Shown here in pieces: positions 1-64,000 of a stretch of 64,000 bases of DNA (its first letter is position 1; every line of letters starts with the position of its first letter). A model generated the notes under the pieces. That model did no database searches. It saw nothing but the letters and a program-made list of their open reading frames with translations, and had not been told where the DNA came from. The translations under genes were made by a program, and so were the position numbers. The DNA comes from Leucobacter luti. Lineage in GTDB: Bacteria > Actinomycetota > Actinomycetes > Actinomycetales > Microbacteriaceae. Where the stretch lies: the NCBI RefSeq assembly GCF_019464495.1, contig NZ_CP080492.1:186001-250000 (forward strand), written 5' to 3'.

Positions 1-2
1 CA

Positions 3-56
3 CCGGGCCAAGCAGTTGAGGTTGTGGACGCGGACGCGAAGGAGAAAGACGCATGA
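3..56 (+). CDS. C-terminal end of a RuvX-like gene (partial)
   Basis: An open frame enters from the left edge and stops at TGA 54-56, overlapping the mltG start by 4 bases (ATGA). Only 17 residues are visible, beginning PGQAVEVVDAD. In actinobacteria the gene directly upstream of mltG is usually ruvX (Holliday junction resolvase-like, 16S rRNA processing), and the PGxxVE-type tail is compatible with that. The identification rests on position rather than on diagnostic residues. Confidence 0.4.
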   Translation, partial: PGQAVEVVDADAKEKDA

Positions 57-1150
57 ACGCACGTACTCGCGGGGAGTCCTCGGGGGCCGGCAAGAAGGTC
101 CTGATCTCCCTCCTCGTCGCGGTGTTGCTCCTCGGCGGGCTTGCTGCGGCAGGCACCTACCTGTGGTCGCAGTACGGCCAGCAGCTCTCACTTGCGTTCG
201 GCTGGACAACGAATGACTACGAGGGCCCTGGTGAGGGTGAAACGATCGTGGTCATCACCGAAGGCGAAATTGGAAGTGACATTGCGGCGAATCTCGCTGC
301 GGCCGACGTCGTGAAGACCTCTGAGGCCTTTTACGATGTGTTGCTCGCGCAGGATCCAGCCGTCGAGTTCCTTCCGGGGTCGTACCGTCTGAAACTGCAG
401 ATGAGCGCCAAGGGTGCGCTCGAAGCGCTGCAGGATCCTGCGAACAAAATGGAATTGACTGCGATGATCCCCGAGGGCAAGACGGTGAGCCAGACGATCG
501 AGCTCATCGCGGCCGGCGCGGATATCCCACTCGCTGAGCTTGAGGCAGCGGTGCAGGATCCCACCGCCTTTGGTCTGCCCGCAGGGGTAGACACACTCGA
601 GGGTTGGCTGTTCCCTGCAACATACGAGTTCGAAGAGGACACCACGGGCGCGGAAGCGATCCAGCGGCTCGTCGATGAGCAGCGCAACGTGCTGACCGAG
701 CTTGGTGTGGCCGAGGCTGACCGGGAGCGGGTACTCACGATTGCCGCAATGATTCAGCGCGAGGGCGGAAGGATCGAGGACTTTGGCAAGGTCTCCCGCG
801 TAATCCAAAACCGCCTGGATCAGGGCATGAAGCTGCAAATGGATTCGACGGCCCAGTACGGCATGGGACAGCACGAAGATGGTTCGGTCTGGTCGACCGA
901 CGAGGCGCTCTCAGACGATAACCCGTGGAACACCTACGTGCACGAGGGACTCCCGAAGGGACCAATCGCGAACCCGGGCCGCGATGCAATCTCTGCAGCG
1001 CTCAACCCAGAACCGGGGGACTGGCTCTACTTCGTAGCGATCAACCTCGACACGCGCGAGTCCGCCTTTAGTGTGACTCAGGAAGAGCACGACGCCTCGG
1101 TTCAGCGGCTCAACGAGTGGTGCGCGGCGAATCCAGGTAAGGGCTGCTAA
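53..1150 (+). CDS. mltG: Endolytic murein transglycosylase MltG (YceG-like)
   Basis: A 365-residue membrane-anchored lytic transglycosylase that cleaves nascent peptidoglycan strands and so helps set glycan chain length. A short basic N-terminus is followed by one transmembrane segment at about residues 18-39, then the extracytoplasmic domain. The YceG core is recognisable by GTDI-like (GSDIAANL), GxLFPxTYEF (GWLFPATYEF), the catalytic glutamate in AAMIQREGG, VIQNRL and MDSTAQYG, and a C-terminal WLYFVA segment. The length is normal for the family. It is the first gene of the mltG-aroE-aroC-aroK-aroB string and its TAA directly abuts the aroE start. Confidence 0.93.
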   Translation: MNARTRGESSGAGKKVLISLLVAVLLLGGLAAAGTYLWSQYGQQLSLAFGWTTNDYEGPGEGETIVVITEGEIGSDIAANLAAADVVKTSEAFYDVLLAQDPAVEFLPGSYRLKLQMSAKGALEALQDPANKMELTAMIPEGKTVSQTIELIAAGADIPLAELEAAVQDPTAFGLPAGVDTLEGWLFPATYEFEEDTTGAEAIQRLVDEQRNVLTELGVAEADRERVLTIAAMIQREGGRIEDFGKVSRVIQNRLDQGMKLQMDSTAQYGMGQHEDGSVWSTDEALSDDNPWNTYVHEGLPKGPIANPGRDAISAALNPEPGDWLYFVAINLDTRESAFSVTQEEHDASVQRLNEWCAANPGKGC

Positions 1151-1984
1151 ATGCCCGAGCAGCTGGCAGTGCTGGGGCTGCCGATCTCGCACTCGCTTTC
1201 GCCCCGGATCCACCGCGCAGCATATGCACAGCTCGGCCTCCCTTGGCGGTACTCGGCGGTGCGGTGCGCCGCGGCCGAGCTGGGCACCTTCTTGGCGGGG
1301 CGCGGCCCTGAGTGGCGGGGGCTCTCCGTCACGATGCCGCTGAAGGAAGAGGCGCACCGGCTTGCTCGCTCACTCGATCCCGTAGCCGAGTCGAGCGGCG
1401 TGGTGAATACGCTTGCCCGCCGCTCCGATGGGCGGGGCTGGGACGGGTATGACACCGATGTCGCGGGTCTCGCTGCCGCGATACGTGATGCCGGCCTGGA
1501 CGCTGCACGGACACTCGTCATCGGCACGGGCGCCACGGCGGTGTCAGCGGTGCTTGCCGCGCAGCAGCTCGGCGCCGCGCAGCTCTGGGTAGCCGGACGC
1601 CGTCGCACTGCGGCTCACGCTATCGCGCGGCGTTTTGGCGCCACTGACGGGATTGACCTCGCCGACGCCGAGCTCCGCCGGCTGCCCGCGACACTCGTGA
1701 TTTCCACCCTGCCCGGGCCCGCAGGACACCAGGCTTCCATTCCTCCAGAACTGACCGCAGTGCCGCTGTTCGACGTTGCATACGACCCCTGGCCGTCGCC
1801 GCTCGCCGAGCGCTGGCGCGCTGCCGGAGGGACGGCGCATCCCGGCACAGCGATGCTGATCGAACAGGCCATCGTGCAGGTGCGGATATTTCGATCCGGT
1901 GATCCCACGACGCTTCTTCCGGACGAGTCGGCAGTGCGTGCGGCGATGCGCGGAGCGACGGCGTCCGCCGATATGGGAAGATAG
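1151..1984 (+). CDS. aroE: Shikimate 5-dehydrogenase
   Basis: A 277-residue enzyme reducing 3-dehydroshikimate to shikimate with NADPH in the cytosol. The substrate-binding N-terminal motif is [12 protein letters not shown], with the two serines that hold shikimate. The catalytic lysine lies in TMPLKEEA and the paired aspartate in GYDTDVAGL. The nucleotide-binding loop [10 protein letters not shown] is less canonical than the usual GAGGAAxA. The C-terminal [12 protein letters not shown] motif is present. It starts immediately after the mltG stop and ends 5 bases before aroC, so co-translation is likely. Confidence 0.93.
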
Positions 1985-1989
1985 TCGGT

Positions 1990-3186
1990 ATGCTGCGTTG
2001 GCTTACCGCTGGAGAATCCCACGGCCCTGAACTGATCGCTGTCCTTGAGGGCATGCCTGCTGGTGTGCCCATCTCCCTCACGGAGATCAGGGCCGACCTC
2101 GCGAGGCGGAAGCTCGGCTATGGCCGCGGTTCGCGGATGAAGTTTGAGCAAGACGAGCTCAACATCTCCGGTGGTGTCGTGCAGGGTGTCACCATTGGGG
2201 GACCCGTGGCAATTCGCATCGGCAACACCGAGTGGCCGAAGTGGGCCGAGGTGATGTCCGCTGAGCCGACTGAACTCTCGGAAAAGTCTCGCGGCCGCGG
2301 TGCGCCTCTGACGCGCCCCCGTCCGGGACACGCGGACCTCGCCGGTATGCAGAAGTATGGCTTCGACGAGGCGCGCCCGGTCCTGGAGCGTGCCAGCGCC
2401 CGAGAGACCGCCGCCCGCGTGGCACTTGGTGCCGTCGCTCGCGCGTTCCTCGCGGAGCTTGGTATCGGGCTCGTGAGTCACACGGTGTCGCTCGGTGATA
2501 TCGAGACCCCGGCGGGGTCCCCGCTGCCTCGCCCAGCCGACACCGCGGCGCTCGACGCCGACCCGCTGCGTTGCTTTGACGCAGCTACCAGTGCGCGCAT
2601 GGTTGCAGAGGTTGATGACACGAAGAAGTCGGGTGACACCATCGGCGGTATCGTCGAAGTGCTCGCCTACGGCCTGCCGCCCGGGCTCGGTTCCTACGTG
2701 CACTGGGACCGCCGCCTTGACTCCCGGCTCGCGGGTGCCCTCATGGGGATCCAGGCGATCAAGGGTGTCGAAGTGGGCGACGGCTTCGAAACGACGCGCC
2801 GCCGCGGATCCGCCGCGCATGACGAGCTGCACCTCAGCGATGGCCAGATCGCGCGCGACACTGGCAGGGCCGGCGGTATCGAGGGCGGGATGACTACCGG
2901 ACAGGTGCTCCGTGTGCGTGCTGGCATGAAGCCCATCGCGACGGTGCCACACGCGCTCCCGACCGTCGACATTGCCACGGGCGAAGCGTCGCGGGCACAT
3001 CATCAACGCTCGGATGTTTCCGCGGTCCCCGCAGCAGGCGTCGTGGCAGAGGCGATGGTCGCACTCGTGCTTGCGGACGCAGTCACTGAGAAATTCGGCG
3101 GCGACAGCGTCGCGGAGACGAAGCGGAACCTGGAGTCCTATCTGGCCGCGATCCCCGAACGGCTGTCGACCGTCATCGAGTCGTGA
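1990..3186 (+). CDS. aroC: Chorismate synthase
   Basis: A 398-residue enzyme that converts 5-enolpyruvylshikimate-3-phosphate to chorismate and needs reduced FMN. Family signatures are [18 protein letters not shown] near the N-terminus, the flavin/phosphate-binding [10 protein letters not shown] segment, [14 protein letters not shown] in the middle and the C-terminal [16 protein letters not shown] region. The length is typical of actinobacterial AroC. Its TGA overlaps the GTG start of aroK. Confidence 0.95.
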
Positions 3187-3923
3187 GCAGGAATCGCCGG
3201 GCGGTGCGCACCGCCGGGCCCCCCTCCGCCGTTCCGAAACCGGCGCCGCCCACCACACCTGAATTGCAGCATCCGAGTGATGGCTCTGCGCCAGAAGCGC
3301 TGCCTGCGGCTTCCCAGAATCGTGCGCGGCGACGCCGTCGGCGCAGATCAGGTGCCAAGCTGCCAGACCGAGCCGTCGTGTTCGTCGGTCCCATGGCAGC
3401 AGGGAAGACCAGTCTCGGCAAGCGGGTCGCGCGCGAGCTCGGTGTCCCGTTCGTCGACACCGACGCAGTGTTCGTGCGGGCGCACGGCCCCATCACTGAG
3501 TTCTTCGCGTCACACGGAGAGGCCGAGTTTCGTCGGCTGGAGGCCGAAGTGATCGCGGCGGAGCTCGCGGTTCCCGGGGGCCGTATTGTTGCACTCGGCG
3601 GTGGCGCTGTGCTCCGGGAGAGTACGCGGAAACTGCTCGCAGCTCACCCTGTAGTGCTCCTCATGACGACCCAGGAGGCCGTGCTACGGACCGCGAATCT
3701 CGCCCGTCGCCCGCTCCTGCGCGACGATCCAGAGGCGTGGGGCCGGATCCTTGCTGAGCGGAAACCGCTGTATGACGAGGTCGCCGACGTGACGTACCGC
3801 ACTGATCGCGCAACGAAAGAGCAACTTGCACGCCGTGTCGCCCAGTGGGCGCGCAGTTTCGGAAAGAAGCGCGGGCTGAGTGCCGGCGGCGAAGCAGCAA
3901 CACCGAAGAGGAGCGAATCATGA
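3183..3923 (+). CDS. aroK: Shikimate kinase with long basic N-terminal extension
   Basis: ATP-dependent 3-phosphorylation of shikimate. The kinase core begins at about residue 62: P-loop GPMAAGKT at 69-76, the shikimate-binding DTD and FRRLEAEV segments, GGGAV, and the lid region RRPLLRDD. It is about 246 residues against roughly 170-200 for ordinary AroK. The extra first 60 residues are rich in Pro/Ala and end in a run of arginines ([11 protein letters not shown]). The GTG start at 3183 overlaps the aroC stop (GTGA), and no later in-frame ATG precedes the P-loop, so the extension is probably real, although a downstream GTG/TTG start cannot be excluded. Confidence 0.9.
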
Positions 3924-5005
3924 CCGAGCAGCAGGCAACCGAGATTCAGGTCACGGGGGAGAGCGAGTACAGCGTTCTGGTTGGCCGCGGTGTGATTGAC
4001 CGAGTGCCTGAAGTGCTCGGAGACCGTGTGGCAAAAGTGCTCATCGTGCACACGCCAACCGTCGGCAAGATAGCTTCTGATCTGCGCGACGCGCTGCAGG
4101 GTCGATATGACCAAGTGCTGCTCGCGGAGGTGCCAGACGCCGAATCGGCAAAGCGCGTCGAGGTTGCCGCATTCTGCTGGCAGATCCTCGGCCAGTCTGA
4201 CTTTACTCGCACTGACGCCGTGATCGGTCTCGGTGGCGGGGCCGTCACGGACCTTGCCGGTTTTGTCGCCGCGACGTGGCTGCGCGGAGTGAAACTGGTG
4301 CAGATCCCCACGAGCGTGCTGGGGATGGTTGACGCGTCTGTCGGCGGCAAGACCGGGATCAATACCACCGAGGGTAAGAATCTCGTGGGCAGCTTTTATG
4401 CGCCCGCGGGTGTGATTTGCGACCTTGATCTGCTCGACAGCCTGCCGCGCAATGAAGTACTCGCCGGGTTCGCCGAAATCGCGAAGTGTGGCTTTATCGC
4501 CGAACCGGAAATCCTGGAGTTGCTTGAGGCCGACGTCGACCGCGCGACTGATCCAGCAACGCCGGAGTTCCAGCGCCTGGTCGAACTTGCGATTGGGGTG
4601 AAGGCGCGGGTTGTTTCCGAGGACTTCCGTGAAGGCGGCCTGCGAGAGATTCTGAACTATGGACACACGCTGGGACATGCAATTGAACATGCGGAGCGCT
4701 ATCAGTGGCGTCACGGCGTCGCAATCTCGATCGGCATGATGTATGCGGCCGAACTCGGGCGAATGGCAGGAGCACTCTCTGACGAGGCCGTCGATCGTCA
4801 CCGTCGGATTCTGTCCTCGTTGACACTGCCGTTGCACTATCCGGCCGGGCGCTGGCAGGGGCTGCTCGCCACAATGCAGCGCGACAAGAAGGCCCGTGCT
4901 GGGATGCTGCGATTTATTGTCCTCGACGATATCGGCAAGCCACGTGTCCTTGCCGGCGTCGATGATTCCATGCTGCAGTTCGCATACCAGGAGATCGCGA
5001 GCTAG
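3920..5005 (+). CDS. aroB: 3-dehydroquinate synthase
   Basis: A 361-residue NAD- and metal-dependent cyclase making 3-dehydroquinate from DAHP. The signatures GLGGGAVTDLAGFVAATWLRG-type NAD loop and PTSVLGMVDASVGGKT are present, as are EIAKCG, the metal-binding histidine segment NYGHTLGHAIEH, and a second HGVAISIGMMYA segment. ATG 3920 overlaps the aroK stop (ATGA) with GAAGAGGAG just upstream. A further in-frame start lies 75 bases upstream, but it would run into aroK. No aroQ/aroD (3-dehydroquinase) follows, unlike in many relatives. Confidence 0.95.
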   Translation: MTEQQATEIQVTGESEYSVLVGRGVIDRVPEVLGDRVAKVLIVHTPTVGKIASDLRDALQGRYDQVLLAEVPDAESAKRVEVAAFCWQILGQSDFTRTDAVIGLGGGAVTDLAGFVAATWLRGVKLVQIPTSVLGMVDASVGGKTGINTTEGKNLVGSFYAPAGVICDLDLLDSLPRNEVLAGFAEIAKCGFIAEPEILELLEADVDRATDPATPEFQRLVELAIGVKARVVSEDFREGGLREILNYGHTLGHAIEHAERYQWRHGVAISIGMMYAAELGRMAGALSDEAVDRHRRILSSLTLPLHYPAGRWQGLLATMQRDKKARAGMLRFIVLDDIGKPRVLAGVDDSMLQFAYQEIAS

Positions 5006-5060
5006 CTCCCAATTCGCTTGGGGCAAGCGGTATGGGCATGTGTTTTGGTGTGACCGAATA

Positions 5061-5082
5061 TGACATTCAGATGTGCATGTCA
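5061..5082. promoter_or_regulatory. Inverted repeat upstream of the ABC importer operon
   Basis: TGACAT at 5061-5066 and ATGTCA at 5077-5082 form a perfect 6+6 inverted repeat with a 10-base spacer, 74 bases before the start of the lipoprotein gene. A related GTGAC half-site lies just upstream (5050-5054), and the sequence continues as GTCACCC on the right. It is placed where an operator for the 5157-11073 operon would be expected. No regulator gene is adjacent, so the cognate protein is unknown. Confidence 0.35.
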
Positions 5083-5156
5083 CCCATAACTCTCGATACA
5101 TTGTCGTAATGCGCGGCGACAGGGCCGCGTCACGTCTGTTACCTCGGGGGAACACC

Positions 5157-6200
5157 ATGAGTCTTCGTCGCCACATTTCCGGAGGAATCGCTCTGCTCGC
5201 CAGCGCGGCTCTCTTGACCGGATGCGCGTCCGCTGCGAGCACAGAGGGGACGGGTGATCCGGCAGATGCACCGAAGATTACCTTCCTGTACTCGCCGTAC
5301 GCTGACTACGCTCCGTTCTTTATCGCGGAGGAAAAAGGCTACTTCGAGGACGCTGGCATCGACGTCGAACTGATCTCGAAGAGCGGTAGCTCGGGCGAGA
5401 CCTACCAGCAGGTCAGCACCGGCAGTATCGTTGCCGGCGGCGCGACCTGGGGTGCAGGCCTGTTCAATGCGACGAAGGCCGGCGCATCGATCTCCGTCAT
5501 CGCGAGTGTGTCGCGGATCCCGGATGAGGGGAAGAACCCCGCTCCGCTGATGGTTTCCGAGCAGTCTGGTATTACGGATCCGAAGCAGCTCAAGGGTGCC
5601 AAAATCGGGATCCCCGGCGACGGTGGCTTCGGCATCTACTCCGTCTACCGCGCACTCGATTCGGTCGGCCTGACCCTCGATGACGTCGAGCTCGTGAACC
5701 TCACGCCCGGCGACATCCCGCCGGCGCTTGCGAATGGCTCGGTCGACGCGAGCTGGACGATTGAACCGATCTCGTCTGCAATCGCGGATAAGAAGATCGG
5801 CCACGAGATCTTGGATGTCGGCTATCACTCCGGCGTTGAGCTCGGAGCCTTGGCCTTCAACAGCGAGTACGTCGACAAGTACCCCGAAGCGGTCACCGCG
5901 TTCACCGCGGCATACCTGCGCGCGGTGCAGGAGCTTGAGGCTGGGGGCTGGGACGATCCTGCGGATCAGGCGATCATCGCGGAGTACACCGACCTTCCCG
6001 TGGAGACGCTGCAGTCGATCGGCCTGACCGTGCAGGATCCTGAAGGTGCAATTGACTGGGAGGACGTTGCCCGTCAGGAGCAGTTCTTCCGTGATCGCAA
6101 CACCCTCGAGTTCGAGGGCGACTCCGGAATCCAGGACATTTTCCGCGCCGATATCCTGAAGCAGGCCGTCGCACAGGCCGGAGAAGCCACCGCAGAATGA
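5157..6200 (+). CDS. NMT1/TauA-SsuA-like ABC importer substrate-binding lipoprotein
   Basis: A 347-residue secreted lipoprotein. ATG 5157 gives a classic lipoprotein signal peptide with lipobox LLTGC (Cys23); an in-frame upstream start at 5073 would bury it. The mature domain begins with the family-typical TFLYSPYADYAPFFIAEEKG pattern (ligand-binding aspartate/tyrosines), then GVKIG-like KGAKIGIPG and a DASWTIEP segment. The family binds sulfonates, nitrate, thiamine pyrimidines, flavins or aromatic acids; the ligand cannot be read from sequence. It is followed with a 4-base overlap by the ATPase and then the permease. Confidence 0.88.
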   Translation: MSLRRHISGGIALLASAALLTGCASAASTEGTGDPADAPKITFLYSPYADYAPFFIAEEKGYFEDAGIDVELISKSGSSGETYQQVSTGSIVAGGATWGAGLFNATKAGASISVIASVSRIPDEGKNPAPLMVSEQSGITDPKQLKGAKIGIPGDGGFGIYSVYRALDSVGLTLDDVELVNLTPGDIPPALANGSVDASWTIEPISSAIADKKIGHEILDVGYHSGVELGALAFNSEYVDKYPEAVTAFTAAYLRAVQELEAGGWDDPADQAIIAEYTDLPVETLQSIGLTVQDPEGAIDWEDVARQEQFFRDRNTLEFEGDSGIQDIFRADILKQAVAQAGEATAE

Positions 6201-6961
6201 GCGGAATCTCGATCCAGAATCTGTGGAAGGCGTTTCCGAGCGCCGAGAACCGCGACGACGTACTCGTCGCGGTGCAGGATGTGTCTCTCGAGGTAGCCGA
6301 GCGCGAATTTGTGTGCGTGCTCGGCCCCTCGGGATGTGGCAAGAGCACGCTCCTGCGCGTCGCCGCCGGCCTTGAGCAGCCCAGCCTGGGCACCGTCGAG
6401 ACCGACTCGCGACCATCAGTGGTGTTCCAGGAGCACGGTGTGTTTCCCTGGCTCACCGTGGCAGAGAACGTCGCATATCCGCTCAAGTTGCGACGTATGC
6501 CGCGTGCCCAGCGGCGCGATCGCGTGGCCGAACTGCTTGATCTCGTGGGACTCACGGACTTCGCGAGCTACTATCCTGCGCAGATTTCAGGCGGGATGCG
6601 CCAGCGCACGTCAGTCGCGCGCGCGCTCGCTGATGACGGCAATGTGTTGCTGATGGATGAACCCTTCGGCGCGCTCGATGAGCAGACCCGTGTCGCGCTG
6701 CAGCAAGAACTGCTCCGGATCTGGGAACAAACATCGAAGTCGGTGCTGTTCATCACGCACAGTGTGGATGAGGCGCTGACGCTCGCCGATCGCGTTGTCG
6801 TGATGTCTCATCGTCCCGGCCGAATCATCGAGGAGATCGAGATTCCATTCGGACGCCCGCGTGACATCAAGGCGTTGCGTCTCGATCCGCGATATGCGGA
6901 GATCACGGTGCGATTGTGGGATCTGCTTGAGCAGCGTCCCGAGCAGGAGGAGGCCGCGTGA
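6197..6961 (+). CDS. ABC importer ATP-binding protein (SsuB/TauB type)
   Basis: A 254-residue ATPase that powers the importer encoded with its neighbours. Walker A GPSGCGKST is at residues 43-51, the Q-loop region at VVFQEHGVFPW, signature ISGGMRQR, Walker B VLLMDEPFGALD, and the switch histidine in FITHSVDEAL. The Q-loop spacing and the C-terminal region resemble nitrate/sulfonate/taurine systems. Its start overlaps the lipoprotein stop (ATGA), and its stop overlaps the permease start (GTGA). Confidence 0.92.
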   Translation: MSGISIQNLWKAFPSAENRDDVLVAVQDVSLEVAEREFVCVLGPSGCGKSTLLRVAAGLEQPSLGTVETDSRPSVVFQEHGVFPWLTVAENVAYPLKLRRMPRAQRRDRVAELLDLVGLTDFASYYPAQISGGMRQRTSVARALADDGNVLLMDEPFGALDEQTRVALQQELLRIWEQTSKSVLFITHSVDEALTLADRVVVMSHRPGRIIEEIEIPFGRPRDIKALRLDPRYAEITVRLWDLLEQRPEQEEAA

Positions 6962-7800
6962 GCGCCCAGGTGCAGCCAGGAGTGCCCGTGTCCACCGGGG
7001 GCGACGACATTCAGCGTCGACTTGCACACGCCGTTGAACGTGAGAAGGGTTCCACGTGGGTGCGGCGAATCGGCCCGTTCACCCCGCTCCTTTTGATCCT
7101 CGTGTGGGAAGTACTGAGCCGGTTCGGCGTGCTTGACGCGCGATTCTTCCCGGCGCCGAGCTCGATCGTGGAAACCTTCATCAAGATGCTGCTCGACGGC
7201 GTACTGATCGAACACGCCGCGATGACGCTCTCACGCATCGCGGTCGGCTTCGTGCTTGGTGCGATCCCTGGCGTGCTGCTCGGCGTGCTCCTCGGCTCGG
7301 TGCGGCCGCTGCGCCAGCTGCTGGAACCGATCTTTGCGAGTCTGCTCCCGATCCCGAAAGTCGCGATCTTCCCGCTGCTGCTGCTCATCTTCGGGCTTGG
7401 AGAGACCAGCAAATATGTGATCGTTGCAATTGGCGTCTTCTTTTACCTGTTCTTCAACACGATGAGCGGCGTCATGCAGACACCCCCGTTGCTGGTGGAC
7501 GTCGCTCGCGCCAACGGTGCAACCCGCATACAGCGCTGGTTCACCGTGTCGTTCCCGTATGCGCTCCCCTCAATTTTCACCGGTCTGAAACTGGCGACTG
7601 GAGGCGCGTTCGTGATTATTGCCGCCTCGGAGTTCGTGGGCTCCCAGAGCGGGCTTGGATATCTGATCTGGAGTTCGTGGTCGACGTTTGCGGTGTCAAA
7701 AATGTACGTCGGAATCGTTACGATTTCAGTGCTGGGGTACGCCGCGACGGCACTTGAAAGCTTCATCGAGCGCCGCGTGGTGCCCTGGGTGAAGTACTGA
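6958..7800 (+). CDS. ABC importer permease (SsuC/TauC type)
   Basis: A 280-residue inner-membrane subunit with about six hydrophobic segments from residue 40 onward. The EAA coupling loop is visible as DVARANGATRIQRWFTVSFP followed by YALPSIFTGLK, the part that docks on the ATPase. It starts at GTG 6958 overlapping the ATPase stop. It completes a one-lipoprotein, one-permease, one-ATPase importer whose downstream enzymes (dehydrogenase, hydrolase, DUF1684) probably act on the imported compound. Confidence 0.92.
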   Translation: MSAQVQPGVPVSTGGDDIQRRLAHAVEREKGSTWVRRIGPFTPLLLILVWEVLSRFGVLDARFFPAPSSIVETFIKMLLDGVLIEHAAMTLSRIAVGFVLGAIPGVLLGVLLGSVRPLRQLLEPIFASLLPIPKVAIFPLLLLIFGLGETSKYVIVAIGVFFYLFFNTMSGVMQTPPLLVDVARANGATRIQRWFTVSFPYALPSIFTGLKLATGGAFVIIAASEFVGSQSGLGYLIWSSWSTFAVSKMYVGIVTISVLGYAATALESFIERRVVPWVKY

Positions 7801-7808
7801 TCGGAGCG

Positions 7809-8807
7809 ATGATGACCACGCACACTGAGGTTTCGGGGGAGGAGCTCGCCGACGCGATTGGTGAGGTGCTTGCTCCGGGGCTCGCCGCCACGACTGGCGG
7901 AAGGCCTGCCGATGTCGCGCTCGCTGCGCGCTGGCTCGTGCAGGCTGAGAGCCTCGGATTGCACGGATTTGGGATTGACATGCTGCTGCGGGATCTAGAC
8001 AGGCTCCCACCCCGCGTGAGCCCTCCGGCGCAGCTGTCGAGCCCGGCCTCTGCGGTCGATTCGATCGATGCGACCGGAATTCCCGGCCCGCTTGCTCTCG
8101 CGCTCGCCGTCCGCCGCGCGGGAGAGGCCGGTGCCCAGCACGGCGTCGGAATCGTCGGGGTGCGAAATGTGGGGGCTCTGGGCGTACTCGGGTTCGGCGC
8201 TCGTCATCTGGCTGGCGCTGGGTACGTGGCGTTGCTTGCGGCCCAAGCTCCCGCGATGGTCGCACCGTGGGGCGGCACAGCTCCGGCAATCGGCACGAAT
8301 CCTCTCGCAATCGCTGCTCCGCGCGCGAATGCGGCCCCACTCGTCGCCGATTTTGCGACCGCTCCGCTGACCCTCGCGGAGTTGCGCGAATACAGGAGCT
8401 CAGGCGCGTCTCTTCCTGATGGGGTCGCACTCGATGCGGCGGGCGTGGCGACCACAGACGCGGCCCGTGTGGCAGCGCTGCTGCCCGAGAGCCTCCTGGG
8501 GTCGCTCGGTGGTTTCCTCGTCGAACTCCTTGCAGGCGTCGCAGTCGGCGGGCGCACCGCTGTCGGGGAAGCTGCGCAGGGACGCGGCGCGCTGGTGCTC
8601 GCACTTGATCCGGCCGCCGCGGGTGGGGCTGAAACAGCTGTCGATACTGCTCAGCTCGCAGAGGATTGGCGCGCCGCGGGCGGACACGTGCCACAGCGCT
8701 TTGACCACTTGCCCGTTGACGCGACCGCTACGGCGGCGCTTCCGCGCCATGTCCGGGTGTCCGCGGCGAGCTATGCTGCACTTCGCGCCGCGGGGGCGCC
8801 ATCGTGA
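7809..8807 (+). CDS. Ldh_2-family NAD(P)-dependent 2-hydroxy/2-oxo acid (or cyclic imine) dehydrogenase
   Basis: A 332-residue member of the malate/L-lactate dehydrogenase type-2 family (MDH, ureidoglycolate, 2,3-diketogulonate, sulfolactate and piperideine-carboxylate reductases). Family marks are the catalytic-histidine region (LGLHGFG in place of SHG), VAPWGGTAPAIGTNPLAIAAP, the DFAT segment and a PDGVALDAAG-TTD stretch. In the usual N-S-x-H-F-G segment I read NVGALG, so the second conserved histidine looks replaced by alanine. The better-spaced start may be the second ATG at 7812 (GGAG upstream). It lies 8 bases after the permease and overlaps the next gene by 4. Confidence 0.83.
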   Translation: MMTTHTEVSGEELADAIGEVLAPGLAATTGGRPADVALAARWLVQAESLGLHGFGIDMLLRDLDRLPPRVSPPAQLSSPASAVDSIDATGIPGPLALALAVRRAGEAGAQHGVGIVGVRNVGALGVLGFGARHLAGAGYVALLAAQAPAMVAPWGGTAPAIGTNPLAIAAPRANAAPLVADFATAPLTLAELREYRSSGASLPDGVALDAAGVATTDAARVAALLPESLLGSLGGFLVELLAGVAVGGRTAVGEAAQGRGALVLALDPAAAGGAETAVDTAQLAEDWRAAGGHVPQRFDHLPVDATATAALPRHVRVSAASYAALRAAGAPS

Positions 8808-10201
8808 GCGGGGGGTCGTTCACACTCAGTGTCACGCCCGAGATCGGCTTGCTCACCGAGCGGCGGAGGATCCGTGTCATCGGGGCAGTGCCTGGTTCGC
8901 TCGTGACGTTGCGTTCCGAAACACTCCGCGGCGATGAGCTGTGGGCGGCGCAGGTGACGCTTGCCGTTGATGCAGCGGGATCTGTTGATCTCGACGAGTC
9001 GGCCCCGGTTTCCGGAGACTTCCGTATCGCGGACGCCATGGGCGTGTTCTGGGCACAGCGTCGCGAGACGCACAACGGGGGAAGTAGTGAGCCTCACGAC
9101 GTCACCGCTCCGCTCGTGACCCGGTTGCGCGCGTGGGCAGAACCGGGGACAGGGTATCTCGACGTACCTGGCCTCGGCGTGGTTGCCCCAGCCGGTCCTG
9201 AGCACGCGGTGGAAGTGCGCATCGAGCAACACCTGCTTGCCGCTGAGGTGCTCCGTACGGAAGTGCGAAGCGACGGACTCGTGGGCACGCTCTTTCGCCC
9301 GGCAGGCGAGGGGCCATTTCCGACGCTGATTGTCATGAACGGATCCGGCGGCGGCATCAACGAAGCGCGCGCCGCACTCTACGCGGCCGAAGGAATCCAA
9401 GCTCTCGCGCTCGGGTACTTTCGTGCACCGGGATTGTCGCACTTCATTTCCAGGACGCCGCTCGAGTACTTCGAGCGCGCGCTCGACTACGTGACGCGCG
9501 AACTCGATCCACAGGGTGGTGCAGCGCTCGTGAGCGGCCAGTCACGTGGCGGGGAGCTCACGCTACTGCTCGCAGCGAGATACCCCGAACGGATCATTGG
9601 CGCAGTGGCATTCGTGCCCGGCGCGTTTGTTTTTGGCGCCCAGGGTGCTGCGGATCCGTCGGACGGCTGGAATGGGCCGACCTGGACTGCCGCGGGCGAT
9701 CCACTCGAGCATCTGTGGCACGACAACTCGGGGGTAACGTGGCAGCCGTGGGATGACGCTCCTGCGCCAACCCGGCACGCGGATGTGTACGTTGACGGGC
9801 TGCATGACCGTGAGCTTGCCCGGAGCGCGCGGATCCCGATCGAGCGCTTCTCAGGGCCGGTCGCCTGTATCTCAGGACTTGACGACCGTGCGTGGCCGTC
9901 GAGCTACGCCTCGCGGCTCGCGCTCGATACGCTCGCGCGGCACGGTCACACCGCTGAGCGGCTCCATCTGGACTACGTCGATGCTGGGCACGGGATCACA
10001 ATCCCGCATCTCCCGAGCACTGAAATAGCTCGAACCCATCCGGTATCTGGCGTGCACTACTCGAACGGCGGGACGCCGCAGGGAAACGCTCGCGCCAGCG
10101 CCGAATCGTTCACAGCCGTGTGCGCGTTTGTGCACCGCACGGCGAAGGCACGTGCTGCGCAACACCACTTCTCACAGACCTCAGAAACAAAGGAGAACTG
10201 A
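8804..10201 (+). CDS. BAAT-type acyl-CoA thioester hydrolase/acyltransferase-like alpha/beta hydrolase
   Basis: A 465-residue protein with the two-domain layout of the bile acid-CoA:amino acid N-acyltransferase/acyl-CoA thioesterase family. The first ~130 residues match the immunoglobulin-like BAAT N-terminal domain (VTPEIGLLTERRRIRV, a LWAAQ segment). The rest is an alpha/beta hydrolase with nucleophile serine in SGQSRGG, a probable acid in SGLDDRAWPS and histidine in DAGHGI. Bacterial members often act on acyl-CoA thioesters, and some are peptidase- or dienelactone-hydrolase-like. GTG 8804 overlaps the dehydrogenase stop; its own TGA overlaps the next ATG. Substrate unknown. Confidence 0.8.
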   Translation: MSGGSFTLSVTPEIGLLTERRRIRVIGAVPGSLVTLRSETLRGDELWAAQVTLAVDAAGSVDLDESAPVSGDFRIADAMGVFWAQRRETHNGGSSEPHDVTAPLVTRLRAWAEPGTGYLDVPGLGVVAPAGPEHAVEVRIEQHLLAAEVLRTEVRSDGLVGTLFRPAGEGPFPTLIVMNGSGGGINEARAALYAAEGIQALALGYFRAPGLSHFISRTPLEYFERALDYVTRELDPQGGAALVSGQSRGGELTLLLAARYPERIIGAVAFVPGAFVFGAQGAADPSDGWNGPTWTAAGDPLEHLWHDNSGVTWQPWDDAPAPTRHADVYVDGLHDRELARSARIPIERFSGPVACISGLDDRAWPSSYASRLALDTLARHGHTAERLHLDYVDAGHGITIPHLPSTEIARTHPVSGVHYSNGGTPQGNARASAESFTAVCAFVHRTAKARAAQHHFSQTSETKEN

Positions 10202-11073
10202 TGCCGACGAATGAGCATCTTGCCGGACAGTGGCGTGAGTGGCGTCACACGCGTGTCTCGGAGCTCACACGCCCGTACGGCTGGACGGCCCTCGTAGCGC
10301 AGTTCTGGCTTCACGAGGGGGCGGCAGATGTGGAGCTCGATGGGCTTCCTGGTACCTGGTCCGTCAACGCAGGGCGCGTACTCTTTACGCCCCCAGCCAC
10401 GGGACCAAATCTTTCAGTGAACGGGGAGTACCCCACCGCGCAGATCGAGATTCCCACTGGTCGGAATCAGACTTACGGTCACGGCGCGAGCGTGCCCGTG
10501 TACTTTGGCGACCGTGAAGTTGAGACAGTGCCGCGTACCAACGATGCCGGTGACCGGATTCTCGGTGTCCGCGTGCGGGATCCGCACGTTTCGGTGCGCG
10601 CGGAAGAGATTGGCCTCACCGCCTTTGAGTACGATCCTGCGTGGAGGATCCCCGCCGTGTTCACGCCGAGTGCGCGAAACGATGTCGAGGCAGTCACTGT
10701 TGAGACGGGCGTGCGTGAGACCACCACTCAAATCGGCACGCTTGCGTTCACCGTGGCAGGTGTGAGCGCCGAGGTGGTGCTGATCGGCAAGGATTCAGCC
10801 AATGGGGTGCAGCCTGTTGCACACGTGCGCGATCGCACGAGCGGGCCAATCAGCTACGGCGCTGGCCGTGTGATCGAATTGCAGTTTTCAGAAGACGGCG
10901 AGGGCCGGATCGACTTTATCGACTTCAACTATGCGCACGCTCTGCCGTGTGCGGTGACGAATTTTGTGACCTGCCCGCTGCCCCCGCGCCAGAACAATCT
11001 CGAGTTCGAGGTGCTGGCAGGCGAGAAGAAGCCCGAGCACGATGTGGCGCGCCTCTTGACCTACGAAGCCTAG
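10201..11073 (+). CDS. DUF1684 family protein
   Basis: A 290-residue soluble protein without a signal peptide. The C-terminal motif IDFNYAHALPCAVTNFVTCP followed by LPPRQN-AGEK is the hallmark of DUF1684. The function of this family is not established to my knowledge. ATG 10201 follows AAGGAG at proper distance and overlaps the hydrolase stop (TGATG); an upstream in-frame start at 10120 would lie inside the hydrolase gene. It is the last gene of the operon and is followed by a strong hairpin at 11088-11128. Confidence 0.83.
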   Translation: MPTNEHLAGQWREWRHTRVSELTRPYGWTALVAQFWLHEGAADVELDGLPGTWSVNAGRVLFTPPATGPNLSVNGEYPTAQIEIPTGRNQTYGHGASVPVYFGDREVETVPRTNDAGDRILGVRVRDPHVSVRAEEIGLTAFEYDPAWRIPAVFTPSARNDVEAVTVETGVRETTTQIGTLAFTVAGVSAEVVLIGKDSANGVQPVAHVRDRTSGPISYGAGRVIELQFSEDGEGRIDFIDFNYAHALPCAVTNFVTCPLPPRQNNLEFEVLAGEKKPEHDVARLLTYEA

Positions 11074-11087
11074 TTCGCTCGCTGGCC

Positions 11088-11128
11088 CGGTCCCTCATCT
11101 CACCTCAGCTTGGTGAGATGAGGGACCG
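11088..11128. terminator. Strong hairpin after the DUF1684 gene
   Basis: Perfect 17-bp stem (11088-11104 against 11112-11128) with a 7-base loop. There is no T-run. It sits 15 bases after the DUF1684 stop and between convergent genes, so it can serve both strands. Confidence 0.75.
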
Positions 11129-11254
11129 ACACCGGCGATGGCAGCGTCCCGAGCGTGCCGAGAATCATACCCCAGCAGCACTGCGGTGATGCTGCACGCC
11201 TGAATTTCAGACGCTGGCGTGGCGCAGACAGCCCGGACTCGCGCAGAGCGGTCG

Positions 11255-12739
11255 CTATCCGAGCCGGAAGCCTTGGCCCTCCAGGATGAGTGCCAGCACG
11301 CGTCGATCCTCCCGGTGCATCACACCCTCAACGAAGCGCGTGAGTGCGCGATCGAGTGACACCGCTCCGGCACTCGCGGACACCTTCTGCACGATGGCAA
11401 CGAGCGTACGTGGAGCGATCACTGATTCCTCAAGTCCAGGCCGGCCATCGATTTCTCGCTCGGTGCTGACGTACTCACCAAAGCCGCCACTCACTGCCCC
11501 AGCGAAAACCTGCTGGCTGATGAATGCAGCGCGCGCCACCCGGTTCAGCGCATCGGCTGACCACTCCGGAGGCAACTCGCCGTCGCGATCCACGATTGCC
11601 GCAGCCGCGAGCAACCCGTTCTCAACAGGGAACGCTTCGAATGCCGTGCCGGTATCTGGGTAGTGGACTCGGTAGCTATGTGCGCCGAAGCGATTGACGA
11701 GCTCTGCACTCAGGCGATCCAAGCCGCGGTACCGATGCGGAGTTTGCTCGTTCGCGGTGGCAATGATCGCAAACCCAGGCTCAATCCGCACTTCTCGTCC
11801 CGCATCCTCCTGGACCCCCAGCACATCTCCGGGCCGGAGCTGCAGGATGCGGTTCAAGCGCTTCAGGAACTCCGCTGGCATTGCGTTCACCTCGTCGAGG
11901 ATGACGGGTCGCCCCTCAGCCATCGCACGCAGCAGCGGACCCGGTGTGAACACAGACACCGTCGCACCCTCGACCGCACGAAGCTCGTGACTGCCGATCA
12001 GCTGTGCTGCGGTGATGTCGCCATATCCGGAGACGAGTTCGGGCTCACGCCCCAGAGTGGTTCGTGAGAGGTGCTCGGCGAGCGCAGTCTTCGCACCCCC
12101 GGTCTCTCCGAGGAGCAGCACCGGGTCGCCACGCATGATCGCGGGGCCCGCCTCAGCGATGATTCCGCGCATCTGCTCCGTCATCAGTAGCCCCGAGCGA
12201 AGCTGTTCGCGCGCCTCGCGCAGCCGGAGTGTGCCGAGCGCGGCAAGCGCACCGTCACGTCGCGCGGCAGATGTGATGTCCGCCGCCGTGGTGAGACCAG
12301 CGGACTGCGAGGACTCGGACCTGAGCCGCGCGACGCGCGTACGTTCTCCGGCAGTAAGGCCACGTCCCTGGGAAACGGCGTGCGCCACTATTCCGTCCGC
12401 AGTTGCAGCGCGAGATCGTGCCTGGAGTTCGGCCTTTCGCTCGGCGACGGCGAGCCGGAGTGTGCCAGCGCGCTCAGTGAGGGCCTGGTCTATGGCTTCG
12501 CGGTTGGCCTGCACCCGCAGCACGTCGGTAAGGCGCTCTTCAAGTGCGGTTCGTTCTGCGCGCAACGCGCGGACCGTAGCCGAAGTCGAACCGGTCTCTG
12601 CGGGCACCACAACTGCTGGGGCGACGGGCTGAGGAGCAACACTGGCTTGCTCTGCGGCGAGTGCGCGCAGCACGCGTCGCAACTCGGTGGCGATCTCGCT
12701 GGCCTCGGCGAGCACCGGATTGGCGTCGAATGTGAGCAT
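11255..12739 (-). CDS. MoxR-like AAA+ ATPase (AAA_5) with coiled-coil N-terminus
   Basis: A 494-residue ATPase. Residues ~50-190 are charged and helical, likely coiled coil. The AAA core has Walker A GETGGAKT (211-218), Walker B VILDE (279-283), sensor-1 IIATANEQ and a sensor-2/arginine-finger region after DRLSAELVNRFG. Such ATPases act as chaperones working with VWA-domain partners (RavA-ViaA, CbbQ-CbbO, NorQ-NorD, CobS-CobT); here a VWA gene is divergent only 42 bases away. I place the start at ATG 12739 because the longer open frame to 14230 would run antisense through the VWA gene. Confidence 0.85.
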   Translation of the reverse strand: MLTFDANPVLAEASEIATELRRVLRALAAEQASVAPQPVAPAVVVPAETGSTSATVRALRAERTALEERLTDVLRVQANREAIDQALTERAGTLRLAVAERKAELQARSRAATADGIVAHAVSQGRGLTAGERTRVARLRSESSQSAGLTTAADITSAARRDGALAALGTLRLREAREQLRSGLLMTEQMRGIIAEAGPAIMRGDPVLLLGETGGAKTALAEHLSRTTLGREPELVSGYGDITAAQLIGSHELRAVEGATVSVFTPGPLLRAMAEGRPVILDEVNAMPAEFLKRLNRILQLRPGDVLGVQEDAGREVRIEPGFAIIATANEQTPHRYRGLDRLSAELVNRFGAHSYRVHYPDTGTAFEAFPVENGLLAAAAIVDRDGELPPEWSADALNRVARAAFISQQVFAGAVSGGFGEYVSTEREIDGRPGLEESVIAPRTLVAIVQKVSASAGAVSLDRALTRFVEGVMHREDRRVLALILEGQGFRLG

Positions 12740-12781
12740 GCTCGTCACGCTATCACTCGGCTCGACGGATAGTGTGAGGGG

Positions 12782-14704
12782 ATGGACAGTGACACCGGTT
12801 CGGAGTTCCGTCTGGGGGAGCTCAGAGCGCAGCTCACCGCTGCCGGCGCGATCCTGGGGGTTCCCATTGTCGTCACCGATGACGATGGCTGGGAGATCAG
12901 CGCTGGTGCACTGCGTGTGGGCCTCGGGTGGTACGCCGCGCGCGGACACGGTGACACCGAGGCAGTGGCCCTGGCGCTGTTGCATCTGTGGGAGGGCCCT
13001 CGCAGTGCACGGCTTGAACCAGCCAGAGCTCGGCGCCGGAGTTCGATTGGAGCACAGCGTCCGGCCGCGGTGCCGCTGCTTGATACAGTGTTGCGACTGC
13101 AAGCCGCGGCTGAGTTGCGGCAGGGCATGCCGGGCTTGCGCGCCCCGCTGGACGCGGCGATCACCCGGGTGATTCCCGCTGATGTGAGCGTGTTTCCGCG
13201 ACACGTGCAGTTCGTTGCTGCGGTACTGCTCTGGGGGACTGCTGGTGGAGCGGATCCGCGTCTCGGGGCGCTCATTGGAGCACTGGATAAGTCGGTACGC
13301 AGCGAGCTTGAACGGCTCGCCGGTCTCGCGAGCGGGGCGACCGACGTACTTCGTCGGATTACTGCGCCGGATCCGGATCGTCCAGCGTTGCTCCGGTTTG
13401 AGCGCGCGCTTGCACTCCTGCTTCCACCATACGAGCGACTTCTCGCGCTCGATGTCGCTGACCGTGGGCTTGACCGTGGAGGGGGCGACGCACCTGCCCT
13501 GGCTGATGCCGGTGCTGGAGTGGAGACCGGGGCGGGAGCGGCAAGCGATGAGCTGGACGGAATGGCTGCAGAAGACCCCGCACACTCTGACGCCGATCCC
13601 GGTGATATCGCCGCTGCGGCGGAAGAGCACGCGCGCCCGGGCAACGGGAAGGACGACGCGGAAGGTGCAGACCTTTTCGCTGCGGAACACGCTGGCGCAG
13701 TGGAGACGATGCTGTCGACCCCCATGCCGACCAGTGGCGCTTTGTTCGACGCGATCCAAGAGCTCAGCGTCGATCCCGCGGGAGTTGACCCCGAGGGACA
13801 GCGGGATCTCGGAACCGCAGGAGCCGGGGGACCCGGCGCCATCGGGCTGACCGCGCTCACCGAGTATCGGGCGAGAGCGGCAGCGCTCAGTCCAGCGATC
13901 GAACGCATGCGCGAGCTCTGGGCGCGCGTGATCACTGATCGGGTCGCGCTGCGTCCAGGGTTGAGCCGCCGGCCGCAAGCAGAAGGCGAGGAATTGGCGA
14001 TCGACGCGCTCCCCGCGGCCGTCGCGCAGGCACTCGCCGGGGTCGCCCGCCCGCAGGCGTACCGGAGCCGGGTCTCTCGACCTCGTCGTACGCGCCGCAC
14101 GGGGAGCACGGACTATGTCTTCCTCGTCGACCGATCGGCGTCGATGCAAGGCCCCATCGCTGCCGCGGCTTCCGACGCGATGTTGATCATGCTGGAGGCC
14201 TTGAGCGCTGTGGAACGGGACGTTCGACACGCAGAACGGGCTGCCGGAAGCTCGATTGAACTCGATGTACGCACGTCGCTGCTGGTGTTTGACGCGGAGG
14301 TCACCGTGGTGAAAGCGCTCTCGAGTGGACTTGATGACGCTGTGCGCCGTGAGATCGACGCAGCGATCCGATCCCCCCGTGGGTCAACCAATGACGGCGC
14401 CGCGCTCCGTGCTGCTGCAGAACAGCTGGGCATCTCGCCGGCGGGGCACGCCGTGGAGGGCGCGGCCCACGACGGCCTTGAACGGAAACGTATGGTCGTG
14501 CTCATCAGTGATGGCGGGTCGAACGATGCAGCCGCAGCAGCTCGTGAACTCCGGGCGCTCCGGGCCGCCGGAGTGCAGGTCATCGGGTGCGGCTTCGGGA
14601 GCGATGAGATGACGGATCGCTACGCGCCAGAGGGGCGCCGCGTGAATCGCCCCGATGAGCTCGCGGAAACGCTGCACGAGCTCATTGCTGGCGAGCTCGG
14701 CTGA
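12782..14704 (+). CDS. VWA-domain protein, probable partner of the divergent AAA ATPase
   Basis: A 640-residue cytosolic protein with no signal peptide or membrane segment. The N-terminal ~225 residues are helical, followed by a long Ala/Asp/Glu/Gly-rich linker (about residues 225-325). The C-terminal third is a von Willebrand A domain with the MIDAS motif DRSAS at residues 450-454, a conserved threonine region in SPRGSTNDG, and VVLISDGGSND. The layout resembles the CobT/NorD/ViaA group. It is divergently arranged with the MoxR-like ATPase, so a two-part metal-insertion or remodelling machine is a fair inference. The client protein is unknown. Confidence 0.82.
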   Translation: MDSDTGSEFRLGELRAQLTAAGAILGVPIVVTDDDGWEISAGALRVGLGWYAARGHGDTEAVALALLHLWEGPRSARLEPARARRRSSIGAQRPAAVPLLDTVLRLQAAAELRQGMPGLRAPLDAAITRVIPADVSVFPRHVQFVAAVLLWGTAGGADPRLGALIGALDKSVRSELERLAGLASGATDVLRRITAPDPDRPALLRFERALALLLPPYERLLALDVADRGLDRGGGDAPALADAGAGVETGAGAASDELDGMAAEDPAHSDADPGDIAAAAEEHARPGNGKDDAEGADLFAAEHAGAVETMLSTPMPTSGALFDAIQELSVDPAGVDPEGQRDLGTAGAGGPGAIGLTALTEYRARAAALSPAIERMRELWARVITDRVALRPGLSRRPQAEGEELAIDALPAAVAQALAGVARPQAYRSRVSRPRRTRRTGSTDYVFLVDRSASMQGPIAAAASDAMLIMLEALSAVERDVRHAERAAGSSIELDVRTSLLVFDAEVTVVKALSSGLDDAVRREIDAAIRSPRGSTNDGAALRAAAEQLGISPAGHAVEGAAHDGLERKRMVVLISDGGSNDAAAAARELRALRAAGVQVIGCGFGSDEMTDRYAPEGRRVNRPDELAETLHELIAGELG

Positions 14705-14708
14705 GCGA

Positions 14709-14735
14709 TGCTGCGGGAGCGTCGCGCTCGCAGCA
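14709..14735. terminator. Hairpin after the VWA gene
   Basis: TGCTGC (14709-14714) pairs with GCAGCA (14730-14735), and GAGCG (14717-14721) with CGCTC (14725-14729). There is a GG bulge and a TCG loop. It lies 5 bases beyond the VWA stop, without a T-run. Confidence 0.5.
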
Positions 14736-14802
14736 CGAAGCCAGGGGGCGAGTGAGCTAGCGTGAGGGGAGCGTCCCGGACGGGACTGAAGGGAACAGCG
14801 AG

Positions 14803-15657
14803 ATGGAACAGACATCAACCACTGCAGAACAGTTGCGCTTGGTTCGCACGCTCTTCCCCGATCTGGCGGCGAGCTACGATGCCGCAGCTGCGGCGAACGC
14901 GGAAGATGCGAGCGCGAAATTCGATGATTGGCTGGATCGTGAGGCTGGCGCGATTCACGCGGGTGCCGCCTTCGGCTCTGGAACGGATCCGGAAGTCACG
15001 CGGCGGTGGGAAGCGTCCTTCCACGCGGCCCGCATCGTGGCAGACCTCGCAGACACCGTGCTCCCGGAACCGGAAGCATTTGCGGCAGCTGGGGCGGATC
15101 TCTCTCGTCTCGGAACCCTGCTCGCGCAGCGCCCCGATCTCGTTGCCGTCCCTGCTCCCTACGGCATGGGTGCGGAGCACTGGCGCCGCACGTTCGTGCG
15201 CGCTGCGCTCGAGTATCCCGGCGTACTGGGAGGAGAGTCAGAGGGTTCCCCGCTTGTGCTCGCAACTGATGCTGAGCGCGGCTTCGCGGCACTCGACCGA
15301 ATTCCGGAGTCTGCGGGAAGCCCGCCAATCGTGGCACAGCGCAGGGACGATGGACGATCCCTGTGGTGGACGCTGCGCCTGATCCCAGCAGGCTCTGCGC
15401 CGTCGGTGCTCGGTCTCAGTTTCGCGCAGGGTCCCCATGTCTCGCTGCCTGAAATGCTGATGCTCCAACTCATGCGCATCACCGAGCAGCTCGAGCCGGT
15501 CGACACCGGCACGTTCACGTGGCTTGCCGGTTCCATCGCGGACGGCCGCTTGGCCGCGCGGCACGTGTACGACGCGGGTGAACGCGTGATTCGGATCACC
15601 TGCCGCGAGGTGGGGAACCAGGGTCCGCACCTGGGGGCGCGCCCGCCGCAGGGGTAG
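14803..15657 (+). CDS. Protein of unknown function downstream of the VWA gene
   Basis: A 284-residue soluble protein that I do not recognise. It is acidic and alanine-rich at the N-terminus (helical, residues 1-100), then more mixed, with no signal peptide, membrane segment or obvious metal-binding cluster. The start ATG 14803 follows GGGAACAGCGAG. Codon use matches its neighbours, so I regard it as a real gene. It lies 98 bases after the VWA gene on the same strand, with a hairpin between. Possible partner of the AAA/VWA pair, but that is only positional inference. Confidence 0.7.
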   Translation: MEQTSTTAEQLRLVRTLFPDLAASYDAAAAANAEDASAKFDDWLDREAGAIHAGAAFGSGTDPEVTRRWEASFHAARIVADLADTVLPEPEAFAAAGADLSRLGTLLAQRPDLVAVPAPYGMGAEHWRRTFVRAALEYPGVLGGESEGSPLVLATDAERGFAALDRIPESAGSPPIVAQRRDDGRSLWWTLRLIPAGSAPSVLGLSFAQGPHVSLPEMLMLQLMRITEQLEPVDTGTFTWLAGSIADGRLAARHVYDAGERVIRITCREVGNQGPHLGARPPQG

Positions 15658-15669
15658 CAGGACGGCGAG

Positions 15670-16236
15670 CTAGCTCCAGCTGCTGACCGCGGAGTCGCGA
15701 GTCGAGGGGAGCCGAGTGGAACGACCCCACTCCAGGATCTCCTCGGGCACCTGCATCTCATCGGTGTTGGCGCCTGTCTTCTCGATGAGTTCTGATACGG
15801 GGACAACTCCGCCGGTTCGGCGCAGGATTCGACCGCGGACAATGGCGCGAGCGTACACTTCGGGCCGCCGTTCGGCATTCGGCCGCACAAATCGCTGCTC
15901 GATGTACACGGCTTGATCGTCAAACCCGAGCAAGCGTGACTCGACCCAGAATCTTTGCCACGGGTTCAGTGATTTCCGATAGGAAATGGTCTGGCCGACC
16001 ACCACTGCGTACCAGCCCTCCTGAGTAAACACGTCCCACGCGCCGTTGCGCTTGATGAGGTCAAAGCGGGCCACATCCATGATCGACAGATACTTTCCGT
16101 TGTTCATGTGCCGCAGGATGTCCAGGTCAGTTGGCCAGACACGGAATCGGGATCGGGTCATATCGCCGAGCGCCACGCGGGAAGCCCGGCCCCCGACGAA
16201 AAGCTGGTGCCAAAGGGTCCGGAAGATCATGTGCAT
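15670..16236 (-). CDS. Acyl-CoA thioesterase-like hotdog-fold protein
   Basis: A 188-residue protein of the 4-hydroxybenzoyl-CoA thioesterase/YbgC-like superfamily. The region RVWPTDLDILRHMNNGKYLS, with aspartate and H-x-N-N, is the typical active-site segment of this hotdog family, followed by the beta-strand pattern VVVGQTISYRKSLNP and FWVESRLLGFDD. Members hydrolyse acyl-CoA or acyl-ACP thioesters; the natural substrate is not predictable. A second in-frame ATG at 16230 has a slightly better Shine-Dalgarno (AGGA). It is transcribed away from efp. Confidence 0.8.
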   Translation of the reverse strand: MHMIFRTLWHQLFVGGRASRVALGDMTRSRFRVWPTDLDILRHMNNGKYLSIMDVARFDLIKRNGAWDVFTQEGWYAVVVGQTISYRKSLNPWQRFWVESRLLGFDDQAVYIEQRFVRPNAERRPEVYARAIVRGRILRRTGGVVPVSELIEKTGANTDEMQVPEEILEWGRSTRLPSTRDSAVSSWS

Positions 16237-16506
16237 CCTGTGATCCTATGGCTGGGCACGAGGAGCGCCGCAGAATTTGTGGGGTGTCTCAAGCGCGAGA
16301 GCGGATCGCCGGCGCGGCGCTGTGCGGATGCGCCGAGTCTGCCGGCCGAGGCTCGTGCGGTGAGCGGATCGGCAGGACCTGCCGGAGTACAGCAGGAGTG
16401 GGAGCCCGTGGTCTCCAGTCTGCGCTCAATCCTCGCCCAGGGCGGCGTGTAGACTGATTCGGCGCGCTTCCGCGCTCGTACTTCAGAGAACCCGGAGAAC
16501 CACTGC

Positions 16507-17070
16507 ATGGCAACCTCGAACGACATCAAGAACGGCACCGTTATCAAGGAGAACGGTCAGCTCTGGAGCGTGATCGATTTCCAGCACGTGAAGCCGGGCA
16601 AGGGTGGCGCGTTCGTCCGCACGAAGCAGAAGAACGTGGTCTCCGGCAAGATCATCGATAAGACCTACAACGCAGGCGCGAAGATCGAGACCGCGAACGT
16701 TGATCGCCGTGATTTCCAGTACCTGTACCAGGACGGTGAAGACTTCGTCTTCATGGATCAGACAGACTACGACCAGATCACGGTTTCGGCTGTTGTGGTT
16801 GGGGACGCCTCCAAGTACATGCTCGAGAGCCAGCAGGTGCAGATCGCGCTGCACGAGGGCGAGCCCCTCTACCTCGAAATGCCGGCGTCGGTCATCCTCG
16901 AAGTGACCTACACCGAGCCTGGCCTGCAGGGCGATCGCTCCACAGGGGGCACGAAGCCCGCGACGGTTGAGACTGGCGCAGAGATCCAGGTGCCGCTGTT
17001 CCTCGAGACCGGCACGAAGGTCAAGGTAGACACCCGCACGGGTGACTACCTCGGCCGAGTCAACGACTAG
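16507..17070 (+). CDS. efp: Translation elongation factor P
   Basis: A 187-residue factor that relieves ribosome stalling at polyproline stretches. The N-terminal KOW-like domain includes the tip loop [10 protein letters not shown], where the lysine is the residue modified or exposed near the peptidyl-tRNA. Two OB-like domains follow, with the family signature in the third ([20 protein letters not shown], then GDYLGR). GGAGAAC precedes ATG 16507. A TAGACT -10-like hexamer lies at 16450-16455. It is followed 5 bases later by nusB, the usual actinobacterial order. Confidence 0.96.
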
Positions 17071-17075
17071 TCTCC

Positions 17076-17492
17076 GTGTCAGCACGAACGAAAGCACGCA
17101 AGCGCGCGCTCGACATGCTGTATCAGGCCGATTTGCGGGGAGAGTCCCTCGCCGCAATCGTCAACGCGGAGGCCAAGCGGGCTGCGAGTGAGCCCGATCG
17201 GGCGGCCTCCTGGTTGTACGCGCGCGAGATCGTCGACGGGGTCAGTGACCACCAGGACGAGATCGACGAGCTCATCATGAGCTACGCGCAGGGGTGGACC
17301 CTCGAGCGGATGCCTCACATCGACCGTGCGCTGCTCCGGATGGCGTCGTGGGAGATTGTCTTCAACTCAGAGGTGCCGACTCCGGTTGCCATTGACGAGG
17401 CGGTTGAACTTGCCAAGGAGTATTCAACTGACGACTCTGGTCGTTTCGTCAACGGAGTGCTGGGCCGCGTCGCGGACCACTCACGAGACTAA
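17076..17492 (+). CDS. nusB: Transcription antitermination factor NusB
   Basis: A 138-residue all-helical protein that binds boxA RNA with NusE to support rRNA antitermination. It starts at GTG 17076, five bases after efp. Characteristic segments are ARKRALDMLYQADLRGE at the N-terminus, LERMPHIDRALLRMASWEI in the middle and VAIDEAVELAKEYSTDDSGR near the end, then FVNGVLG. Normal length. A terminator hairpin follows. Confidence 0.95.
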   Translation: MSARTKARKRALDMLYQADLRGESLAAIVNAEAKRAASEPDRAASWLYAREIVDGVSDHQDEIDELIMSYAQGWTLERMPHIDRALLRMASWEIVFNSEVPTPVAIDEAVELAKEYSTDDSGRFVNGVLGRVADHSRD

Positions 17493-17499
17493 ACAGGCG

Positions 17500-17527
17500 G
17501 TGCGGGCGCCCGACACGGCGCCCGCAC
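17500..17527. terminator. Terminator between nusB and pyrR
   Basis: A perfect 11-bp GC-rich stem (17500-17510 with 17517-17527) and a 6-base loop, 7 bases after the nusB stop. It separates efp-nusB transcription from the pyr operon. Confidence 0.75.
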
Positions 17528-17548
17528 GTCACTTCGCTTCAGATCCGG

Positions 17549-17554
17549 TATGCT
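17549..17554 (+). promoter_or_regulatory. pyrR: Possible -10 box of the pyr operon
   Basis: TATGCT lies 59 bases before the pyrR start and downstream of the nusB terminator, in the right place for the operon promoter. No convincing -35 hexamer is visible at 17-base spacing (ACGTCA). Confidence 0.35.
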
Positions 17555-17569
17555 GATCCGGATAGCTTT

Positions 17570-17606
17570 TCTTTAACTCCCGTCCTGTGAGGCGGAGAAG
17601 GGGGGC
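17570..17606 (+). promoter_or_regulatory. pyrR: PyrR-binding RNA element overlapping the pyrR ribosome binding site
   Basis: The leader contains a TTTAACTC segment, then GTCCTGTGAGGCGGAGAAGG, which matches the conserved PyrR-recognition loop (CNGNGAGG followed by AGAAGG). The purine-rich end (AAGGGGGG) also serves as the Shine-Dalgarno for ATG 17613. In mycobacteria PyrR is known to bind such a site and repress translation instead of causing Bacillus-style transcription attenuation. The overlap with the ribosome binding site and the lack of a following terminator support translational control here. Confidence 0.75.
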
Positions 17607-17612
17607 TCGAAT

Positions 17613-18167
17613 ATGGGTACGCGTGTAGTGCTGGAAAGCGCTGAGATCTCGCGGGCGCTGACTCGAATCTCGCACGAAATTATCGAGGCGAACAAGGGCG
17701 TTGACGGCCTTGTTCTGGCTGGAATCCCAACGCGTGGCACCTTTCTTGCCGCCCGGATTGCAGACATCATCTCGCGGATCGAGGGACGTTCAGTTCCGAC
17801 CGCAAGCCTCGACGTCACGCTCTATCGTGACGATCTCGCGCAAAACCCGACCCGCACCCCGCACCCCACCGACATGCCGGCCGTGGGTATCGACGGCTGC
17901 ACCGTCGTGCTGGTTGACGATGTACTCTACTCGGGCCGAACGGTGCGTGCGGCGCTCGACGCCCTGAACGATCATGGGCGCCCCAAGGCGGTCCGCTTGG
18001 CTGCACTGATCGACCGCGGCCACCGCGAGTTGCCGATTCGCGCGGACTACATTGGCAAGAATCTCCCCAGTGCGAAGCACGAGAGGATTTCCGTGCGCCT
18101 TGTGGAGCACGACGGGATCGACGAAGTGACGATTTCTTCCGACGACAGTGTGGGGGATCGCGCATGA
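17613..18167 (+). CDS. pyrR: Bifunctional pyr operon regulator / uracil phosphoribosyltransferase PyrR
   Basis: A 184-residue PRPP-binding RNA-binding regulator with weak uracil phosphoribosyltransferase activity. The PRPP loop [25 protein letters not shown] motif is present (first half [13 protein letters not shown]), with the N-terminal ISHEIIE and GIPTRG segments and C-terminal [13 protein letters not shown]. It is the first gene of the pyr operon and overlaps pyrB by 4 bases. A PyrR-binding element lies directly upstream. Confidence 0.95.
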
Positions 18168-19159
18168 GGCACCTCCTCGACACCCGCACGCTCAGTCGTG
18201 AAGACGCGATCCTGATCCTCGATACTGCCGAGGATATGGCCGCGACACAGCAGCGCGAGGTCAAGAAACTTCCGACGCTGCGTGGCAAGACTGTCGTGAA
18301 TCTGTTCTTCGAAGACTCGACACGCACCAGGATCTCCTTTGAGGCTGCCGCGAAGCGCCTCTCCGCAGACGTCATCAACTTCACCGCGAAGGGCTCCTCA
18401 GTTTCGAAGGGCGAGTCGCTGAAGGACACGGCGCAAACACTACAGGCTATTGGGGCCGACGGCGTGGTGATCCGGCATCCTGCCTCCGGTGCTCCGGCGC
18501 GGCTCGCCTCCAGCGGGTGGATCGACGCTGGCGTGCTGAACGCGGGGGACGGGACTCACGAACACCCCACACAGGGGCTGCTCGATGCGTTCACGATGCG
18601 GCGTCGCTTGTTTGGCGCTGCCAGCCGGGGCCGCGACCTCGACGGGGTCTCCGTCGTGATCGTCGGCGACATCGCCCACTCGCGCGTCGCGCGCTCCAAC
18701 CTTTGGCTGCTGAACTCGCTCGGAGCCAACGTCAGCTTCGTGGCACCCGAGACGTTGCTGCCGTATGGCGCACGCGACTGGCCGGTCACGAACCACCATT
18801 CGCTCGACGAGGCGTTGCGAGTCGAACGACCCGACGTCGTCATGATGCTCCGGATCCAGAGCGAGCGGATGCACGCTGCGTTCTTCCCGAATGAGCGCGA
18901 GTACGCCCGCAACTGGGGCCTCGACGACGCCCGGCTGGCCAGACTCTCGGAGCGAGCAATCGTGATGCACCCCGGCCCCATGAATCGCGGTCTGGAGATC
19001 TCATCGCGCGCCGCAGATTCCTCACGTTCCACGGTGCTTGAGCAGGTCACGAACGGTGTATCCGTGCGCATGGCCGCCCTGTACCTGCTGCTTTCAGGCG
19101 AACGCGGCACCCAGACAGAACACGCCCCAACTGACTCCCGTGAAGGAGAGACCGTATGA
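18164..19159 (+). CDS. pyrB: Aspartate carbamoyltransferase catalytic subunit
   Basis: A 331-residue enzyme forming N-carbamoylaspartate. The carbamoyl-phosphate loop is [13 protein letters not shown], the conserved lysine/serine loop is [19 protein letters not shown] is the usual carbamoyltransferase motif, and [10 protein letters not shown] and HPGPMNRG are near the C-terminus. No regulatory subunit gene (pyrI) is present, as expected for actinobacteria. ATGA overlaps on both sides couple it to pyrR and pyrC. Confidence 0.96.
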
Positions 19160-20559
19160 CCGCGAATCCCAGCATCCTGATCCGCGGGGTGCGCCTCGCA
19201 TCCGAACTCACGGAGCGCGGTGCAGACTCAGCGAGTGCCACACCGGTCGACCTCCGCGTGAGTGGCGACCGCATTGTCGAGCGGGGTGTCGGGCTGACAG
19301 CGCAGAGTGATGATCGCATCATCGACGCTGCGGGTCTGATCGCCCTGACGGGCCTCGTGGACCTCCATACACACCTGCGTGAACCCGGGTTCGAGCAGTC
19401 CGAGACGGTCTTGAGCGGCACGAGGGCAGCAGCGGCTGGCGGCTTCACCAGCGTGTTCGCGATGGCAAACACGCTCCCGGTGCAGGACACAGCCGGCGTG
19501 GTCGAACAGGTCCAGGCGCTCGGCGACGCGGCTGGCTACGCCACCGTGCGCCCGATCGGCGCGGTGACCGAAGACCTCGCGGGGGAGAAGCTCAGCGAAA
19601 TTGGTGCGATGGCGCAGTCTCGCGCACAAGTCCGCGTGTTCTCTGATGACGGGAAGTGCGTACACGACCCGCTGCTCATGCGACGCGCCCTCGAATATGT
19701 GAAGACGTTCAACGGAGTCATCGCGCAGCACGCACAGGATCCACGTCTCACGGAGGGTGCGCAGATGAACGAGGGTGCGCTCTCGAGTGAGCTGGGACTC
19801 AAGGGCTGGCCCGCGGTCGCTGAAGAGTCGATCATCGCCCGCGATGTGCTGCTCGCCGAGCACACGGGCGCGCGGTTGCACATCTGCCACCTCTCGACCG
19901 CCGGCTCGGTCGAGGTGGTGCGCTGGGCGAAGGCCCGGGGCGTGCAGATCACGGCCGAGGTCACTCCGCACCACCTGATCCTCACCGAGGAGCTCGTCCG
20001 CAGTTACGACGCGCGCTACAAGGTGAACCCCCCGCTGCGCCGCGAGGAAGACGTGCGTGCACTGCGTCAGGCCGTCGCCGACGGCGTGATCGACATCATC
20101 GCCACCGACCACGCCCCGCACCCGCTCGAAGCGAAAGAGTGCGAGTGGGACGCCGCGGCGTTCGGCATGGTTGGGTTGGAATCGGCGCTGCCGATTGCGC
20201 TCGCGACGCTGATCCAGGAGGGGCATGTGAGCTGGGCGGAGCTCGAAACGCTGCTGTCCCAGCGCCCCGCCCAGATTGGCGGACTCGCGGGTCACCCGAC
20301 AGCGCTCGACGCAGGTCAGCCGGCTGATCTCGTGCTCGTCGACCCGAGCGGCACCAGCACGTTCGACCTGAGTGACCTCAAAGGCCTCAGCGTCAACTCG
20401 CCCTACCTCGGCATGGAGCTTCCCGGCAGGATCGCGTTCACGATCCGACGCGGATATCTCACCGTTGACGCAGGTGAACTCGTCGATGTCGACACGGCGG
20501 CGGCGGCCGGCCGCGCCGCTGGCGCTCAGCAGGGCGTAGCGACGGAGGTGGCCGCATGA
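19156..20559 (+). CDS. pyrC: Dihydroorotase
   Basis: A 467-residue type-I dihydroorotase that cyclises carbamoylaspartate. The metal-binding motif [10 protein letters not shown], the [15 protein letters not shown] segment, metal histidines in HICHLSTAG and HHL, and the catalytic aspartate in ATDHAPH are all visible. It is slightly long, with an alanine-rich C-terminal tail. It overlaps pyrB and the following membrane-protein gene by 4 bases each. Confidence 0.95.
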
Positions 20560-21095
20560 GCCGCACGAGCTTCATCATCCTGATGGCTGTGATTGCACTT
20601 GTCTTTTTCGTCGGGATGTGGATCGCCTGGCGCGGTCGCACCAAACGAGACTCAGGGGCCGTGGTGACCGGTGCGCCGCTCGTCGGAGAGGAACTCGCGA
20701 GCTTCCCGCGCGCGAGCTACGTTTCGACCACGCCTCTCGGAGCACCGTTCGAGCGTCTCGCACTGCCTGGCCTGCGCTACAAGGGCTTCGCTGAGCTCAT
20801 TGTGCGCCGCGACGGCGTCTCGATCGCTGTGACCGGCGAGGCACCTGTGCTGATCCCATCCGCACAGCTGCTCGGCAGCGGCACCGCGGCGGTGCGCGCC
20901 GGAAAAGCCGTTGACCGCGACGCACTCTCGCTCGTCCAGTGGCGCACAGCGCCGCAGGACGGCAGCGCTGCGCGCGAGGTCGAATCCAGCTTCTTGCTTG
21001 CTGATCCGGCTGCCCAGCATCGTTTCGCTGTGGCCATCGCCGAGGCACGCTCTCAGACCAACACCACTCACCCCACGATCCAGGAGGAAGCGTGA
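20556..21095 (+). CDS. Single-pass membrane protein with PH-like domain, encoded inside the pyr operon
   Basis: A 179-residue protein with one N-terminal transmembrane helix (about residues 5-24, [20 protein letters not shown]) and a cytosolic domain of beta character that resembles the PH-like proteins found between pyrC and carA in many actinobacteria. No catalytic motif is seen. Four-base overlaps on both sides mean it is translated together with pyrC and carA. Its function is not known to me; the conserved location suggests a link with pyrimidine synthesis or its membrane placement. Confidence 0.8.
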
Positions 21096-22300
21096 CCACG
21101 AATACGACCGAAGTAACGGTGCCACCAGCAAATGCAGTGCCCACGGGCGCTGCTGTGCTGGTACTCGAGGACGGCACCCGATACGTAGGCCGCGCCTACG
21201 GTGCGGTCGGCCGAACGCTCGGCGAGGTCGTGTTTTCTACCGGCATGACCGGGTACCAGGAGACGCTGACGGACCCGTCCTACGCTGGCCAGATTGTGCT
21301 CATGACGGCGCCGCACATCGGCAACACCGGCGTGAACGACACCGACATGGAATCACGCAAGATCTGGGTGGCGGGCTTTGTCGTCCGCGATCCCGCACGC
21401 CGCGTCTCCAACTTCCGCGCACAGCGTTCACTCGACGAGGATCTCGTCGGTGACGGAGTCGTGGGGATCTCCGGGATCGACACCCGCGCGGTGACGCGCC
21501 GGATCCGCTCGGTCGGCGCTATGCGCGCTGGCGTCTTCTCGGGTGCGGAGTTCGAACTGTCTGACGACGCGCAACTGGCACTCGTGCGTGAGCAGGCCAG
21601 CATGGCGGGCAAGAACCTCTCGCAGGAGGTCACGACCCCTGAGCGCTACGAGGTGCCCGCTACCGGGGATGTGGCACGCGTCGGCTCAATAGCCGTGCTG
21701 GATCTCGGCATTAAGCGGGCCACGGTGCAGTACCTCGCCGAGCATGGCTTCGATGTCACCGTGCTCCCGGCGCACACGTCGGTCGAGGAGTTCCGGGCGC
21801 TCGCCCCCGACGCGGTGTTCTACTCGAACGGTCCAGGCGATCCCGCGGCGAGCGACGCACAGGTCGTACTGCTGCGCGAACTCCTGCGTGACGGCATTCC
21901 CTACTTCGGAATTTGCTTCGGAAACCAGTTGCTCGGCCGCGCGCTCGGCTTCGATACCTACAAACTGCCGTTCGGTCACCGCGGAATCAACCAGCCCGTG
22001 CTCGACAAGCGCACGGGACGCGTTGAGATCACTGCGCAGAACCATGGCTTCGCCGTCGACGCCCCGATCGAGGGCGAGACGAATTCACCCGAGGGCTTCG
22101 GCCGGGTACAGGTCAGCCACATCAGCCTGAACGATCAGGTCGTCGAGGGTCTCGAGTGCCTCGACATTCCGGCGTTCTCGGTGCAGTACCACCCTGAGGC
22201 CGCTGCGGGCCCGCACGACGCCTTCTATCTCTTCGACCGCTTCCGCGCACTGGTCCAGGACCGCGCCGCAGCCGCCGACACCACCACTCAGGGAGCCTAG
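21092..22300 (+). CDS. carA: Carbamoyl-phosphate synthase small (glutaminase) subunit
   Basis: A 402-residue glutamine amidotransferase supplying ammonia to CarB. The N-terminal domain has [17 protein letters not shown] and [15 protein letters not shown]. The class-I glutaminase domain has the catalytic cysteine in [17 protein letters not shown] and the histidine/glutamate in [13 protein letters not shown]. The common GICLGHQ is changed to GICFGNQ, with the cysteine intact. GTG 21092 overlaps the upstream gene; carB follows 5 bases later. Confidence 0.95.
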
Positions 22301-22305
22301 GAAGT

Positions 22306-25628
<3,323 letters not shown>

Positions 25629-25632
<4 letters not shown>

Positions 25633-26483
25633 CCACTGTTTCGTTCGGGACCCGGCTCGCGTCTGAGCTCGCTGCGAAGCGGCACTTGTGCGTGGGCGTC
25701 GATCCACATGCACCGCTGCTGGCTGACTGGGGGCTCGCAGACGACGCGGCCGGGGCCGAGCGAATGGGGCGCGAAGTGGTCGCCGCCGCTGCTGGTGTCG
25801 CTGCCTGCATCAAACCACAGGTGGCGTTTTTCGAGCGCTTCGGGTCCGCAGGCTACGTCGCGCTCGAGCGCGTGCTCGCAGACGCACGTGATGCAGGACT
25901 GCTGGTGATCGCCGACGTCAAGCGCGGCGATATCGGCACGAGCTTTGCTGCGTACGCCGATGCGTGGCTGCGTCCCGGGTCACCGCTGGAGGCCGACGCA
26001 ATGACGGTGGTCGCGTATCAGGGTTTCGGGAGCCTCAGCGGGGCATACGACCGCGTCCGGCACGACGGGAAGGGCCTGTTCGTGCTCGCGGCAACTTCGA
26101 ATCCCGAGGCGCGCGACGTGCAGCTGGCGCGGCGTTCCGATGGCCGCAGCGTTGCTGAGGCGATGGTGGCTGACGCTGTCGCCTTCGACACACCCGGAGA
26201 CGACCACGTGAACTCGATCGGCGTCGTACTTGGGGCAACACTCAACCTCGCCGACTTCGGCATCGACATCACAGTGCCGCCTGCGCGGCCGGCGTTGCCG
26301 GTGCTCGCTCCCGGCTTTGGGTTCCAAGGGGCGCGTGTGGAGAACGCCGGAACAATCTTTGGAGGCCTGGGATGGGCGTTGCTGGCGAGCGAATCTCGCA
26401 GTGTGCTGGCCGGAGGCCCCATTGGGCTCGCGACACGGGTACGCGACCGCGCAGAGGCCGTGGCAACTGCGCTCACGGTGTGA
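25629..26483 (+). CDS. pyrF: Orotidine 5'-phosphate decarboxylase (type 2)
   Basis: A 284-residue enzyme for the last step to UMP. The type-2 (long) subfamily is shown by [15 protein letters not shown] near the N-terminus, [11 protein letters not shown], and the active-site [17 protein letters not shown] with its Asp-Lys-Asp set. The C-terminal APGFGFQGA phosphate-binding segment is present. ATG 25629 overlaps the carB stop. No pyrD or pyrE is in this operon, so those steps must be encoded elsewhere. Confidence 0.95.
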
Positions 26484-26538
26484 CACGCTTAACGGTGTGA
26501 CAGGTTTGGGGGCAGGAACGACGAGTGGAGACGATGAG

Positions 26539-27483
26539 ATGAGCAGCTCAGAGGACCGAACCGCCCGCACGATGCCGGTGGTTGACCGTATTGCGGCGAA
26601 CCGTGCCGCGATTGCGGCACGCCAGGCGCGCGCTGAACTGAAGCGACGGCTCCGCAGCGGTGAGGTATCGCCGTTGCGGGTTCTGGAACAGTCGGTGGTG
26701 CCGGGAAGCACCGCGGCGACGCTGCGGATCACGGATTTCCTCCTCTCTTTCCCCGCGATTGGCGTGGTGAAGGCAGAGCGGGTGCGTGAGCAGCTGGAGA
26801 TTTCCGAGCGGAAGCGGCTGGGCGGCCTCGGGGCCCTGCAACGCGAGCGGCTTGAGCACTTCGTGCGCGAGCGCACCGGCACTGAAGAGCGCCCTGGCCG
26901 CCCACCGCTGACGGTGCTGGCGGGTCCCACGGCGGTCGGCAAGGGGACTGTGGCTGCGTATATTCGGGAGCACTACCCAGAAGTGCGGCTCTCGGTCTCG
27001 GCGACGACACGTGCCCCCCGCCCCGGTGAGATCGAGGGCAAGCACTATTACTTCGTATCTGACGAGGGCTTCGACCGGATGCTTGCGGCGGACGAACTCC
27101 TGGAGTGGGCGACCGTCCACAACAAGTACCGCTACGGCACGCCGCGCGGACCGGCCGTTGAGGCCGCGGCTCGTGGTGAGCTGATGCTGCTCGAAATCGA
27201 CCTGCAGGGCGCACGTCAGGTGCGCGCCAGCATGCCAGAGGCGCGTCTCGTGTTTCTCGCCCCGCCGAGCTGGGACGAGCTCGTGAACCGCCTCGTTGGG
27301 CGTGGAACCGAGGATGCAGAAGAGCGTGCGCGCAGACTGGAAACTGCGAAGGTGGAACTCGCTGCCGCTGACGAGTTCGACGAGATCATCGTGAACGACG
27401 AGGTCCCTCGCGCGGCTGCGCGGCTCGTGGACATTATGCGCGGAGAAGCCTCTTCCGCAGCCGTTGAACCGCCGCACGCATGA
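26539..27483 (+). CDS. gmk: Fusion of mycobacterial-type integration host factor (mIHF) and guanylate kinase
   Basis: 314 residues in two parts. Residues ~15-110 match actinobacterial mIHF: an [15 protein letters not shown] helix, a [16 protein letters not shown] segment and the DNA-binding [16 protein letters not shown] stretch. From ~115 on is guanylate kinase (GMP to GDP): P-loop [39 protein letters not shown]. Mycobacteria and streptomycetes encode these as two neighbouring genes (mihF, gmk) after pyrF; here they are one reading frame. Start chosen at ATG 26539 (GGAG 9 bases upstream). An in-frame GTG 42 bases upstream is possible but lacks a ribosome binding site. Confidence 0.9.
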
Positions 27484-28436
27484 TCGACCAGGTCGCAGAA
27501 CTGAATCCAACACAGTTCTGGGGAATCCCGCTTGCCCTCGTGGGCGCGGCCTTTCTGGCGTTCGGCGCGCAGTATCAGTCGCGCGGCCTCAATAAGGTCG
27601 AACGAATTGTGGGGGAGAGCGCAGGCTCGGGTCTCTCGTGGGGACACATTCGGAGTCTTCTGCGACGCCCATCCTGGGTGATCGGAACCGTGCTGCTCGG
27701 GCTTGCCGTGGTGTTCCAGATCGGTTCGCTGTCGCTCTCGCCGCTCATTATCGTGCAACCCATCGGCGTCGTGGGCCTGATTATTACCTCGATTCTGAAT
27801 TCGCGGGTGAGTGGTGTTCACCTCGGCAAGCGGGTGCGCGCCTCGCTCTCACTCGCGGTGCTCGGAATTGTGGCGTTCGTGACCATTGCCGCGTTTACCG
27901 CGCGCGATAGCATCGTGACAGATGCGAAGCTGATCACCATTCTCATCACATTCGGTGTCGTGCTCCTGCTCGCCTTGATCTTGTTTGTCGGCTTCAGGCA
28001 CCGCAGTTTCGCGCTCGTCTACATCGTCGGTGCCGGAGTGCTCTACGGCTTCGTCGCAACCTTTGCGAAGGCAGTCATCGGCCGCCTCCAACAGGGCGAG
28101 TTCGAGTGGCTCACGTGGACCTGCGTCGTGGCATTGCTCGCCGGAGCTCTGCTCGGAATGGTCTTCGTGCAGAACGCGTACTCTTCCGGCCCGCCCGATC
28201 TCGTGGTCGCAGGCCTGACAGTGATCGATCCCATTGTCGCAGTGCTGATCGGCATCATCGTGTTGAACGAAGCGGCCGGCGCCCCGGCCTGGGCAGTAGT
28301 GGTCTATGTACTCTCCGGCATGGTCGCGATCATTGGGGTGATCGGCCTCGCAAAGTTCCACCCGCAGGCCGGTGGCGCCGCGCCTCTCACCGAAGACGCA
28401 GCGCCGGTGGATCCCGCTACGCCGGCAACACCGTAA
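27480..28436 (+). CDS. DMT-superfamily membrane transporter (NIPA/EamA-like)
   Basis: A 318-residue polytopic protein with about nine hydrophobic helices and a signature of two helical repeats. The segment [14 protein letters not shown] followed by [20 protein letters not shown] is typical of the actinobacterial DMT/NIPA-like group found next to gmk. The substrate is unknown (NIPA proteins carry magnesium in eukaryotes, other DMT members export metabolites). ATG 27480 overlaps the gmk stop. Its 3' end overlaps the convergent ABC ATPase gene by 20 bases. Confidence 0.8.
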
Positions 28437-29118
28437 CACCGCCGTCTGCAAGCCGGAGTCGCCGGTGCGCCCGCTGCGCGACGGCCGAGTCGTGTGTCAC
28501 CGCGATGATCGTGAGACCTCCGCGGTTGAGCTGTTCAAGCAGTGTGAGAATCTCATCTCGCATCGCCTCATCGAGGTTGCCTGTTGGCTCATCCGCAAGC
28601 AGCACGTGCGGTCCGCCAACGATCGCGCGTGCAATCGCCACGCGCTGTTGCTGGCCGCCTGAGAGCTCGTGGGGGCGGTGATCTGCGCGATCTGCGAGCC
28701 CGACTCGTGCGAGCGACTCAGCTACGCGGGCGTCACGATCCTCTCTGCTCAAGCCGCGGGGCTCGAGTGCGGTGTCCACGTTCTCCCGTGCGGTTAACGT
28801 CGGCAGCAGGTTGAACGATTGGAACACGAACCCCATGCGCTGCGCCCGGAGCTCAGTGAGCTTCGCATCGCTCAGCTCGGCGAGTTGAATGCCCTCACAG
28901 GCGAGGGTGCCGCCGCTCGGCCGATCCAGCGCTCCGAGTAACTGCAGCAGCGTTGACTTCCCACCGCCGGTTGGCCCCTGGATCGTGACAAACTCGCCGC
29001 GTGCGAGTTCGAGGTCGATACACGAGAGCGGGGTGATCGTGGTGTTTCCCTTCTGATAGCTCCGGCTCACGCTCGTGAGCTGGTACAGCGGTGCGACGGG
29101 GGTGGCGGTGAGATTCAC
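28417..29118 (-). CDS. ABC exporter ATP-binding protein (MacB/LolD type)
   Basis: A 233-residue ATPase: Walker A GPTGGGKST, Q-loop VFQSFNLLPTLTARENV, signature LSGGQQQRVAIARA, Walker B VLLADEPTGNLD, switch histidine VTHDSAV. It pairs with the FtsX-like permease just upstream on the same strand. I prefer the GTG start at 29118 because AGAGGA lies 8 bases upstream. An in-frame GTG at 29184 would add 22 residues coded by a CAGCAGACA-repeat stretch that looks like leader DNA. Its 3' end overlaps the convergent DMT gene. Confidence 0.88.
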   Translation of the reverse strand: MNLTATPVAPLYQLTSVSRSYQKGNTTITPLSCIDLELARGEFVTIQGPTGGGKSTLLQLLGALDRPSGGTLACEGIQLAELSDAKLTELRAQRMGFVFQSFNLLPTLTARENVDTALEPRGLSREDRDARVAESLARVGLADRADHRPHELSGGQQQRVAIARAIVGGPHVLLADEPTGNLDEAMRDEILTLLEQLNRGGLTIIAVTHDSAVAQRAHRRLRLADGGVTVLPA

Positions 29119-29200
29119 GTGAGTAGTCCTCTGTGTGTCTGCTGATGTGCTTGTCTGCTGGTGCATTGGTTCGCTGGCGTGCACGGTGGCGATGCACTGA

Positions 29201-30715
29201 TCACGAGATCGTGCGAAGCGCTTCGATGGGACTCAGCCGCACTGCGCGCCAAGCGCCGAAAGCGCCGGCAAGCACACCTCCGAGCAGGCTGAGCGCAAGG
29301 GCAGCGCCCACGATCCACGGGGTGATCGGGGCGTGCAGCACGATGTCCGCGGTGTCGGCTGCTGCCTGTGCAGCGCGGCCGAATCCACCGCCTGGCCCGC
29401 CGGCCGCCATGTCACCAGGGGCGTCTGGCCCGCCGGTATCCCCGGTGACTGCGGTCGCACCGCCGGGGAGCGTGATCCCGATGAGATTCACGACCCAAAT
29501 CGCGCCAATGCCGAGTGCAATGCCCACCGCACCGCCCAGCAGTGCCTGGACGAGCGACTCCCCGGCAATCTGACGCACGACACGGCCGTTGGACCAGCCG
29601 ATCGCCTTCAGCGTGCCAAACTCGCGGGTGCGTCGCTGTACACCGGCATTCGTGAGCAGGATCGCGATCGCGAGCGCAACGGCGAGCACAATCAGTGAGA
29701 GCCAGGTCCCCAGACTTGAAATGAGAGATGAGGCGCTTGCGAGGGATCCGGACACCTGCGCCGCGAGGTCGGCCTGCGAGCTGACCGTGGCGTCGGGAAG
29801 CTCCGTTTCGATCGCCTGTTGCACAGCTTCGGCCGTCGCGGCCGAATCGGCGGCAACGTAGATTGTCGAAACGACCTCGCCGCTGTCCGCGAGTGCTTTG
29901 GCGGTCTCGAGCGCAAGATAGACGTTGGCAGCGGTGCTCGCGTCCTCGGTCGTGGAACTCACGATTCCGACGACCTCTGCCGTGCCGCTCCCGATGGCGA
30001 CAGTGTCACCGAGGGCGAGATCGGCCGAGGCCGCGTACGCCGCGTCGAGTACGGCCACGTTGTCGGCGTCCACGCCGTTGTCCGCTGCGGTCAACAACCG
30101 GCCAGTGTCGAGAGCCACGCCCGTGAGCGGGCCGACAGCTGTCGCGGTGGGGTCGATGCCGAACACGGTGAACGAGTTCACGTCAAACGAGCTGCCTCCT
30201 GCCCCACCTGGTCCACCTGCCCCACCACCCGGACCACCACTCGGCGCTCCTGAGGCGTCAGCGCCGCTCTCGGCCACTGGGGCGGGCATCTCGCCTGAGA
30301 AGCTTGTGTTGGTGAGGCTCAGCACCCCAGTGGCTGCCGCGACGCCGTCAATGCTCTGCACTGTGGTGAGGGCTGCTGCGGCGAGCGTGCCGCGCATCCG
30401 ATCTGTGCTGAGCCGCGACTGAGCAATGCTCGTGGTACCGTCGCTCGTCGTCCCAGCCTCAGTACCGAACTCGAAGCGGGGTCCGCCTCCTCCTGGACCG
30501 TCGCCACTTCCCGGTTCGGGCGCCGCTCCGGTCACCGTGAGGTCAGTGCCAACGCCAGCGACCTGCTCGAGCGCGGCGCTCTGCGCCTGCCGAATCCCGG
30601 CTGAGAGCGCGGATACCACGATAACCAGCGCAATCGCTATCGCGAGGCCAGCTGCGACAACGATGGTTTGGCGTTTGCGACCGCCGAGCTCTCTGCGGAG
30701 CATAGTCCAGTACAT
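29201..30715 (-). CDS. ABC exporter permease of the MacB/FtsX type with glycine-rich extracytoplasmic loops
   Basis: A 504-residue protein: TM1 at about residues 17-37, a MacB-type periplasmic core domain, then three C-terminal helices with the FtsX-typical RRTREFGTLKAIGWSNG loop. The extracytoplasmic part contains long Gly/Pro/Ala stretches (around GDGPGGGG, SGGPGGGAGGPGGAGG and GGPGGGFG). Start ATG 30715 has AAAGGA 6 bases upstream; a longer frame would run into the divergent kinase gene. With the ATPase it forms a MacB-like export or extraction pump. The neighbouring two-component system probably controls it. Substrate unknown. Confidence 0.85.
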   Translation of the reverse strand: MYWTMLRRELGGRKRQTIVVAAGLAIAIALVIVVSALSAGIRQAQSAALEQVAGVGTDLTVTGAAPEPGSGDGPGGGGPRFEFGTEAGTTSDGTTSIAQSRLSTDRMRGTLAAAALTTVQSIDGVAAATGVLSLTNTSFSGEMPAPVAESGADASGAPSGGPGGGAGGPGGAGGSSFDVNSFTVFGIDPTATAVGPLTGVALDTGRLLTAADNGVDADNVAVLDAAYAASADLALGDTVAIGSGTAEVVGIVSSTTEDASTAANVYLALETAKALADSGEVVSTIYVAADSAATAEAVQQAIETELPDATVSSQADLAAQVSGSLASASSLISSLGTWLSLIVLAVALAIAILLTNAGVQRRTREFGTLKAIGWSNGRVVRQIAGESLVQALLGGAVGIALGIGAIWVVNLIGITLPGGATAVTGDTGGPDAPGDMAAGGPGGGFGRAAQAAADTADIVLHAPITPWIVGAALALSLLGGVLAGAFGAWRAVRLSPIEALRTIS

Positions 30716-30788
30716 TGGGGTCCTTTCGTAGGTGCTTCGAGTCTTTCGGCCAGCGAGCCGCGCGGCGTCACCCCAGCGGGGGCACCTC

Positions 30789-30806
30789 ATACCGCCGACG
30801 TGGTAT
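30789..30806. promoter_or_regulatory. Inverted repeat between the exporter and the two-component genes
   Basis: ATACC (30789-30793... arm at the CATACC site) and GGTAT (30802-30806) form a 5+5 repeat with an 8-base spacer, midway between the divergent ABC permease and histidine kinase genes. It is a candidate binding site for the response regulator at 32120-32806, by position only. Confidence 0.3.
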
Positions 30807-30863
30807 TCACGGGTACTCCGCGCGGGGGACGCGAGTTCTGATCCCGAGCTGTTGAATAGACGC

Positions 30864-32123
30864 ATGAGTGAAAGTGACGCGGTGCCGTCGGCGCAGCGGA
30901 GCGCGGAGCCAGGCGGTGTGAGTTCGCCGTGGAACGGTTGGGGTGGCGACTTGATCGCAGCGCTGGCGGTGCTGCTCGGAGCCGTGTTGCTGTTCGGCTT
31001 CGCCCCAGGCTTCGGCGGCGGCCCAGGCGGGGGCGGCGGGCGACCACCCCATCTGCAGCCCGCTGGCCACGATCTGAGCAACGCGATCCTGCTCATCAGT
31101 TCTGCCGCGTTGATGTTCCTGCGACGTCGCTGGCCGCTGCTCGTGTTTGCGCTCGTGCTCGCGGGGCTCGGGCTCGGGGTGGGTTTCGGGGTACCGACGA
31201 TCGGGCCGTCGATTGCGCTCGCGATTGCGGCGCACACACTCGCCTCAGCCGCCTCGCGGCGCACCACGTTCCTTGTCGTTGGCGGTGCCGCGCTCGTGCT
31301 GCTGGTGCTGAGCGCCTGGCTGGGCGGCTGGGAGTCGCTTGACGTGCGGCTCGTGCAGGCGGCGGCTGCCGTCGCGGTAGCCGCGGCGCTCGGCGATAGC
31401 GCCCGCTCCCGTCGAGCGTATCTGCGCGCGGTGACCGAGCGCGCCGAACGGGCAGAACAGACGAGAGAGGCCGAGGCGCTGCGCCGCGTCTCAGAGGAAC
31501 GGCTGCGCATCGCGCGCGATCTGCACGACACTGTGGCCCATCAGATCTCGGTGATCAGCCTGAACGCTGGTGTGGCGTCAGGGGCACTCACGGAGCGGCC
31601 TGAGCGCGCGCAGGAGGCGCTCGGCACCATTCGCGGTGCCGCGCGAGCCGCGCTCGCCGATATTGGACATCTGCTGCGCTTTCTGCGCGCGGCAGAGGAC
31701 GGCGGCGTGGAGCCACCGCAGCCGGGACTCTCCGACATCGAAGACCTCATCGCGCGCATGCACGCCGCGGGCCTTGATATCGCAGCAGGCGCACGCAGTG
31801 AGCTGCACCTGGTGGGGGATCGGGTTGGCCGCGTCGCCTACCGGATCGTCCAGGAGGGCCTGACGAACGCGCTGAAACACGGCACCGGCCGGCGCGCGAC
31901 TGTTGATCTCGCCGTGCACGACGAACAGCTGCAGATCGTGATCTCAAACGCGGTTGCGCCAGACACGGCGCCCTTCCGCGTTGGCACAGGGCTCGGCCTG
32001 ATCGGGATCCGTGAGCGTGTCGCAGCAGTTGGCGGGCGGGTGACCTGCGGCGCACACGGCGCTGTCTACCGACTGGTCGCGGAGCTACCGCTCGCGACCC
32101 CTGACGAAACGAGTGCCAGATGA
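30864..32123 (+). CDS. NarL-type sensor histidine kinase
   Basis: A 419-residue membrane sensor kinase. About five or six hydrophobic segments lie in residues 27-165, with a Gly-rich loop (GFGGGPGGGGG) near residue 50. HisKA_3 dimerisation/phosphoacceptor motif ARDLHDTVAHQISVI has the phosphorylated histidine at about 221. The HATPase region shows GLTNALKHG and GTGLGLIGIRERV. ATG 30864 has no clear Shine-Dalgarno, so a leaderless or weakly initiated transcript is possible; an in-frame upstream start at 30732 would be within the promoter region. It overlaps the response regulator gene by 4 bases. Confidence 0.88.
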   Translation: MSESDAVPSAQRSAEPGGVSSPWNGWGGDLIAALAVLLGAVLLFGFAPGFGGGPGGGGGRPPHLQPAGHDLSNAILLISSAALMFLRRRWPLLVFALVLAGLGLGVGFGVPTIGPSIALAIAAHTLASAASRRTTFLVVGGAALVLLVLSAWLGGWESLDVRLVQAAAAVAVAAALGDSARSRRAYLRAVTERAERAEQTREAEALRRVSEERLRIARDLHDTVAHQISVISLNAGVASGALTERPERAQEALGTIRGAARAALADIGHLLRFLRAAEDGGVEPPQPGLSDIEDLIARMHAAGLDIAAGARSELHLVGDRVGRVAYRIVQEGLTNALKHGTGRRATVDLAVHDEQLQIVISNAVAPDTAPFRVGTGLGLIGIRERVAAVGGRVTCGAHGAVYRLVAELPLATPDETSAR

Positions 32124-32806
32124 CCACCGTGCTCGTAGTGGATGATCAGGCGCTCATTCGCCAGGCTGTCACCGACATCCTGGCGAGCCAACCCGATCTC
32201 GTGGTGCTCGGCGAAGCGGTGGACGGTGCAGACGCGATCCGGCGCACCGCGGAACTGCGCCCTGACGTCGTCGTGATGGATATTCGGATGCCTGGAATCG
32301 ACGGTATCGAGGCCACTCGCGTGATCTGTGCGGCCCCAGGACCAGACGGGGCACGTGTGCTCGTGCTGACGACGTTCGAGGAGGACGAGTATGTCGTTGC
32401 AGCGCTCAGGGCTGGTGCGAGTGGCTTCATTGGGAAGGGCGCTGAGCCTGAAGAGATTGCAAGCGCGGTGCGCGCAGTGCACGCGGGGGAGGCGTTGCTT
32501 TCGCCGACGGCCACGCGTGGCTTGATCAGCCGCTACCTGCACGCGGGCCCGAGCGATGGGGCACCGCCGCACCGTGCGCAGCCAGAACTCCTTGCGGGGC
32601 TCACCGAGCGGGAGCGAGAAGTGCTGTTGCTCGTGGCGCGAGGCCGATCAAATCAAGAGATCGCGACGGAGCTGTTCATCTCACCACACACCGCAAAAAC
32701 TCACGTAAACCGGATCATGACGAAGCTCGGGGCGCATGACCGCGCGCAGCTCGTGATTGTGGGCTACGAGAGTGGTCTGCTCGTACCAGGAGACAACCAA
32801 TCGTGA
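32120..32806 (+). CDS. NarL/FixJ-family response regulator
   Basis: A 228-residue regulator. The receiver domain has the acidic pair DD at 8-9, phosphoacceptor Asp54 in VVVMDIRMPG, the conserved Thr in LTTF and lysine in GFIGKGA. The C-terminal LuxR-type HTH is at about 160-215 (LTEREREVLLLVARGRSNQEI, SPHTAKTHVNRIMTKLG). ATGA overlap with the kinase gene makes it the cognate partner. Likely target: the divergent ABC exporter. Confidence 0.92.
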   Translation: MTTVLVVDDQALIRQAVTDILASQPDLVVLGEAVDGADAIRRTAELRPDVVVMDIRMPGIDGIEATRVICAAPGPDGARVLVLTTFEEDEYVVAALRAGASGFIGKGAEPEEIASAVRAVHAGEALLSPTATRGLISRYLHAGPSDGAPPHRAQPELLAGLTEREREVLLLVARGRSNQEIATELFISPHTAKTHVNRIMTKLGAHDRAQLVIVGYESGLLVPGDNQS

Positions 32807-32846
32807 GCTGAGCTGCGCAAACGCTGAGTGAAGCTGCGCTGTCAGC

Positions 32847-32875
32847 TTGACAACTAAGGCGAGCCTTACCATGAT
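32847..32875 (+). promoter_or_regulatory. Siderophore operon promoter with IdeR/DtxR-type iron box
   Basis: TTGACA (-35, 32847-32852), 17-base spacer and CATGAT (-10, 32870-32875). Within the spacer TAAGGC-GA-GCCTTA (32855-32868) is a perfect 6+6 palindrome matching the core of DtxR/IdeR boxes. A metal-loaded IdeR bound there would block RNA polymerase. It lies 71 bases upstream of the siderophore-binding lipoprotein gene. Confidence 0.8.
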
Positions 32876-32945
32876 GTGATGTGGCGCGATCGAAGCTGGC
32901 GCGTCGCTCCGTCGACCGATTCTGGTCTCTTCCGAAAGGACTCGC

Positions 32946-33986
32946 GTGCGCGCTCTTCGCCTGCTCGGCACCGCTGTCACCCTCACCCTGCTCGCGACAA
33001 CGCTGGCCGCATGCGCGGCACCTGCGAGTTCCGGTGGTGGGAGCGGGGGCAACGGCGGAGGCGATGAAGCTGGCTTCCCGGTTACGATCGAGCACGTCTA
33101 CGGCACCACGACGATCGAAGAGCGCCCCGAGCGGGTCGCTACCGTCGCCTGGGCGAACCACGAGGTGCCCCTGGCACTGGGCGTCGTCCCCGTTGGGATG
33201 AGCAAGGCGACCTGGGGTGATGACGATGGTGATGGTGTGCTGCCCTGGGTGGAGGACAAACTCACCGAGCTCGGCGCAGAGACGCCGGTGCTGTTCGATG
33301 AGACGGACGGCATCGACTTTGAGGCCGTGGCCGAGACCTCGCCAGACGTGATTCTGGCGGCGTACTCGGGGCTCAGCGAAGAGGACTACGACACGCTCTC
33401 GAAGATTGCGCCGGTCGTCGCGTACCCGGAGACGCCCTGGGGGACTTCGCTCGAAGACATGATCAAGCTCGACTCAGCGGCACTGGGACTCGCAGATGAA
33501 GGGGACACGCTGATTACCCAGTTGCAGGGCACGGTGGCTGACGCCCTTGCTGCACACCCGGCACTCGCCGACCAGAAGTTGCTGTTCTCATTCATTAACC
33601 CGTCAGACCTCTCTAAGATCGGGTTCTACACGGTGCATGACACGCGCCCCGGATTCCTTGCGGGGCTTGGGCTGCCCCAGCCTGAGATCGTGACAGAAGA
33701 GAGCGCGAAGACCGACGAGTTCTACGTTGAAGTGAGCTCAGACGTTGCCGATCGTTTCAGCGACGTCGACGTGTTTGTGACCTACGGTGATCCCGACGGC
33801 GAATTTGTGGCGCAGCTGCAGGCCGATCCGCTGCTGTCGAAGATTCCCGCGATTGCGGAGGGTCGCATCGCCGTGCTTGAGGACGCAACTCCGCTGGCAG
33901 CGTCCGCGAACCCTTCGCCGCTGTCGGTCAGCTGGGGGATCGACGACTACTTCGACGTCCTCGCTGACGCCGCTGGCCAGGAGTGA
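32946..33986 (+). CDS. Iron-siderophore ABC transporter substrate-binding lipoprotein
   Basis: A 346-residue lipoprotein of the FecB/FhuD/FepB (TroA-like) class. The signal peptide is followed by lipobox LAAC (Cys at about residue 23) and a Gly/Ser-rich linker. The domain then opens with IEHVYGTTTIEERPERVAT, the standard start of ferric-siderophore binders, and a long inter-lobe helix. GTG 32946 follows GAAAGGA. First gene of an iron-box-controlled five-gene operon; its stop overlaps the first permease gene. Confidence 0.9.
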   Translation: MRALRLLGTAVTLTLLATTLAACAAPASSGGGSGGNGGGDEAGFPVTIEHVYGTTTIEERPERVATVAWANHEVPLALGVVPVGMSKATWGDDDGDGVLPWVEDKLTELGAETPVLFDETDGIDFEAVAETSPDVILAAYSGLSEEDYDTLSKIAPVVAYPETPWGTSLEDMIKLDSAALGLADEGDTLITQLQGTVADALAAHPALADQKLLFSFINPSDLSKIGFYTVHDTRPGFLAGLGLPQPEIVTEESAKTDEFYVEVSSDVADRFSDVDVFVTYGDPDGEFVAQLQADPLLSKIPAIAEGRIAVLEDATPLAASANPSPLSVSWGIDDYFDVLADAAGQE

Positions 33987-34984
33987 CCCGCACGCACGCG
34001 CACCGAGTGACCTGGTTGATCTGCGGCATTCTGCTGCTCGCGCTGCTCTGCGTCGCCTCGGTGGCGTTCGGCGCGCGCACAGTTGGGCTCAGCGATCTCC
34101 TCGCAGGTGTCCAGGGCGACGCCAGCAGTGTCGACTCGGCCGCTGTGGTGAAGCGCCTCCCGCGCACGGCCCTCGCAGTGCTGGTTGGTGCCGCGCTCGC
34201 ACTCTCGGGTGCCGCGATGCAGGCGATCACGCGCAATCCGCTCGCCGAGCCGGGGATCCTTGGAGTGTCAAGCGGCGCGGCGCTCGCCGTGGTCGCCGGA
34301 CTCAGCTTCTTTGGGCTACACCGTCCGTTTACCCTGATGGCTGTTGCCATCGGTGGAGCTGCCTGCGCCGCGATCACGGTGTACCTGATCGGTGGTCTCG
34401 GGAGCCGCGGGCGCAGCCCGTTTGCACTCGCTCTCGCCGGTGCCGCGTGCGGAGCTGCATTTATCTCGCTGACGAACGCGATTATGCTGCCGCGCGTCGA
34501 TCTGCTTCGGACCTACCAGTTCTGGCGCATTGGCAGCGTTGGCGGCGCGAGCTGGGAGAGCGTAAGTGTGCTGATCCCATTGTTCATCGCCGGTGTCGTG
34601 CTATGCGCGCTGCTCGCGCGCGGCATGAACGCACTCGCGCTCGGCGATGACGTCGCAACGGGCCTCGGCGAGTCAGTAGGGCGCACTCGGGCGCTCGTCG
34701 GCGTCGCCGCCGTGGTGCTCTGTGGTGCTGCCACCGCCGTGGCCGGTCCCATCGGGTTTGTCGGGCTACTGGTGCCGCACGTGTGTCGCACGCTCTTCGG
34801 GCCTGATCACCGCTGGTTGCTGCCGTTTTCGGCGCTTGCAGGCGCGATGCTGCTCCTTGGCGCAGACGTGCTCGGTCGCGTTATCACGCGGCCAGCAGAG
34901 ATCGAGGTGGGAATCCTCACCGCGATCCTCGGGGCCCCGTTCCTGATCTGGATCGTGCGCCGTACCCGAGTGGGTGCGCTGTGA
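33983..34984 (+). CDS. FecCD-type siderophore permease, subunit 1
   Basis: A 333-residue protein with about ten transmembrane helices. Family marks are RLPRTALAVLVGAALALSGA, MQAITRNPLAEPGILGVSSGAALA (split motif) and the cytoplasmic GPIGFVGLLVPHVCR loop. It forms the heterodimeric channel with the next gene product. GTG 33983 overlaps the upstream stop (GTGA). Confidence 0.93.
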   Translation: MTRTHAHRVTWLICGILLLALLCVASVAFGARTVGLSDLLAGVQGDASSVDSAAVVKRLPRTALAVLVGAALALSGAAMQAITRNPLAEPGILGVSSGAALAVVAGLSFFGLHRPFTLMAVAIGGAACAAITVYLIGGLGSRGRSPFALALAGAACGAAFISLTNAIMLPRVDLLRTYQFWRIGSVGGASWESVSVLIPLFIAGVVLCALLARGMNALALGDDVATGLGESVGRTRALVGVAAVVLCGAATAVAGPIGFVGLLVPHVCRTLFGPDHRWLLPFSALAGAMLLLGADVLGRVITRPAEIEVGILTAILGAPFLIWIVRRTRVGAL

Positions 34985-36003
34985 CGGCCGCGGCGCTCGT
35001 TTCGGGGCGGCGCAGGCGCACCAGACGGCGCTGGATCGCGATTACCGCGCTCGCGACCGCGGTGCTCGCGGGCTTCGCGCTCAGCCTGATGCTGGGGCGC
35101 ACGGTGACCCCACCGCAGGAAGTGTGGGCGGTGCTCACCGGCCAATCCCAATCGGGCGCGGCGTTCACCGTCGGCGAGCTCAGGCTGCCGCGCGCGACCC
35201 TTGCGGTGCTTGCCGGGTTCGCATTCGGGATCGCGGGAGCCACGTTCCAAACGCTGCTCGGCAATCCGCTCGCCTCGCCCGATATCCTTGGCGTGACCTC
35301 GGGCGCCGGCGCTGCCGCGGTGTTCGGAATCCTGGTGCTGGGCCTGAACGAGTCTGCGACGTCGCTGATCGCGCTCGGGGGAGCCCTCGCGACCGCGGCT
35401 GCGATTTTCTTGCTGGCAAACCGGGGCGGCTTCGCCGGGATGCGCTTTATCCTGATTGGCATCGGACTCGCCGCGATCCTGCAGAGTGTCACCTCCTATC
35501 TGCTCTCGCGGGCAGCGGAGTGGGATATGCAGCGCGCCATGCAGTGGCTCACAGGGAGTCTTACCGGAGCAACCTGGGCGCAGGTCCTTCCGCTCGCGCT
35601 CGCGAGTGTCGTGCTCCTGCCTGTGCTGCTGTGGCGTTCCCGTGACCTTGAACTTCTGCGCCTGGGCACAGACACCGCGCAGGGCCTTGGCGTCTCGGTG
35701 GGGTGGGTGCGGATCGTGCTCATCGTCGCCGCGGTCGCCCTACTCGCGTTTGCCACGGCAGCATGCGGTCCGGTGATGTTCGTTGCGTTTATGGCGGGAC
35801 CCATCGCTGCGCGCGTGGTCGGCTCGGGCGGCTCCCTTCTCCTCCCGGCGGGCCTCATGGGCGCGCTGCTGGTGCTTGTGTCTGATCACGTTGGCCAGTT
35901 CCTGCTCGGCGGCCGCACCCCCGTCGGTGTGGTGACCGGCGTGCTCGGCGCACCGACGCTGATCTTCCTGCTGATCCAGCTCAATCGAAAGGCGGGAGCA
36001 TGA
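34981..36003 (+). CDS. FecCD-type siderophore permease, subunit 2
   Basis: A 340-residue protein with about nine or ten transmembrane helices and a basic N-terminus (RRRRTRRR). FecCD marks: RLPRATLAVLAGFAFGIAGA, FQTLLGNPLASPDILGVTSG and the coupling loop GPVMFVAFMAGPIAARV (usually GxIxFVGLxxPH; the proline-histidine is replaced by GP). GTG 34981 overlaps subunit 1; its stop overlaps the ATPase start. Confidence 0.92.
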   Translation: MTAAALVSGRRRRTRRRWIAITALATAVLAGFALSLMLGRTVTPPQEVWAVLTGQSQSGAAFTVGELRLPRATLAVLAGFAFGIAGATFQTLLGNPLASPDILGVTSGAGAAAVFGILVLGLNESATSLIALGGALATAAAIFLLANRGGFAGMRFILIGIGLAAILQSVTSYLLSRAAEWDMQRAMQWLTGSLTGATWAQVLPLALASVVLLPVLLWRSRDLELLRLGTDTAQGLGVSVGWVRIVLIVAAVALLAFATAACGPVMFVAFMAGPIAARVVGSGGSLLLPAGLMGALLVLVSDHVGQFLLGGRTPVGVVTGVLGAPTLIFLLIQLNRKAGA

Positions 36004-36806
36004 TGGCCCCCACCCGCACCCTCGCCGCACGCGACCTCAGCGTGTCCTACGGTGATACCGCGATTATCTCGGGACTCGACTTGTCCTTCACCCCGGGCGC
36101 CGTGACCGCGATTGTCGGGCCGAACGGCTGCGGCAAGTCCACGCTGTTGCGCAGTTGCGCACGTCTGGTACGTCCACGGGCTGGCGCGGTGCTCCTTGAC
36201 GGGCGGGCCGTCGACGCCATGCCAACGAAAGAACTCGCGCGGGTGCTCGGGCTGCTGCCACAGAACCCGATCGCGCCGGAGGGAATCACGGTGGCGGATC
36301 TGGTCGGCCGGGGCAGGCACCCGCACCAGCGCGGCTTTTCGCGCTGGAGCGAGCGTGACACGCGCATCGTTGCCGATGCACTGACGGCTACGGGAACCGC
36401 TGAGCTCGCGGAACGCGCAGTCGACGAACTCTCTGGCGGGCAGCGCCAGCGCGTGTGGATCGCGATGGCGCTCGCCCAGGAACCGGAAGTCTTGCTGCTC
36501 GATGAGCCAACGACCTACCTTGACGTCACCCATCAACTTGAAGTGCTCGATCTCGTGCGCGAGCTGAACCGTGCCAACGGTACGACCGTGGTGATGGTGT
36601 TGCACGACCTAAACCTGGCCGCGCGCTACGCTGACGAGCTCGTCGCCGTTCGCGGTGGCGTGGTGCTCGGCGCTGGCACGCCGCGAGCTGTGCTGCGGCC
36701 AGAACTCGTGCGCGAGGTGTTTGATCTCGACTGTCGCGTGATTGAGGATCCTGTTTCACTCACGCCCCTCGTGATCCCGATTGGAAGGCACTATGTCACT
36801 CAGTGA
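36000..36806 (+). CDS. Siderophore ABC transporter ATP-binding protein (FecE/FepC type)
   Basis: A 268-residue ATPase: Walker A GPNGCGKSTLL, Q-loop LLPQNPIAPEGITV, signature ELSGGQRQRVWIAMALAQ, Walker B VLLLDEPTTYLD and HDLNLAARYADE. These are the usual features of FepC/FhuC proteins. It overlaps the second permease gene by 4 bases and the following siderophore-interacting protein gene by 14. Confidence 0.94.
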   Translation: MMAPTRTLAARDLSVSYGDTAIISGLDLSFTPGAVTAIVGPNGCGKSTLLRSCARLVRPRAGAVLLDGRAVDAMPTKELARVLGLLPQNPIAPEGITVADLVGRGRHPHQRGFSRWSERDTRIVADALTATGTAELAERAVDELSGGQRQRVWIAMALAQEPEVLLLDEPTTYLDVTHQLEVLDLVRELNRANGTTVVMVLHDLNLAARYADELVAVRGGVVLGAGTPRAVLRPELVREVFDLDCRVIEDPVSLTPLVIPIGRHYVTQ

Positions 36807-37836
36807 GCAGTCACTCAGTAAGCGGGTCCCCAGTAGGCGGGCCGCTCGTACGCACCGCAGCGGATTCCCGCATCGTCCAGTGCGCGCCAGCGTCGAGTCC
36901 ATCACCCGAGTGTCGCCGACGTTCGCGCGGGTGGTGTTCGTCGGCCCCGAGCTCGACGACTGTGGCGATCCGGGGGCCACGTTCGATCAGCGCATCAAGC
37001 TGATCTTCCCGGCAGAGCGGCTGGCAGCCGACGGGAACTCGGTGGCCGAGCGAGGGGATCTCCCAGTGCTCTCGCACAGCGCCGACTGGTACGCCGAGTG
37101 GTTGGCGCTGCCGGAATCAACCCGTGGCGCGATGCGCACGTACTCGATCCGGGAGCTTCAGGTGAGTCCGAGCGGCGAAACCCGCTTCATCGTCGACTTT
37201 GTACTGCACCTTGAGCCGGGCAAGAGCGGCCCTGCCGCGCGCTGGGCGGCCACGGCGCAGCCGGGAGACGAGCTGCTGATTGTGGCGCCGGTGCGCGGGC
37301 ACGCGGACTCGGCCGGGATCGAGTTCCAACCCGGAGACGCGCCCGAGGTCGTGCTCGTGGGGGACGAGACCGCGGCACCGGCAATCGCTCGCATCCTTGA
37401 GGACCTGCCAGTAACGGCGCGCGGCATCGCGTGGATTGAGATCCCGGATCGCGCAGACGAACTCCCCATTGCGGCGCCGGCCGACTGTGAAGTGCGCTGG
37501 GTGGTGCGCGGGCACGAGGACCACGGCACCGCGCTGATCCCCGAGCTGCTCGCATATCTGGGCGAGCGCACTGTGCTCAAAATCGAAGACGTCGCGACCG
37601 ACCAACTGCTGTGGGAGACCCCGGTGTACTCAGGACTCGGTGAGGACGTTGCAGCCGCAAGCGGCGCCGCAGGCACGGCCGAGCCTGCCGCAGGTGATCA
37701 GCGCTACTTCTGGATTGCCGGGGAAAGCGGCGTGGTCACGACCCTGCGCAGACACCTCGTACGGGAGCTCGGAATCTCACGCTCGCAGGTCGCGTTCATG
37801 GGATACTGGCGACGCGGAGTTGCAATGAAGGGATGA
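36793..37836 (+). CDS. Siderophore-interacting protein (FAD-dependent ferric-siderophore reductase)
   Basis: A 347-residue cytosolic flavoprotein that releases iron by reducing the imported ferric-siderophore. It shows the FAD-binding motif MRTYSIRE, the KSGPAARWAATAQPGDEL segment of the SIP/ViuB family, VLVGDETAAPAI, the C-terminal IAGESGVVTTLRRHL and a final GYWRRG. ATG 36793 is preceded by GGAAGG inside the end of the ATPase gene; TTG 36781 is a less likely start. Last gene of the iron-controlled operon. Confidence 0.92.
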   Translation: MSLSEQSLSKRVPSRRAARTHRSGFPHRPVRASVESITRVSPTFARVVFVGPELDDCGDPGATFDQRIKLIFPAERLAADGNSVAERGDLPVLSHSADWYAEWLALPESTRGAMRTYSIRELQVSPSGETRFIVDFVLHLEPGKSGPAARWAATAQPGDELLIVAPVRGHADSAGIEFQPGDAPEVVLVGDETAAPAIARILEDLPVTARGIAWIEIPDRADELPIAAPADCEVRWVVRGHEDHGTALIPELLAYLGERTVLKIEDVATDQLLWETPVYSGLGEDVAAASGAAGTAEPAAGDQRYFWIAGESGVVTTLRRHLVRELGISRSQVAFMGYWRRGVAMKG

Positions 37837-37866
37837 CCGCCACAGTTCGTGGCGGGCGCATGCGCC
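37837..37866. terminator. Hairpin after the siderophore operon
   Basis: CCGCCAC (37837-37843) pairs with GTGGCGG (37849-37855) directly after the stop codon. The adjoining 12-bp palindrome GGCGCATGCGCC occupies 37855-37866. No T-run. Confidence 0.45.
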
Positions 37867-37903
37867 ACTCTGCGAGACCTAAGCACACACCGAGGGAGCC
37901 GCA

Positions 37904-38464
37904 ATGACCGAGCAACCGATCCGCATCGTCTCCGACTCGCGTCGATTCCCGTGGTGGGTGGTCCTCGTTGTCGGGATCGTGGTGATTGTCGCCGGAATCG
38001 GCCTGGTGGTATGGCCGTTCGTTGCCGCAAGCCAGATGCTCGCGGTGTTCTTCGGTCTCGCACTGATCGCCAACGGCCTCGCGATGCTCGTGCGTGGCGG
38101 ACCGAACGCCACCTCGCGCGTCCTCGGCGTCGTGTTCATCATCGCCGGCGTGCTTGCAATGATCTTCGCAGCGTTCACCGTGCAGGCGCTGGTGGTGCTC
38201 GTCGGAGCAGCCCTGCTGGTCCTCGGCGTGTCATGGATCGTGGTCGGAATGCGCATCGGCGCCGGCCGTGGCGGCTTCATCATGGTGCCGGGTGTGCTCG
38301 CGGTTCTCGGCGGCATTTTCGCCCTGATTTGGCCGGCTGCGGCCCTCAGCATCGTGGCGTTCTGCGCCGGTATCGCGATGCTGCTGTTTGGCGCGTCGCT
38401 GATCTGGGGTGCAACGCGGCTGCGCAGCACACGCGTTGATCAGACCACGATTATCGTGGAGTAA
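37904..38464 (+). CDS. HdeD/DUF308-like membrane protein
   Basis: A 186-residue protein with six evenly spaced hydrophobic helices arranged as three hairpins, the pattern of HdeD/DUF308 proteins (acid-stress associated in enterobacteria; role in actinobacteria not established). Each hairpin carries the repeat-like GVxxIIAGVLAxIF or GIVVIVAGIGLVVWP segment. GGAG lies close upstream of ATG 37904. It is separated from the siderophore operon by a hairpin, so it is probably transcribed alone. Confidence 0.8.
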   Translation: MTEQPIRIVSDSRRFPWWVVLVVGIVVIVAGIGLVVWPFVAASQMLAVFFGLALIANGLAMLVRGGPNATSRVLGVVFIIAGVLAMIFAAFTVQALVVLVGAALLVLGVSWIVVGMRIGAGRGGFIMVPGVLAVLGGIFALIWPAAALSIVAFCAGIAMLLFGASLIWGATRLRSTRVDQTTIIVE

Positions 38465-38480
38465 GCACAGGCAATACCCG

Positions 38481-38554
38481 TAGGGCGGACGGGACTTGAA
38501 CCCGTGACCGATGGATTATGAGTCCAGTGCTCTAACCAACTGAGCTACCGCCCC
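38481..38554 (-). tRNA. tRNA with CAU anticodon, probably elongator tRNA-Met
   Basis: A 74-base cloverleaf on the minus strand: acceptor stem with G1-U72 plus six Watson-Crick pairs, D-arm AGCTCAGTTGGTTAGAGC, anticodon loop CTCATAA with CAT, T-arm GGGTTCAAGTCCC, discriminator A. CCA is not encoded. The paired first base excludes initiator tRNA. A tRNA-Ile2 (lysidine-modified CAU) is the alternative and cannot be ruled out by eye. Confidence 0.88.
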
Positions 38555-38623
38555 GCAACAACCTTTTCATCCTAGGGGATACGGCAACGCTGCGTGTGCC
38601 CCGCAACGACTTGGAGAAGCTCG

Positions 38624-39418
38624 ATGACTGAACTTGACCGCCGGATCCCACTCACCAGTGTGATGAACATGCGTGATCTGGGAGGCCTGCCTGTCGCGGG
38701 CGGGACCCTTGCGTCGGGCCAGGTGTATCGCTCTGCGACGCTCGCGGCGCTCAGCGCAGAGGACGGCGAAGCATTCGCCGCGCGCGGGATCAGCACAGTC
38801 TACGATCTCCGGACGGCGAAAGAGCGGGCGGGAGCCCCCGATCGGGTTCCCGAGTCGATCCCCTCAGTCTCGCTTGACGTGCTGGCGGACGCTCCTGCCG
38901 CGGCTGCCGCGAACATCAACGAGATGATGTCGAACCCTGCGGCCATTGAGCAAGCCTTTAGCGGCGGTCAGGCTACTGAGCTGTTGGCGTCGGCCTACCG
39001 CGACATTGTGGGCTTGCCCTCGGCGCTTCGCGCGTACCGCACTTTTTTCGGCGGGCTCACGGATCCCTCACGTGCAGGCGCAGTACTGTTCCACTGCACC
39101 ACGGGGAAAGATCGCACCGGGTGGGCGGCTGCTGCGCTGTTGACCCTGCTCGGGGCAAGCGACGATGTGATTCGTGCTGACTACCTGCAGACAAACACTG
39201 ATCTTCTCCCCGCGTTGCAGCCGGTGATCGATCGCGCCGCGGCCGCGGGGGTCGATCCGGAACTGCTCCGCCCAGTGCTGGGTGTCGACGAACGCTATCT
39301 TGACGCCGCCTACGATGAAGTCGAGCAGCGCTTCGGCTCGATCGAAGGCTACTTTAGCGAGGGGCTCGGACTGGGTGCCGCAGATATTGAGGCCCTGCGC
39401 GAGCGTTTCGTTGCGTAG
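38624..39418 (+). CDS. Tyrosine/dual-specificity protein phosphatase (Y_phosphatase3 / PtpB-like)
   Basis: A 264-residue phosphatase of the mycobacterial PtpB-like group, which can act on phosphotyrosine, phosphoserine/threonine and in some cases phosphoinositides. The active-site P-loop HCTTGKDRTGW (Cys-x5-Arg) is clear, preceded by the N-terminal MRDLGGLPVAGG and DLRTAKER segments found in this family. ATG 38624 has GGAG 7 bases upstream; a GTG at 38594 is in frame but lacks a ribosome binding site. No signal peptide. Confidence 0.87.
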   Translation: MTELDRRIPLTSVMNMRDLGGLPVAGGTLASGQVYRSATLAALSAEDGEAFAARGISTVYDLRTAKERAGAPDRVPESIPSVSLDVLADAPAAAAANINEMMSNPAAIEQAFSGGQATELLASAYRDIVGLPSALRAYRTFFGGLTDPSRAGAVLFHCTTGKDRTGWAAAALLTLLGASDDVIRADYLQTNTDLLPALQPVIDRAAAAGVDPELLRPVLGVDERYLDAAYDEVEQRFGSIEGYFSEGLGLGAADIEALRERFVA

Positions 39419-39421
39419 TCG

Positions 39422-39443
39422 GAGCTGAGCGTGCTCAGTGCTC
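39422..39443. terminator. Weak hairpin between convergent phosphatase and gntR genes
   Basis: GAGC-TGAGC pairs with GCTCA-GCTC around a 2-base turn and a GT bulge, right after the phosphatase stop. It is the only stem I see in this short convergent gap. Confidence 0.35.
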
Positions 39444-39465
39444 GAGCCGCATCGCGTCTGAAGAC

Positions 39466-40281
39466 TCAGCCGCGCTGTGGCTGAGACTGCGTCAGCGCCT
39501 CTGGAGACTGCGTGGCGTCGGGGGACACCACATCACCCGGATCATAGCCAGCACCGATCAGGGACGCCGCGCGTTCCGTCTGCCCAGCAAAATCGAGCAT
39601 ATCCGTGCGCAAGCCCAGATCACGATCAACGTGGAGCGCCATCGAGTGGGCAGCGCTGCGAACATCGCGCGCTTCGATCGCGTCGAGCACGGCGCCGTGA
39701 TCCAAGTGCATGGTCTCCAGTGTCGTCCCGAGAATGACGCGACCCTCGGAGGCTGCGCGCTGCAGCACACCCATCACGCCACGGTACAGGTCGAGCAGGA
39801 GCTTGCTGCCGCTGGCTTCGACCACGAGCATGTGGAACGAGCCGGGGTTGGTGCTTTGGTCGCAGGAATCGATGTGTGCGGGATCCGTGTGCTCAGCTCG
39901 CTCGACTGCCGCGTGCAATTGAGCGAGCTGATCCGCGCTGCGATGCACCGCCGCGTGCTGCGCCGCCTCGATCTCGAGGGAGCGCCGATAGACGAGGACC
40001 TCTTCGAGGTCGTGATCCGCGAGGAACTCGGTGAGTAGAGTGCTGACGGGGGTGCGGGCCCGCACGAACGTCCCGACACCGGGCACCGTCTCGAGCATGC
40101 CAAATGCCGCGAGTGAGCGCACCGCTTCGCGAACCGTCGATTTCCCGACTCCGATGAGGTCCATGAGTTCAGGCTCTCGCGGAATCAGCTCACCCACGGC
40201 CCACTCACTGCTGGAGATCTTGTCTCGCAAGTAGTCGAGTGTGTCGCGCGCTTTCTGCGAACCGCGTGTGGTGCTTGCCAT
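39466..40281 (-). CDS. GntR-family (FadR subfamily, FCD domain) transcriptional regulator
   Basis: A 271-residue regulator with an N-terminal winged HTH at about residues 10-75 (ISSSEWAVGELIPREPELMD, GVGKSTVREAVRSLAAFGML, TVPGVGTFV) and an all-helical FCD ligand-binding domain with the metal-coordinating pattern (ESQ-like SCDQ, FHMLVVEASG, EMH-like ETMHLDHGAVLDAI). FCD members usually sense organic acids, often with a bound metal. ATG 40281 has AGGGG upstream; a -10-like TATAGT is on the minus strand at 40319-40324. It is divergent from cpfC. Confidence 0.88.
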   Translation of the reverse strand: MASTTRGSQKARDTLDYLRDKISSSEWAVGELIPREPELMDLIGVGKSTVREAVRSLAAFGMLETVPGVGTFVRARTPVSTLLTEFLADHDLEEVLVYRRSLEIEAAQHAAVHRSADQLAQLHAAVERAEHTDPAHIDSCDQSTNPGSFHMLVVEASGSKLLLDLYRGVMGVLQRAASEGRVILGTTLETMHLDHGAVLDAIEARDVRSAAHSMALHVDRDLGLRTDMLDFAGQTERAASLIGAGYDPGDVVSPDATQSPEALTQSQPQRG

Positions 40282-40388
40282 GGAGTGACCCCTGGTGAGA
40301 TTCCGGATACGTTGCTCAACTATATCGAGCCGGGTGTTCCGAGAGCTGTGGCCGCTCCGTGAGTGCGAGGAACCGCGAACGAATCCGC

Positions 40389-40413
40389 ACATCTGATCTT
40401 ATACATCAGATGT
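40389..40413. promoter_or_regulatory. Perfect palindromic operator candidate in the gntR-cpfC gap
   Basis: ACATCTGAT (40389-40397) and ATCAGATGT (40405-40413) are exact inverted copies with a 7-base spacer. The right half contains TATACA (40400-40405), a possible -10 for cpfC. The 9+9 symmetry fits a dimeric winged-helix protein such as the adjacent GntR regulator. Confidence 0.65.
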
Positions 40414-40442
40414 ACAGGAAACCTGGTGGTACGGTGCAATAT

Positions 40443-41540
40443 ATGACCGAAAATGCTTTGCCGTACGACGCACTTCTCCTCTGCTCATTTGGGGGACCGA
40501 ACGCCACGGATGACGTCATTCCGTTCCTTCGCAACGTGACCCACGGAAAGGGAATCCCCGAGGATCGCCTGGCCGAGGTCGGGGAGCACTACCACCGTTT
40601 CGACGGCAAGAGCCCGATCAACGAGCAGAACCTCGCCCTCGTCGCGGCGCTGCAGCGGGAATTGAAGAATCGCGGGATCGCCCTGCCCGTGGTCTGGGGC
40701 AATCGCAATTGGCACCCCTATACCGTCGACACGCTCCGTGACTCGAGCGCGTTCGGAGCGAAGCGCGTACTCACTCTCGTCACGAGTGCCTACGCATCGT
40801 ACTCCGGCAGCCGCCAGTACCGCGAACACCTCGCTTCGGCAGTAGCGTCGCTGGGGGAGGACGCGCCGCATATCGACATCCTGCGCCCGTTCTTCAACGA
40901 ACCCGGGTTCATCGCAGCCAATCTTGCTGCGATCACAGAGGCTGGCGCGACGCTTCCAGGAGGCATCGCTGGAGCGCACATCGTGTACGTCACGCACTCG
41001 ATCCCTGATGCGATGCAAGATGCGTCAGCGGTCACGGGCCCGGGGTACCGTGAGCAACACGAAGATGTTCGCGCGGTGCTCGATGCCGCGCTGCGGGAGT
41101 TGACCGGAGGCGAAATTGCCTCTTCGCTGTCGTACTGCTCGCGCTCCGGGAACCCGAATACGCCGTGGCTCGAACCAGATGTGAACGACCATATCGAAGC
41201 ACTTGCCGCCGCGGGTGTCACGAAGATCGTGATCGCTCCCATCGGCTTCATCTCGGACCACATGGAGGTTGCATTTGACCTGGATGTCGAGGCGATGGAA
41301 ACGGCTACAGAGCACGGCATCGCCGCGGCGCGTGCCGGTACCGTTGGTGTCCGCGCAGAGTTCGTGGGCGGCCTCGTGGACATGATCATGGAGCGGGCTG
41401 CACGCGAACGCGGCGAGGACCCAAGCGCAGTGACCACTGGGGCGCTCGGCGCCTTCCCCGACGAGGCGCCAGCAGGGAGCTGTCGGATGCGCCACGGCGA
41501 GGTGACGGGAATTCCTGTCCTTGCTGGACCCCACGACTGA
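40443..41540 (+). CDS. cpfC: Coproporphyrin III ferrochelatase (HemH/CpfC)
   Basis: A 365-residue ferrochelatase that inserts Fe(II) into coproporphyrin III in the Gram-positive (coproporphyrin-dependent) heme pathway. Visible marks are DALLLCSFGGP at the start, FDGKSPINEQN, GNRNWHPY, the metal-inserting histidine in YVTHSIPDAM and the glutamate segment FISDHMEVAFDLD. I chose ATG 40443 because earlier in-frame starts lie in the operator region and family members begin here. It is followed 35 bases later by chdC, the next enzyme, which supports the coproporphyrin route. Confidence 0.94.
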   Translation: MTENALPYDALLLCSFGGPNATDDVIPFLRNVTHGKGIPEDRLAEVGEHYHRFDGKSPINEQNLALVAALQRELKNRGIALPVVWGNRNWHPYTVDTLRDSSAFGAKRVLTLVTSAYASYSGSRQYREHLASAVASLGEDAPHIDILRPFFNEPGFIAANLAAITEAGATLPGGIAGAHIVYVTHSIPDAMQDASAVTGPGYREQHEDVRAVLDAALRELTGGEIASSLSYCSRSGNPNTPWLEPDVNDHIEALAAAGVTKIVIAPIGFISDHMEVAFDLDVEAMETATEHGIAAARAGTVGVRAEFVGGLVDMIMERAARERGEDPSAVTTGALGAFPDEAPAGSCRMRHGEVTGIPVLAGPHD

Positions 41541-41575
41541 TCCCGAACTGACAATCGTAGAACGAGGAGAACTCC

Positions 41576-42310
41576 ATGAGCACGCTGAATCCGAGCCCAG
41601 GGCCGCAGGTCGACCACAGTGCGGTCGCTGAGCGGATCAATGCCGAGACAAACTTCACTATGTTCGCGGTGTTCCGTGAGGAGCGACGCTCTGGAGCAGT
41701 AGGCCTGTCCCCAGCCTGGCGAAGTATCGCTCATAGCCTCCTGGCAGAGCTCGAGTCGATCCCGGGCCTGGCAACACGCGGCTGGTACGACATCTCAGGA
41801 TTCCGCGCCGACGCAGATCTCATGATCTGGTGGCATGCTCCGTCAACAGAGGCGCTGCAGCGCGCATACCGCACGGTGCTCGAGTGGACGGCCGGGCGGC
41901 TCGCTCCGGTCTGGTCGAATATTGGTGTGCACCGCGCAGCGGAGTTCAATCGCGGCCACGTTCCGGCGTTCCTCGCGGGAGACGCGCCAGGAGACTACGT
42001 GTGCGTGTATCCCTTCGTCCGGAGCAAAGACTGGTATCTCCTGCCCGATGCTGAGCGCCGTGACATGCTGCGAGAGCACGGTGCGGCCGCAAAGGAGTAT
42101 GGCGACGTGCTCGCGAACACGGTCGCCGCGTTCGCGCTGGGTGACTATGAGTGGTTGCTTGCGTTCGAGTCAGGTGACTTGCTCCGGATTGTCGACCTGA
42201 TGCGTGAGCTGCGTGCCACTGAAGCGCGTCGCTTCGTGACGGAGGAGATTCCCTTCTTCACCGGGCCACGCGTCGATCCCGCCCCGATGCTCGCGCGTAT
42301 TCTCGGGTAG
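41576..42310 (+). CDS. chdC: Coproheme decarboxylase (HemQ/ChdC, chlorite dismutase family)
   Basis: A 244-residue enzyme that converts coproheme to heme b using hydrogen peroxide, the last step of the pathway. Actinobacterial ChdC marks: GWYDISGFRADADLM, the histidine of HVPAFL, the catalytic tyrosine in DWYLLP, the proximal heme-ligand histidine in LREHG and the C-terminal EARRFVTEEIPFFTG. AACGAGGAGAAC precedes ATG 41576. It is coupled in order with cpfC; the earlier heme genes are outside the window. Confidence 0.93.
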   Translation: MSTLNPSPGPQVDHSAVAERINAETNFTMFAVFREERRSGAVGLSPAWRSIAHSLLAELESIPGLATRGWYDISGFRADADLMIWWHAPSTEALQRAYRTVLEWTAGRLAPVWSNIGVHRAAEFNRGHVPAFLAGDAPGDYVCVYPFVRSKDWYLLPDAERRDMLREHGAAAKEYGDVLANTVAAFALGDYEWLLAFESGDLLRIVDLMRELRATEARRFVTEEIPFFTGPRVDPAPMLARILG

Positions 42311-42376
42311 CGAACATGAGCTCATTGCGCGCGATTTGAGCTTCTGATCAGGCACTATGGTCCCGTGTGACGAGAG

Positions 42377-42390
42377 TAAGCTCAGCCTTT
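42377..42390 (+). promoter_or_regulatory. Degenerate iron-box-like sequence upstream of dps
   Basis: TAAGCTCAGCCTTT matches 10 of 14 positions of the clean iron-box core at 32855-32868. It lies 76 bases upstream of the dps start. It could be an IdeR activation site or a chance match. Confidence 0.25.
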
Positions 42391-42465
42391 CCTTGCTTGC
42401 GCGGTTCAGAATTCGGCGTACATTTAAGAGTGTTAGTTCACCAGAACGAGAGGGGATCCATTTAC

Positions 42466-42954
42466 ATGGCTACCAAGCAGATCACCATTCCCGCAGCGCA
42501 GGGAGACCTTGCACGCCCGAGCGGTGTCGCGCAGTACCTGACGCCGGTTGTGCATGACCTCATTGCTCTCGCGGTCAACGGCAAGCAGGCCCACTGGCAC
42601 GTGCGCGGCGCCAACTTCATCGGCGTGCACGAGTTCCTCGACCAGGTTGTTGCACACGCTCAGGACGCGTCTGACGAAGTTGCTGAGCGGATCGTAGCGC
42701 TGGGGCTTCCTGTTGACGGTCGCATTGGCACCGTGGCTGCCCGCACGTCGACGACCGAATTGAGCGATGGCTTCCAGCAGTCGAATGTCACGATTCGCGA
42801 GATGGTCGCGCAGCTCGACGCCACACTCACCACGGTGTACGCAGCGGTCAAGGGTCTCGACGAGATCGACCTTGTCAGCCAGGACATCGTGATCGCGATC
42901 GCACAGCAGCTCGACAAGGATCGCTGGTTCCTCGTATCGCACATCGCGGAGTAA
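42466..42954 (+). CDS. dps: Dps-family DNA-binding ferritin-like protein
   Basis: A 162-residue protein that forms dodecameric shells, oxidises iron with peroxide and protects DNA in starvation. The inter-subunit ferroxidase site is visible in KQAHWHVRGANFIGVHEFLDQ with downstream DASDEVAERI. The N-terminal tail is short (MATKQITIP), with little positive charge. ATG 42466 follows GAGGGGATCC. An in-frame upstream start at 42367 would include leader DNA. It is followed by a very strong bidirectional terminator and closes the iron/heme stretch. Confidence 0.93.
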   Translation: MATKQITIPAAQGDLARPSGVAQYLTPVVHDLIALAVNGKQAHWHVRGANFIGVHEFLDQVVAHAQDASDEVAERIVALGLPVDGRIGTVAARTSTTELSDGFQQSNVTIREMVAQLDATLTTVYAAVKGLDEIDLVSQDIVIAIAQQLDKDRWFLVSHIAE

Positions 42955-42965
42955 CTATTCCTTCA

Positions 42966-43018
42966 CGCACGAATGACTGAAGCCCCCTCCAGCGGAGGGG
43001 GCTTCAGTCATTCGTGCG
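42966..43018. terminator. Bidirectional terminator between dps and fabF
   Basis: A perfect 25-bp stem (42966-42990 with 42994-43018) and an AGC loop lie between the convergent dps and fabF genes. The core is CCCCCTCC/GGAGGGGG. Confidence 0.9.
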
Positions 43019-43029
43019 CTCGCCGCGCG

Positions 43030-44268
43030 CTACTCGTACGAGCGGATCGCAACGACGGCGTTGTGTCCGCCGAAGCCGAAGGAGTTCGAGATCGCGAGCT
43101 GCGGCCCGGCGCCAAGCTCCTGCGGGGTGCCTGAGATTTGCAACGGAATCTCGGGATCCTGCTCTGAAAGGTTGATCGTCGGCGGGGCAACGCGGTGCTG
43201 CACTGCGAGGACCGCGAAGATCGCTTCGAGTGCTCCAGTGCCTCCGAGCAGGTGGCCAGTGGCGCCCTTCGTGGCAGAAACCGGGATCGTGTCAATCCGG
43301 TCTCCAAACACCTTGCGCAGCGCGGCGTACTCGGCGATGTCGCCCACCGGGGTCGACGTTGCGTGCGCGTTGATATGCGTCACATCGTCCGGCGTTGCTC
43401 CAGCCTGGCTGAGAGCCATCTCTACCGCGCGGCTCGCACCACGTCCCTCAGGATCATTTGCCGTGATGTGGTACGAATCGGCCGTCACGCCGCCACCCGC
43501 GACCTCAGCGTAGATCTTCGCTCCGCGGGCGAGTGCGTGTTCCTCGGTCTCGAGCACCAGCGCAGCCGCGCCTTCGCCCATGACAAAGCCGTCGCGGTCG
43601 ACACTGTACGGACGCGAAGCAGTCTCGGGCGAGTCATTCCGCTTTGAGAGCGCCTGCATTGAGGAGAACGACGCCATGGTGATCGGGTGGATCGCGGACT
43701 CGGATCCTCCAGCGATGACAACATCGGCGTAGCCGGACTGCAGGTGTTCGTATGCCCCGGCGATCGATTCAGTGCTCGATGCGCAAGCGGAGGCGACCGT
43801 GCGCGCATAGGCGCGCGCAGTGAAATGCATGGACACGGCCGCGGCCGGGGCGTTGGGCATGAGCATCGGCACCGTCAGCGGCATTACGCGACGCGGTCCC
43901 TTCTCGCGGAGCGTGTCCCAGGCATCAAGCAGTGACCAGAGGCCTCCAATGCCTGTGGCCCAATCGACGCCGAGACGCTCAGGGTCGAGCTCAGGACTTC
44001 CCGCATCAGCGAACGCTTCCATCGCTGCGATGAGGGCAAATTGGCTTGAAGGGTCAAGGCGCTTCGCCACGGGGCGTGCAAGCACCTCTTCCGGCCGTAC
44101 CTTCGCCTCTGCGGCGAAGTGCACGGGAAGGTCGTACTTTGCTACCCAGCCGTGTTCGAGGGTCCGGGTGCCAGAGGCGCCGGCGAGCAGCGCGTCCCAA
44201 CTCTCCGCAGCGGTTCCGCCGATCGGTGAGGTGGCGCCAATGCCGGTAACGACAATCTTCTTCGTCAT
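43030..44268 (-). CDS. fabF: Beta-ketoacyl-ACP synthase II
   Basis: A 412-residue condensing enzyme that elongates acyl-ACP in type II fatty acid synthesis. The active-site cysteine is in VASACASSTESI, the two catalytic histidines in HINAHATSTPVGD and KGATGHLLGGTG, and the C-terminal glycine loop in NSFGFGGHN. ATG 44268 is preceded by a GAGAAC segment. It is the last gene of the fabD-fabH-acpP-fabF cluster and is separated from acpP by a 129-base gap holding a hairpin. Confidence 0.95.
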   Translation of the reverse strand: MTKKIVVTGIGATSPIGGTAAESWDALLAGASGTRTLEHGWVAKYDLPVHFAAEAKVRPEEVLARPVAKRLDPSSQFALIAAMEAFADAGSPELDPERLGVDWATGIGGLWSLLDAWDTLREKGPRRVMPLTVPMLMPNAPAAAVSMHFTARAYARTVASACASSTESIAGAYEHLQSGYADVVIAGGSESAIHPITMASFSSMQALSKRNDSPETASRPYSVDRDGFVMGEGAAALVLETEEHALARGAKIYAEVAGGGVTADSYHITANDPEGRGASRAVEMALSQAGATPDDVTHINAHATSTPVGDIAEYAALRKVFGDRIDTIPVSATKGATGHLLGGTGALEAIFAVLAVQHRVAPPTINLSEQDPEIPLQISGTPQELGAGPQLAISNSFGFGGHNAVVAIRSYE

Positions 44269-44348
44269 GTATACGTTCTCCGCATGGTGGTCTGAATCCT
44301 GGGCTGGGTAGATACGGGCGGGACGTGCGAAGTGCACGCTGCCCAAGT

Positions 44349-44384
44349 GCCGGGCTGGGAGGCGAGCGTGTACCCGCCTCCCGG
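44349..44384 (-). terminator. Hairpin in the acpP-fabF gap
   Basis: GGGAGGCG (44357-44364) pairs with CGCCTCCC (44375-44382). A competing GCCGGG/CCCGGC pairing flanks it. It is more likely an attenuator or 3'-end stabiliser of acpP RNA than a complete stop, since fabF follows without an obvious separate promoter. Confidence 0.45.
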
Positions 44385-44397
44385 CAACCGGAGAGGG

Positions 44398-44646
44398 TTA
44401 GGCCTGAGCCTTGACGATGAAGTCGACAGCGTCGCCCACGGTCTTCAGGTTCTTGACCTCTTCGTCCGGGATCTTGACGTCGAACTTCTCTTCTGCGTTG
44501 ACGACGATCGTCATCATCGAGATCGAGTCGATGTCGAGGTCATCGGTGAACGACTTGTCGAGTGCGACAACGTCAGCCGCAATCCCGGTCTCGTCATTGA
44601 TGAGCTCTGCAAGACCTGCGAGGACCTCTTCGTTGCTGTATGCCAT
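44398..44646 (-). CDS. acpP: Acyl carrier protein
   Basis: An 82-residue acidic helical carrier. The phosphopantetheine-attachment serine is in DLDIDSISMM (DSI in place of the common DSL). AAGGAGAAACACACC precedes ATG 44646; an in-frame start 54 bases upstream would add residues not usual for ACP. It is encoded between fabH and fabF, the normal order in type II fatty acid clusters of this group. Confidence 0.95.
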   Translation of the reverse strand: MAYSNEEVLAGLAELINDETGIAADVVALDKSFTDDLDIDSISMMTIVVNAEEKFDVKIPDEEVKNLKTVGDAVDFIVKAQA

Positions 44647-44730
44647 GGTGTGTTTCTCCTTAGATTGGTACTGGCTGATGAAGTGTATCGGGGAGGACAT
44701 GCTACGCCGAGGTGGCGCGCGCGTGACGTC

Positions 44731-45735
44731 CTATGGGATCTCGACTACCTGTGCGCCGTAGACGAGGCCGGCACCGAAGCCGATCGTCAGGGCGAGGCCG
44801 CCGGAAAGCTCGGGGTGCGTCTCTCGCAGTGCGTGCAGAGCGAGCGGAATCGACGCTGCAGAGGTATTGCCCTGCATTTCGATGTCCCGCGCCACGATGA
44901 CGCTCTCTGGCAACTTGAGCTGCTTTGCAAACTCATCGATGATACGCATATTTGCCTGATGCGGAATGAATGCGGCGAGATCCTTCGCTTCGATGCCGGA
45001 CTGCTCCAGCGTCTCACGGGCGACCTTCGCCATCTCCCAAACTGCCCAGCGAAATACTGTCTGCCCGTCCTGTCGCAGCGTCGGCCAGGCAACTTCGGTC
45101 GGGTTGTTGCGGTACTCCTCGAACGTAGTGGTCATGCGGATCGCATCCCACTTCTCGCCGTCGGAGCCCCACACCGTCGGACCGATGCCTGCGTGATCGC
45201 TGGCCCCGACGACCACTGCGCCCGCACCATCGGCGAGGAGGAACGAAATGCTGCGATCCGTAGGATCCACGAGATCCGAGAGCTTCTCAGCACCAATCAC
45301 GACGACATTCGTGCAGACCCCGGAGCGCACGAGCGCGTCGGCCTGCGCAACACCATAGACATATCCGGCGCACGCTGCAGAAATATCGAAGGCCGCTGCT
45401 GGCGTGAGCCCAAGGCGGTGCGCCGCGAGTGATGCCATCGATGGCGTAACCGCGACGTTCGAAATAGTCGAAATAATGACGCCGTCGATTTCGCTGCGGT
45501 CGAGCCCTGAGCGGACAATGGCCTCCTCGGCGGCAGCGACGGCAAGATCTACTGCGCTCACGTCGGTGCTCGCGCGTCGGCGCTGGATGATTCCTGTGCG
45601 CTGTCGGATCCATTCATCTGAAGAGTCGATCGGCCCGACGAGATCGTCATTGGGGACGTTGAGGTCACCACGAGCGGCCCCGATCGAGAGAATCCTGGAG
45701 TGCGCGGGCCCTGTGGGCTGCACGAGAGTCTTCAT
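44731..45735 (-). CDS. fabH: Beta-ketoacyl-ACP synthase III
   Basis: A 334-residue enzyme starting fatty acid synthesis by condensing acyl-CoA with malonyl-ACP. The catalytic triad is visible: Cys in DISAACAGY, His in IPHQANMRII, Asn in GNTSAASIPLAL. The ISSDEWIRQRTGI-type segment (SSDEWIRQRTGI) is at the N-terminus. AAGGAATCTC precedes ATG 45735. It is 17 bases downstream of fabD. In actinobacteria FabH specificity decides between straight and branched starters; this is not readable by eye. Confidence 0.95.
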   Translation of the reverse strand: MKTLVQPTGPAHSRILSIGAARGDLNVPNDDLVGPIDSSDEWIRQRTGIIQRRRASTDVSAVDLAVAAAEEAIVRSGLDRSEIDGVIISTISNVAVTPSMASLAAHRLGLTPAAAFDISAACAGYVYGVAQADALVRSGVCTNVVVIGAEKLSDLVDPTDRSISFLLADGAGAVVVGASDHAGIGPTVWGSDGEKWDAIRMTTTFEEYRNNPTEVAWPTLRQDGQTVFRWAVWEMAKVARETLEQSGIEAKDLAAFIPHQANMRIIDEFAKQLKLPESVIVARDIEMQGNTSAASIPLALHALRETHPELSGGLALTIGFGAGLVYGAQVVEIP

Positions 45736-45752
45736 AGTTGAGATTCCTTCGG

Positions 45753-46670
45753 TCAGGCTGCGTCGGCGATGAGCGCGACAGCTGCATCGAGATCGGCGGG
45801 GGACTTGATCGCAACGCTGGGCACACCTCTGAGAGCGCGCTTCGCGATGCCACTCAGGGCGCCCGCGGGGGTCAGTTCGATGAGTCCAGTGATGCCGGCG
45901 TCCTGGAAGCCTGCCATGCAGGCATCCCAGCGCACGGGATTGGCGATCTGCGAGACGAGCAGCTCAACATAGCGGGCACCGCTCTCGACACGCGAGCCGT
46001 CGGCGTTCGTCCAAAGTGTGTGAGTTGGCTCCGCCGGAGTCACCGCAGTAGCTGCCGAAGCAAGCGCGGGGATCGCGTCTGCCATGTAGTCAGTGTGGAA
46101 TGCGCCGGCTACCTGCAGCTGAATCACGCGTGCTCCGCGCGGAGCATCTGAGGCGAGGGCCGCGAGCGCGGGGAGTGAGCCAGCGGCGACGATCTGACCG
46201 CCGCCGTTGCGATTCGCCGCGGTGAGACCATGCTCAGTGATCTTCGCAAGCACAGCCTCTTCGACACCGCCGACGACCGCTGCCATGCCGGTCTCCGTGC
46301 GTGCCGCGGATTCTGCCATCGCGCGCCCCCGGACGCCCACGAGCTGCAGCGCGTCGCCTGCCGGCAACACGCCAGCGATGGCGGCGGCGGCAAATTCACC
46401 GACGGAGTGTCCGGCAACTCCAACATCGCTGAGGTCCGTCCGTGCTGCGAGCTCTTGCCACGCGAGCAGGCTCGCAGCAACGATGAGTGGCTGGGCGATT
46501 GCGGTGTCGCGAATCGTATCAGCGTCACTCTCAGTGCCGTGGGCGAGCAGATCGACTCCCGAACGCTCGGAAGCCTCGCGGAGGAAGTCGCGGGCTCCGG
46601 GAAGGTCGAGCCACTCGGTCAAGAAACCGGGGGTCTGTGAGCCCTGTCCAGGGCAAGCGATGACAATCAC
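45753..46670 (-). CDS. fabD: Malonyl-CoA:ACP transacylase
   Basis: A 305-residue enzyme loading malonate onto ACP. The active-site serine is in VAGHSVGEFAAA (GHSxGE), with the N-terminal oxyanion segment ACPGQGSQTPGF, the arginine in RGRAMAESA and the catalytic histidine in VAGAFHTDYM. I chose GTG 46670, where family members begin (VIVIACPGQGSQ). An in-frame ATG at 46709 with GGAG close upstream would add 13 residues and remains possible. It is the first fab gene after the PucR/FasR-like regulator. Confidence 0.93.
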   Translation of the reverse strand: MIVIACPGQGSQTPGFLTEWLDLPGARDFLREASERSGVDLLAHGTESDADTIRDTAIAQPLIVAASLLAWQELAARTDLSDVGVAGHSVGEFAAAAIAGVLPAGDALQLVGVRGRAMAESAARTETGMAAVVGGVEEAVLAKITEHGLTAANRNGGGQIVAAGSLPALAALASDAPRGARVIQLQVAGAFHTDYMADAIPALASAATAVTPAEPTHTLWTNADGSRVESGARYVELLVSQIANPVRWDACMAGFQDAGITGLIELTPAGALSGIAKRALRGVPSVAIKSPADLDAAVALIADAA

Positions 46671-46782
46671 GTGTTCCAGTTTCTCAGATGATCCGGCCCA
46701 AGACTGCATATTCTCCACGATAAATTCCAAATATCGTTGTAGAGTATGGCTCTTTTCGGGTCTCAGCGGCGCGCCTCAGCGG

Positions 46783-47973
46783 TTATTTTCCGCCAGAGCC
46801 AGGCTTGCGACCACTCTGCGCGATCGATCCAGCGATCAGAGCGGACTGCAAAATCAAGGCTTCGCGCGCACCTGTCGCGTTCCAACCGATGACGTCGGAG
46901 ACTTTCTTCAAGCGGTAGCGCACCGTATTGGGATGCACAAAGAGTTCCCGAGCCGTCGCCTCGAGGGACCGGCCATTGTCCAGATAACACCACAGCGTTT
47001 CGAGGAGCTCCCCGGAGTGGGCTGCGAGCGGTTCGTAAATGTGCTCGATCAGAGTGCGGCGTGCCAGGCCGTCGCCCGCCAGTGCGCGCTCTGGCAGCAG
47101 ATCGTCTGCGAGGACCGGGCGCGGTGCTTTGCGCCAGGAACGAGCGACCGCGACGCCAGCGAGTGCGGCGCGTGCGCTCCGTGACGCATCGATCAAATTC
47201 GCAACCGTGGGTCCGAGCACGAGCGGCCCATCAGAGAACCCGTCCGCCAGGCGTTGAGCGATCTCGAGGAACGTGAGTGGTTCATCATCTCCGGCCTCAC
47301 GCTGCAACGGATCGACCCGTCCGAGCACCAGCACAAGCCGTGTGCCCTGCAAGCCAATCAGCACGTCGGCGCCGGAGTGGCGTGAGGAACGGCGGAGCTG
47401 ATCCACATCCACCGTACGTTCCGCGGTGCCGACGAGCACTGCGGCCTCCCCGTCACCGTGCCACCCCAGGGCGGCGATTCGGCTGGGGAGTTCATCATCG
47501 CTCTCGCCCGTGAGGATTGAATCGACGACGAGTGCCTCGAGCCTCGCATCCCAGAGCCCGCGCGCCTCGGCTGCACGGGCATAGACATCAGCGGCCGCAA
47601 AGGCAACGTCTCGGGAGTAGTGCATGATCGCTTCACGCAGAGATTCGCTGCGCGGCGCGACCCGTTCCTCGACAACGGTGACCACGACACGGATCAGCTG
47701 GAGCGTCTCTTGCAAGCTGATGGAGCGCAGCAGCTCTCGCGGCGCAGCTCCGAACACATCGGATGCGATCCAAGGCGTCGAGGTGGGGTCCTCATACCAC
47801 TGAATGAACGAGGCAATACCGGTCTGTGCCACGAGGCCGACTGCCGAGCGTCGGCTGGGGGGCATGCTCCCATACCAGGGCAGCGTGTCATCGAGCCGGG
47901 TCAGGGTAAGCGTCGATAGTTCACCCGTGATGGTTCGAAGCCACGCAAGCTCCTGCTCTTTCATGCGATCCAT
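46783..47973 (-). CDS. PucR/CdaR-family regulator, FasR-like activator of the fab genes
   Basis: A 396-residue regulator. The C-terminal PucR-type HTH is clear at the end (ETLWCYLDNGRSLEATAREL, FVHPNTVRYRLKKVSDVIG). The N-terminal and middle parts match the GGDEF-like CdaR fold (ALVVDSILTG, LIGLQGTRLVLVLGRVD). In Streptomyces the homologous FasR lies next to fabD and activates fabDHPF; the same position here suggests the same role. ATG 47973 is chosen; GTG 47991 is an alternative. It lies between aceE (29 bases) and fabD. Confidence 0.88.
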   Translation of the reverse strand: MDRMKEQELAWLRTITGELSTLTLTRLDDTLPWYGSMPPSRRSAVGLVAQTGIASFIQWYEDPTSTPWIASDVFGAAPRELLRSISLQETLQLIRVVVTVVEERVAPRSESLREAIMHYSRDVAFAAADVYARAAEARGLWDARLEALVVDSILTGESDDELPSRIAALGWHGDGEAAVLVGTAERTVDVDQLRRSSRHSGADVLIGLQGTRLVLVLGRVDPLQREAGDDEPLTFLEIAQRLADGFSDGPLVLGPTVANLIDASRSARAALAGVAVARSWRKAPRPVLADDLLPERALAGDGLARRTLIEHIYEPLAAHSGELLETLWCYLDNGRSLEATARELFVHPNTVRYRLKKVSDVIGWNATGAREALILQSALIAGSIAQSGRKPGSGGK

Positions 47974-48002
47974 GATCGAGAGGCCCCCCACGCCACGCTG
48001 TT

Positions 48003-50723
48003 CTACGCCTCTCCGCCAGCGCCACCCGTGGTGCCGGCGTTGACGTCATTGAGTCGATACTGCTCGGCTGCACGCGCTGGTACATCGGCGGCGATCTTGC
48101 CCTGCAGTGCAAGACGCTGGAGCACCTTCACCACGACCGACTCACGGTCGATGCCAAAGTAGCGGCGAGCGGCCGCACGCGTGTCCGAGAAGCCGAAGCC
48201 GTCGGCACCGAGCACCGAGTAGTCGCCTGGGACGTACGGGCGGATCTGCTCGGGCACCTGAGTCGCCCAATCGCTCACCGCAACCACAGGCCCCTCGGAG
48301 TGAGCGAGCTTTTCCGTGAGATACGGCGTACGGAGTGCTGCCGCCGGATCCCGCAGCGACTCGCGCTCAGCTGCGGCACCATCGCGCTGCAGTTCGTTCC
48401 AGCTGGTAACGCTCCACACATCGGCAGCAACGTCCCAGTCCTTGGCGAGGAGATCGGCTGCCTCACGCGCCCAGCCGACGGCAACTCCCGAAGCCAGGAT
48501 CTGAGCGCGGTGCGTGCCTGAGGTCGCGGACTGTACCCGATGGATACCGCGCACAATGCCGTCAACGTCAGTGTCTTCCGGCTCCGCCGGATGAATCAGC
48601 GGCTCGTTGTAGACCGTGAGGTAGTACATCACGTTTGGATCCGAATGCGTGCCACCGTACATCCGCTCGATACCGGAGCGCATGATGTGCCCGATCTCGT
48701 AGCCATAGGCCGGATCGTATGCCACCACAGCCGGGTTCGTCGACGCGAGCGCGAGCGAGTGTCCGTCTGCGTGCTGCAGTCCCTCGCCTGTGAGCGTGGT
48801 GCGGCCTGCCGTGGCGCCAATGAGGAAGCCACGCGCCATCTGGTCACCAGCCGCCCAGAGCGCGTCGCCGGTGCGCTGGAATCCGAACATGGAGTAGAAA
48901 ATGTAGATCGGGATCAACGGTTCGCCGTGTGTCGAGTACGAGGTGCCGACCGCCGTGAACGCTGCCGATGCGCCTGCTTCGTTGATGCCAACGTGAATCA
49001 GCACACCCTGCGGGCTCTCCTTGTAGGCAAGCAGCAGCTCCCGGTCGACCGAAACGTAGTTCTGGCCATGCGGGTTGTAGATCTTCGACGTCGGGAAGAA
49101 GGAATCCATGCCGAAGGTGCGTGCCTCGTCAGGGATAATCGGCACGAATCGGCCGGCCATGTTCTTATCGCGCATCAAGTCTTTCAACAAGCGCACGAAG
49201 ACCATCGTCGTTGCGGCTTCCTGAGTTCCGGATCCCTTGGCAGCGATTGCGTATGACTTCGCGTCCGGGACGGCAAGCTCAACGTGCTTCGAGCGGCGCT
49301 CAGGCAAGTAGCCCCCGAGCGCGCGGCGGCGCTCATGAATGTACTCGATCGCCTCGTCCTGCGGTCCGGGGTGGTAGTACGGAGGACGGTAGGGATCCGC
49401 TTCAAGCTGCGCGTCCGTGATCGGGATCCGCATCGTATCGCGGAACATTTTCAGATCGTCCAGCGTCATCTTCTTCATCTGGTGGGTCGCGTTGCGGCCC
49501 TCGAAGTGCGGACCCAGGCCGTAACCCTTAATGGTCTTCGCGATGATCACGGTCGGGCGGCCCTTGTGCTCGGTGGCAGCCTTGTACGCGGCGTAGACCT
49601 TGCGGTAGTCATGGCCACCGCGGCGAAGTCCCCAGACCTGATCGTCAGAGTAGCCCTCTACGAGGCGCAGTGCGCGCTCGTCGCGGCCAAAGAAGTGATC
49701 GCGAACAAAGCCGCCGTTCTCTGCCTTGTACGTCTGGAAGTCGCCATCTGGCGTGGTGTTCATCAGGTTGAGGAGCGCGCCCTCAGAGTCGCGATTCAGG
49801 AGGTCATCCCACTCGCGGCCCCAGATCACCTTGATGACATTCCAGCCAGCGCCTCGGAAATAGCTCTCCAGCTCCTGGATGATTTTGCCGTTGCCGCGAA
49901 CCGGGCCATCGAGGCGCTGCAGGTTCGCGTTGATGACGAAGGTGAGGTTGTCGAGACCCTCGTTTGCGGCAACCTGGAGCTGGCCGCGGCTCTCGACCTC
50001 GTCCATCTCACCATCGCCGAGGAAGGCCCAGACATGCTGATCGGATGCGTCTTTAATGCCGCGATTTGTGAGGTACTTGTTGAGCTGTGCCTGGTAAATC
50101 GCGTTGATCGGCCCGAGGCCCATCGACACGGTCGGGAACTGCCAAAAATCGGGAGCCAGCCGCGGGTGCGGATAGCTCGGAAGCCCACCGCCCGCGTGTG
50201 ACTTCTCCTGGCGGAAGCCATCGAGCTGATCGGCGGTCAAGCGGCCCTCGAGGAACGCGCGCGAGTACATGCCGGGGGAGGCGTGGCCCTGGACAAAGAT
50301 CTGATCTCCGCCACCGGGGTGATCCTGGCCTCGGAAAAAGTGGTTGAACCCGACCTCGTAGAGCGACGCCGCTGACGCGTAGGTCGAGATATGCCCGCCG
50401 ACGCCGATCCCAGGGGCCTGTGCGCGGTGCACCGTCATCGCCGCGTTCCAGCGGATCCACGAGCGGTAGCGGCGCTCAAGCTCTTCGTTCCCCGGGAAGC
50501 TTGGCTCATCGTCTGAAGCGATGGTGTTCACGTAGTCCGTGGTGGGAACCTGAGGCACATTCAAATGCAACTGGCGAGAGCGAGCCAACATGCTCGTCAT
50601 GATCTCGCGACCGCGCCCTGCGCCGCGCTCCTCTACGACCGCGTCGAGCGATTCGCGCCACTCAGCGGTCTCCTGCGGATCCATGTCGTCGCTGTCAGGT
50701 GCGTACGGATCCTGTGTGTTCAC
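48003..50723 (-). CDS. aceE: Pyruvate dehydrogenase E1 component (homodimeric)
   Basis: A 906-residue thiamine-diphosphate enzyme that decarboxylates pyruvate and passes acetyl to E2. The family marks include [20 protein letters not shown] near the N-terminus, the ThDP/Mg motif GDGEMDE with [16 protein letters not shown], and [17 protein letters not shown] in the pyrimidine domain. The E1 is the large homodimeric kind typical of actinobacteria. GTG 50723 starts VNTQDPYAP; there is no ideal ribosome binding site, and ATG at residue 14 is an alternative. It is directly upstream of the fatty acid genes that consume acetyl-CoA. Confidence 0.95.
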
Positions 50724-51013
50724 AGCCAAGTTAGTGCTCCATTCACCAGAGGCGTACTGACCGGTAGACGCGGCTTGGTGCGTCTGCGCGCAGCACGAGA
50801 GGCGCCCGCTGGTTCGCGGGTGTCCCACCACACTATCGAATCTCGACGAATCCCAGCGGAATGTGCGCTTGAAATCTGGTCCGCGTGAACAATCTGCGGT
50901 CAGAACTCCGGCGCGTCGCGATGCGAACGGTGTGCACTGCGGGGCGGCGTCCCTCGATAGTGTTGAGGCCCGGACCGTTCACCCGGTGCTCTGCACCGAG
51001 AAAGGAGCACACT
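50724..51013. other. Gap between divergent aceE and peroxiredoxin genes
   Basis: 290 bases with no convincing gene. It must hold the promoters of aceE (minus) and the peroxiredoxin (plus). I see no strong palindrome or canonical -35/-10 pair by eye. Short open frames here are not supported by ribosome binding sites. Confidence 0.5.
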
Positions 51014-51475
51014 ATGGTGCTCGAGGTCGGCGCACAGGCGCCCGATTTCACCCTGTCGGATCAGCACGGCGAGGAGCTCACACTCTCTGAGCTTGTCGCG
51101 GAAGGACCGGTCGCGCTCGTATTCTTCCCGCTTGCGTTCTCCGGCATCTGCACGGGCGAGCTGTGCGAGCTGCGCGATAACCTTGCCATGTTCGACGACA
51201 GCAAAGTTCGCCTAGTTGGCATCTCCGTGGATTCCGTGTGGGCGCTCAAGGCGTGGGCAGATGCCGAGGGCTACGAGTTCTCGATTCTGTCGGACTTCTG
51301 GCCGCACGGCGCCGTTGCACAGCAGTACGGCGTGTTCGTTGAAGAGGCCGGAATCGCGACGCGCGCAACGCTGGTGATCGGCGAAGATCGGCGTGTTCTC
51401 GCGGCATTTGAGACCGAGCCGGGGGAGGCGCGCGACTTCGCCTCGTATCGCGCGGCACTCGCGACAATCGCCTGA
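51014..51475 (+). CDS. AhpE-like peroxiredoxin
   Basis: A 153-residue thiol peroxidase closely resembling mycobacterial AhpE. The peroxidatic cysteine region is FFPLAFSGICTGELCEL, and LSDFWPHGAVAQQYGVF with EEAGIATRAT follows. AhpE is a one-Cys type; here a second cysteine five residues after the peroxidatic one (CTGELC) could act in resolution. ATG 51014 follows AAAGGAG with good spacing; an in-frame start at 50885 would add a non-homologous leader. Likely monocistronic. Confidence 0.92.
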   Translation: MVLEVGAQAPDFTLSDQHGEELTLSELVAEGPVALVFFPLAFSGICTGELCELRDNLAMFDDSKVRLVGISVDSVWALKAWADAEGYEFSILSDFWPHGAVAQQYGVFVEEAGIATRATLVIGEDRRVLAAFETEPGEARDFASYRAALATIA

Positions 51476-51529
51476 TTCGATTCTGCGGGGTGGTTTCCCC
51501 TACACTTGGGGAGTCCGCTTCGCGGATGG

Positions 51530-51602
51530 GGGCCTGTAGCTCAGCTGGTAGAGCGCCACGTTTACACCGTGGATGTCGTCGGTTCGATCCCGGCCGGGCC
51601 CA
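51530..51602 (+). tRNA. tRNA-Val (anticodon UAC)
   Basis: A 73-base cloverleaf: acceptor GGGCCTG with CGGGCCC, D-arm GCTCAGCTGGTAGAGC, anticodon stem CCACG/CGTGG with loop TTTACAC (TAC), T-arm GTCGG-TTCGATC-CCGGC, discriminator A. CCA is not encoded. Confidence 0.95.
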
Positions 51603-51606
51603 CTGT

Positions 51607-51635
51607 ACGGCCTCCACCCGATGGGTGGAGGCCGT
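51607..51635. terminator. Terminator after tRNA-Val
   Basis: A perfect 13-bp stem ACGGCCTCCACCC/GGGTGGAGGCCGT with a GAT loop, followed by TTCT, 4 bases after the tRNA. Confidence 0.85.
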
Positions 51636-51745
51636 TTCTGCATTCCTGGCGGTCTGCCTGGTATGCATGCCTTCTTCGCGTTGTCGATTCCGGCATCCTG
51701 CCGCACTCGGGTGCCGCACGGCGCGCTGTGCTGCACCCGAGTGAG

Positions 51746-53374
51746 CTATTTCGCGAGTTCGAGCCTGGGCCAGGTGTCAGTGTCGCGGAGCAGCTGCCGG
51801 TCGTGGGTGGTGAGCATGACTGCCGCTCGGGTTGCCCCGAGTGCCTCGGTGAGCTCGTCGACGAGCGCGATCGAGAGGTGGTTTGTCGGCTCGTCGAGCA
51901 GGAGCAGGTGTGGCCGGCTGGCGAGCACCAACGCAAGATGAAGCCTGCGCTGCTGGCCTATCGACAGCTCACTCACTCGCTGCGCTGTCTCTGATGCTCG
52001 AAGCAGACCCAGGCTTGACAGTGAAATTGCCTCGCGCTCTGCGAGCCGTCCCGCCAGCACCAGTGCGGCCACGTGTGCCGCAAACACCTGACTGGCTCTG
52101 CCGTCACCGGGTAGCGCGGTCTCCTGTCCCAGTACCCCGAGTCTGGCGCCGCTGGCAGCGCGAACGGCGCCGGTGCTGGGGGCAAGCACGCCGCTCACGA
52201 TCTGCACGAGTGTCGACTTTCCCACCCCATTCGCGCCAACGATCACCAGGCGCCCCGCGGAGGAAACCTCGAATGAAACCGGTGCCGGGAGACGTGCAGC
52301 GTGCGAAACATTCGTCACGCTCAGCACCGTCGATCCCCGGATCGGCGAGAGATCCGGAAATTGCAGCCGCTGCGGGGGCGCAGGGAGCGGCAGCGACTGC
52401 GCTTCGAGGGCCGCCTGCCGGCGGTGCACGCTATGCACGAGTGCTCCAGCGCGCGTCGCGCGACCGTGCTTGTTGGTGCCCTTGTCAGGGCGCCACCCGG
52501 AAATGAGCCGGTTCTGTGCTGCGCTCAGGTCGCACTGCAGTCGCTCGAGATCGCCCTGCTGTCGTTCGTATTCCTGCTCCCAGCGCGTGCGCGCTGCCGT
52601 CCGACCCTCGCGGTAGGCCGTGTAGCCCCCATACATTCGAGGGCGATCGTCGGGAGTGGGATCCAGATCAAGCACTGCTTCTGCGCAATCCGAAAGAAAC
52701 GCGCGATCATGACTCACGAGTACCACGCCGCCTCTTCGTTCCCGCACCTGTGTGGTGAGAAAGTCGAGGCCAGAGTGGTCGAGATGGTTGGTCGGTTCGT
52801 CGAGCAGGAGGAAATCGTCGCTTCCCCCCAGGAGGCAGGCCAGCCGCACGCGGGAGCGTTGGCCAACCGAGAGTTCAGCAAGTGGCCGGTCCATGTCCGT
52901 GCTGGCGTGCAGTGCTCGGAGCGCGGTGAGTACACGACGTTCCGCGTCCCAGGCAGCAGCGGCCTCAGCGCGTTCAAGCGCGGTCGCGTAGGCAAGCTCT
53001 CCGCCCTGGTCGCCGTTCGCGAGCGCGGCAGCTGCGCGGTCCAGCTCTGCGAGTGCCGCGAGTGGGAGGGCTATTGCCGCGGACACGAGCGTGCCAACAG
53101 TCGTGTCCGCTGCGACGGGAAGCTCTTGCTTGGCGCGCCCGATCGTGCCGATCAGTGTCACGCCACCAGCATCGGGAGCGAGTTCCCCGGCGAGTACATC
53201 GAGCAGCGTGGATTTTCCACGCCCGTTCTCGCCGACCACGGCGATGCGTGAGCCCGCGGTGACGGTGAGATCAAGCTCGTGGAGGACCCGATTGCCGCCG
53301 CGGATGACCGAGACGTCGGAGGCGATGAGTTGAGCGCGGTGGCGCGGAGGGGTGGACAGGGGTGAGTGCTGCAT
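51746..53374 (-). CDS. ABC-F ATPase, probable ribosome-protection antibiotic resistance factor
   Basis: 542 residues with two ABC domains and no membrane segment. The first has Walker A GENGRGKST, signature ELSVGQRSRVRLA and LLLDEPTNHLDHSGLDFL; the second has GANGVGKST, ELSIGQQRRLHLA and LLLDEPTNHLSIALVDEL. They are joined by an Arg-rich interdomain linker (TAARTRWEQEYERQQGDLERL), the part that reaches the peptidyl-transferase centre in resistance ABC-F proteins. GAAGGA lies 5 bases upstream of ATG 53374 but can be paired with CCTTCG in the leader. This, with the leader peptide upstream, suggests antibiotic-induced expression. The drug class is not readable. Confidence 0.88.
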   Translation of the reverse strand: MQHSPLSTPPRHRAQLIASDVSVIRGGNRVLHELDLTVTAGSRIAVVGENGRGKSTLLDVLAGELAPDAGGVTLIGTIGRAKQELPVAADTTVGTLVSAAIALPLAALAELDRAAAALANGDQGGELAYATALERAEAAAAWDAERRVLTALRALHASTDMDRPLAELSVGQRSRVRLACLLGGSDDFLLLDEPTNHLDHSGLDFLTTQVRERRGGVVLVSHDRAFLSDCAEAVLDLDPTPDDRPRMYGGYTAYREGRTAARTRWEQEYERQQGDLERLQCDLSAAQNRLISGWRPDKGTNKHGRATRAGALVHSVHRRQAALEAQSLPLPAPPQRLQFPDLSPIRGSTVLSVTNVSHAARLPAPVSFEVSSAGRLVIVGANGVGKSTLVQIVSGVLAPSTGAVRAASGARLGVLGQETALPGDGRASQVFAAHVAALVLAGRLAEREAISLSSLGLLRASETAQRVSELSIGQQRRLHLALVLASRPHLLLLDEPTNHLSIALVDELTEALGATRAAVMLTTHDRQLLRDTDTWPRLELAK

Positions 53375-53534
53375 AGTGTTCCTTCGCTCACGCGAACCGC
53401 GCCACGCACGAAGGCACTTAACGGGTCCGCAGATAACGGTGCCCCAGGAGGGCAGATCACGTGCCGGCCATCAGCTCGGGGAACGAGTCCGTCTGTGCGG
53501 AGTTCTCGCCGGGCGAGGCGTGGCAGTGCCGTTA
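53375..53534 (-). promoter_or_regulatory. Putative translational attenuator of the ABC-F gene
   Basis: On the minus strand, segment A (53522-53537) begins at the leader-peptide stop and can pair with segment B (53432-53443; 7+4 bp around a 3-base bulge). Segment C (53409-53425) carries CCGTTA and GTGCC plus CCTTCG. GTGCC of C can pair with GGCAC of B, and CCTTCG (53409-53414) can pair with CGAAGG (53381-53386), which covers the ABC-F Shine-Dalgarno. A:B with C:D would close the ribosome binding site; B:C would open it. The pairings were found by eye and energies were not calculated. Confidence 0.55.
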
Positions 53535-53558
53535 TTACAGGAAGTACATGTGCCGCAT
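53535..53558 (-). CDS. Short leader peptide MRHMYFL upstream of the ABC-F gene
   Basis: Eight codons including TAA, reading M-R-H-M-Y-F-L. It lies 28 bases after the tetR stop and 160 bases before the ABC-F start. The Shine-Dalgarno is weak (GGTG about 7 bases upstream). Its stop codon is the first base set of the pairing segment A, so a ribosome halted on this peptide by a drug would block A:B pairing. Peptides of this size are usual in inducible ribosome-resistance leaders. Coding status is inferred from the arrangement. Confidence 0.5.
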   Translation of the reverse strand: MRHMYFL

Positions 53559-53585
53559 GGCACCAACGCTACCGCACGGCGAAGC

Positions 53586-54161
53586 CTACGTCACGGAATA
53601 CGTGCGCGCCATCGCCTCGCACTGCAGCATCAGTTCGGTTCGACGCGACTCCGAAGTCGCAGTTGGGACGATCATGTTCGTTACGCGAGTGAGTGTCCAC
53701 CAGCTCGCGCAGAGCGCCACGATGCTGAGGAGGAGGTGCCCGGCCTGCTGGACACTCAATCCGGGCATTGCGTCCGCCACCGCGCGTACGTGAGCCGCGC
53801 ACGATGCGGCTCGCGCTGGGGTCCCCGCATCTTCGCTCAGCTCCAGACTTTCCCAGGCGAGCAGTCTGGCAAGGTCCGTGTGGCCGTTGAAGTAATCAAA
53901 CATCTCGCCGGCGTACTTGCCGATACCCTCCGGCCCACGCTCCGGAACACCAGCCCCGGAGAGGAGATCAGCGAGACGGTCGGCGAGCACGGCGTCAAAC
54001 AATCCTTGTTTGTTGCCGAAGTACTGGTACACACGTTCCTTGTTCACGCCGGCATCTGTGCCGATGCGGTCCATTCGGGCACCAGCTAGGCCATGTGCGG
54101 CGAACTGCCGCGCCCCTGCATCAAGGAGGTGCCGTTGCGTTGCCGCCGTATCCCAAGCCAT
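53586..54161 (-). CDS. TetR-family transcriptional regulator
   Basis: A 191-residue regulator. The N-terminal HTH (residues ~10-55) reads LLDAGARQFAAHGLAGARMDRIGTDAGVNKERVYQYFGNKQGLFDAVL, broken here as LLDAGARQFAAHG then AGVNKERVYQYFGNK. The C-terminal ligand domain is of the type seen in AcrR-like proteins. It is divergent from a small membrane protein/oxidoreductase pair, with two matching palindromes in the 87-base gap. Downstream on the same strand is the ABC-F gene, so readthrough may also link them. Confidence 0.9.
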   Translation of the reverse strand: MAWDTAATQRHLLDAGARQFAAHGLAGARMDRIGTDAGVNKERVYQYFGNKQGLFDAVLADRLADLLSGAGVPERGPEGIGKYAGEMFDYFNGHTDLARLLAWESLELSEDAGTPARAASCAAHVRAVADAMPGLSVQQAGHLLLSIVALCASWWTLTRVTNMIVPTATSESRRTELMLQCEAMARTYSVT

Positions 54162-54180
54162 GTGTCAAGTCTATCTGAAT

Positions 54181-54196
54181 CCAAACGGGTATTTGG
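54181..54196. promoter_or_regulatory. TetR operator candidate 1
   Basis: CCAAACGGGTATTTGG: CCAAA/TTTGG arms, 16 bp. It overlaps the -35 hexamer of the rightward promoter and shares its outer arms with the second site 45 bases downstream. Confidence 0.7.
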
Positions 54197-54221
54197 AAAA
54201 CAGTGGTTCCACGGCTACGCT
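54193..54221 (+). promoter_or_regulatory. Promoter of the small membrane protein/oxidoreductase pair
   Basis: TTGGAA (54193-54198), 17-base spacer, TACGCT (54216-54221). It is flanked on both sides by the two palindromic sites, so repressor binding would block it. Confidence 0.6.
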
Positions 54222-54225
54222 GTAC

Positions 54226-54241
54226 CCAAACAAACGTTTGG
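54226..54241. promoter_or_regulatory. TetR operator candidate 2
   Basis: CCAAACAAACGTTTGG: perfect CCAAAC/GTTTGG arms with a 4-base centre, ending 7 bases before the ATG at 54249. Confidence 0.75.
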
Positions 54242-54248
54242 AGAATAC

Positions 54249-54476
54249 ATGCCCCCGCTTCCTTTGCCCATCCGGATACTCACAACCTGGGGCGTGATCC
54301 TGCCATTGGCACTCCTTGCGCAGTGGGCGCTTTCTCCACTCACCGAAACGTGGCATCCCGTACTGCGCCTCACCGCTACCATTTCGCTCGTGGTGCCCAT
54401 CGCAGTGACCTGGGGCCTCCCGCTCGCCATGCGCGCAGCCGCTTCACTCGGACGCACCCGGCGGAAGCTCCGATGA
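54249..54476 (+). CDS. Small two-helix membrane protein
   Basis: 75 residues with two hydrophobic helices (about 8-28 and 38-58) and a basic C-terminus (RTRRKLR). I do not recognise a named family; the size and layout resemble DUF2798-like small membrane proteins. ATG 54249 follows TTTGGAG within the second operator. ATGA overlap with the next gene shows co-translation, and the operators indicate TetR control. Confidence 0.65.
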   Translation: MPPLPLPIRILTTWGVILPLALLAQWALSPLTETWHPVLRLTATISLVVPIAVTWGLPLAMRAAASLGRTRRKLR

Positions 54477-55408
54477 GGGCACTGGTGCTCGGAGGCAGCG
54501 GTGCCGTCGGGCGAGTCGTGGCTGCGCAACTTGAGCGGCTGGGGTGGCGGACCACACGTGCGAGTCGGCAGAATCCGCATGCCCCTCTCGACCTACGCGC
54601 CCCGAGCGGTATCGACGCACTCCACGCGCTGGCACGCACCCACGAACTGGTGATCAACGCCTCCGGCATCGAGGACGCTGGCCTGGTGAGCGCGGTGGCT
54701 CCGGCCGCCTACGTCGATATCACCGCAACTGGCCGCGTCTTGGCAGAGCTGCGTGATGCGGCGCTGCCCGGTCAACGTGTGCTCCTCGGTGCCGGACTCG
54801 TGCCTGGGCTCAGCACGATGCTCATCGCGGAACTCCCGACGAAGTCCGGAGACGATATCGACCTGGGCATCATTCTCGGATCCGGGGAACGACACGGCCC
54901 GGCAGCTGTGGCGTGGACCGCAGCACTCGCAGGCCGAGCGGTTTTTGCTCCCCCTGAGCGCGATCTAGTCGTGAACCTCCGCGAGTCTCGCAGGCTGACG
55001 GCCCCTGGCGGTACGCGTCGGTATCTTCGAGCGGACTTTCCCGACCACGTGCTGCTTGGATCTGCGAGGGACATCCGCGTGCGGTCCTATCTTGCACTGG
55101 GGGATCGACTCACCACTGCAGCGCTGGGTCTCGTCGGACGTGTGCCACGACTCGCACGGGCGGTGGCGCGAGCACCGCATCTGGGAGATGACCGCTGGAG
55201 CCTCGTGGCGCGCAACCGTCGCACTGGCGAGCAACGTGCTGCATCCGGCCGCGGGCAATCGCGCACGACCGGGATCCTCACGGCGCTCGGGGCGGACGCC
55301 CTGGTACGACGCAGCACCGCCGGAGTCGTCACACTGGCAGATCTCCTCGAGCTCGATGCGCTCCCGGATTTTGCCGCACCCGGGGCTGCGACTCAGTTCG
55401 CTGGCTAA
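54473..55408 (+). CDS. Saccharopine dehydrogenase-like NAD(P)-binding oxidoreductase
   Basis: A 311-residue protein with an N-terminal Rossmann motif LGGSGAVGRVVAAQL, then VINASGIEDAGLV and AYVDITATGRVLAEL, which match the saccharopine-dehydrogenase-like group (SACCP/trans-acting enoyl reductase neighbours). The C-terminal half lacks a recognisable catalytic motif. The substrate is unknown. ATG 54473 overlaps the small membrane protein stop. The pair is likely switched by the divergent TetR regulator. Its last 4 bases overlap the convergent DUF4031 gene. Confidence 0.75.
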   Translation: MRALVLGGSGAVGRVVAAQLERLGWRTTRASRQNPHAPLDLRAPSGIDALHALARTHELVINASGIEDAGLVSAVAPAAYVDITATGRVLAELRDAALPGQRVLLGAGLVPGLSTMLIAELPTKSGDDIDLGIILGSGERHGPAAVAWTAALAGRAVFAPPERDLVVNLRESRRLTAPGGTRRYLRADFPDHVLLGSARDIRVRSYLALGDRLTTAALGLVGRVPRLARAVARAPHLGDDRWSLVARNRRTGEQRAASGRGQSRTTGILTALGADALVRRSTAGVVTLADLLELDALPDFAAPGAATQFAG

Positions 55409-55680
55409 GCCCGGGGTGACCGGTCTCTTGCGCGCACGCGCAGCCCCGAAGCAATGAGCCGTCTCACGAGCTCGTTCCCTGAGACGTACACTGCCCCAGC
55501 AGCGATGAGCTTGTCGTGGAGTTCTTCGGGCACATCGTAGTGATCATGGTCAAAGCCGCGCGAGGGGAGCTCGTTCGCCGCGGCAAACCCGTGGAGCTCA
55601 GCGAGAGACTCATCGCTCACTAGGTGTGCCCACAGGCGGCCATGAGCCGGCCAGCTGGGGGTGTCAATGAGAACGGTCAC
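55405..55680 (-). CDS. DUF4031 family protein
   Basis: A 91-residue protein starting at GTG 55680. The pattern VLIDTPSWPAHGRLWAHLVSD followed by GFDHDHYDVPEELHDKLIAAG, with its conserved histidine/aspartate cluster (FDHDHYDVP), is that of DUF4031, a small actinobacterial family of unknown function. It lies 34 bases upstream (in transcription, downstream) of the glutathione peroxidase gene's end and shares strand with it. Confidence 0.8.
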   Translation of the reverse strand: MTVLIDTPSWPAHGRLWAHLVSDESLAELHGFAAANELPSRGFDHDHYDVPEELHDKLIAAGAVYVSGNELVRRLIASGLRVRARDRSPRA

Positions 55681-55714
55681 CGCTCGATCCTACGCCGACA
55701 GCCGGCGGCATCGA

Positions 55715-56203
55715 CTATGCCGCCGGCAGCGCCGCTTCGATGGCTGCGACAACTGCGGGGTCGTCTGGTTCCGTCGACGGGCGAAACCGTGCGATGCTGC
55801 CGTCGGGGGAGACAAGGAACTTCTCGAAATTCCACTGCACGCGACCGCGCTTTCCCGCAGCGTCTTTCGTTTCGCGGAGGATCCGGTAGAGCGGGTGTGA
55901 GTGCCGCCCATTCACTTTCGCCTTCTCGAGCAGGGGAAAGGTCACCCCGTAGTTCATGGCGCAGAACGTCTTGATGTCGTCTGCGCTTCCCGGTTCCTGC
56001 CCCAAAAACTGATTGCACGGCACTCCGAGCACCGTGAAGCCACGCTCCCCGTAGGTGCGCTGGAGCTCTTCAAGCTTTGCGTACTGCGGAGTCATACCGC
56101 ACTTCGAGGCAACGTTGACAATGAGCACGGCGCGGTCGGCGTACGCTGCCAGCGACGTGGGATCGCCATCGATCGTGGTGAGGGGGACTTCTCTCAGTTG
56201 CAT
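55715..56203 (-). CDS. Cysteine-type glutathione peroxidase-like protein
   Basis: A 162-residue thiol peroxidase (GPx fold). The active-site cysteine replaces selenocysteine in NVASKCGMTPQY. The glutamine and tryptophan of the catalytic tetrad are in LGVPCNQFLGQEPG and VQWNFEKFLV. Bacterial Cys-GPx enzymes generally use thioredoxin or mycothiol-type systems. ATG 56203 is the natural start; an in-frame extension to 56371 adds a non-homologous leader. It probably precedes the DUF4031 gene in one transcript. Confidence 0.9.
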   Translation of the reverse strand: MQLREVPLTTIDGDPTSLAAYADRAVLIVNVASKCGMTPQYAKLEELQRTYGERGFTVLGVPCNQFLGQEPGSADDIKTFCAMNYGVTFPLLEKAKVNGRHSHPLYRILRETKDAAGKRGRVQWNFEKFLVSPDGSIARFRPSTEPDDPAVVAAIEAALPAA

Positions 56204-56343
56204 AACTCCAGCGTACGCTCGGTAGTGGCACGCAAAGTGGGGAATGTGCCCAGAGTCATCGGTGTTGTGTGAAGCAGCGACCGATCCTGCGTGCAGGGCC
56301 TTCCCGGGCGACGAATGCAGCCAAACATGAGACGGAGCAGTGC

Positions 56344-56880
56344 ATGACTGACACGACGCGAGCGGAATCACCGCGCTATGACGCGGACGAAACCGCTGGG
56401 GCAGATGCCCTCAAGGTGGCGTTTCGACACCACCCGGCAGGAGTGTCGCTCATAGCTGCACGAACTCCCGAAGGGCCCGTCGGCCTTACCGCTTCAAGTG
56501 TCGCGTCGGTCGGAATTGATCCAGCAACGATCTCGTTCTCAGTGACCCGCGCAACCGGGAGTGCGGGTGGGATCCTGAACGCAGACAGCTACGTTGTGCA
56601 CCTGCTTGATGAACGGCACGCGGCAATTGCGGCGACGTTCGCCGTATCGGGCACCGAGCGCTTCACGCCCGAGCAGGGATGGCGCAAGCTGGTGACCGGT
56701 GAGCCGTATCTGCCCGACACGCGGGTTGCACTGCGTTGCCGCACGCTGCACTCTCTCGGTGTGGGCTCGTCGGTGATCGTGGTCGCGGAAGTGCTTGGCG
56801 CAGTATTTGGCGCGGCTGCCGGGCCGATGGTGCACGTTGATCGCACGTTTCGGGGCGTGGGGCCCGAGATTTCTAATTGA
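56344..56880 (+). CDS. Flavin reductase-like FMN-binding protein
   Basis: A 178-residue member of the flavin reductase/HpaC-like split-barrel family. Typical segments: ALKVAFRHHPAGVSLIAA, GLTASSVASVGIDPATISFSV and VHLLDERHAAIAATFA. Members supply reduced FMN or FAD to monooxygenases, or act directly on substrates. No monooxygenase gene is adjacent. GGAGC lies upstream of ATG 56344. Its 3' end overlaps the convergent MFS gene by 8 bases. Confidence 0.85.
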   Translation: MTDTTRAESPRYDADETAGADALKVAFRHHPAGVSLIAARTPEGPVGLTASSVASVGIDPATISFSVTRATGSAGGILNADSYVVHLLDERHAAIAATFAVSGTERFTPEQGWRKLVTGEPYLPDTRVALRCRTLHSLGVGSSVIVVAEVLGAVFGAAAGPMVHVDRTFRGVGPEISN

Positions 56881-58129
56881 CCACTGGGGTCCGCAGCGCC
56901 CCGGGCTCGGGGGTGCGGAACATCGGGTGCCAAAACACGAAGATGCAGACCGCGCTGAGGATGAGTGCACCGGTGATCACTGGAAGCGGTGCGCTGAAAC
57001 TATAGAGCAGAGTGCTCGCAGTGGGGGCGATGACGAACGTGAGTCCGTTCGTCGCCCCGACGAGACCCGCCAGGCCACCCTGTTCTTCTCTGCGCATCAG
57101 CAGTGTCGGCCCTGCCGTGTACCCCGGCATCGCGGTCCCGATCCCGAGCCCGATAATGAGCAGCGCTAGCATCAACAGCGCCACGCCGGCGTTCGGGATC
57201 AGCAACAGGAAGCCAACGAGTGCGGACGGGCACCCGACCCGGAGCAGCGTAGCCGGGCTCCACCCGCTCCTCGGGACAATAACGCCCTGCGCAACAATCA
57301 TGCCAGCGCCAGCTGCAAGGAGTGCTGCGCCGGTGAGGGCTCCTGTGGCTCCTGCGGTGAGCCCCAGGCGGTCTTGAACGATGAACCCTGTAATGACCTG
57401 AATGAATCCGAGCGCCGTGAACATCCCAAAGCCAGTAACGAGGAACGGCCATACGCGTGGGTCGCTGGGCCGGATTCTCGCGGGTGCTGGCACCAACTCC
57501 GAGCGTGACTCGCGACGGAGTCCGACGAGAACCGCGGCCAGTGCAAGTGCGAGCAGTACGGGAACGGCGATGAGCGGGGCGATGAGGCCGAGCGTCGAGA
57601 GCGTTCCGCCGACGATTGCTCCGGCGACCATTGCGATTCCCTGAACCGCCCCGACGCCAGACATCCCTTTCACACGCGCCGCCTCGTCGAGCGTGACATC
57701 CGCGATATACGCCTGCGCGGTGGGCCCGACAGCTGCGATCGCCGTGCCAAAGCCGACACCCCGTAGCAGGATGAAGAGCGTGAAGAGTAGGCCCCCCGTG
57801 ATGAGGCCACGAAACCCAGCCTCAGCCAGCAGCGCGAACAGCAGCATCGTCACCGTGGCGAGAGCAAGCGCGGTGACGAGTACCGGCTTGCGGCCCCAGG
57901 ACTGTGAGCGTCGTCCCCAGAACTGACTGGTGCCGACCACCATTACGGCAGCCGCGCTAATGGTGACGCCGACTTGCCACTCGGCAAGACCGACCTCGCG
58001 CGAAAGCGGGGCAATGATTGGGTTCAGTGTGGTCTGGCCGAGGAACGCCAGGAACACGGCCGTGAGCAGGAGCGGAACTTGGGGGGCTGTTCGCGCCGTC
58101 CCTCTGGGTGATGGTGTTGTGACGCTCAC
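56873..58129 (-). CDS. MFS drug-type exporter, divergent from a TetR regulator
   Basis: A 418-residue major facilitator with 12 predicted helices. The A-motif loop between TM2 and TM3 reads QFWGRRSQSWGRKPVL, and the TM5 segment GVGAVQGIAMVAGAIVGG matches motif C-like glycine patterns of drug:proton antiporters. GTG 58129 has AGGAAT 6 bases upstream. It is divergent from a TetR-family gene with a palindrome in the gap, so an inducible efflux system is likely. The exported compound is unknown. Confidence 0.87.
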   Translation of the reverse strand: MSVTTPSPRGTARTAPQVPLLLTAVFLAFLGQTTLNPIIAPLSREVGLAEWQVGVTISAAAVMVVGTSQFWGRRSQSWGRKPVLVTALALATVTMLLFALLAEAGFRGLITGGLLFTLFILLRGVGFGTAIAAVGPTAQAYIADVTLDEAARVKGMSGVGAVQGIAMVAGAIVGGTLSTLGLIAPLIAVPVLLALALAAVLVGLRRESRSELVPAPARIRPSDPRVWPFLVTGFGMFTALGFIQVITGFIVQDRLGLTAGATGALTGAALLAAGAGMIVAQGVIVPRSGWSPATLLRVGCPSALVGFLLLIPNAGVALLMLALLIIGLGIGTAMPGYTAGPTLLMRREEQGGLAGLVGATNGLTFVIAPTASTLLYSFSAPLPVITGALILSAVCIFVFWHPMFRTPEPGALRTPVVN

Positions 58130-58200
58130 GCGTGATTCCTCCGCTCAATGCGAGATCAGCCGCCGGAATTCTCGGACTCGGGTGATCTCGGTGTAGAATA

Positions 58201-58213
58201 AGAACAATGTTCT
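58201..58213. promoter_or_regulatory. TetR operator candidate in the MFS-tetR gap
   Basis: AGAACA-A-TGTTCT, a perfect 6+6 palindrome. It is adjacent to TAGAAT (58194-58199), a possible -10 for the tetR gene, in the 112-base gap between the divergent genes. Confidence 0.6.
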
Positions 58214-58241
58214 GATTTTACTGTAGAGGAAGAATGGGGCG

Positions 58242-59021
58242 ATGTCGACAGGGAATCGAAGTGGCGGTCGCAGGCACTACCGAACTGGGATCAGCGCAGA
58301 CGCGATCATTGATTCAGCGCTGAGCCTGACTCGCGAAGTCGGCCTCCAAGCCTGGTCGACACGGGACCTTGCCACACGGCTCGATACGTCGTTGTCCGTG
58401 CTGTACCGCAAATTCGGCGATCGTGCCGGCATCGAAGCTGCTGTCGTTGAGCGCGTCATCCTGCGAGCGATGCCGATGAGTTCCGCCACCGACTGGCGCG
58501 GCTGGCTGACGGACATGCTCGCGCCGGCGTTGCTGCGATTGTGGCCCTACCCCGGAGTTGCAGAGTGGACGTTCTTTCATGGACCAGCGCTTCCCAGCGT
58601 CATCCCGACCATTTCGCGCGGTATCGAGTTGCTGCGTGACGGCGGGTTTGGCGAGGATGCTCCGCTCGCATACTCCGTCGCATTCAACACCGTGATCAGC
58701 GAGATTGCGCTGTCAGATCAGCGGCGCACGGGCCGTAGCGGGGTGCAGCCGACCCGAGCAGACTTTGTGCAGGTGCTGCGTGCCCCATCGGACACCGAGG
58801 GGCACGGGCCGGATGGAAACACCCCTCCTCAACACAGCGCCGAGGAGATGGCGACATTCATCGAACAGTTCGACGCTGTCAATCCCACAGGCGCAGGCGG
58901 GGGAGTCCCATGCCCCCCAGATCAGCCTCCCGTGGCCACGTCACGCTACTTCGCATATCTCTTGGATTCAGTGATTGCCGGGCTGCAGCACCAGCTCGAT
59001 GCACGCTCAGAAAACCGGTGA
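58242..59021 (+). CDS. TetR-family regulator of the divergent MFS exporter
   Basis: A 259-residue regulator. The HTH region (residues ~15-60) includes SADAIIDSALSLTREVGLQ and DLATRLDTSLSVLYRKFGDR, typical of TetR proteins. The ligand domain is longer than average and has a Gly/Pro-rich stretch near residue 225. ATG 58242 follows GAGGAAGAATGG. Together with the palindrome at 58201 it most likely represses both itself and the MFS gene. Confidence 0.9.
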   Translation: MSTGNRSGGRRHYRTGISADAIIDSALSLTREVGLQAWSTRDLATRLDTSLSVLYRKFGDRAGIEAAVVERVILRAMPMSSATDWRGWLTDMLAPALLRLWPYPGVAEWTFFHGPALPSVIPTISRGIELLRDGGFGEDAPLAYSVAFNTVISEIALSDQRRTGRSGVQPTRADFVQVLRAPSDTEGHGPDGNTPPQHSAEEMATFIEQFDAVNPTGAGGGVPCPPDQPPVATSRYFAYLLDSVIAGLQHQLDARSENR

Positions 59022-59040
59022 GACGGGCCCGATGGGTCAC

Positions 59041-60273
59041 TTAGACCACTCGGATCCCGACCGTGTTGAGATTCCGCGCTCGCCCGCGGCGTTCGATGCC
59101 GATGCTGATGAGTGCGAGCATCAACCCGAGTGTGGCGAGTGCGGCACCCACCCAGCCGGGCGCAAGATAGCCCAAGCCACCAGCGATAACCATGCCACCG
59201 AGCCACGCCCCGAGGCTGTTGCCGATATTGAATGCCGCGTGGTTCACCGCAGCCCCCAGGAGTGCGGCTTCATCAGAGATGCGGATCAAGCGCGCCTGGA
59301 TCGACGGGACGAGGGTCGACGAGGTGAGTCCGAGCGCGAACACCAGTGCGAACAGCGAGACCGGCCCCGTGGCAAGCAAGGAGTAGCTGACCAACACCGC
59401 AATAAAGAGCGTGAAGCCAATCACGATGGTGCGCGTGAGATGGCGATCACTCGCCCAGCCGCCGATGAAGTTGCCAATTGTCATCCCCACGCCGAGGCAA
59501 CCCAGCACCCAGGGAATGGATCCCGGCGACATTCCGGCGACCCGTGTGGTGACCTCAGCGATGTACGAGTACACCGCGAAAAAGCCGCCAAAGCCGACAG
59601 AGCCGACCGCGATCATGACCCAGATCCGCGGGTTCCGCAGCGCGGAGAGCTCGCGCGCGGGACTCCGCTCAGGATTTCCAGGGTATCGCGGAAGGAACGC
59701 GAGTCCGAGCACGAGAGTCGCGATAAAGATCACCGCGACGAAGGCGTACGCCCAGCGCCAACCAGCAATCTGTCCAAGCCAGGTGGCGAGGGGGACACCG
59801 ATGACATTCGCGATCGTGAGGCCAGACAGGGCGAGCGCGATTCCCTGCCCCTGTTTTCCCGGGCCCATGATGCGCGCTGCGAGGAGCGAGGCGACGCCGA
59901 AGTAGGCGCCATGCGGCAGAGCCGCAATAAAGCGGAACACCGCAAGTGACCCAAACGTGGGCATGCACGCCGAGGCAATGGTCCCGACAATAAACAGGCC
60001 GAGCAGCCAGAACGTGAGCTTGGTCTGCGAGACGCGAGCGGCGAGCACCGCGAAGGTCGGCGCTCCCACCACCACACCGAGCGCGTACGCAGTGATCAAG
60101 ATTCCCGCGTGAGCGATGCCCGTCGTGGGCGCTGCCTCGAAACCGGGCAACAGATCGCGCGCAATATCGGGGAGGAGCCCCATCGTCGCAAACTCAGTAA
60201 CACCGATCCCGAAGCCGCCAAGGGCGAGCGCAAAGAGGGCGATGCCGCGGCGAAGCGGAGTGAGCGAGGACAT
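59041..60273 (-). CDS. MFS transporter of the AraJ/DHA1 group
   Basis: A 410-residue major facilitator with 12 helices. GFGIGVTEFATMGLLPDIA at TM1 and the segment GVPLATWLGQIAGWRWAY in TM5 are diagnostic for the AraJ/YdeA/Cml-like DHA1 subfamily, which exports sugars, chloramphenicol or other small molecules. ATG 60273 begins the homologous region; the in-frame extension to 60315 is rejected. It is convergent with the tetR gene at 58242. Confidence 0.88.
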   Translation of the reverse strand: MSSLTPLRRGIALFALALGGFGIGVTEFATMGLLPDIARDLLPGFEAAPTTGIAHAGILITAYALGVVVGAPTFAVLAARVSQTKLTFWLLGLFIVGTIASACMPTFGSLAVFRFIAALPHGAYFGVASLLAARIMGPGKQGQGIALALSGLTIANVIGVPLATWLGQIAGWRWAYAFVAVIFIATLVLGLAFLPRYPGNPERSPARELSALRNPRIWVMIAVGSVGFGGFFAVYSYIAEVTTRVAGMSPGSIPWVLGCLGVGMTIGNFIGGWASDRHLTRTIVIGFTLFIAVLVSYSLLATGPVSLFALVFALGLTSSTLVPSIQARLIRISDEAALLGAAVNHAAFNIGNSLGAWLGGMVIAGGLGYLAPGWVGAALATLGLMLALISIGIERRGRARNLNTVGIRVV

Positions 60274-60370
60274 GGACGAGCCTTTCGAAGCTGACGGGCG
60301 CAGTGCGGAGCGCAATCGCGGCCGTGACTGCGCGACTCAGCAATGTTAGCGGTCGCTGATGTCCTCCGGG

Positions 60371-61048
60371 TTACTGTCCCCGAGCGAGCCAGCTTTCGAG
60401 CGCGGGCTGCTCCCGCTCAATCACAGTGTGATCACCGTGGCCGGGTTGCACCACCGTTGCCGCTGGCAGCGTGAACAACGATTCCTGGATCGAGGTGATG
60501 ATCTGCGGGAAACTCGAGTAATCCCACCTGGTCGCGCCCGGACCACCCTGGAATAGCGTGTCACCGGAGAACACCGTGTTCAAGGCCGGTGCAACGAAGC
60601 ACACCGAACCGGGGGTGTGGCCAGGCGTGTGACGCGTGCTGAGTTCGATTTCTCCGACCTGGAAGGTCGCTCCGTGCGTCAACTCGAAGTCGGGCAGGGC
60701 GTCTCCGTGTGTCTCGCTCCAAATGAACAGGTCTTCGGGGTGCAGATAGACGTGGGTATCGAGCAGCTGTGCCGCTTCGAGGGCTGCGTTCACATGGTCT
60801 TCGTGGCCGTGGGTGAGGAGGATGCCCAGAGTTTCTCGCTCGCCAACCGCCTGCGCGATCGCCTGTGCGTCGTGCGCTGCGTCAATAACCAACACTCGCT
60901 CGGAGTCGCCGATGAGCCAGACGTTGTTCTCCAGCTGTATGCCATCGACCGGCAGGCCCGGACGACCCACCCCAATCGAGCCGCTCGTGATGATTCGTTC
61001 GATGTGTACCTGGGGCACGGGTTCCGCCTTCCTACGTCCTGTGCCCAT
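60371..61048 (-). CDS. MBL-fold metal-dependent hydrolase (glyoxalase II-like)
   Basis: A 225-residue metallo-beta-lactamase fold protein. The metal motif THGHEDH (HxHxDH) is at about residue 80, with further ligands in HTPGHTPGSV, FSGDTLF and PGHGDHT. The order and size match the glyoxalase II/YcbL-like hydrolases of actinobacteria. ATG 61048 is chosen because residues upstream in the frame are not conserved in character. It is preceded on the same strand by the usp gene, with a strong hairpin between. Confidence 0.88.
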   Translation of the reverse strand: MGTGRRKAEPVPQVHIERIITSGSIGVGRPGLPVDGIQLENNVWLIGDSERVLVIDAAHDAQAIAQAVGERETLGILLTHGHEDHVNAALEAAQLLDTHVYLHPEDLFIWSETHGDALPDFELTHGATFQVGEIELSTRHTPGHTPGSVCFVAPALNTVFSGDTLFQGGPGATRWDYSSFPQIITSIQESLFTLPAATVVQPGHGDHTVIEREQPALESWLARGQ

Positions 61049-61124
61049 CGTACCTGCGCTCGGCTGCGCTCGACTGTGCTCAACTGCGCTCGAGACGTGA
61101 GCCACAATAGGCAGGTGGAATGCA

Positions 61125-61171
61125 GTGAGGGGCGTTGCCGCCAGGGAACCCCTGGCGGAAACGCCCCTCAC
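61125..61171. terminator. Terminator downstream of the universal stress protein gene
   Basis: 12 bp (GTGAGGGGCGTT/AACGCCCCTCAC) plus 9 bp (CCGCCAGGG/CCCTGGCGG) with one mismatch and a 3-base loop, 13 bases after the usp stop. Confidence 0.85.
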
Positions 61172-61183
61172 GATGCAACCGAG

Positions 61184-62029
61184 CTACGCGCGTGTCACCA
61201 CGACAGGGCAGGGCAGGGCCTGCAGCACGCCGTGGCTGACAGAACCAAGCAGAAGCCGTGAAATCCCGCCACGGCCGCGGCTGCCAACGACAAGCAGCTC
61301 TGCGCCCTCCGCAGCTTGCACAAGCGCCGCAACCGGTGGTGCCTGAATGATCTCACGTCGAATCTCGAGATCCGGGTACCGCTCAGCAAGGCCGGCAACA
61401 CCAATGGCGATGGCCTCCTCCGCAGCACTGCGCTGCGAGGAGACGAGCTCCTCACTCCACAGGTACTCCAGCCCGGGCGTCAGCGGCGGCATCCAAGCGT
61501 AGACAGCGATCAGCGGCGCACCGCGGAACGATGCTTCCTCAGCAGCGTAGGCAATCGCACGCTGCGACGCCTCGGAACCGTCAATGCCAACCACCACACC
61601 CGCGTTGGGCGACGCGGCGAGGTTCGGGATCACCGCCACGGGGCAGTGCGCGGTTGCCGCGACCTTTACCGCGCGCGTGCCGAAGAATGATCCCGCGAAG
61701 CGAGTACCGCTGTGCTGACCAAGGATGAGCAGATCGGCGTGCTTGGAGGCCTCTTCCACTTCAGCGATCGGGTGCCCCACAACAGCGGAGCCTGAGATCG
61801 ATCCGGTGAAGCCAAGGCTTCGCGCGTAGGCGACTTCAGCCTCGAGCATCTGCTCAGACGCTTTCTGCGCCTCAGAAAGGAACGCAACGCTTTCCGATAG
61901 GAATGAGTCGTCTGCGACGTGGAGCAACTGTACGGCGGCTCCGCGCTCAGTGGCTCGTGCGAGCCCCCAAGCGAGTGCTACACGACTCTGCTCCGATCCA
62001 TCGACTCCAATGAGGTACTTCTCAGACAT
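61184..62029 (-). CDS. Universal stress protein, tandem-domain
   Basis: A 281-residue protein with two UspA domains. The first is about 1-140 (YLIGVDGSEQSRVALAWGL ... VVGHPIAEVEEASKHADLLILGQH), the second about 145-281 (VVVGIDGSEASQRAIAYAAE ... GAELLVVGSRGRGGISRLLLGSVS). The GxxGxRGRGG...GS ATP-binding motif is complete only in the second domain; the first reads GQHSGTRFAG. It is 48 bases downstream of the GAPDH gene on the same strand and may share its transcript. Confidence 0.93.
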   Translation of the reverse strand: MSEKYLIGVDGSEQSRVALAWGLARATERGAAVQLLHVADDSFLSESVAFLSEAQKASEQMLEAEVAYARSLGFTGSISGSAVVGHPIAEVEEASKHADLLILGQHSGTRFAGSFFGTRAVKVAATAHCPVAVIPNLAASPNAGVVVGIDGSEASQRAIAYAAEEASFRGAPLIAVYAWMPPLTPGLEYLWSEELVSSQRSAAEEAIAIGVAGLAERYPDLEIRREIIQAPPVAALVQAAEGAELLVVGSRGRGGISRLLLGSVSHGVLQALPCPVVVTRA

Positions 62030-62077
62030 GTTACGGTCCTTTCTCTCAGGCGAGTTGCTGGCCTTGTGTCCTTGAGA

Positions 62078-63517
62078 CTACGCGGTCAACTCCGGCAAGT
62101 GCGCAGGGTGGCTCCCTGCGAGCTGCTCAATGATGCGCACCACCTGGCAGCTGTAGCCGTACTCGTTGTCGTACCAGACGTACAGCACTGCGGTGTCCCC
62201 GGTGACGATTGTGGCCAGGCCGTCAATAATTCCCGCGCGGTTCGATCCAACGAAGTCGGTCGACACAATTTCGGGGGACTCAACGTAGTCGATCTGCGTG
62301 CGCAGCGCGCCCGTGAGCGACACCTGCTCCAGCAGCGAGTTGATCTCATCGCGGTCAGTCTCACGCTCGAGCTGGAGGTTCAGCACAGCCATCGATACAT
62401 CCGGCGTGGGGACGCGGATTGCATTGCCAGTGAGCTTGCCTTCAAACTCGGGCAACGCTTTCGCGACGGCCTTGGCGGCTCCGGTCTCGGCAAGCACCAT
62501 GTTCAGTGCTGCCGAGCGGCCACGACGGTCACCCTTGTGGAAGTTGTCGATCAGATTCTGATCATTCGTGTACGAGTGGACCGTCTCGACGTGCCCGCGC
62601 TTGACGCCAAACTCCTCGTTCATGACTTTCAGCACGGGTGTGATGGCGTTTGTGGTGCAGGAGGCTGCGCTCACGATCGTGTGCGCGTCTGTGATCTGGT
62701 TGCTGTTCACACCGAAGACGACGTTGAGCATGTCGCCCTTGCCGGGTGCGGTGAGGAGCACACGTGAAATGCCCTGATTCTGGAGGTGCTGCTCCAGCCC
62801 CTCGGCGTCGCGCCACTTCCCCGTGTTATCTACCAGGATCGCGTCTTCGATGCCGTACTGCGTGTAATCCACACTCGCGGGATCGTTTGAGTAGATCACC
62901 TGGATGCGCACGCCATTGGCAAGGATCGCGTCTTCGTCTTCCAGCACCTTGATCGTGCCGTTGAACGGGCCGTGCACGGAGTCGCGACGCAGGAGATTGG
63001 CGCGCTTCTCCAGATCGTTCTCGGATCCCCTGCGCACCACAATGGCGCGCAGATTGAGCCCGTTTCCGCTGCCTGAGTGGTCGATGATGATCCGGGCGAG
63101 CAAACGGCCAATGCGACCAAAGCCGTAGAGCACGACGTCAGTGCCAGCGCCGGGCTTCGCGTCAAGCGCTGGAGCAAGCTCTGCGCGCAGATACGCATCC
63201 AGATCGGTGCTCGAAGATGCGCGGAAGGCGTTGGCGAGAAGCGCGAGATCGACGGAGACGGGCCCAGGCTGAATTCGTGAGAGAGCCTCGACGATCGCGG
63301 AGGTCTCTGCGAGCGGCATCTCAACCTCATCGATCTTGCGCGCGTAGCTGTGCGCGCGAATGATGTCGATGGGGGAGCGGCCCACGAGGCTGCGGCCGTG
63401 TACCGACATGACCACATCGTGGTCGCGGTAGAGCTGGCCGATCAGCGGGATCATCCGCTCCGCGAGTTCCTGCTTCGCCTTCCAAGCTTCGAGGTGAGCA
63501 TCAGCACGCTGGTTCAT
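62078..63517 (-). CDS. Glyceraldehyde-3-phosphate dehydrogenase, long form (GapB/GapX type)
   Basis: 479 residues, about 140 longer than ordinary GAPDH. An N-terminal helical domain of ~125 residues precedes the Rossmann start VVLYGFGRIGRLLARI. The catalytic cysteine is in SAASCTTNAI and the histidine region in VHSYTNDQNLID. The residue after the second strand, which is Asp in NAD-specific enzymes, is replaced by Arg-Arg in AIVVRRGS, which points to NADP use. Corynebacterium glutamicum GapB (about 480 residues, gluconeogenic) has this form. GGAAGG precedes ATG 63517. Confidence 0.9.
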   Translation of the reverse strand: MNQRADAHLEAWKAKQELAERMIPLIGQLYRDHDVVMSVHGRSLVGRSPIDIIRAHSYARKIDEVEMPLAETSAIVEALSRIQPGPVSVDLALLANAFRASSSTDLDAYLRAELAPALDAKPGAGTDVVLYGFGRIGRLLARIIIDHSGSGNGLNLRAIVVRRGSENDLEKRANLLRRDSVHGPFNGTIKVLEDEDAILANGVRIQVIYSNDPASVDYTQYGIEDAILVDNTGKWRDAEGLEQHLQNQGISRVLLTAPGKGDMLNVVFGVNSNQITDAHTIVSAASCTTNAITPVLKVMNEEFGVKRGHVETVHSYTNDQNLIDNFHKGDRRGRSAALNMVLAETGAAKAVAKALPEFEGKLTGNAIRVPTPDVSMAVLNLQLERETDRDEINSLLEQVSLTGALRTQIDYVESPEIVSTDFVGSNRAGIIDGLATIVTGDTAVLYVWYDNEYGYSCQVVRIIEQLAGSHPAHLPELTA

Positions 63518-63722
63518 GTGAACGGAGGGTTCCTTCCAAACAATTGTGAAGAGTGGTCGGCCTGCCCGCCGGAACGCTGTCGCGTCACCTCCAGTATCCC
63601 ACGCTGATGACGGAGTGTGACACCGCGATTACCGCGTGGCGGCAGAGATACCGGAAGCTAGTGCAGAACCGCGTGGCCACGAGCCGCGCCCCATCCAGAT
63701 CTCAACGAATCATGAGGACCCC
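63518..63722. other. Gap between divergent GAPDH and metQ-like genes
   Basis: 205 bases without a gene. Two copies of ACCGCGTGGC occur at 63630-63639 and 63667-63676. I do not see the conserved core of a SAM riboswitch, although the right-hand gene may be for methionine uptake. Confidence 0.5.
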
Positions 63723-64000
63723 ATGACGTTCACGAAGCGCGGCATCTTCGCCGCCTCGCTCACCGCCCTCGCCCTCGCAGCGACCACGACGCTTGCCGGG
63801 TGCGCCCCAGCAGCAGAGGATACGACCGTGACGATCGGTGTCGTGCCCGGCGGGCAGCCGTACTGGGACACATTCGTCGACGCAGCCGCCGAAGAGGGCA
63901 TCACGGTCGAGATCAAGGACTTCGCCGAGTACCCGCAGCCGAACCCGCTCGTGACCGAGGGGGAGCTTGATCTCAACCAGTTCCAGCACATCGCGTACCT
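63723..64000 (+). CDS. MetQ/NlpA-type substrate-binding lipoprotein (partial, runs off the window)
   Basis: The first 92 residues. A signal peptide with lipobox LAGC (Cys at residue 26) is followed by the NlpA/MetQ pattern: VTIGVVPGGQPYW, IEIKDF-like VEIKDFAEYPQPN, LVTEGELDLNQFQH. These are typical of methionine-binding lipoproteins of the MetNIQ importer. GAGGACCCC lies upstream of ATG 63723. The permease and ATPase genes, if present, lie beyond the right edge. Confidence 0.88.
   Translation, partial: MTFTKRGIFAASLTALALAATTTLAGCAPAAEDTTVTIGVVPGGQPYWDTFVDAAAEEGITVEIKDFAEYPQPNPLVTEGELDLNQFQHIAY

Follow-up and report, generated by a model that had tools for sequence, protein, structure and literature searches.

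A conserved candidate leader-peptide attenuator before an ABC-F gene of Leucobacter luti, with a wiring unlike that first proposed

Background

Does the short upstream open reading frame (uORF) that precedes the ABC-F gene at this locus control that gene and, if it does, through which RNA structures? The window, the whole 64,000-nucleotide stretch of DNA analysed here, is part of a 3.41-Mb single-contig genome. A preliminary description of it proposed a drug-sensing switch made of the uORF, which encodes MRHMYFL, and several competing pairings. We conclude that the leader in the window is real and conserved, that it is probably a leader-peptide attenuator of the ABC-F gene, and that its wiring is unlike the one proposed. 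At a probability of about 0.7, the gene is controlled by ribosome stalling on the leader peptide, with a leaderless uORF and two pairings, P1 at the uORF stop codon and P0 between the uORF and the ABC-F ribosome-binding site. The uORF, P1, two further structures (P2 and P4) and the spacing of the -10 element are the parts that sequence comparison points to as conserved (Table 1). The kind of switch is already known, and this leader family looks like a new variant of its wiring.

Table 1. Features of the leader and of the ABC-F gene, with positions in the window
Feature	Position	Strand	Basis or remark
Possible -35 hexamer GTGACG, 17 nt before the -10 element	53589..53594	-	4 of 6 positions as in TTGACA; weak
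-10-like element TAGCGT, beginning 13 nt before the uORF start	53566..53571	-	TANNNT spacing in 32 leaders
uORF MRHMYFL with stop TAA, ATGCGGCACATGTACTTCCTGTAA	53535..53558	-	Related peptides before 19/19 family ABC-F genes; pattern search
P1 5' arm AUAACGG, starting at the last base of the stop codon	53529..53535	-	Covarying helix in relatives
P2 region, between the P1 arm and P4	53456..53524	-	P2 covaries in relatives
P4 hairpin UGCCC-UCCUG-GGGCA	53440..53454	-	Probability 0.88-0.95; covaries in relatives
P1 3' arm CCGUUAU	53433..53439	-	Covarying helix in relatives
P5 5' arm GCGGACC	53424..53430	-	Probability 0.74, 0.64 and 0.00 for three coding-region lengths
CCTTCG, the anti-Shine-Dalgarno of the preliminary description	53409..53414	-	Not conserved: 2/32 leaders
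P5 3' arm GGUUCGC	53392..53398	-	As P5 5' arm
Shine-Dalgarno AAGGA of the ABC-F gene	53380..53384	-	Sequence
ABC-F ATPase, 542 aa	51746..53374	-	Nearest to ribosome-protection ABC-F families

The leader and its neighbourhood

The uORF is present on the minus strand where it had been described, with 160 nt between its stop codon and the ATG of the ABC-F gene, and it is conserved in relatives. The preliminary description had assigned the DNA to a Microbacteriaceae-like host; in agreement with this, the protein nearest to the ABC-F of the window, at 98% identity, is named Leucobacter luti. At gathering score, Rfam gave no match to the leader and only two tRNAs in the window.

A TetR-type gene (53586-54161) lies on the same strand as the uORF and ends 27 nt before it. 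Inverted repeats, CCAAACGTTTGTTTGG and CCAAATACCCGTTTGG, occur at 54181-54241 between this gene and the divergent genes; they are possibly the operator of the TetR protein, on the side away from the ABC-F gene. Also near the ABC-F gene are a TetR-like gene on the plus strand (58242-59021) and an MFS drug-transporter-like gene on the minus strand (56873-58129) that is weakly Tet-like (55 bits against a cut-off of 475). Another MFS drug-transporter-like gene on the minus strand (59041-60315) is nearest to the Cmx/CmrA chloramphenicol efflux proteins (269 against a cut-off of 400).

Conservation of the leader peptide

We identified ABC-F matches at E ≤1e-110 in 19 of 398 genomes of the family, the genome of the window included. 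Each of these 19 genes is preceded by a short frame that encodes a related peptide of 6-7 residues and starts 168-293 nt before the match. MHLYFL occurs eight times among the 19 leaders and VFLLLFS three times; VHLYYL, VHLHFL, VHLFFL, VQFLLFL, VFLLLFC, MFILLFH, MRHYFFL and the MRHMYFL of the window occur once each. The preliminary description had called the peptide unfamiliar, but it is not an orphan, as MHLYFL-type leaders are found in many actinobacterial genera. MHLYFL or VHLYFL is present in Nesterenkonia, Ruania, Hoyosella, Microbacterium and Brevibacterium, MHLIFQ and MHLIFE in Rhodococcus, VPYVFYL in Actinoplanes, and MAYQFYL in Amycolatopsis.

At the order level, 48 of 396 genomes had an ABC-F match, and 29 further loci were fetched, 18 matches being left unfetched. 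MHLYFL precedes the gene at 5 of the 29 (L027-L030, L035). At 17 others (L031-L034, L036-L048) the leader is different, with 13-17 residues and with K/R-x-R near its end in 14 cases and K-L-W in three; the leader frame of L047 is read only from an inner ATG and has 10 residues. No such leader was found at the remaining seven loci (L049-L055, ABC-F family f9), two of which, L049 and L053, were scanned again. Among 13 loci from named genomes, all nine with an ABC-F of at least 51% identity have the leader; none was seen at L068, the one examined of the four weaker or partial matches. Three loci, L065-L067, were left out of the leader examination, and L075 and L076 were fetched but not used. A leader precedes the gene in all five plasmid copies fetched from the 15 records listed; four of these leaders are of the HLYFL type, and that of L072 is of the K/R-x-R type.

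The pattern TGCGNCAYNNNTWYTTYYTNTRA (R-H-x-[YF]-F-L-stop) matched the 398 family genomes twice, in the window and before the ABC-F gene of genome G003, and its reversed control once. With the leader DNA as query, seven places were found in six plasmid records, two of them in a single record, and the best place in every one of the six precedes this ABC-F family.

Near-identical leaders and promoters are present in different genera (L010; L011, from a contig of 10.9 kb; and L069, from a mobilizable plasmid), and an identical 107-nt leader segment is shared by L070, on a Janibacter plasmid, and L074, on a 9.7-kb contig of a family genome. Given such copies across genera, contigs and plasmids, the leader and ABC-F gene seem to move between actinobacteria as a unit. 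The second copy in genome G754 (L080, G754:C1:3069259) has an intact leader and a broken ABC-F gene, and six Prescottella equi plasmid records (H9-H14) carry a 50% identical ABC-F.

The ABC-F protein and its phylogeny

The NCBIfam models that best match the ABC-F of the window are ABCF_producer and ribo_prot_ABC_F, both under their curated cut-offs. The score for NF000171, the TlrC/CarA/OleB/SrmB resistance proteins, was 313.8 bits (cut-off 800) and that for NF000355, the ribosomal protection-like ABC-F proteins, 301.9 bits (cut-off 380), too low for membership of either, yet these two families ranked best. The earlier suggestion that the protein is of a resistance type agrees with its nearest families, which are ribosome-protection proteins, and falls short of their curated scores.

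In a protein tree of 56 rows, HLYFL- and FLLLF-type genes formed a clade of 25 rows (support 100/98) with the ABC-F of the window at its base, and those of the K/R-x-R type formed a separate clade (support 100/99). L026, L062, L063 and L073 fell outside both. The HLYFL-type rows require three changes on the tree, and L026, L033 and L035 are on long branches. L032, L034 and L072 are labelled "none" in the tree, as the first scan was limited to at most 16 codons; their leaders were found on a rescan.

At 10 of 30 loci examined, and in plasmid copies L069-L071, the ABC-F gene overlaps a following transporter-like frame by 4 nt. The frames of L069 and L070 are nearest to Tet(V), below the cut-off, and their similarity to Mef is weak. 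No such overlapping frame is present beside the ABC-F gene of the window.

RNA structure of the leader

RNAalifold found almost no structure in a first alignment, which included divergent rows and some misset ABC-F starts. Two RNA models were used. The first, R1, is based on 19 HLYFL-type leaders, the window excluded. It found the leader of the window at 53432-53555 (25.6 bits, E 8.6e-4 in 386 kb), its best match in the 64 kb. In 60 sources R1 gave 33 matches, of which 32 fall on leaders that precede these ABC-F genes (19 training and 13 untrained) and one is a chance match; it missed L026, L062 and L063 among the HLYFL-type sources and found no K/R-x-R leader. In the 396 order genomes, searched under a stricter filter, R1 matched seven places, all before this ABC-F gene and one of them the broken second copy in G754; G000 is absent from the seven, although R1 finds the leader in the search of the 60 sources. 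Model R2 was built without the window and without the uORF columns, and its best match in the window was again the leader (53432-53534, 22.8 bits, E 0.0015; next match 0.02). It found seven of 14 untrained HLYFL-type sources (the window, L014, L018, L021, L023, L024 and L025), missed L026, L035, L060, L061, L062, L063 and L073, and found no K/R-x-R leader, its matches in L032, L034 and L072 falling outside their leaders.

P1, P2 and P4 covary in the R1 alignment. There the share of paired cells is 92.8%, whereas slid partners give 24-50%, and 20 of 25 pairs are changed on both sides, in 48 cells altogether; none of 500 shuffles matches this level. These figures are for an alignment fitted to the model that includes the one chance row and a misplaced P1 of the window. 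P1 is UGACGGC:GCCGUCA in most leaders, UAACGGC:GCCGUU in the VFLLLF type and UAACGG:CCGUUA in the window, with further variants in L035 (UAAGGGC:GCCCUUA), L058 (GACGAC:GUCGUC) and L060 (GACGGA:UCCGUC). In the R1 matches it begins at or adjoins the uORF stop, so that a stalled ribosome would change the structure. The predicted probability of P1 in the window without a ribosome is 0.88, 0.88 and 0.98 for the three coding-region lengths. Alignments A1 and R1 set the P1 of the window three bases out of register because of an extra TAA, and R2 places it correctly. Of the 7+4 bp pairing at the stop codon that had been described, the 7 bp are this helix, and the 4-bp extension competes with P4. A lack of conservation of the peptide or pairings in relatives had been named beforehand as a refutation, and the peptide and this pairing proved to be conserved.

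The P2 region of the window is longer than that of most relatives (24 nt at a place where model R2 has 4, with 4 of its 13 pairs non-standard in the R2 alignment), and a small hairpin, CTCGTTCCCCGAG, lies inside it at 53487-53475. P5 is a hairpin before the Shine-Dalgarno sequence whose columns vary on both sides in relatives by the RNAalifold count. The P2 loop sequence CGUUGAG and a second sequence, GCUCGUU, are nearly invariant in HLYFL-type leaders and unpaired in the consensus (columns 46-52 of alignment A2); neither is kept in the window.

A probable leaderless start

In all 32 distinct leaders, a set that omits the near copies L011, L027, L057 and L069, a TANNNT element begins 12 nt (24 leaders) or 13 nt (8 leaders) before the uORF start. 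Elsewhere between distances 6 and 53 it occurs only four times. L029 and L063 have a second in-frame start a few codons upstream, and the inner start was used. The similarity to a -35 element is weak (3-4 of 6 positions in five leaders checked). This -10 spacing would put the 5' end of the transcript at the start codon of the uORF, which is probably leaderless.

Predicted pairing of the uORF with the ABC-F ribosome-binding site

In each of the 30 leaders folded, the uORF is the preferred partner of the segment from the Shine-Dalgarno sequence to the start codon (fraction 0.37-0.86), ahead of the central part of the leader and of local pairing. We call this pairing P0; L026 and L063 were dropped from its counts. 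When the uORF and the following 13 nt were forced to be single-stranded, which stands for a stalled ribosome, access to the ribosome-binding site rose more than with every slid mask in 25 of the 30. Covering the uORF failed to beat every slid mask in the window, L016, L017, L020 and L028, and the four relatives among these showed no gain.

The mean P0 fraction was 0.55 when 30 nt of coding region were included, compared with 0.16 for dinucleotide-shuffled uORFs and 0.27 for synonymous recodings; individual values went down to 0.17 in L010 and 0.00 in L012. The combined z was 9.9 against the shuffles and 7.4 against the recodings, values that are not independent and are overstated because the sequences are related. 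Duplex energies gave the same picture (combined z 8.9 against each control; p <0.1 in 20 and 21 of 30). P0 is weaker in the K/R-x-R leaders, with combined z of 3.3 and 3.0 for the 12 of 17 loci covered; an example is L039, where CGGCAUUG pairs with CAAUGCCG across the ABC-F start. When uORFs and ribosome-binding sites were cross-swapped, a clear preference for the own partner was seen only in the VFLLLF type (-12.7 against -9.2) and not in the HLYFL type (-11.8 against -11.5).

In the window itself P0 is at the level of chance, being equalled by 49 of 200 shuffles and 6 of 40 other leader windows, and reached by 37 of 60 synonymous recodings and 6 of 60 shuffles. Its fraction was 0.48, 0.27 and 0.00 with 12, 30 and 60 nt of coding region, and covering the uORF changed access to the ribosome-binding site by +0.05 in one folding and by +0.02, -0.03 and 0.00 for three lengths. 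Support for P0 from the folding models is statistical and holds across the family, not in the window taken by itself.

Alternative explanations

The preliminary description had proposed a four-segment switch, in which CCTTCG holds the Shine-Dalgarno sequence until a stall frees GGCAC, which then pairs with GTGCC so that the Shine-Dalgarno is released. All of the segments occur in the window and P1 is conserved, but CCTTCG lies between P1 and the Shine-Dalgarno in only 2 of 32 leaders and CCTTC in 5. The predicted probability of CCTTCG:CGAAGG without a ribosome is only 0.07, 0.10 and 0.00 for the three coding-region lengths, and with the uORF and 13 nt covered it would rise, to 0.45, 0.21 and 0.06, instead of being lost. 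The competing GGCAC:GTGCC has a probability of 0.00 in both states at all three lengths, and the ribosome-binding sites of relatives pair most with the uORF itself. We consider this wiring improbable. The pattern search, R1, R2 and the pairing probabilities together confirm the uORF and the first pairing as conserved and leave the second and third as segments present in the sequence that nothing else supports. The earlier proposal is supported in its conserved peptide, stop-codon pairing, type of ABC-F gene and host, and not in its wiring.

Control of transcription is an unlikely explanation that deserves more weight. A terminator in the leader, formed by P2 or by P4 with P1, would be prevented by a stalled ribosome, as in msrD and lmrC. 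Actinobacterial terminators can lack a U tract, and 11 of 32 leaders have a stretch of at least five T in 8 nt, placed by eye directly after P1 in L023 and just after P2 in L010, L012 and L022. Such a terminator is also the mode of the known ABC-F leaders, according to the retrieved parts of three papers (PMC10314930, PMC8546547, PMC12421871). However, no terminator-like site was found in 53300-54300 of the window, 21 of the 32 leaders lack a T stretch, and P0 in the relatives would stay unexplained. Translational control is favoured over transcriptional control on these models.

The leader could also respond to a signal other than a drug, such as generally slow translation, an amino acid or an effector acting on the nascent chain. 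Metabolites are sensed by the leaders of some other genes, but in the window leader no amino acid is repeated in a run, and drug sensing fits better because the peptide changes (HLYFL, FLLLF, K/R-x-R) and the gene remains an ABC-F; a non-drug signal seems to us quite improbable. Very little probability attaches to control of the ABC-F gene by the upstream TetR-type regulator with the leader adding little. The position of the TetR-type gene just before the uORF on the same strand would suit such control, but this gene ends before the conserved -10 element, the sequences upstream of that element look unrelated by eye in relatives apart from near copies, and the inverted repeats are on its other side. 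A chance frame with chance pairings would account for the ordinary folding energy of 53375-53600 (z -0.60, with 49 of 200 shuffles equally good) and is contradicted by the family leaders, R1, R2, the covariation and the pattern search, which make it scarcely credible.

Proposed mechanism

In the leader-peptide attenuator that we favour, transcription would start at the uORF start codon, and the 7-codon uORF would be read without a Shine-Dalgarno sequence. Without drug, the ribosome would complete the uORF and depart, and the stop-codon segment would pair about 90 nt downstream (P1) around the hairpins. Across the family, translation of the ABC-F gene would be held off by P0, in which the uORF RNA pairs with the ribosome-binding site and start codon of that gene. 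A drug in the exit tunnel or peptidyl-transferase centre may stall the ribosome near the end of the peptide or at the stop codon. The stalled ribosome would cover the uORF and the P1 5' arm, break P0 and P1, and free the ABC-F start.

By analogy, macrolides are our best guess for the inducing drug, given the ABC-F family scores, the K/R-x-R leaders of the sister clade, the match between the Rhodococcus peptides and MsrDL, and the transporter neighbours. In the retrieved part of PMC8298421, ketolides stall ribosomes mainly at K/R-x-R, and macrolides do so there among other sites; the retrieved part of PMC10314930 also names the motif.

The uORF may be doubly coding, a tentative idea to which we give slightly less than even odds. 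The peptide would be the drug sensor, and its own RNA an antisense repressor of the ABC-F ribosome-binding site and start 70-200 nt away, so that codon choice would be held to the pairing and the leaderless start would make the 5' end of the transcript the sensor. The same principle would hold in two ABC-F clades with unrelated leaders (HLYFL and K/R-x-R), the sensing peptide having been exchanged and the antisense wiring kept.

If the mechanism is correct, a broad set of actinobacterial ABC-F genes, some of them on plasmids, is under drug-sensing control, and the stall in the leader is a direct way to learn which drug each ABC-F answers. MHLYFL, MHLIFQ and VFLLLFS would be new short sequences for the study of joint arrest of the ribosome by drug and nascent chain, and an attenuator with a leaderless uORF and antisense wiring would be a simple two-state addition to those already known.

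Comparison with known leaders

The literature on related attenuators that we consulted covers lmrC, tiaA/are5sc, cplR, vmlR and msrD, and the present leader is not described in the retrieved parts of PMC10201436, PMC8546547, PMC10219788, PMC10314930 and PMC12421871. MHLYFL, MRHMYFL, MHLIF and VHLYFL were not found as whole words in a literature search that mostly excluded subscription papers and so does not show their absence from print.

One close likeness is to msrDL/msrD of streptococci, where a six-residue hydrophobic leader, MYLIFM, precedes an ARE ABC-F gene. The MHLIFQ and MHLIFE of Rhodococcus keep M1, L3, I4 and F5 of this peptide. Induction was lost with alanine at L3 or I4, and Y2 was the least important residue, according to the retrieved part of PMC10314930. 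The combination of L3 and I4 occurs only in L060 and L061 and is lacking in the MRHMYFL of the window. The likeness is a resemblance and does not imply homology. The msrD leader differs also in having an intrinsic terminator, whereas none was seen in the window, its uORF is probably leaderless, and the uORF of relatives pairs with the ribosome-binding site.

The Streptomyces genes lmrC, tiaA and are5sc are likewise actinobacterial ABC-F genes with uORFs and drug-induced expression, but they use terminator and anti-terminator forms as far as the retrieved parts of PMC8546547 and PMC12421871 go. In the same parts, the leader peptides of are5sc (MLV, MRS) and tiaA (MVGDDDISG) are unlike HLYFL; the lmrC peptide is outside this comparison. 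In Clostridioides difficile, cplR (uORF MRI) is an ABC-F gene under both translational and transcriptional attenuation with its Shine-Dalgarno in a stem, and differs in that the terminator stem, not the three-residue uORF, holds it (retrieved part of PMC10201436).

Leaders of the sister clade

The ABC-F genes of the sister clade (L031-L034, L036-L048, L072) have leaders unrelated to the HLYFL type, mostly of 13-17 residues and with K/R-x-R or K-L-W. Leaders with K/R-x-R (+X+) are a family known before erm genes; the sister clade resembles them in carrying the motif near the end of the leader, and the window's own clade differs in lacking it. The sister-clade leaders have TGACGGC at the stop codon, and their -10 element is at the same spacing in the three leaders checked by script (L032, L034 and L072).
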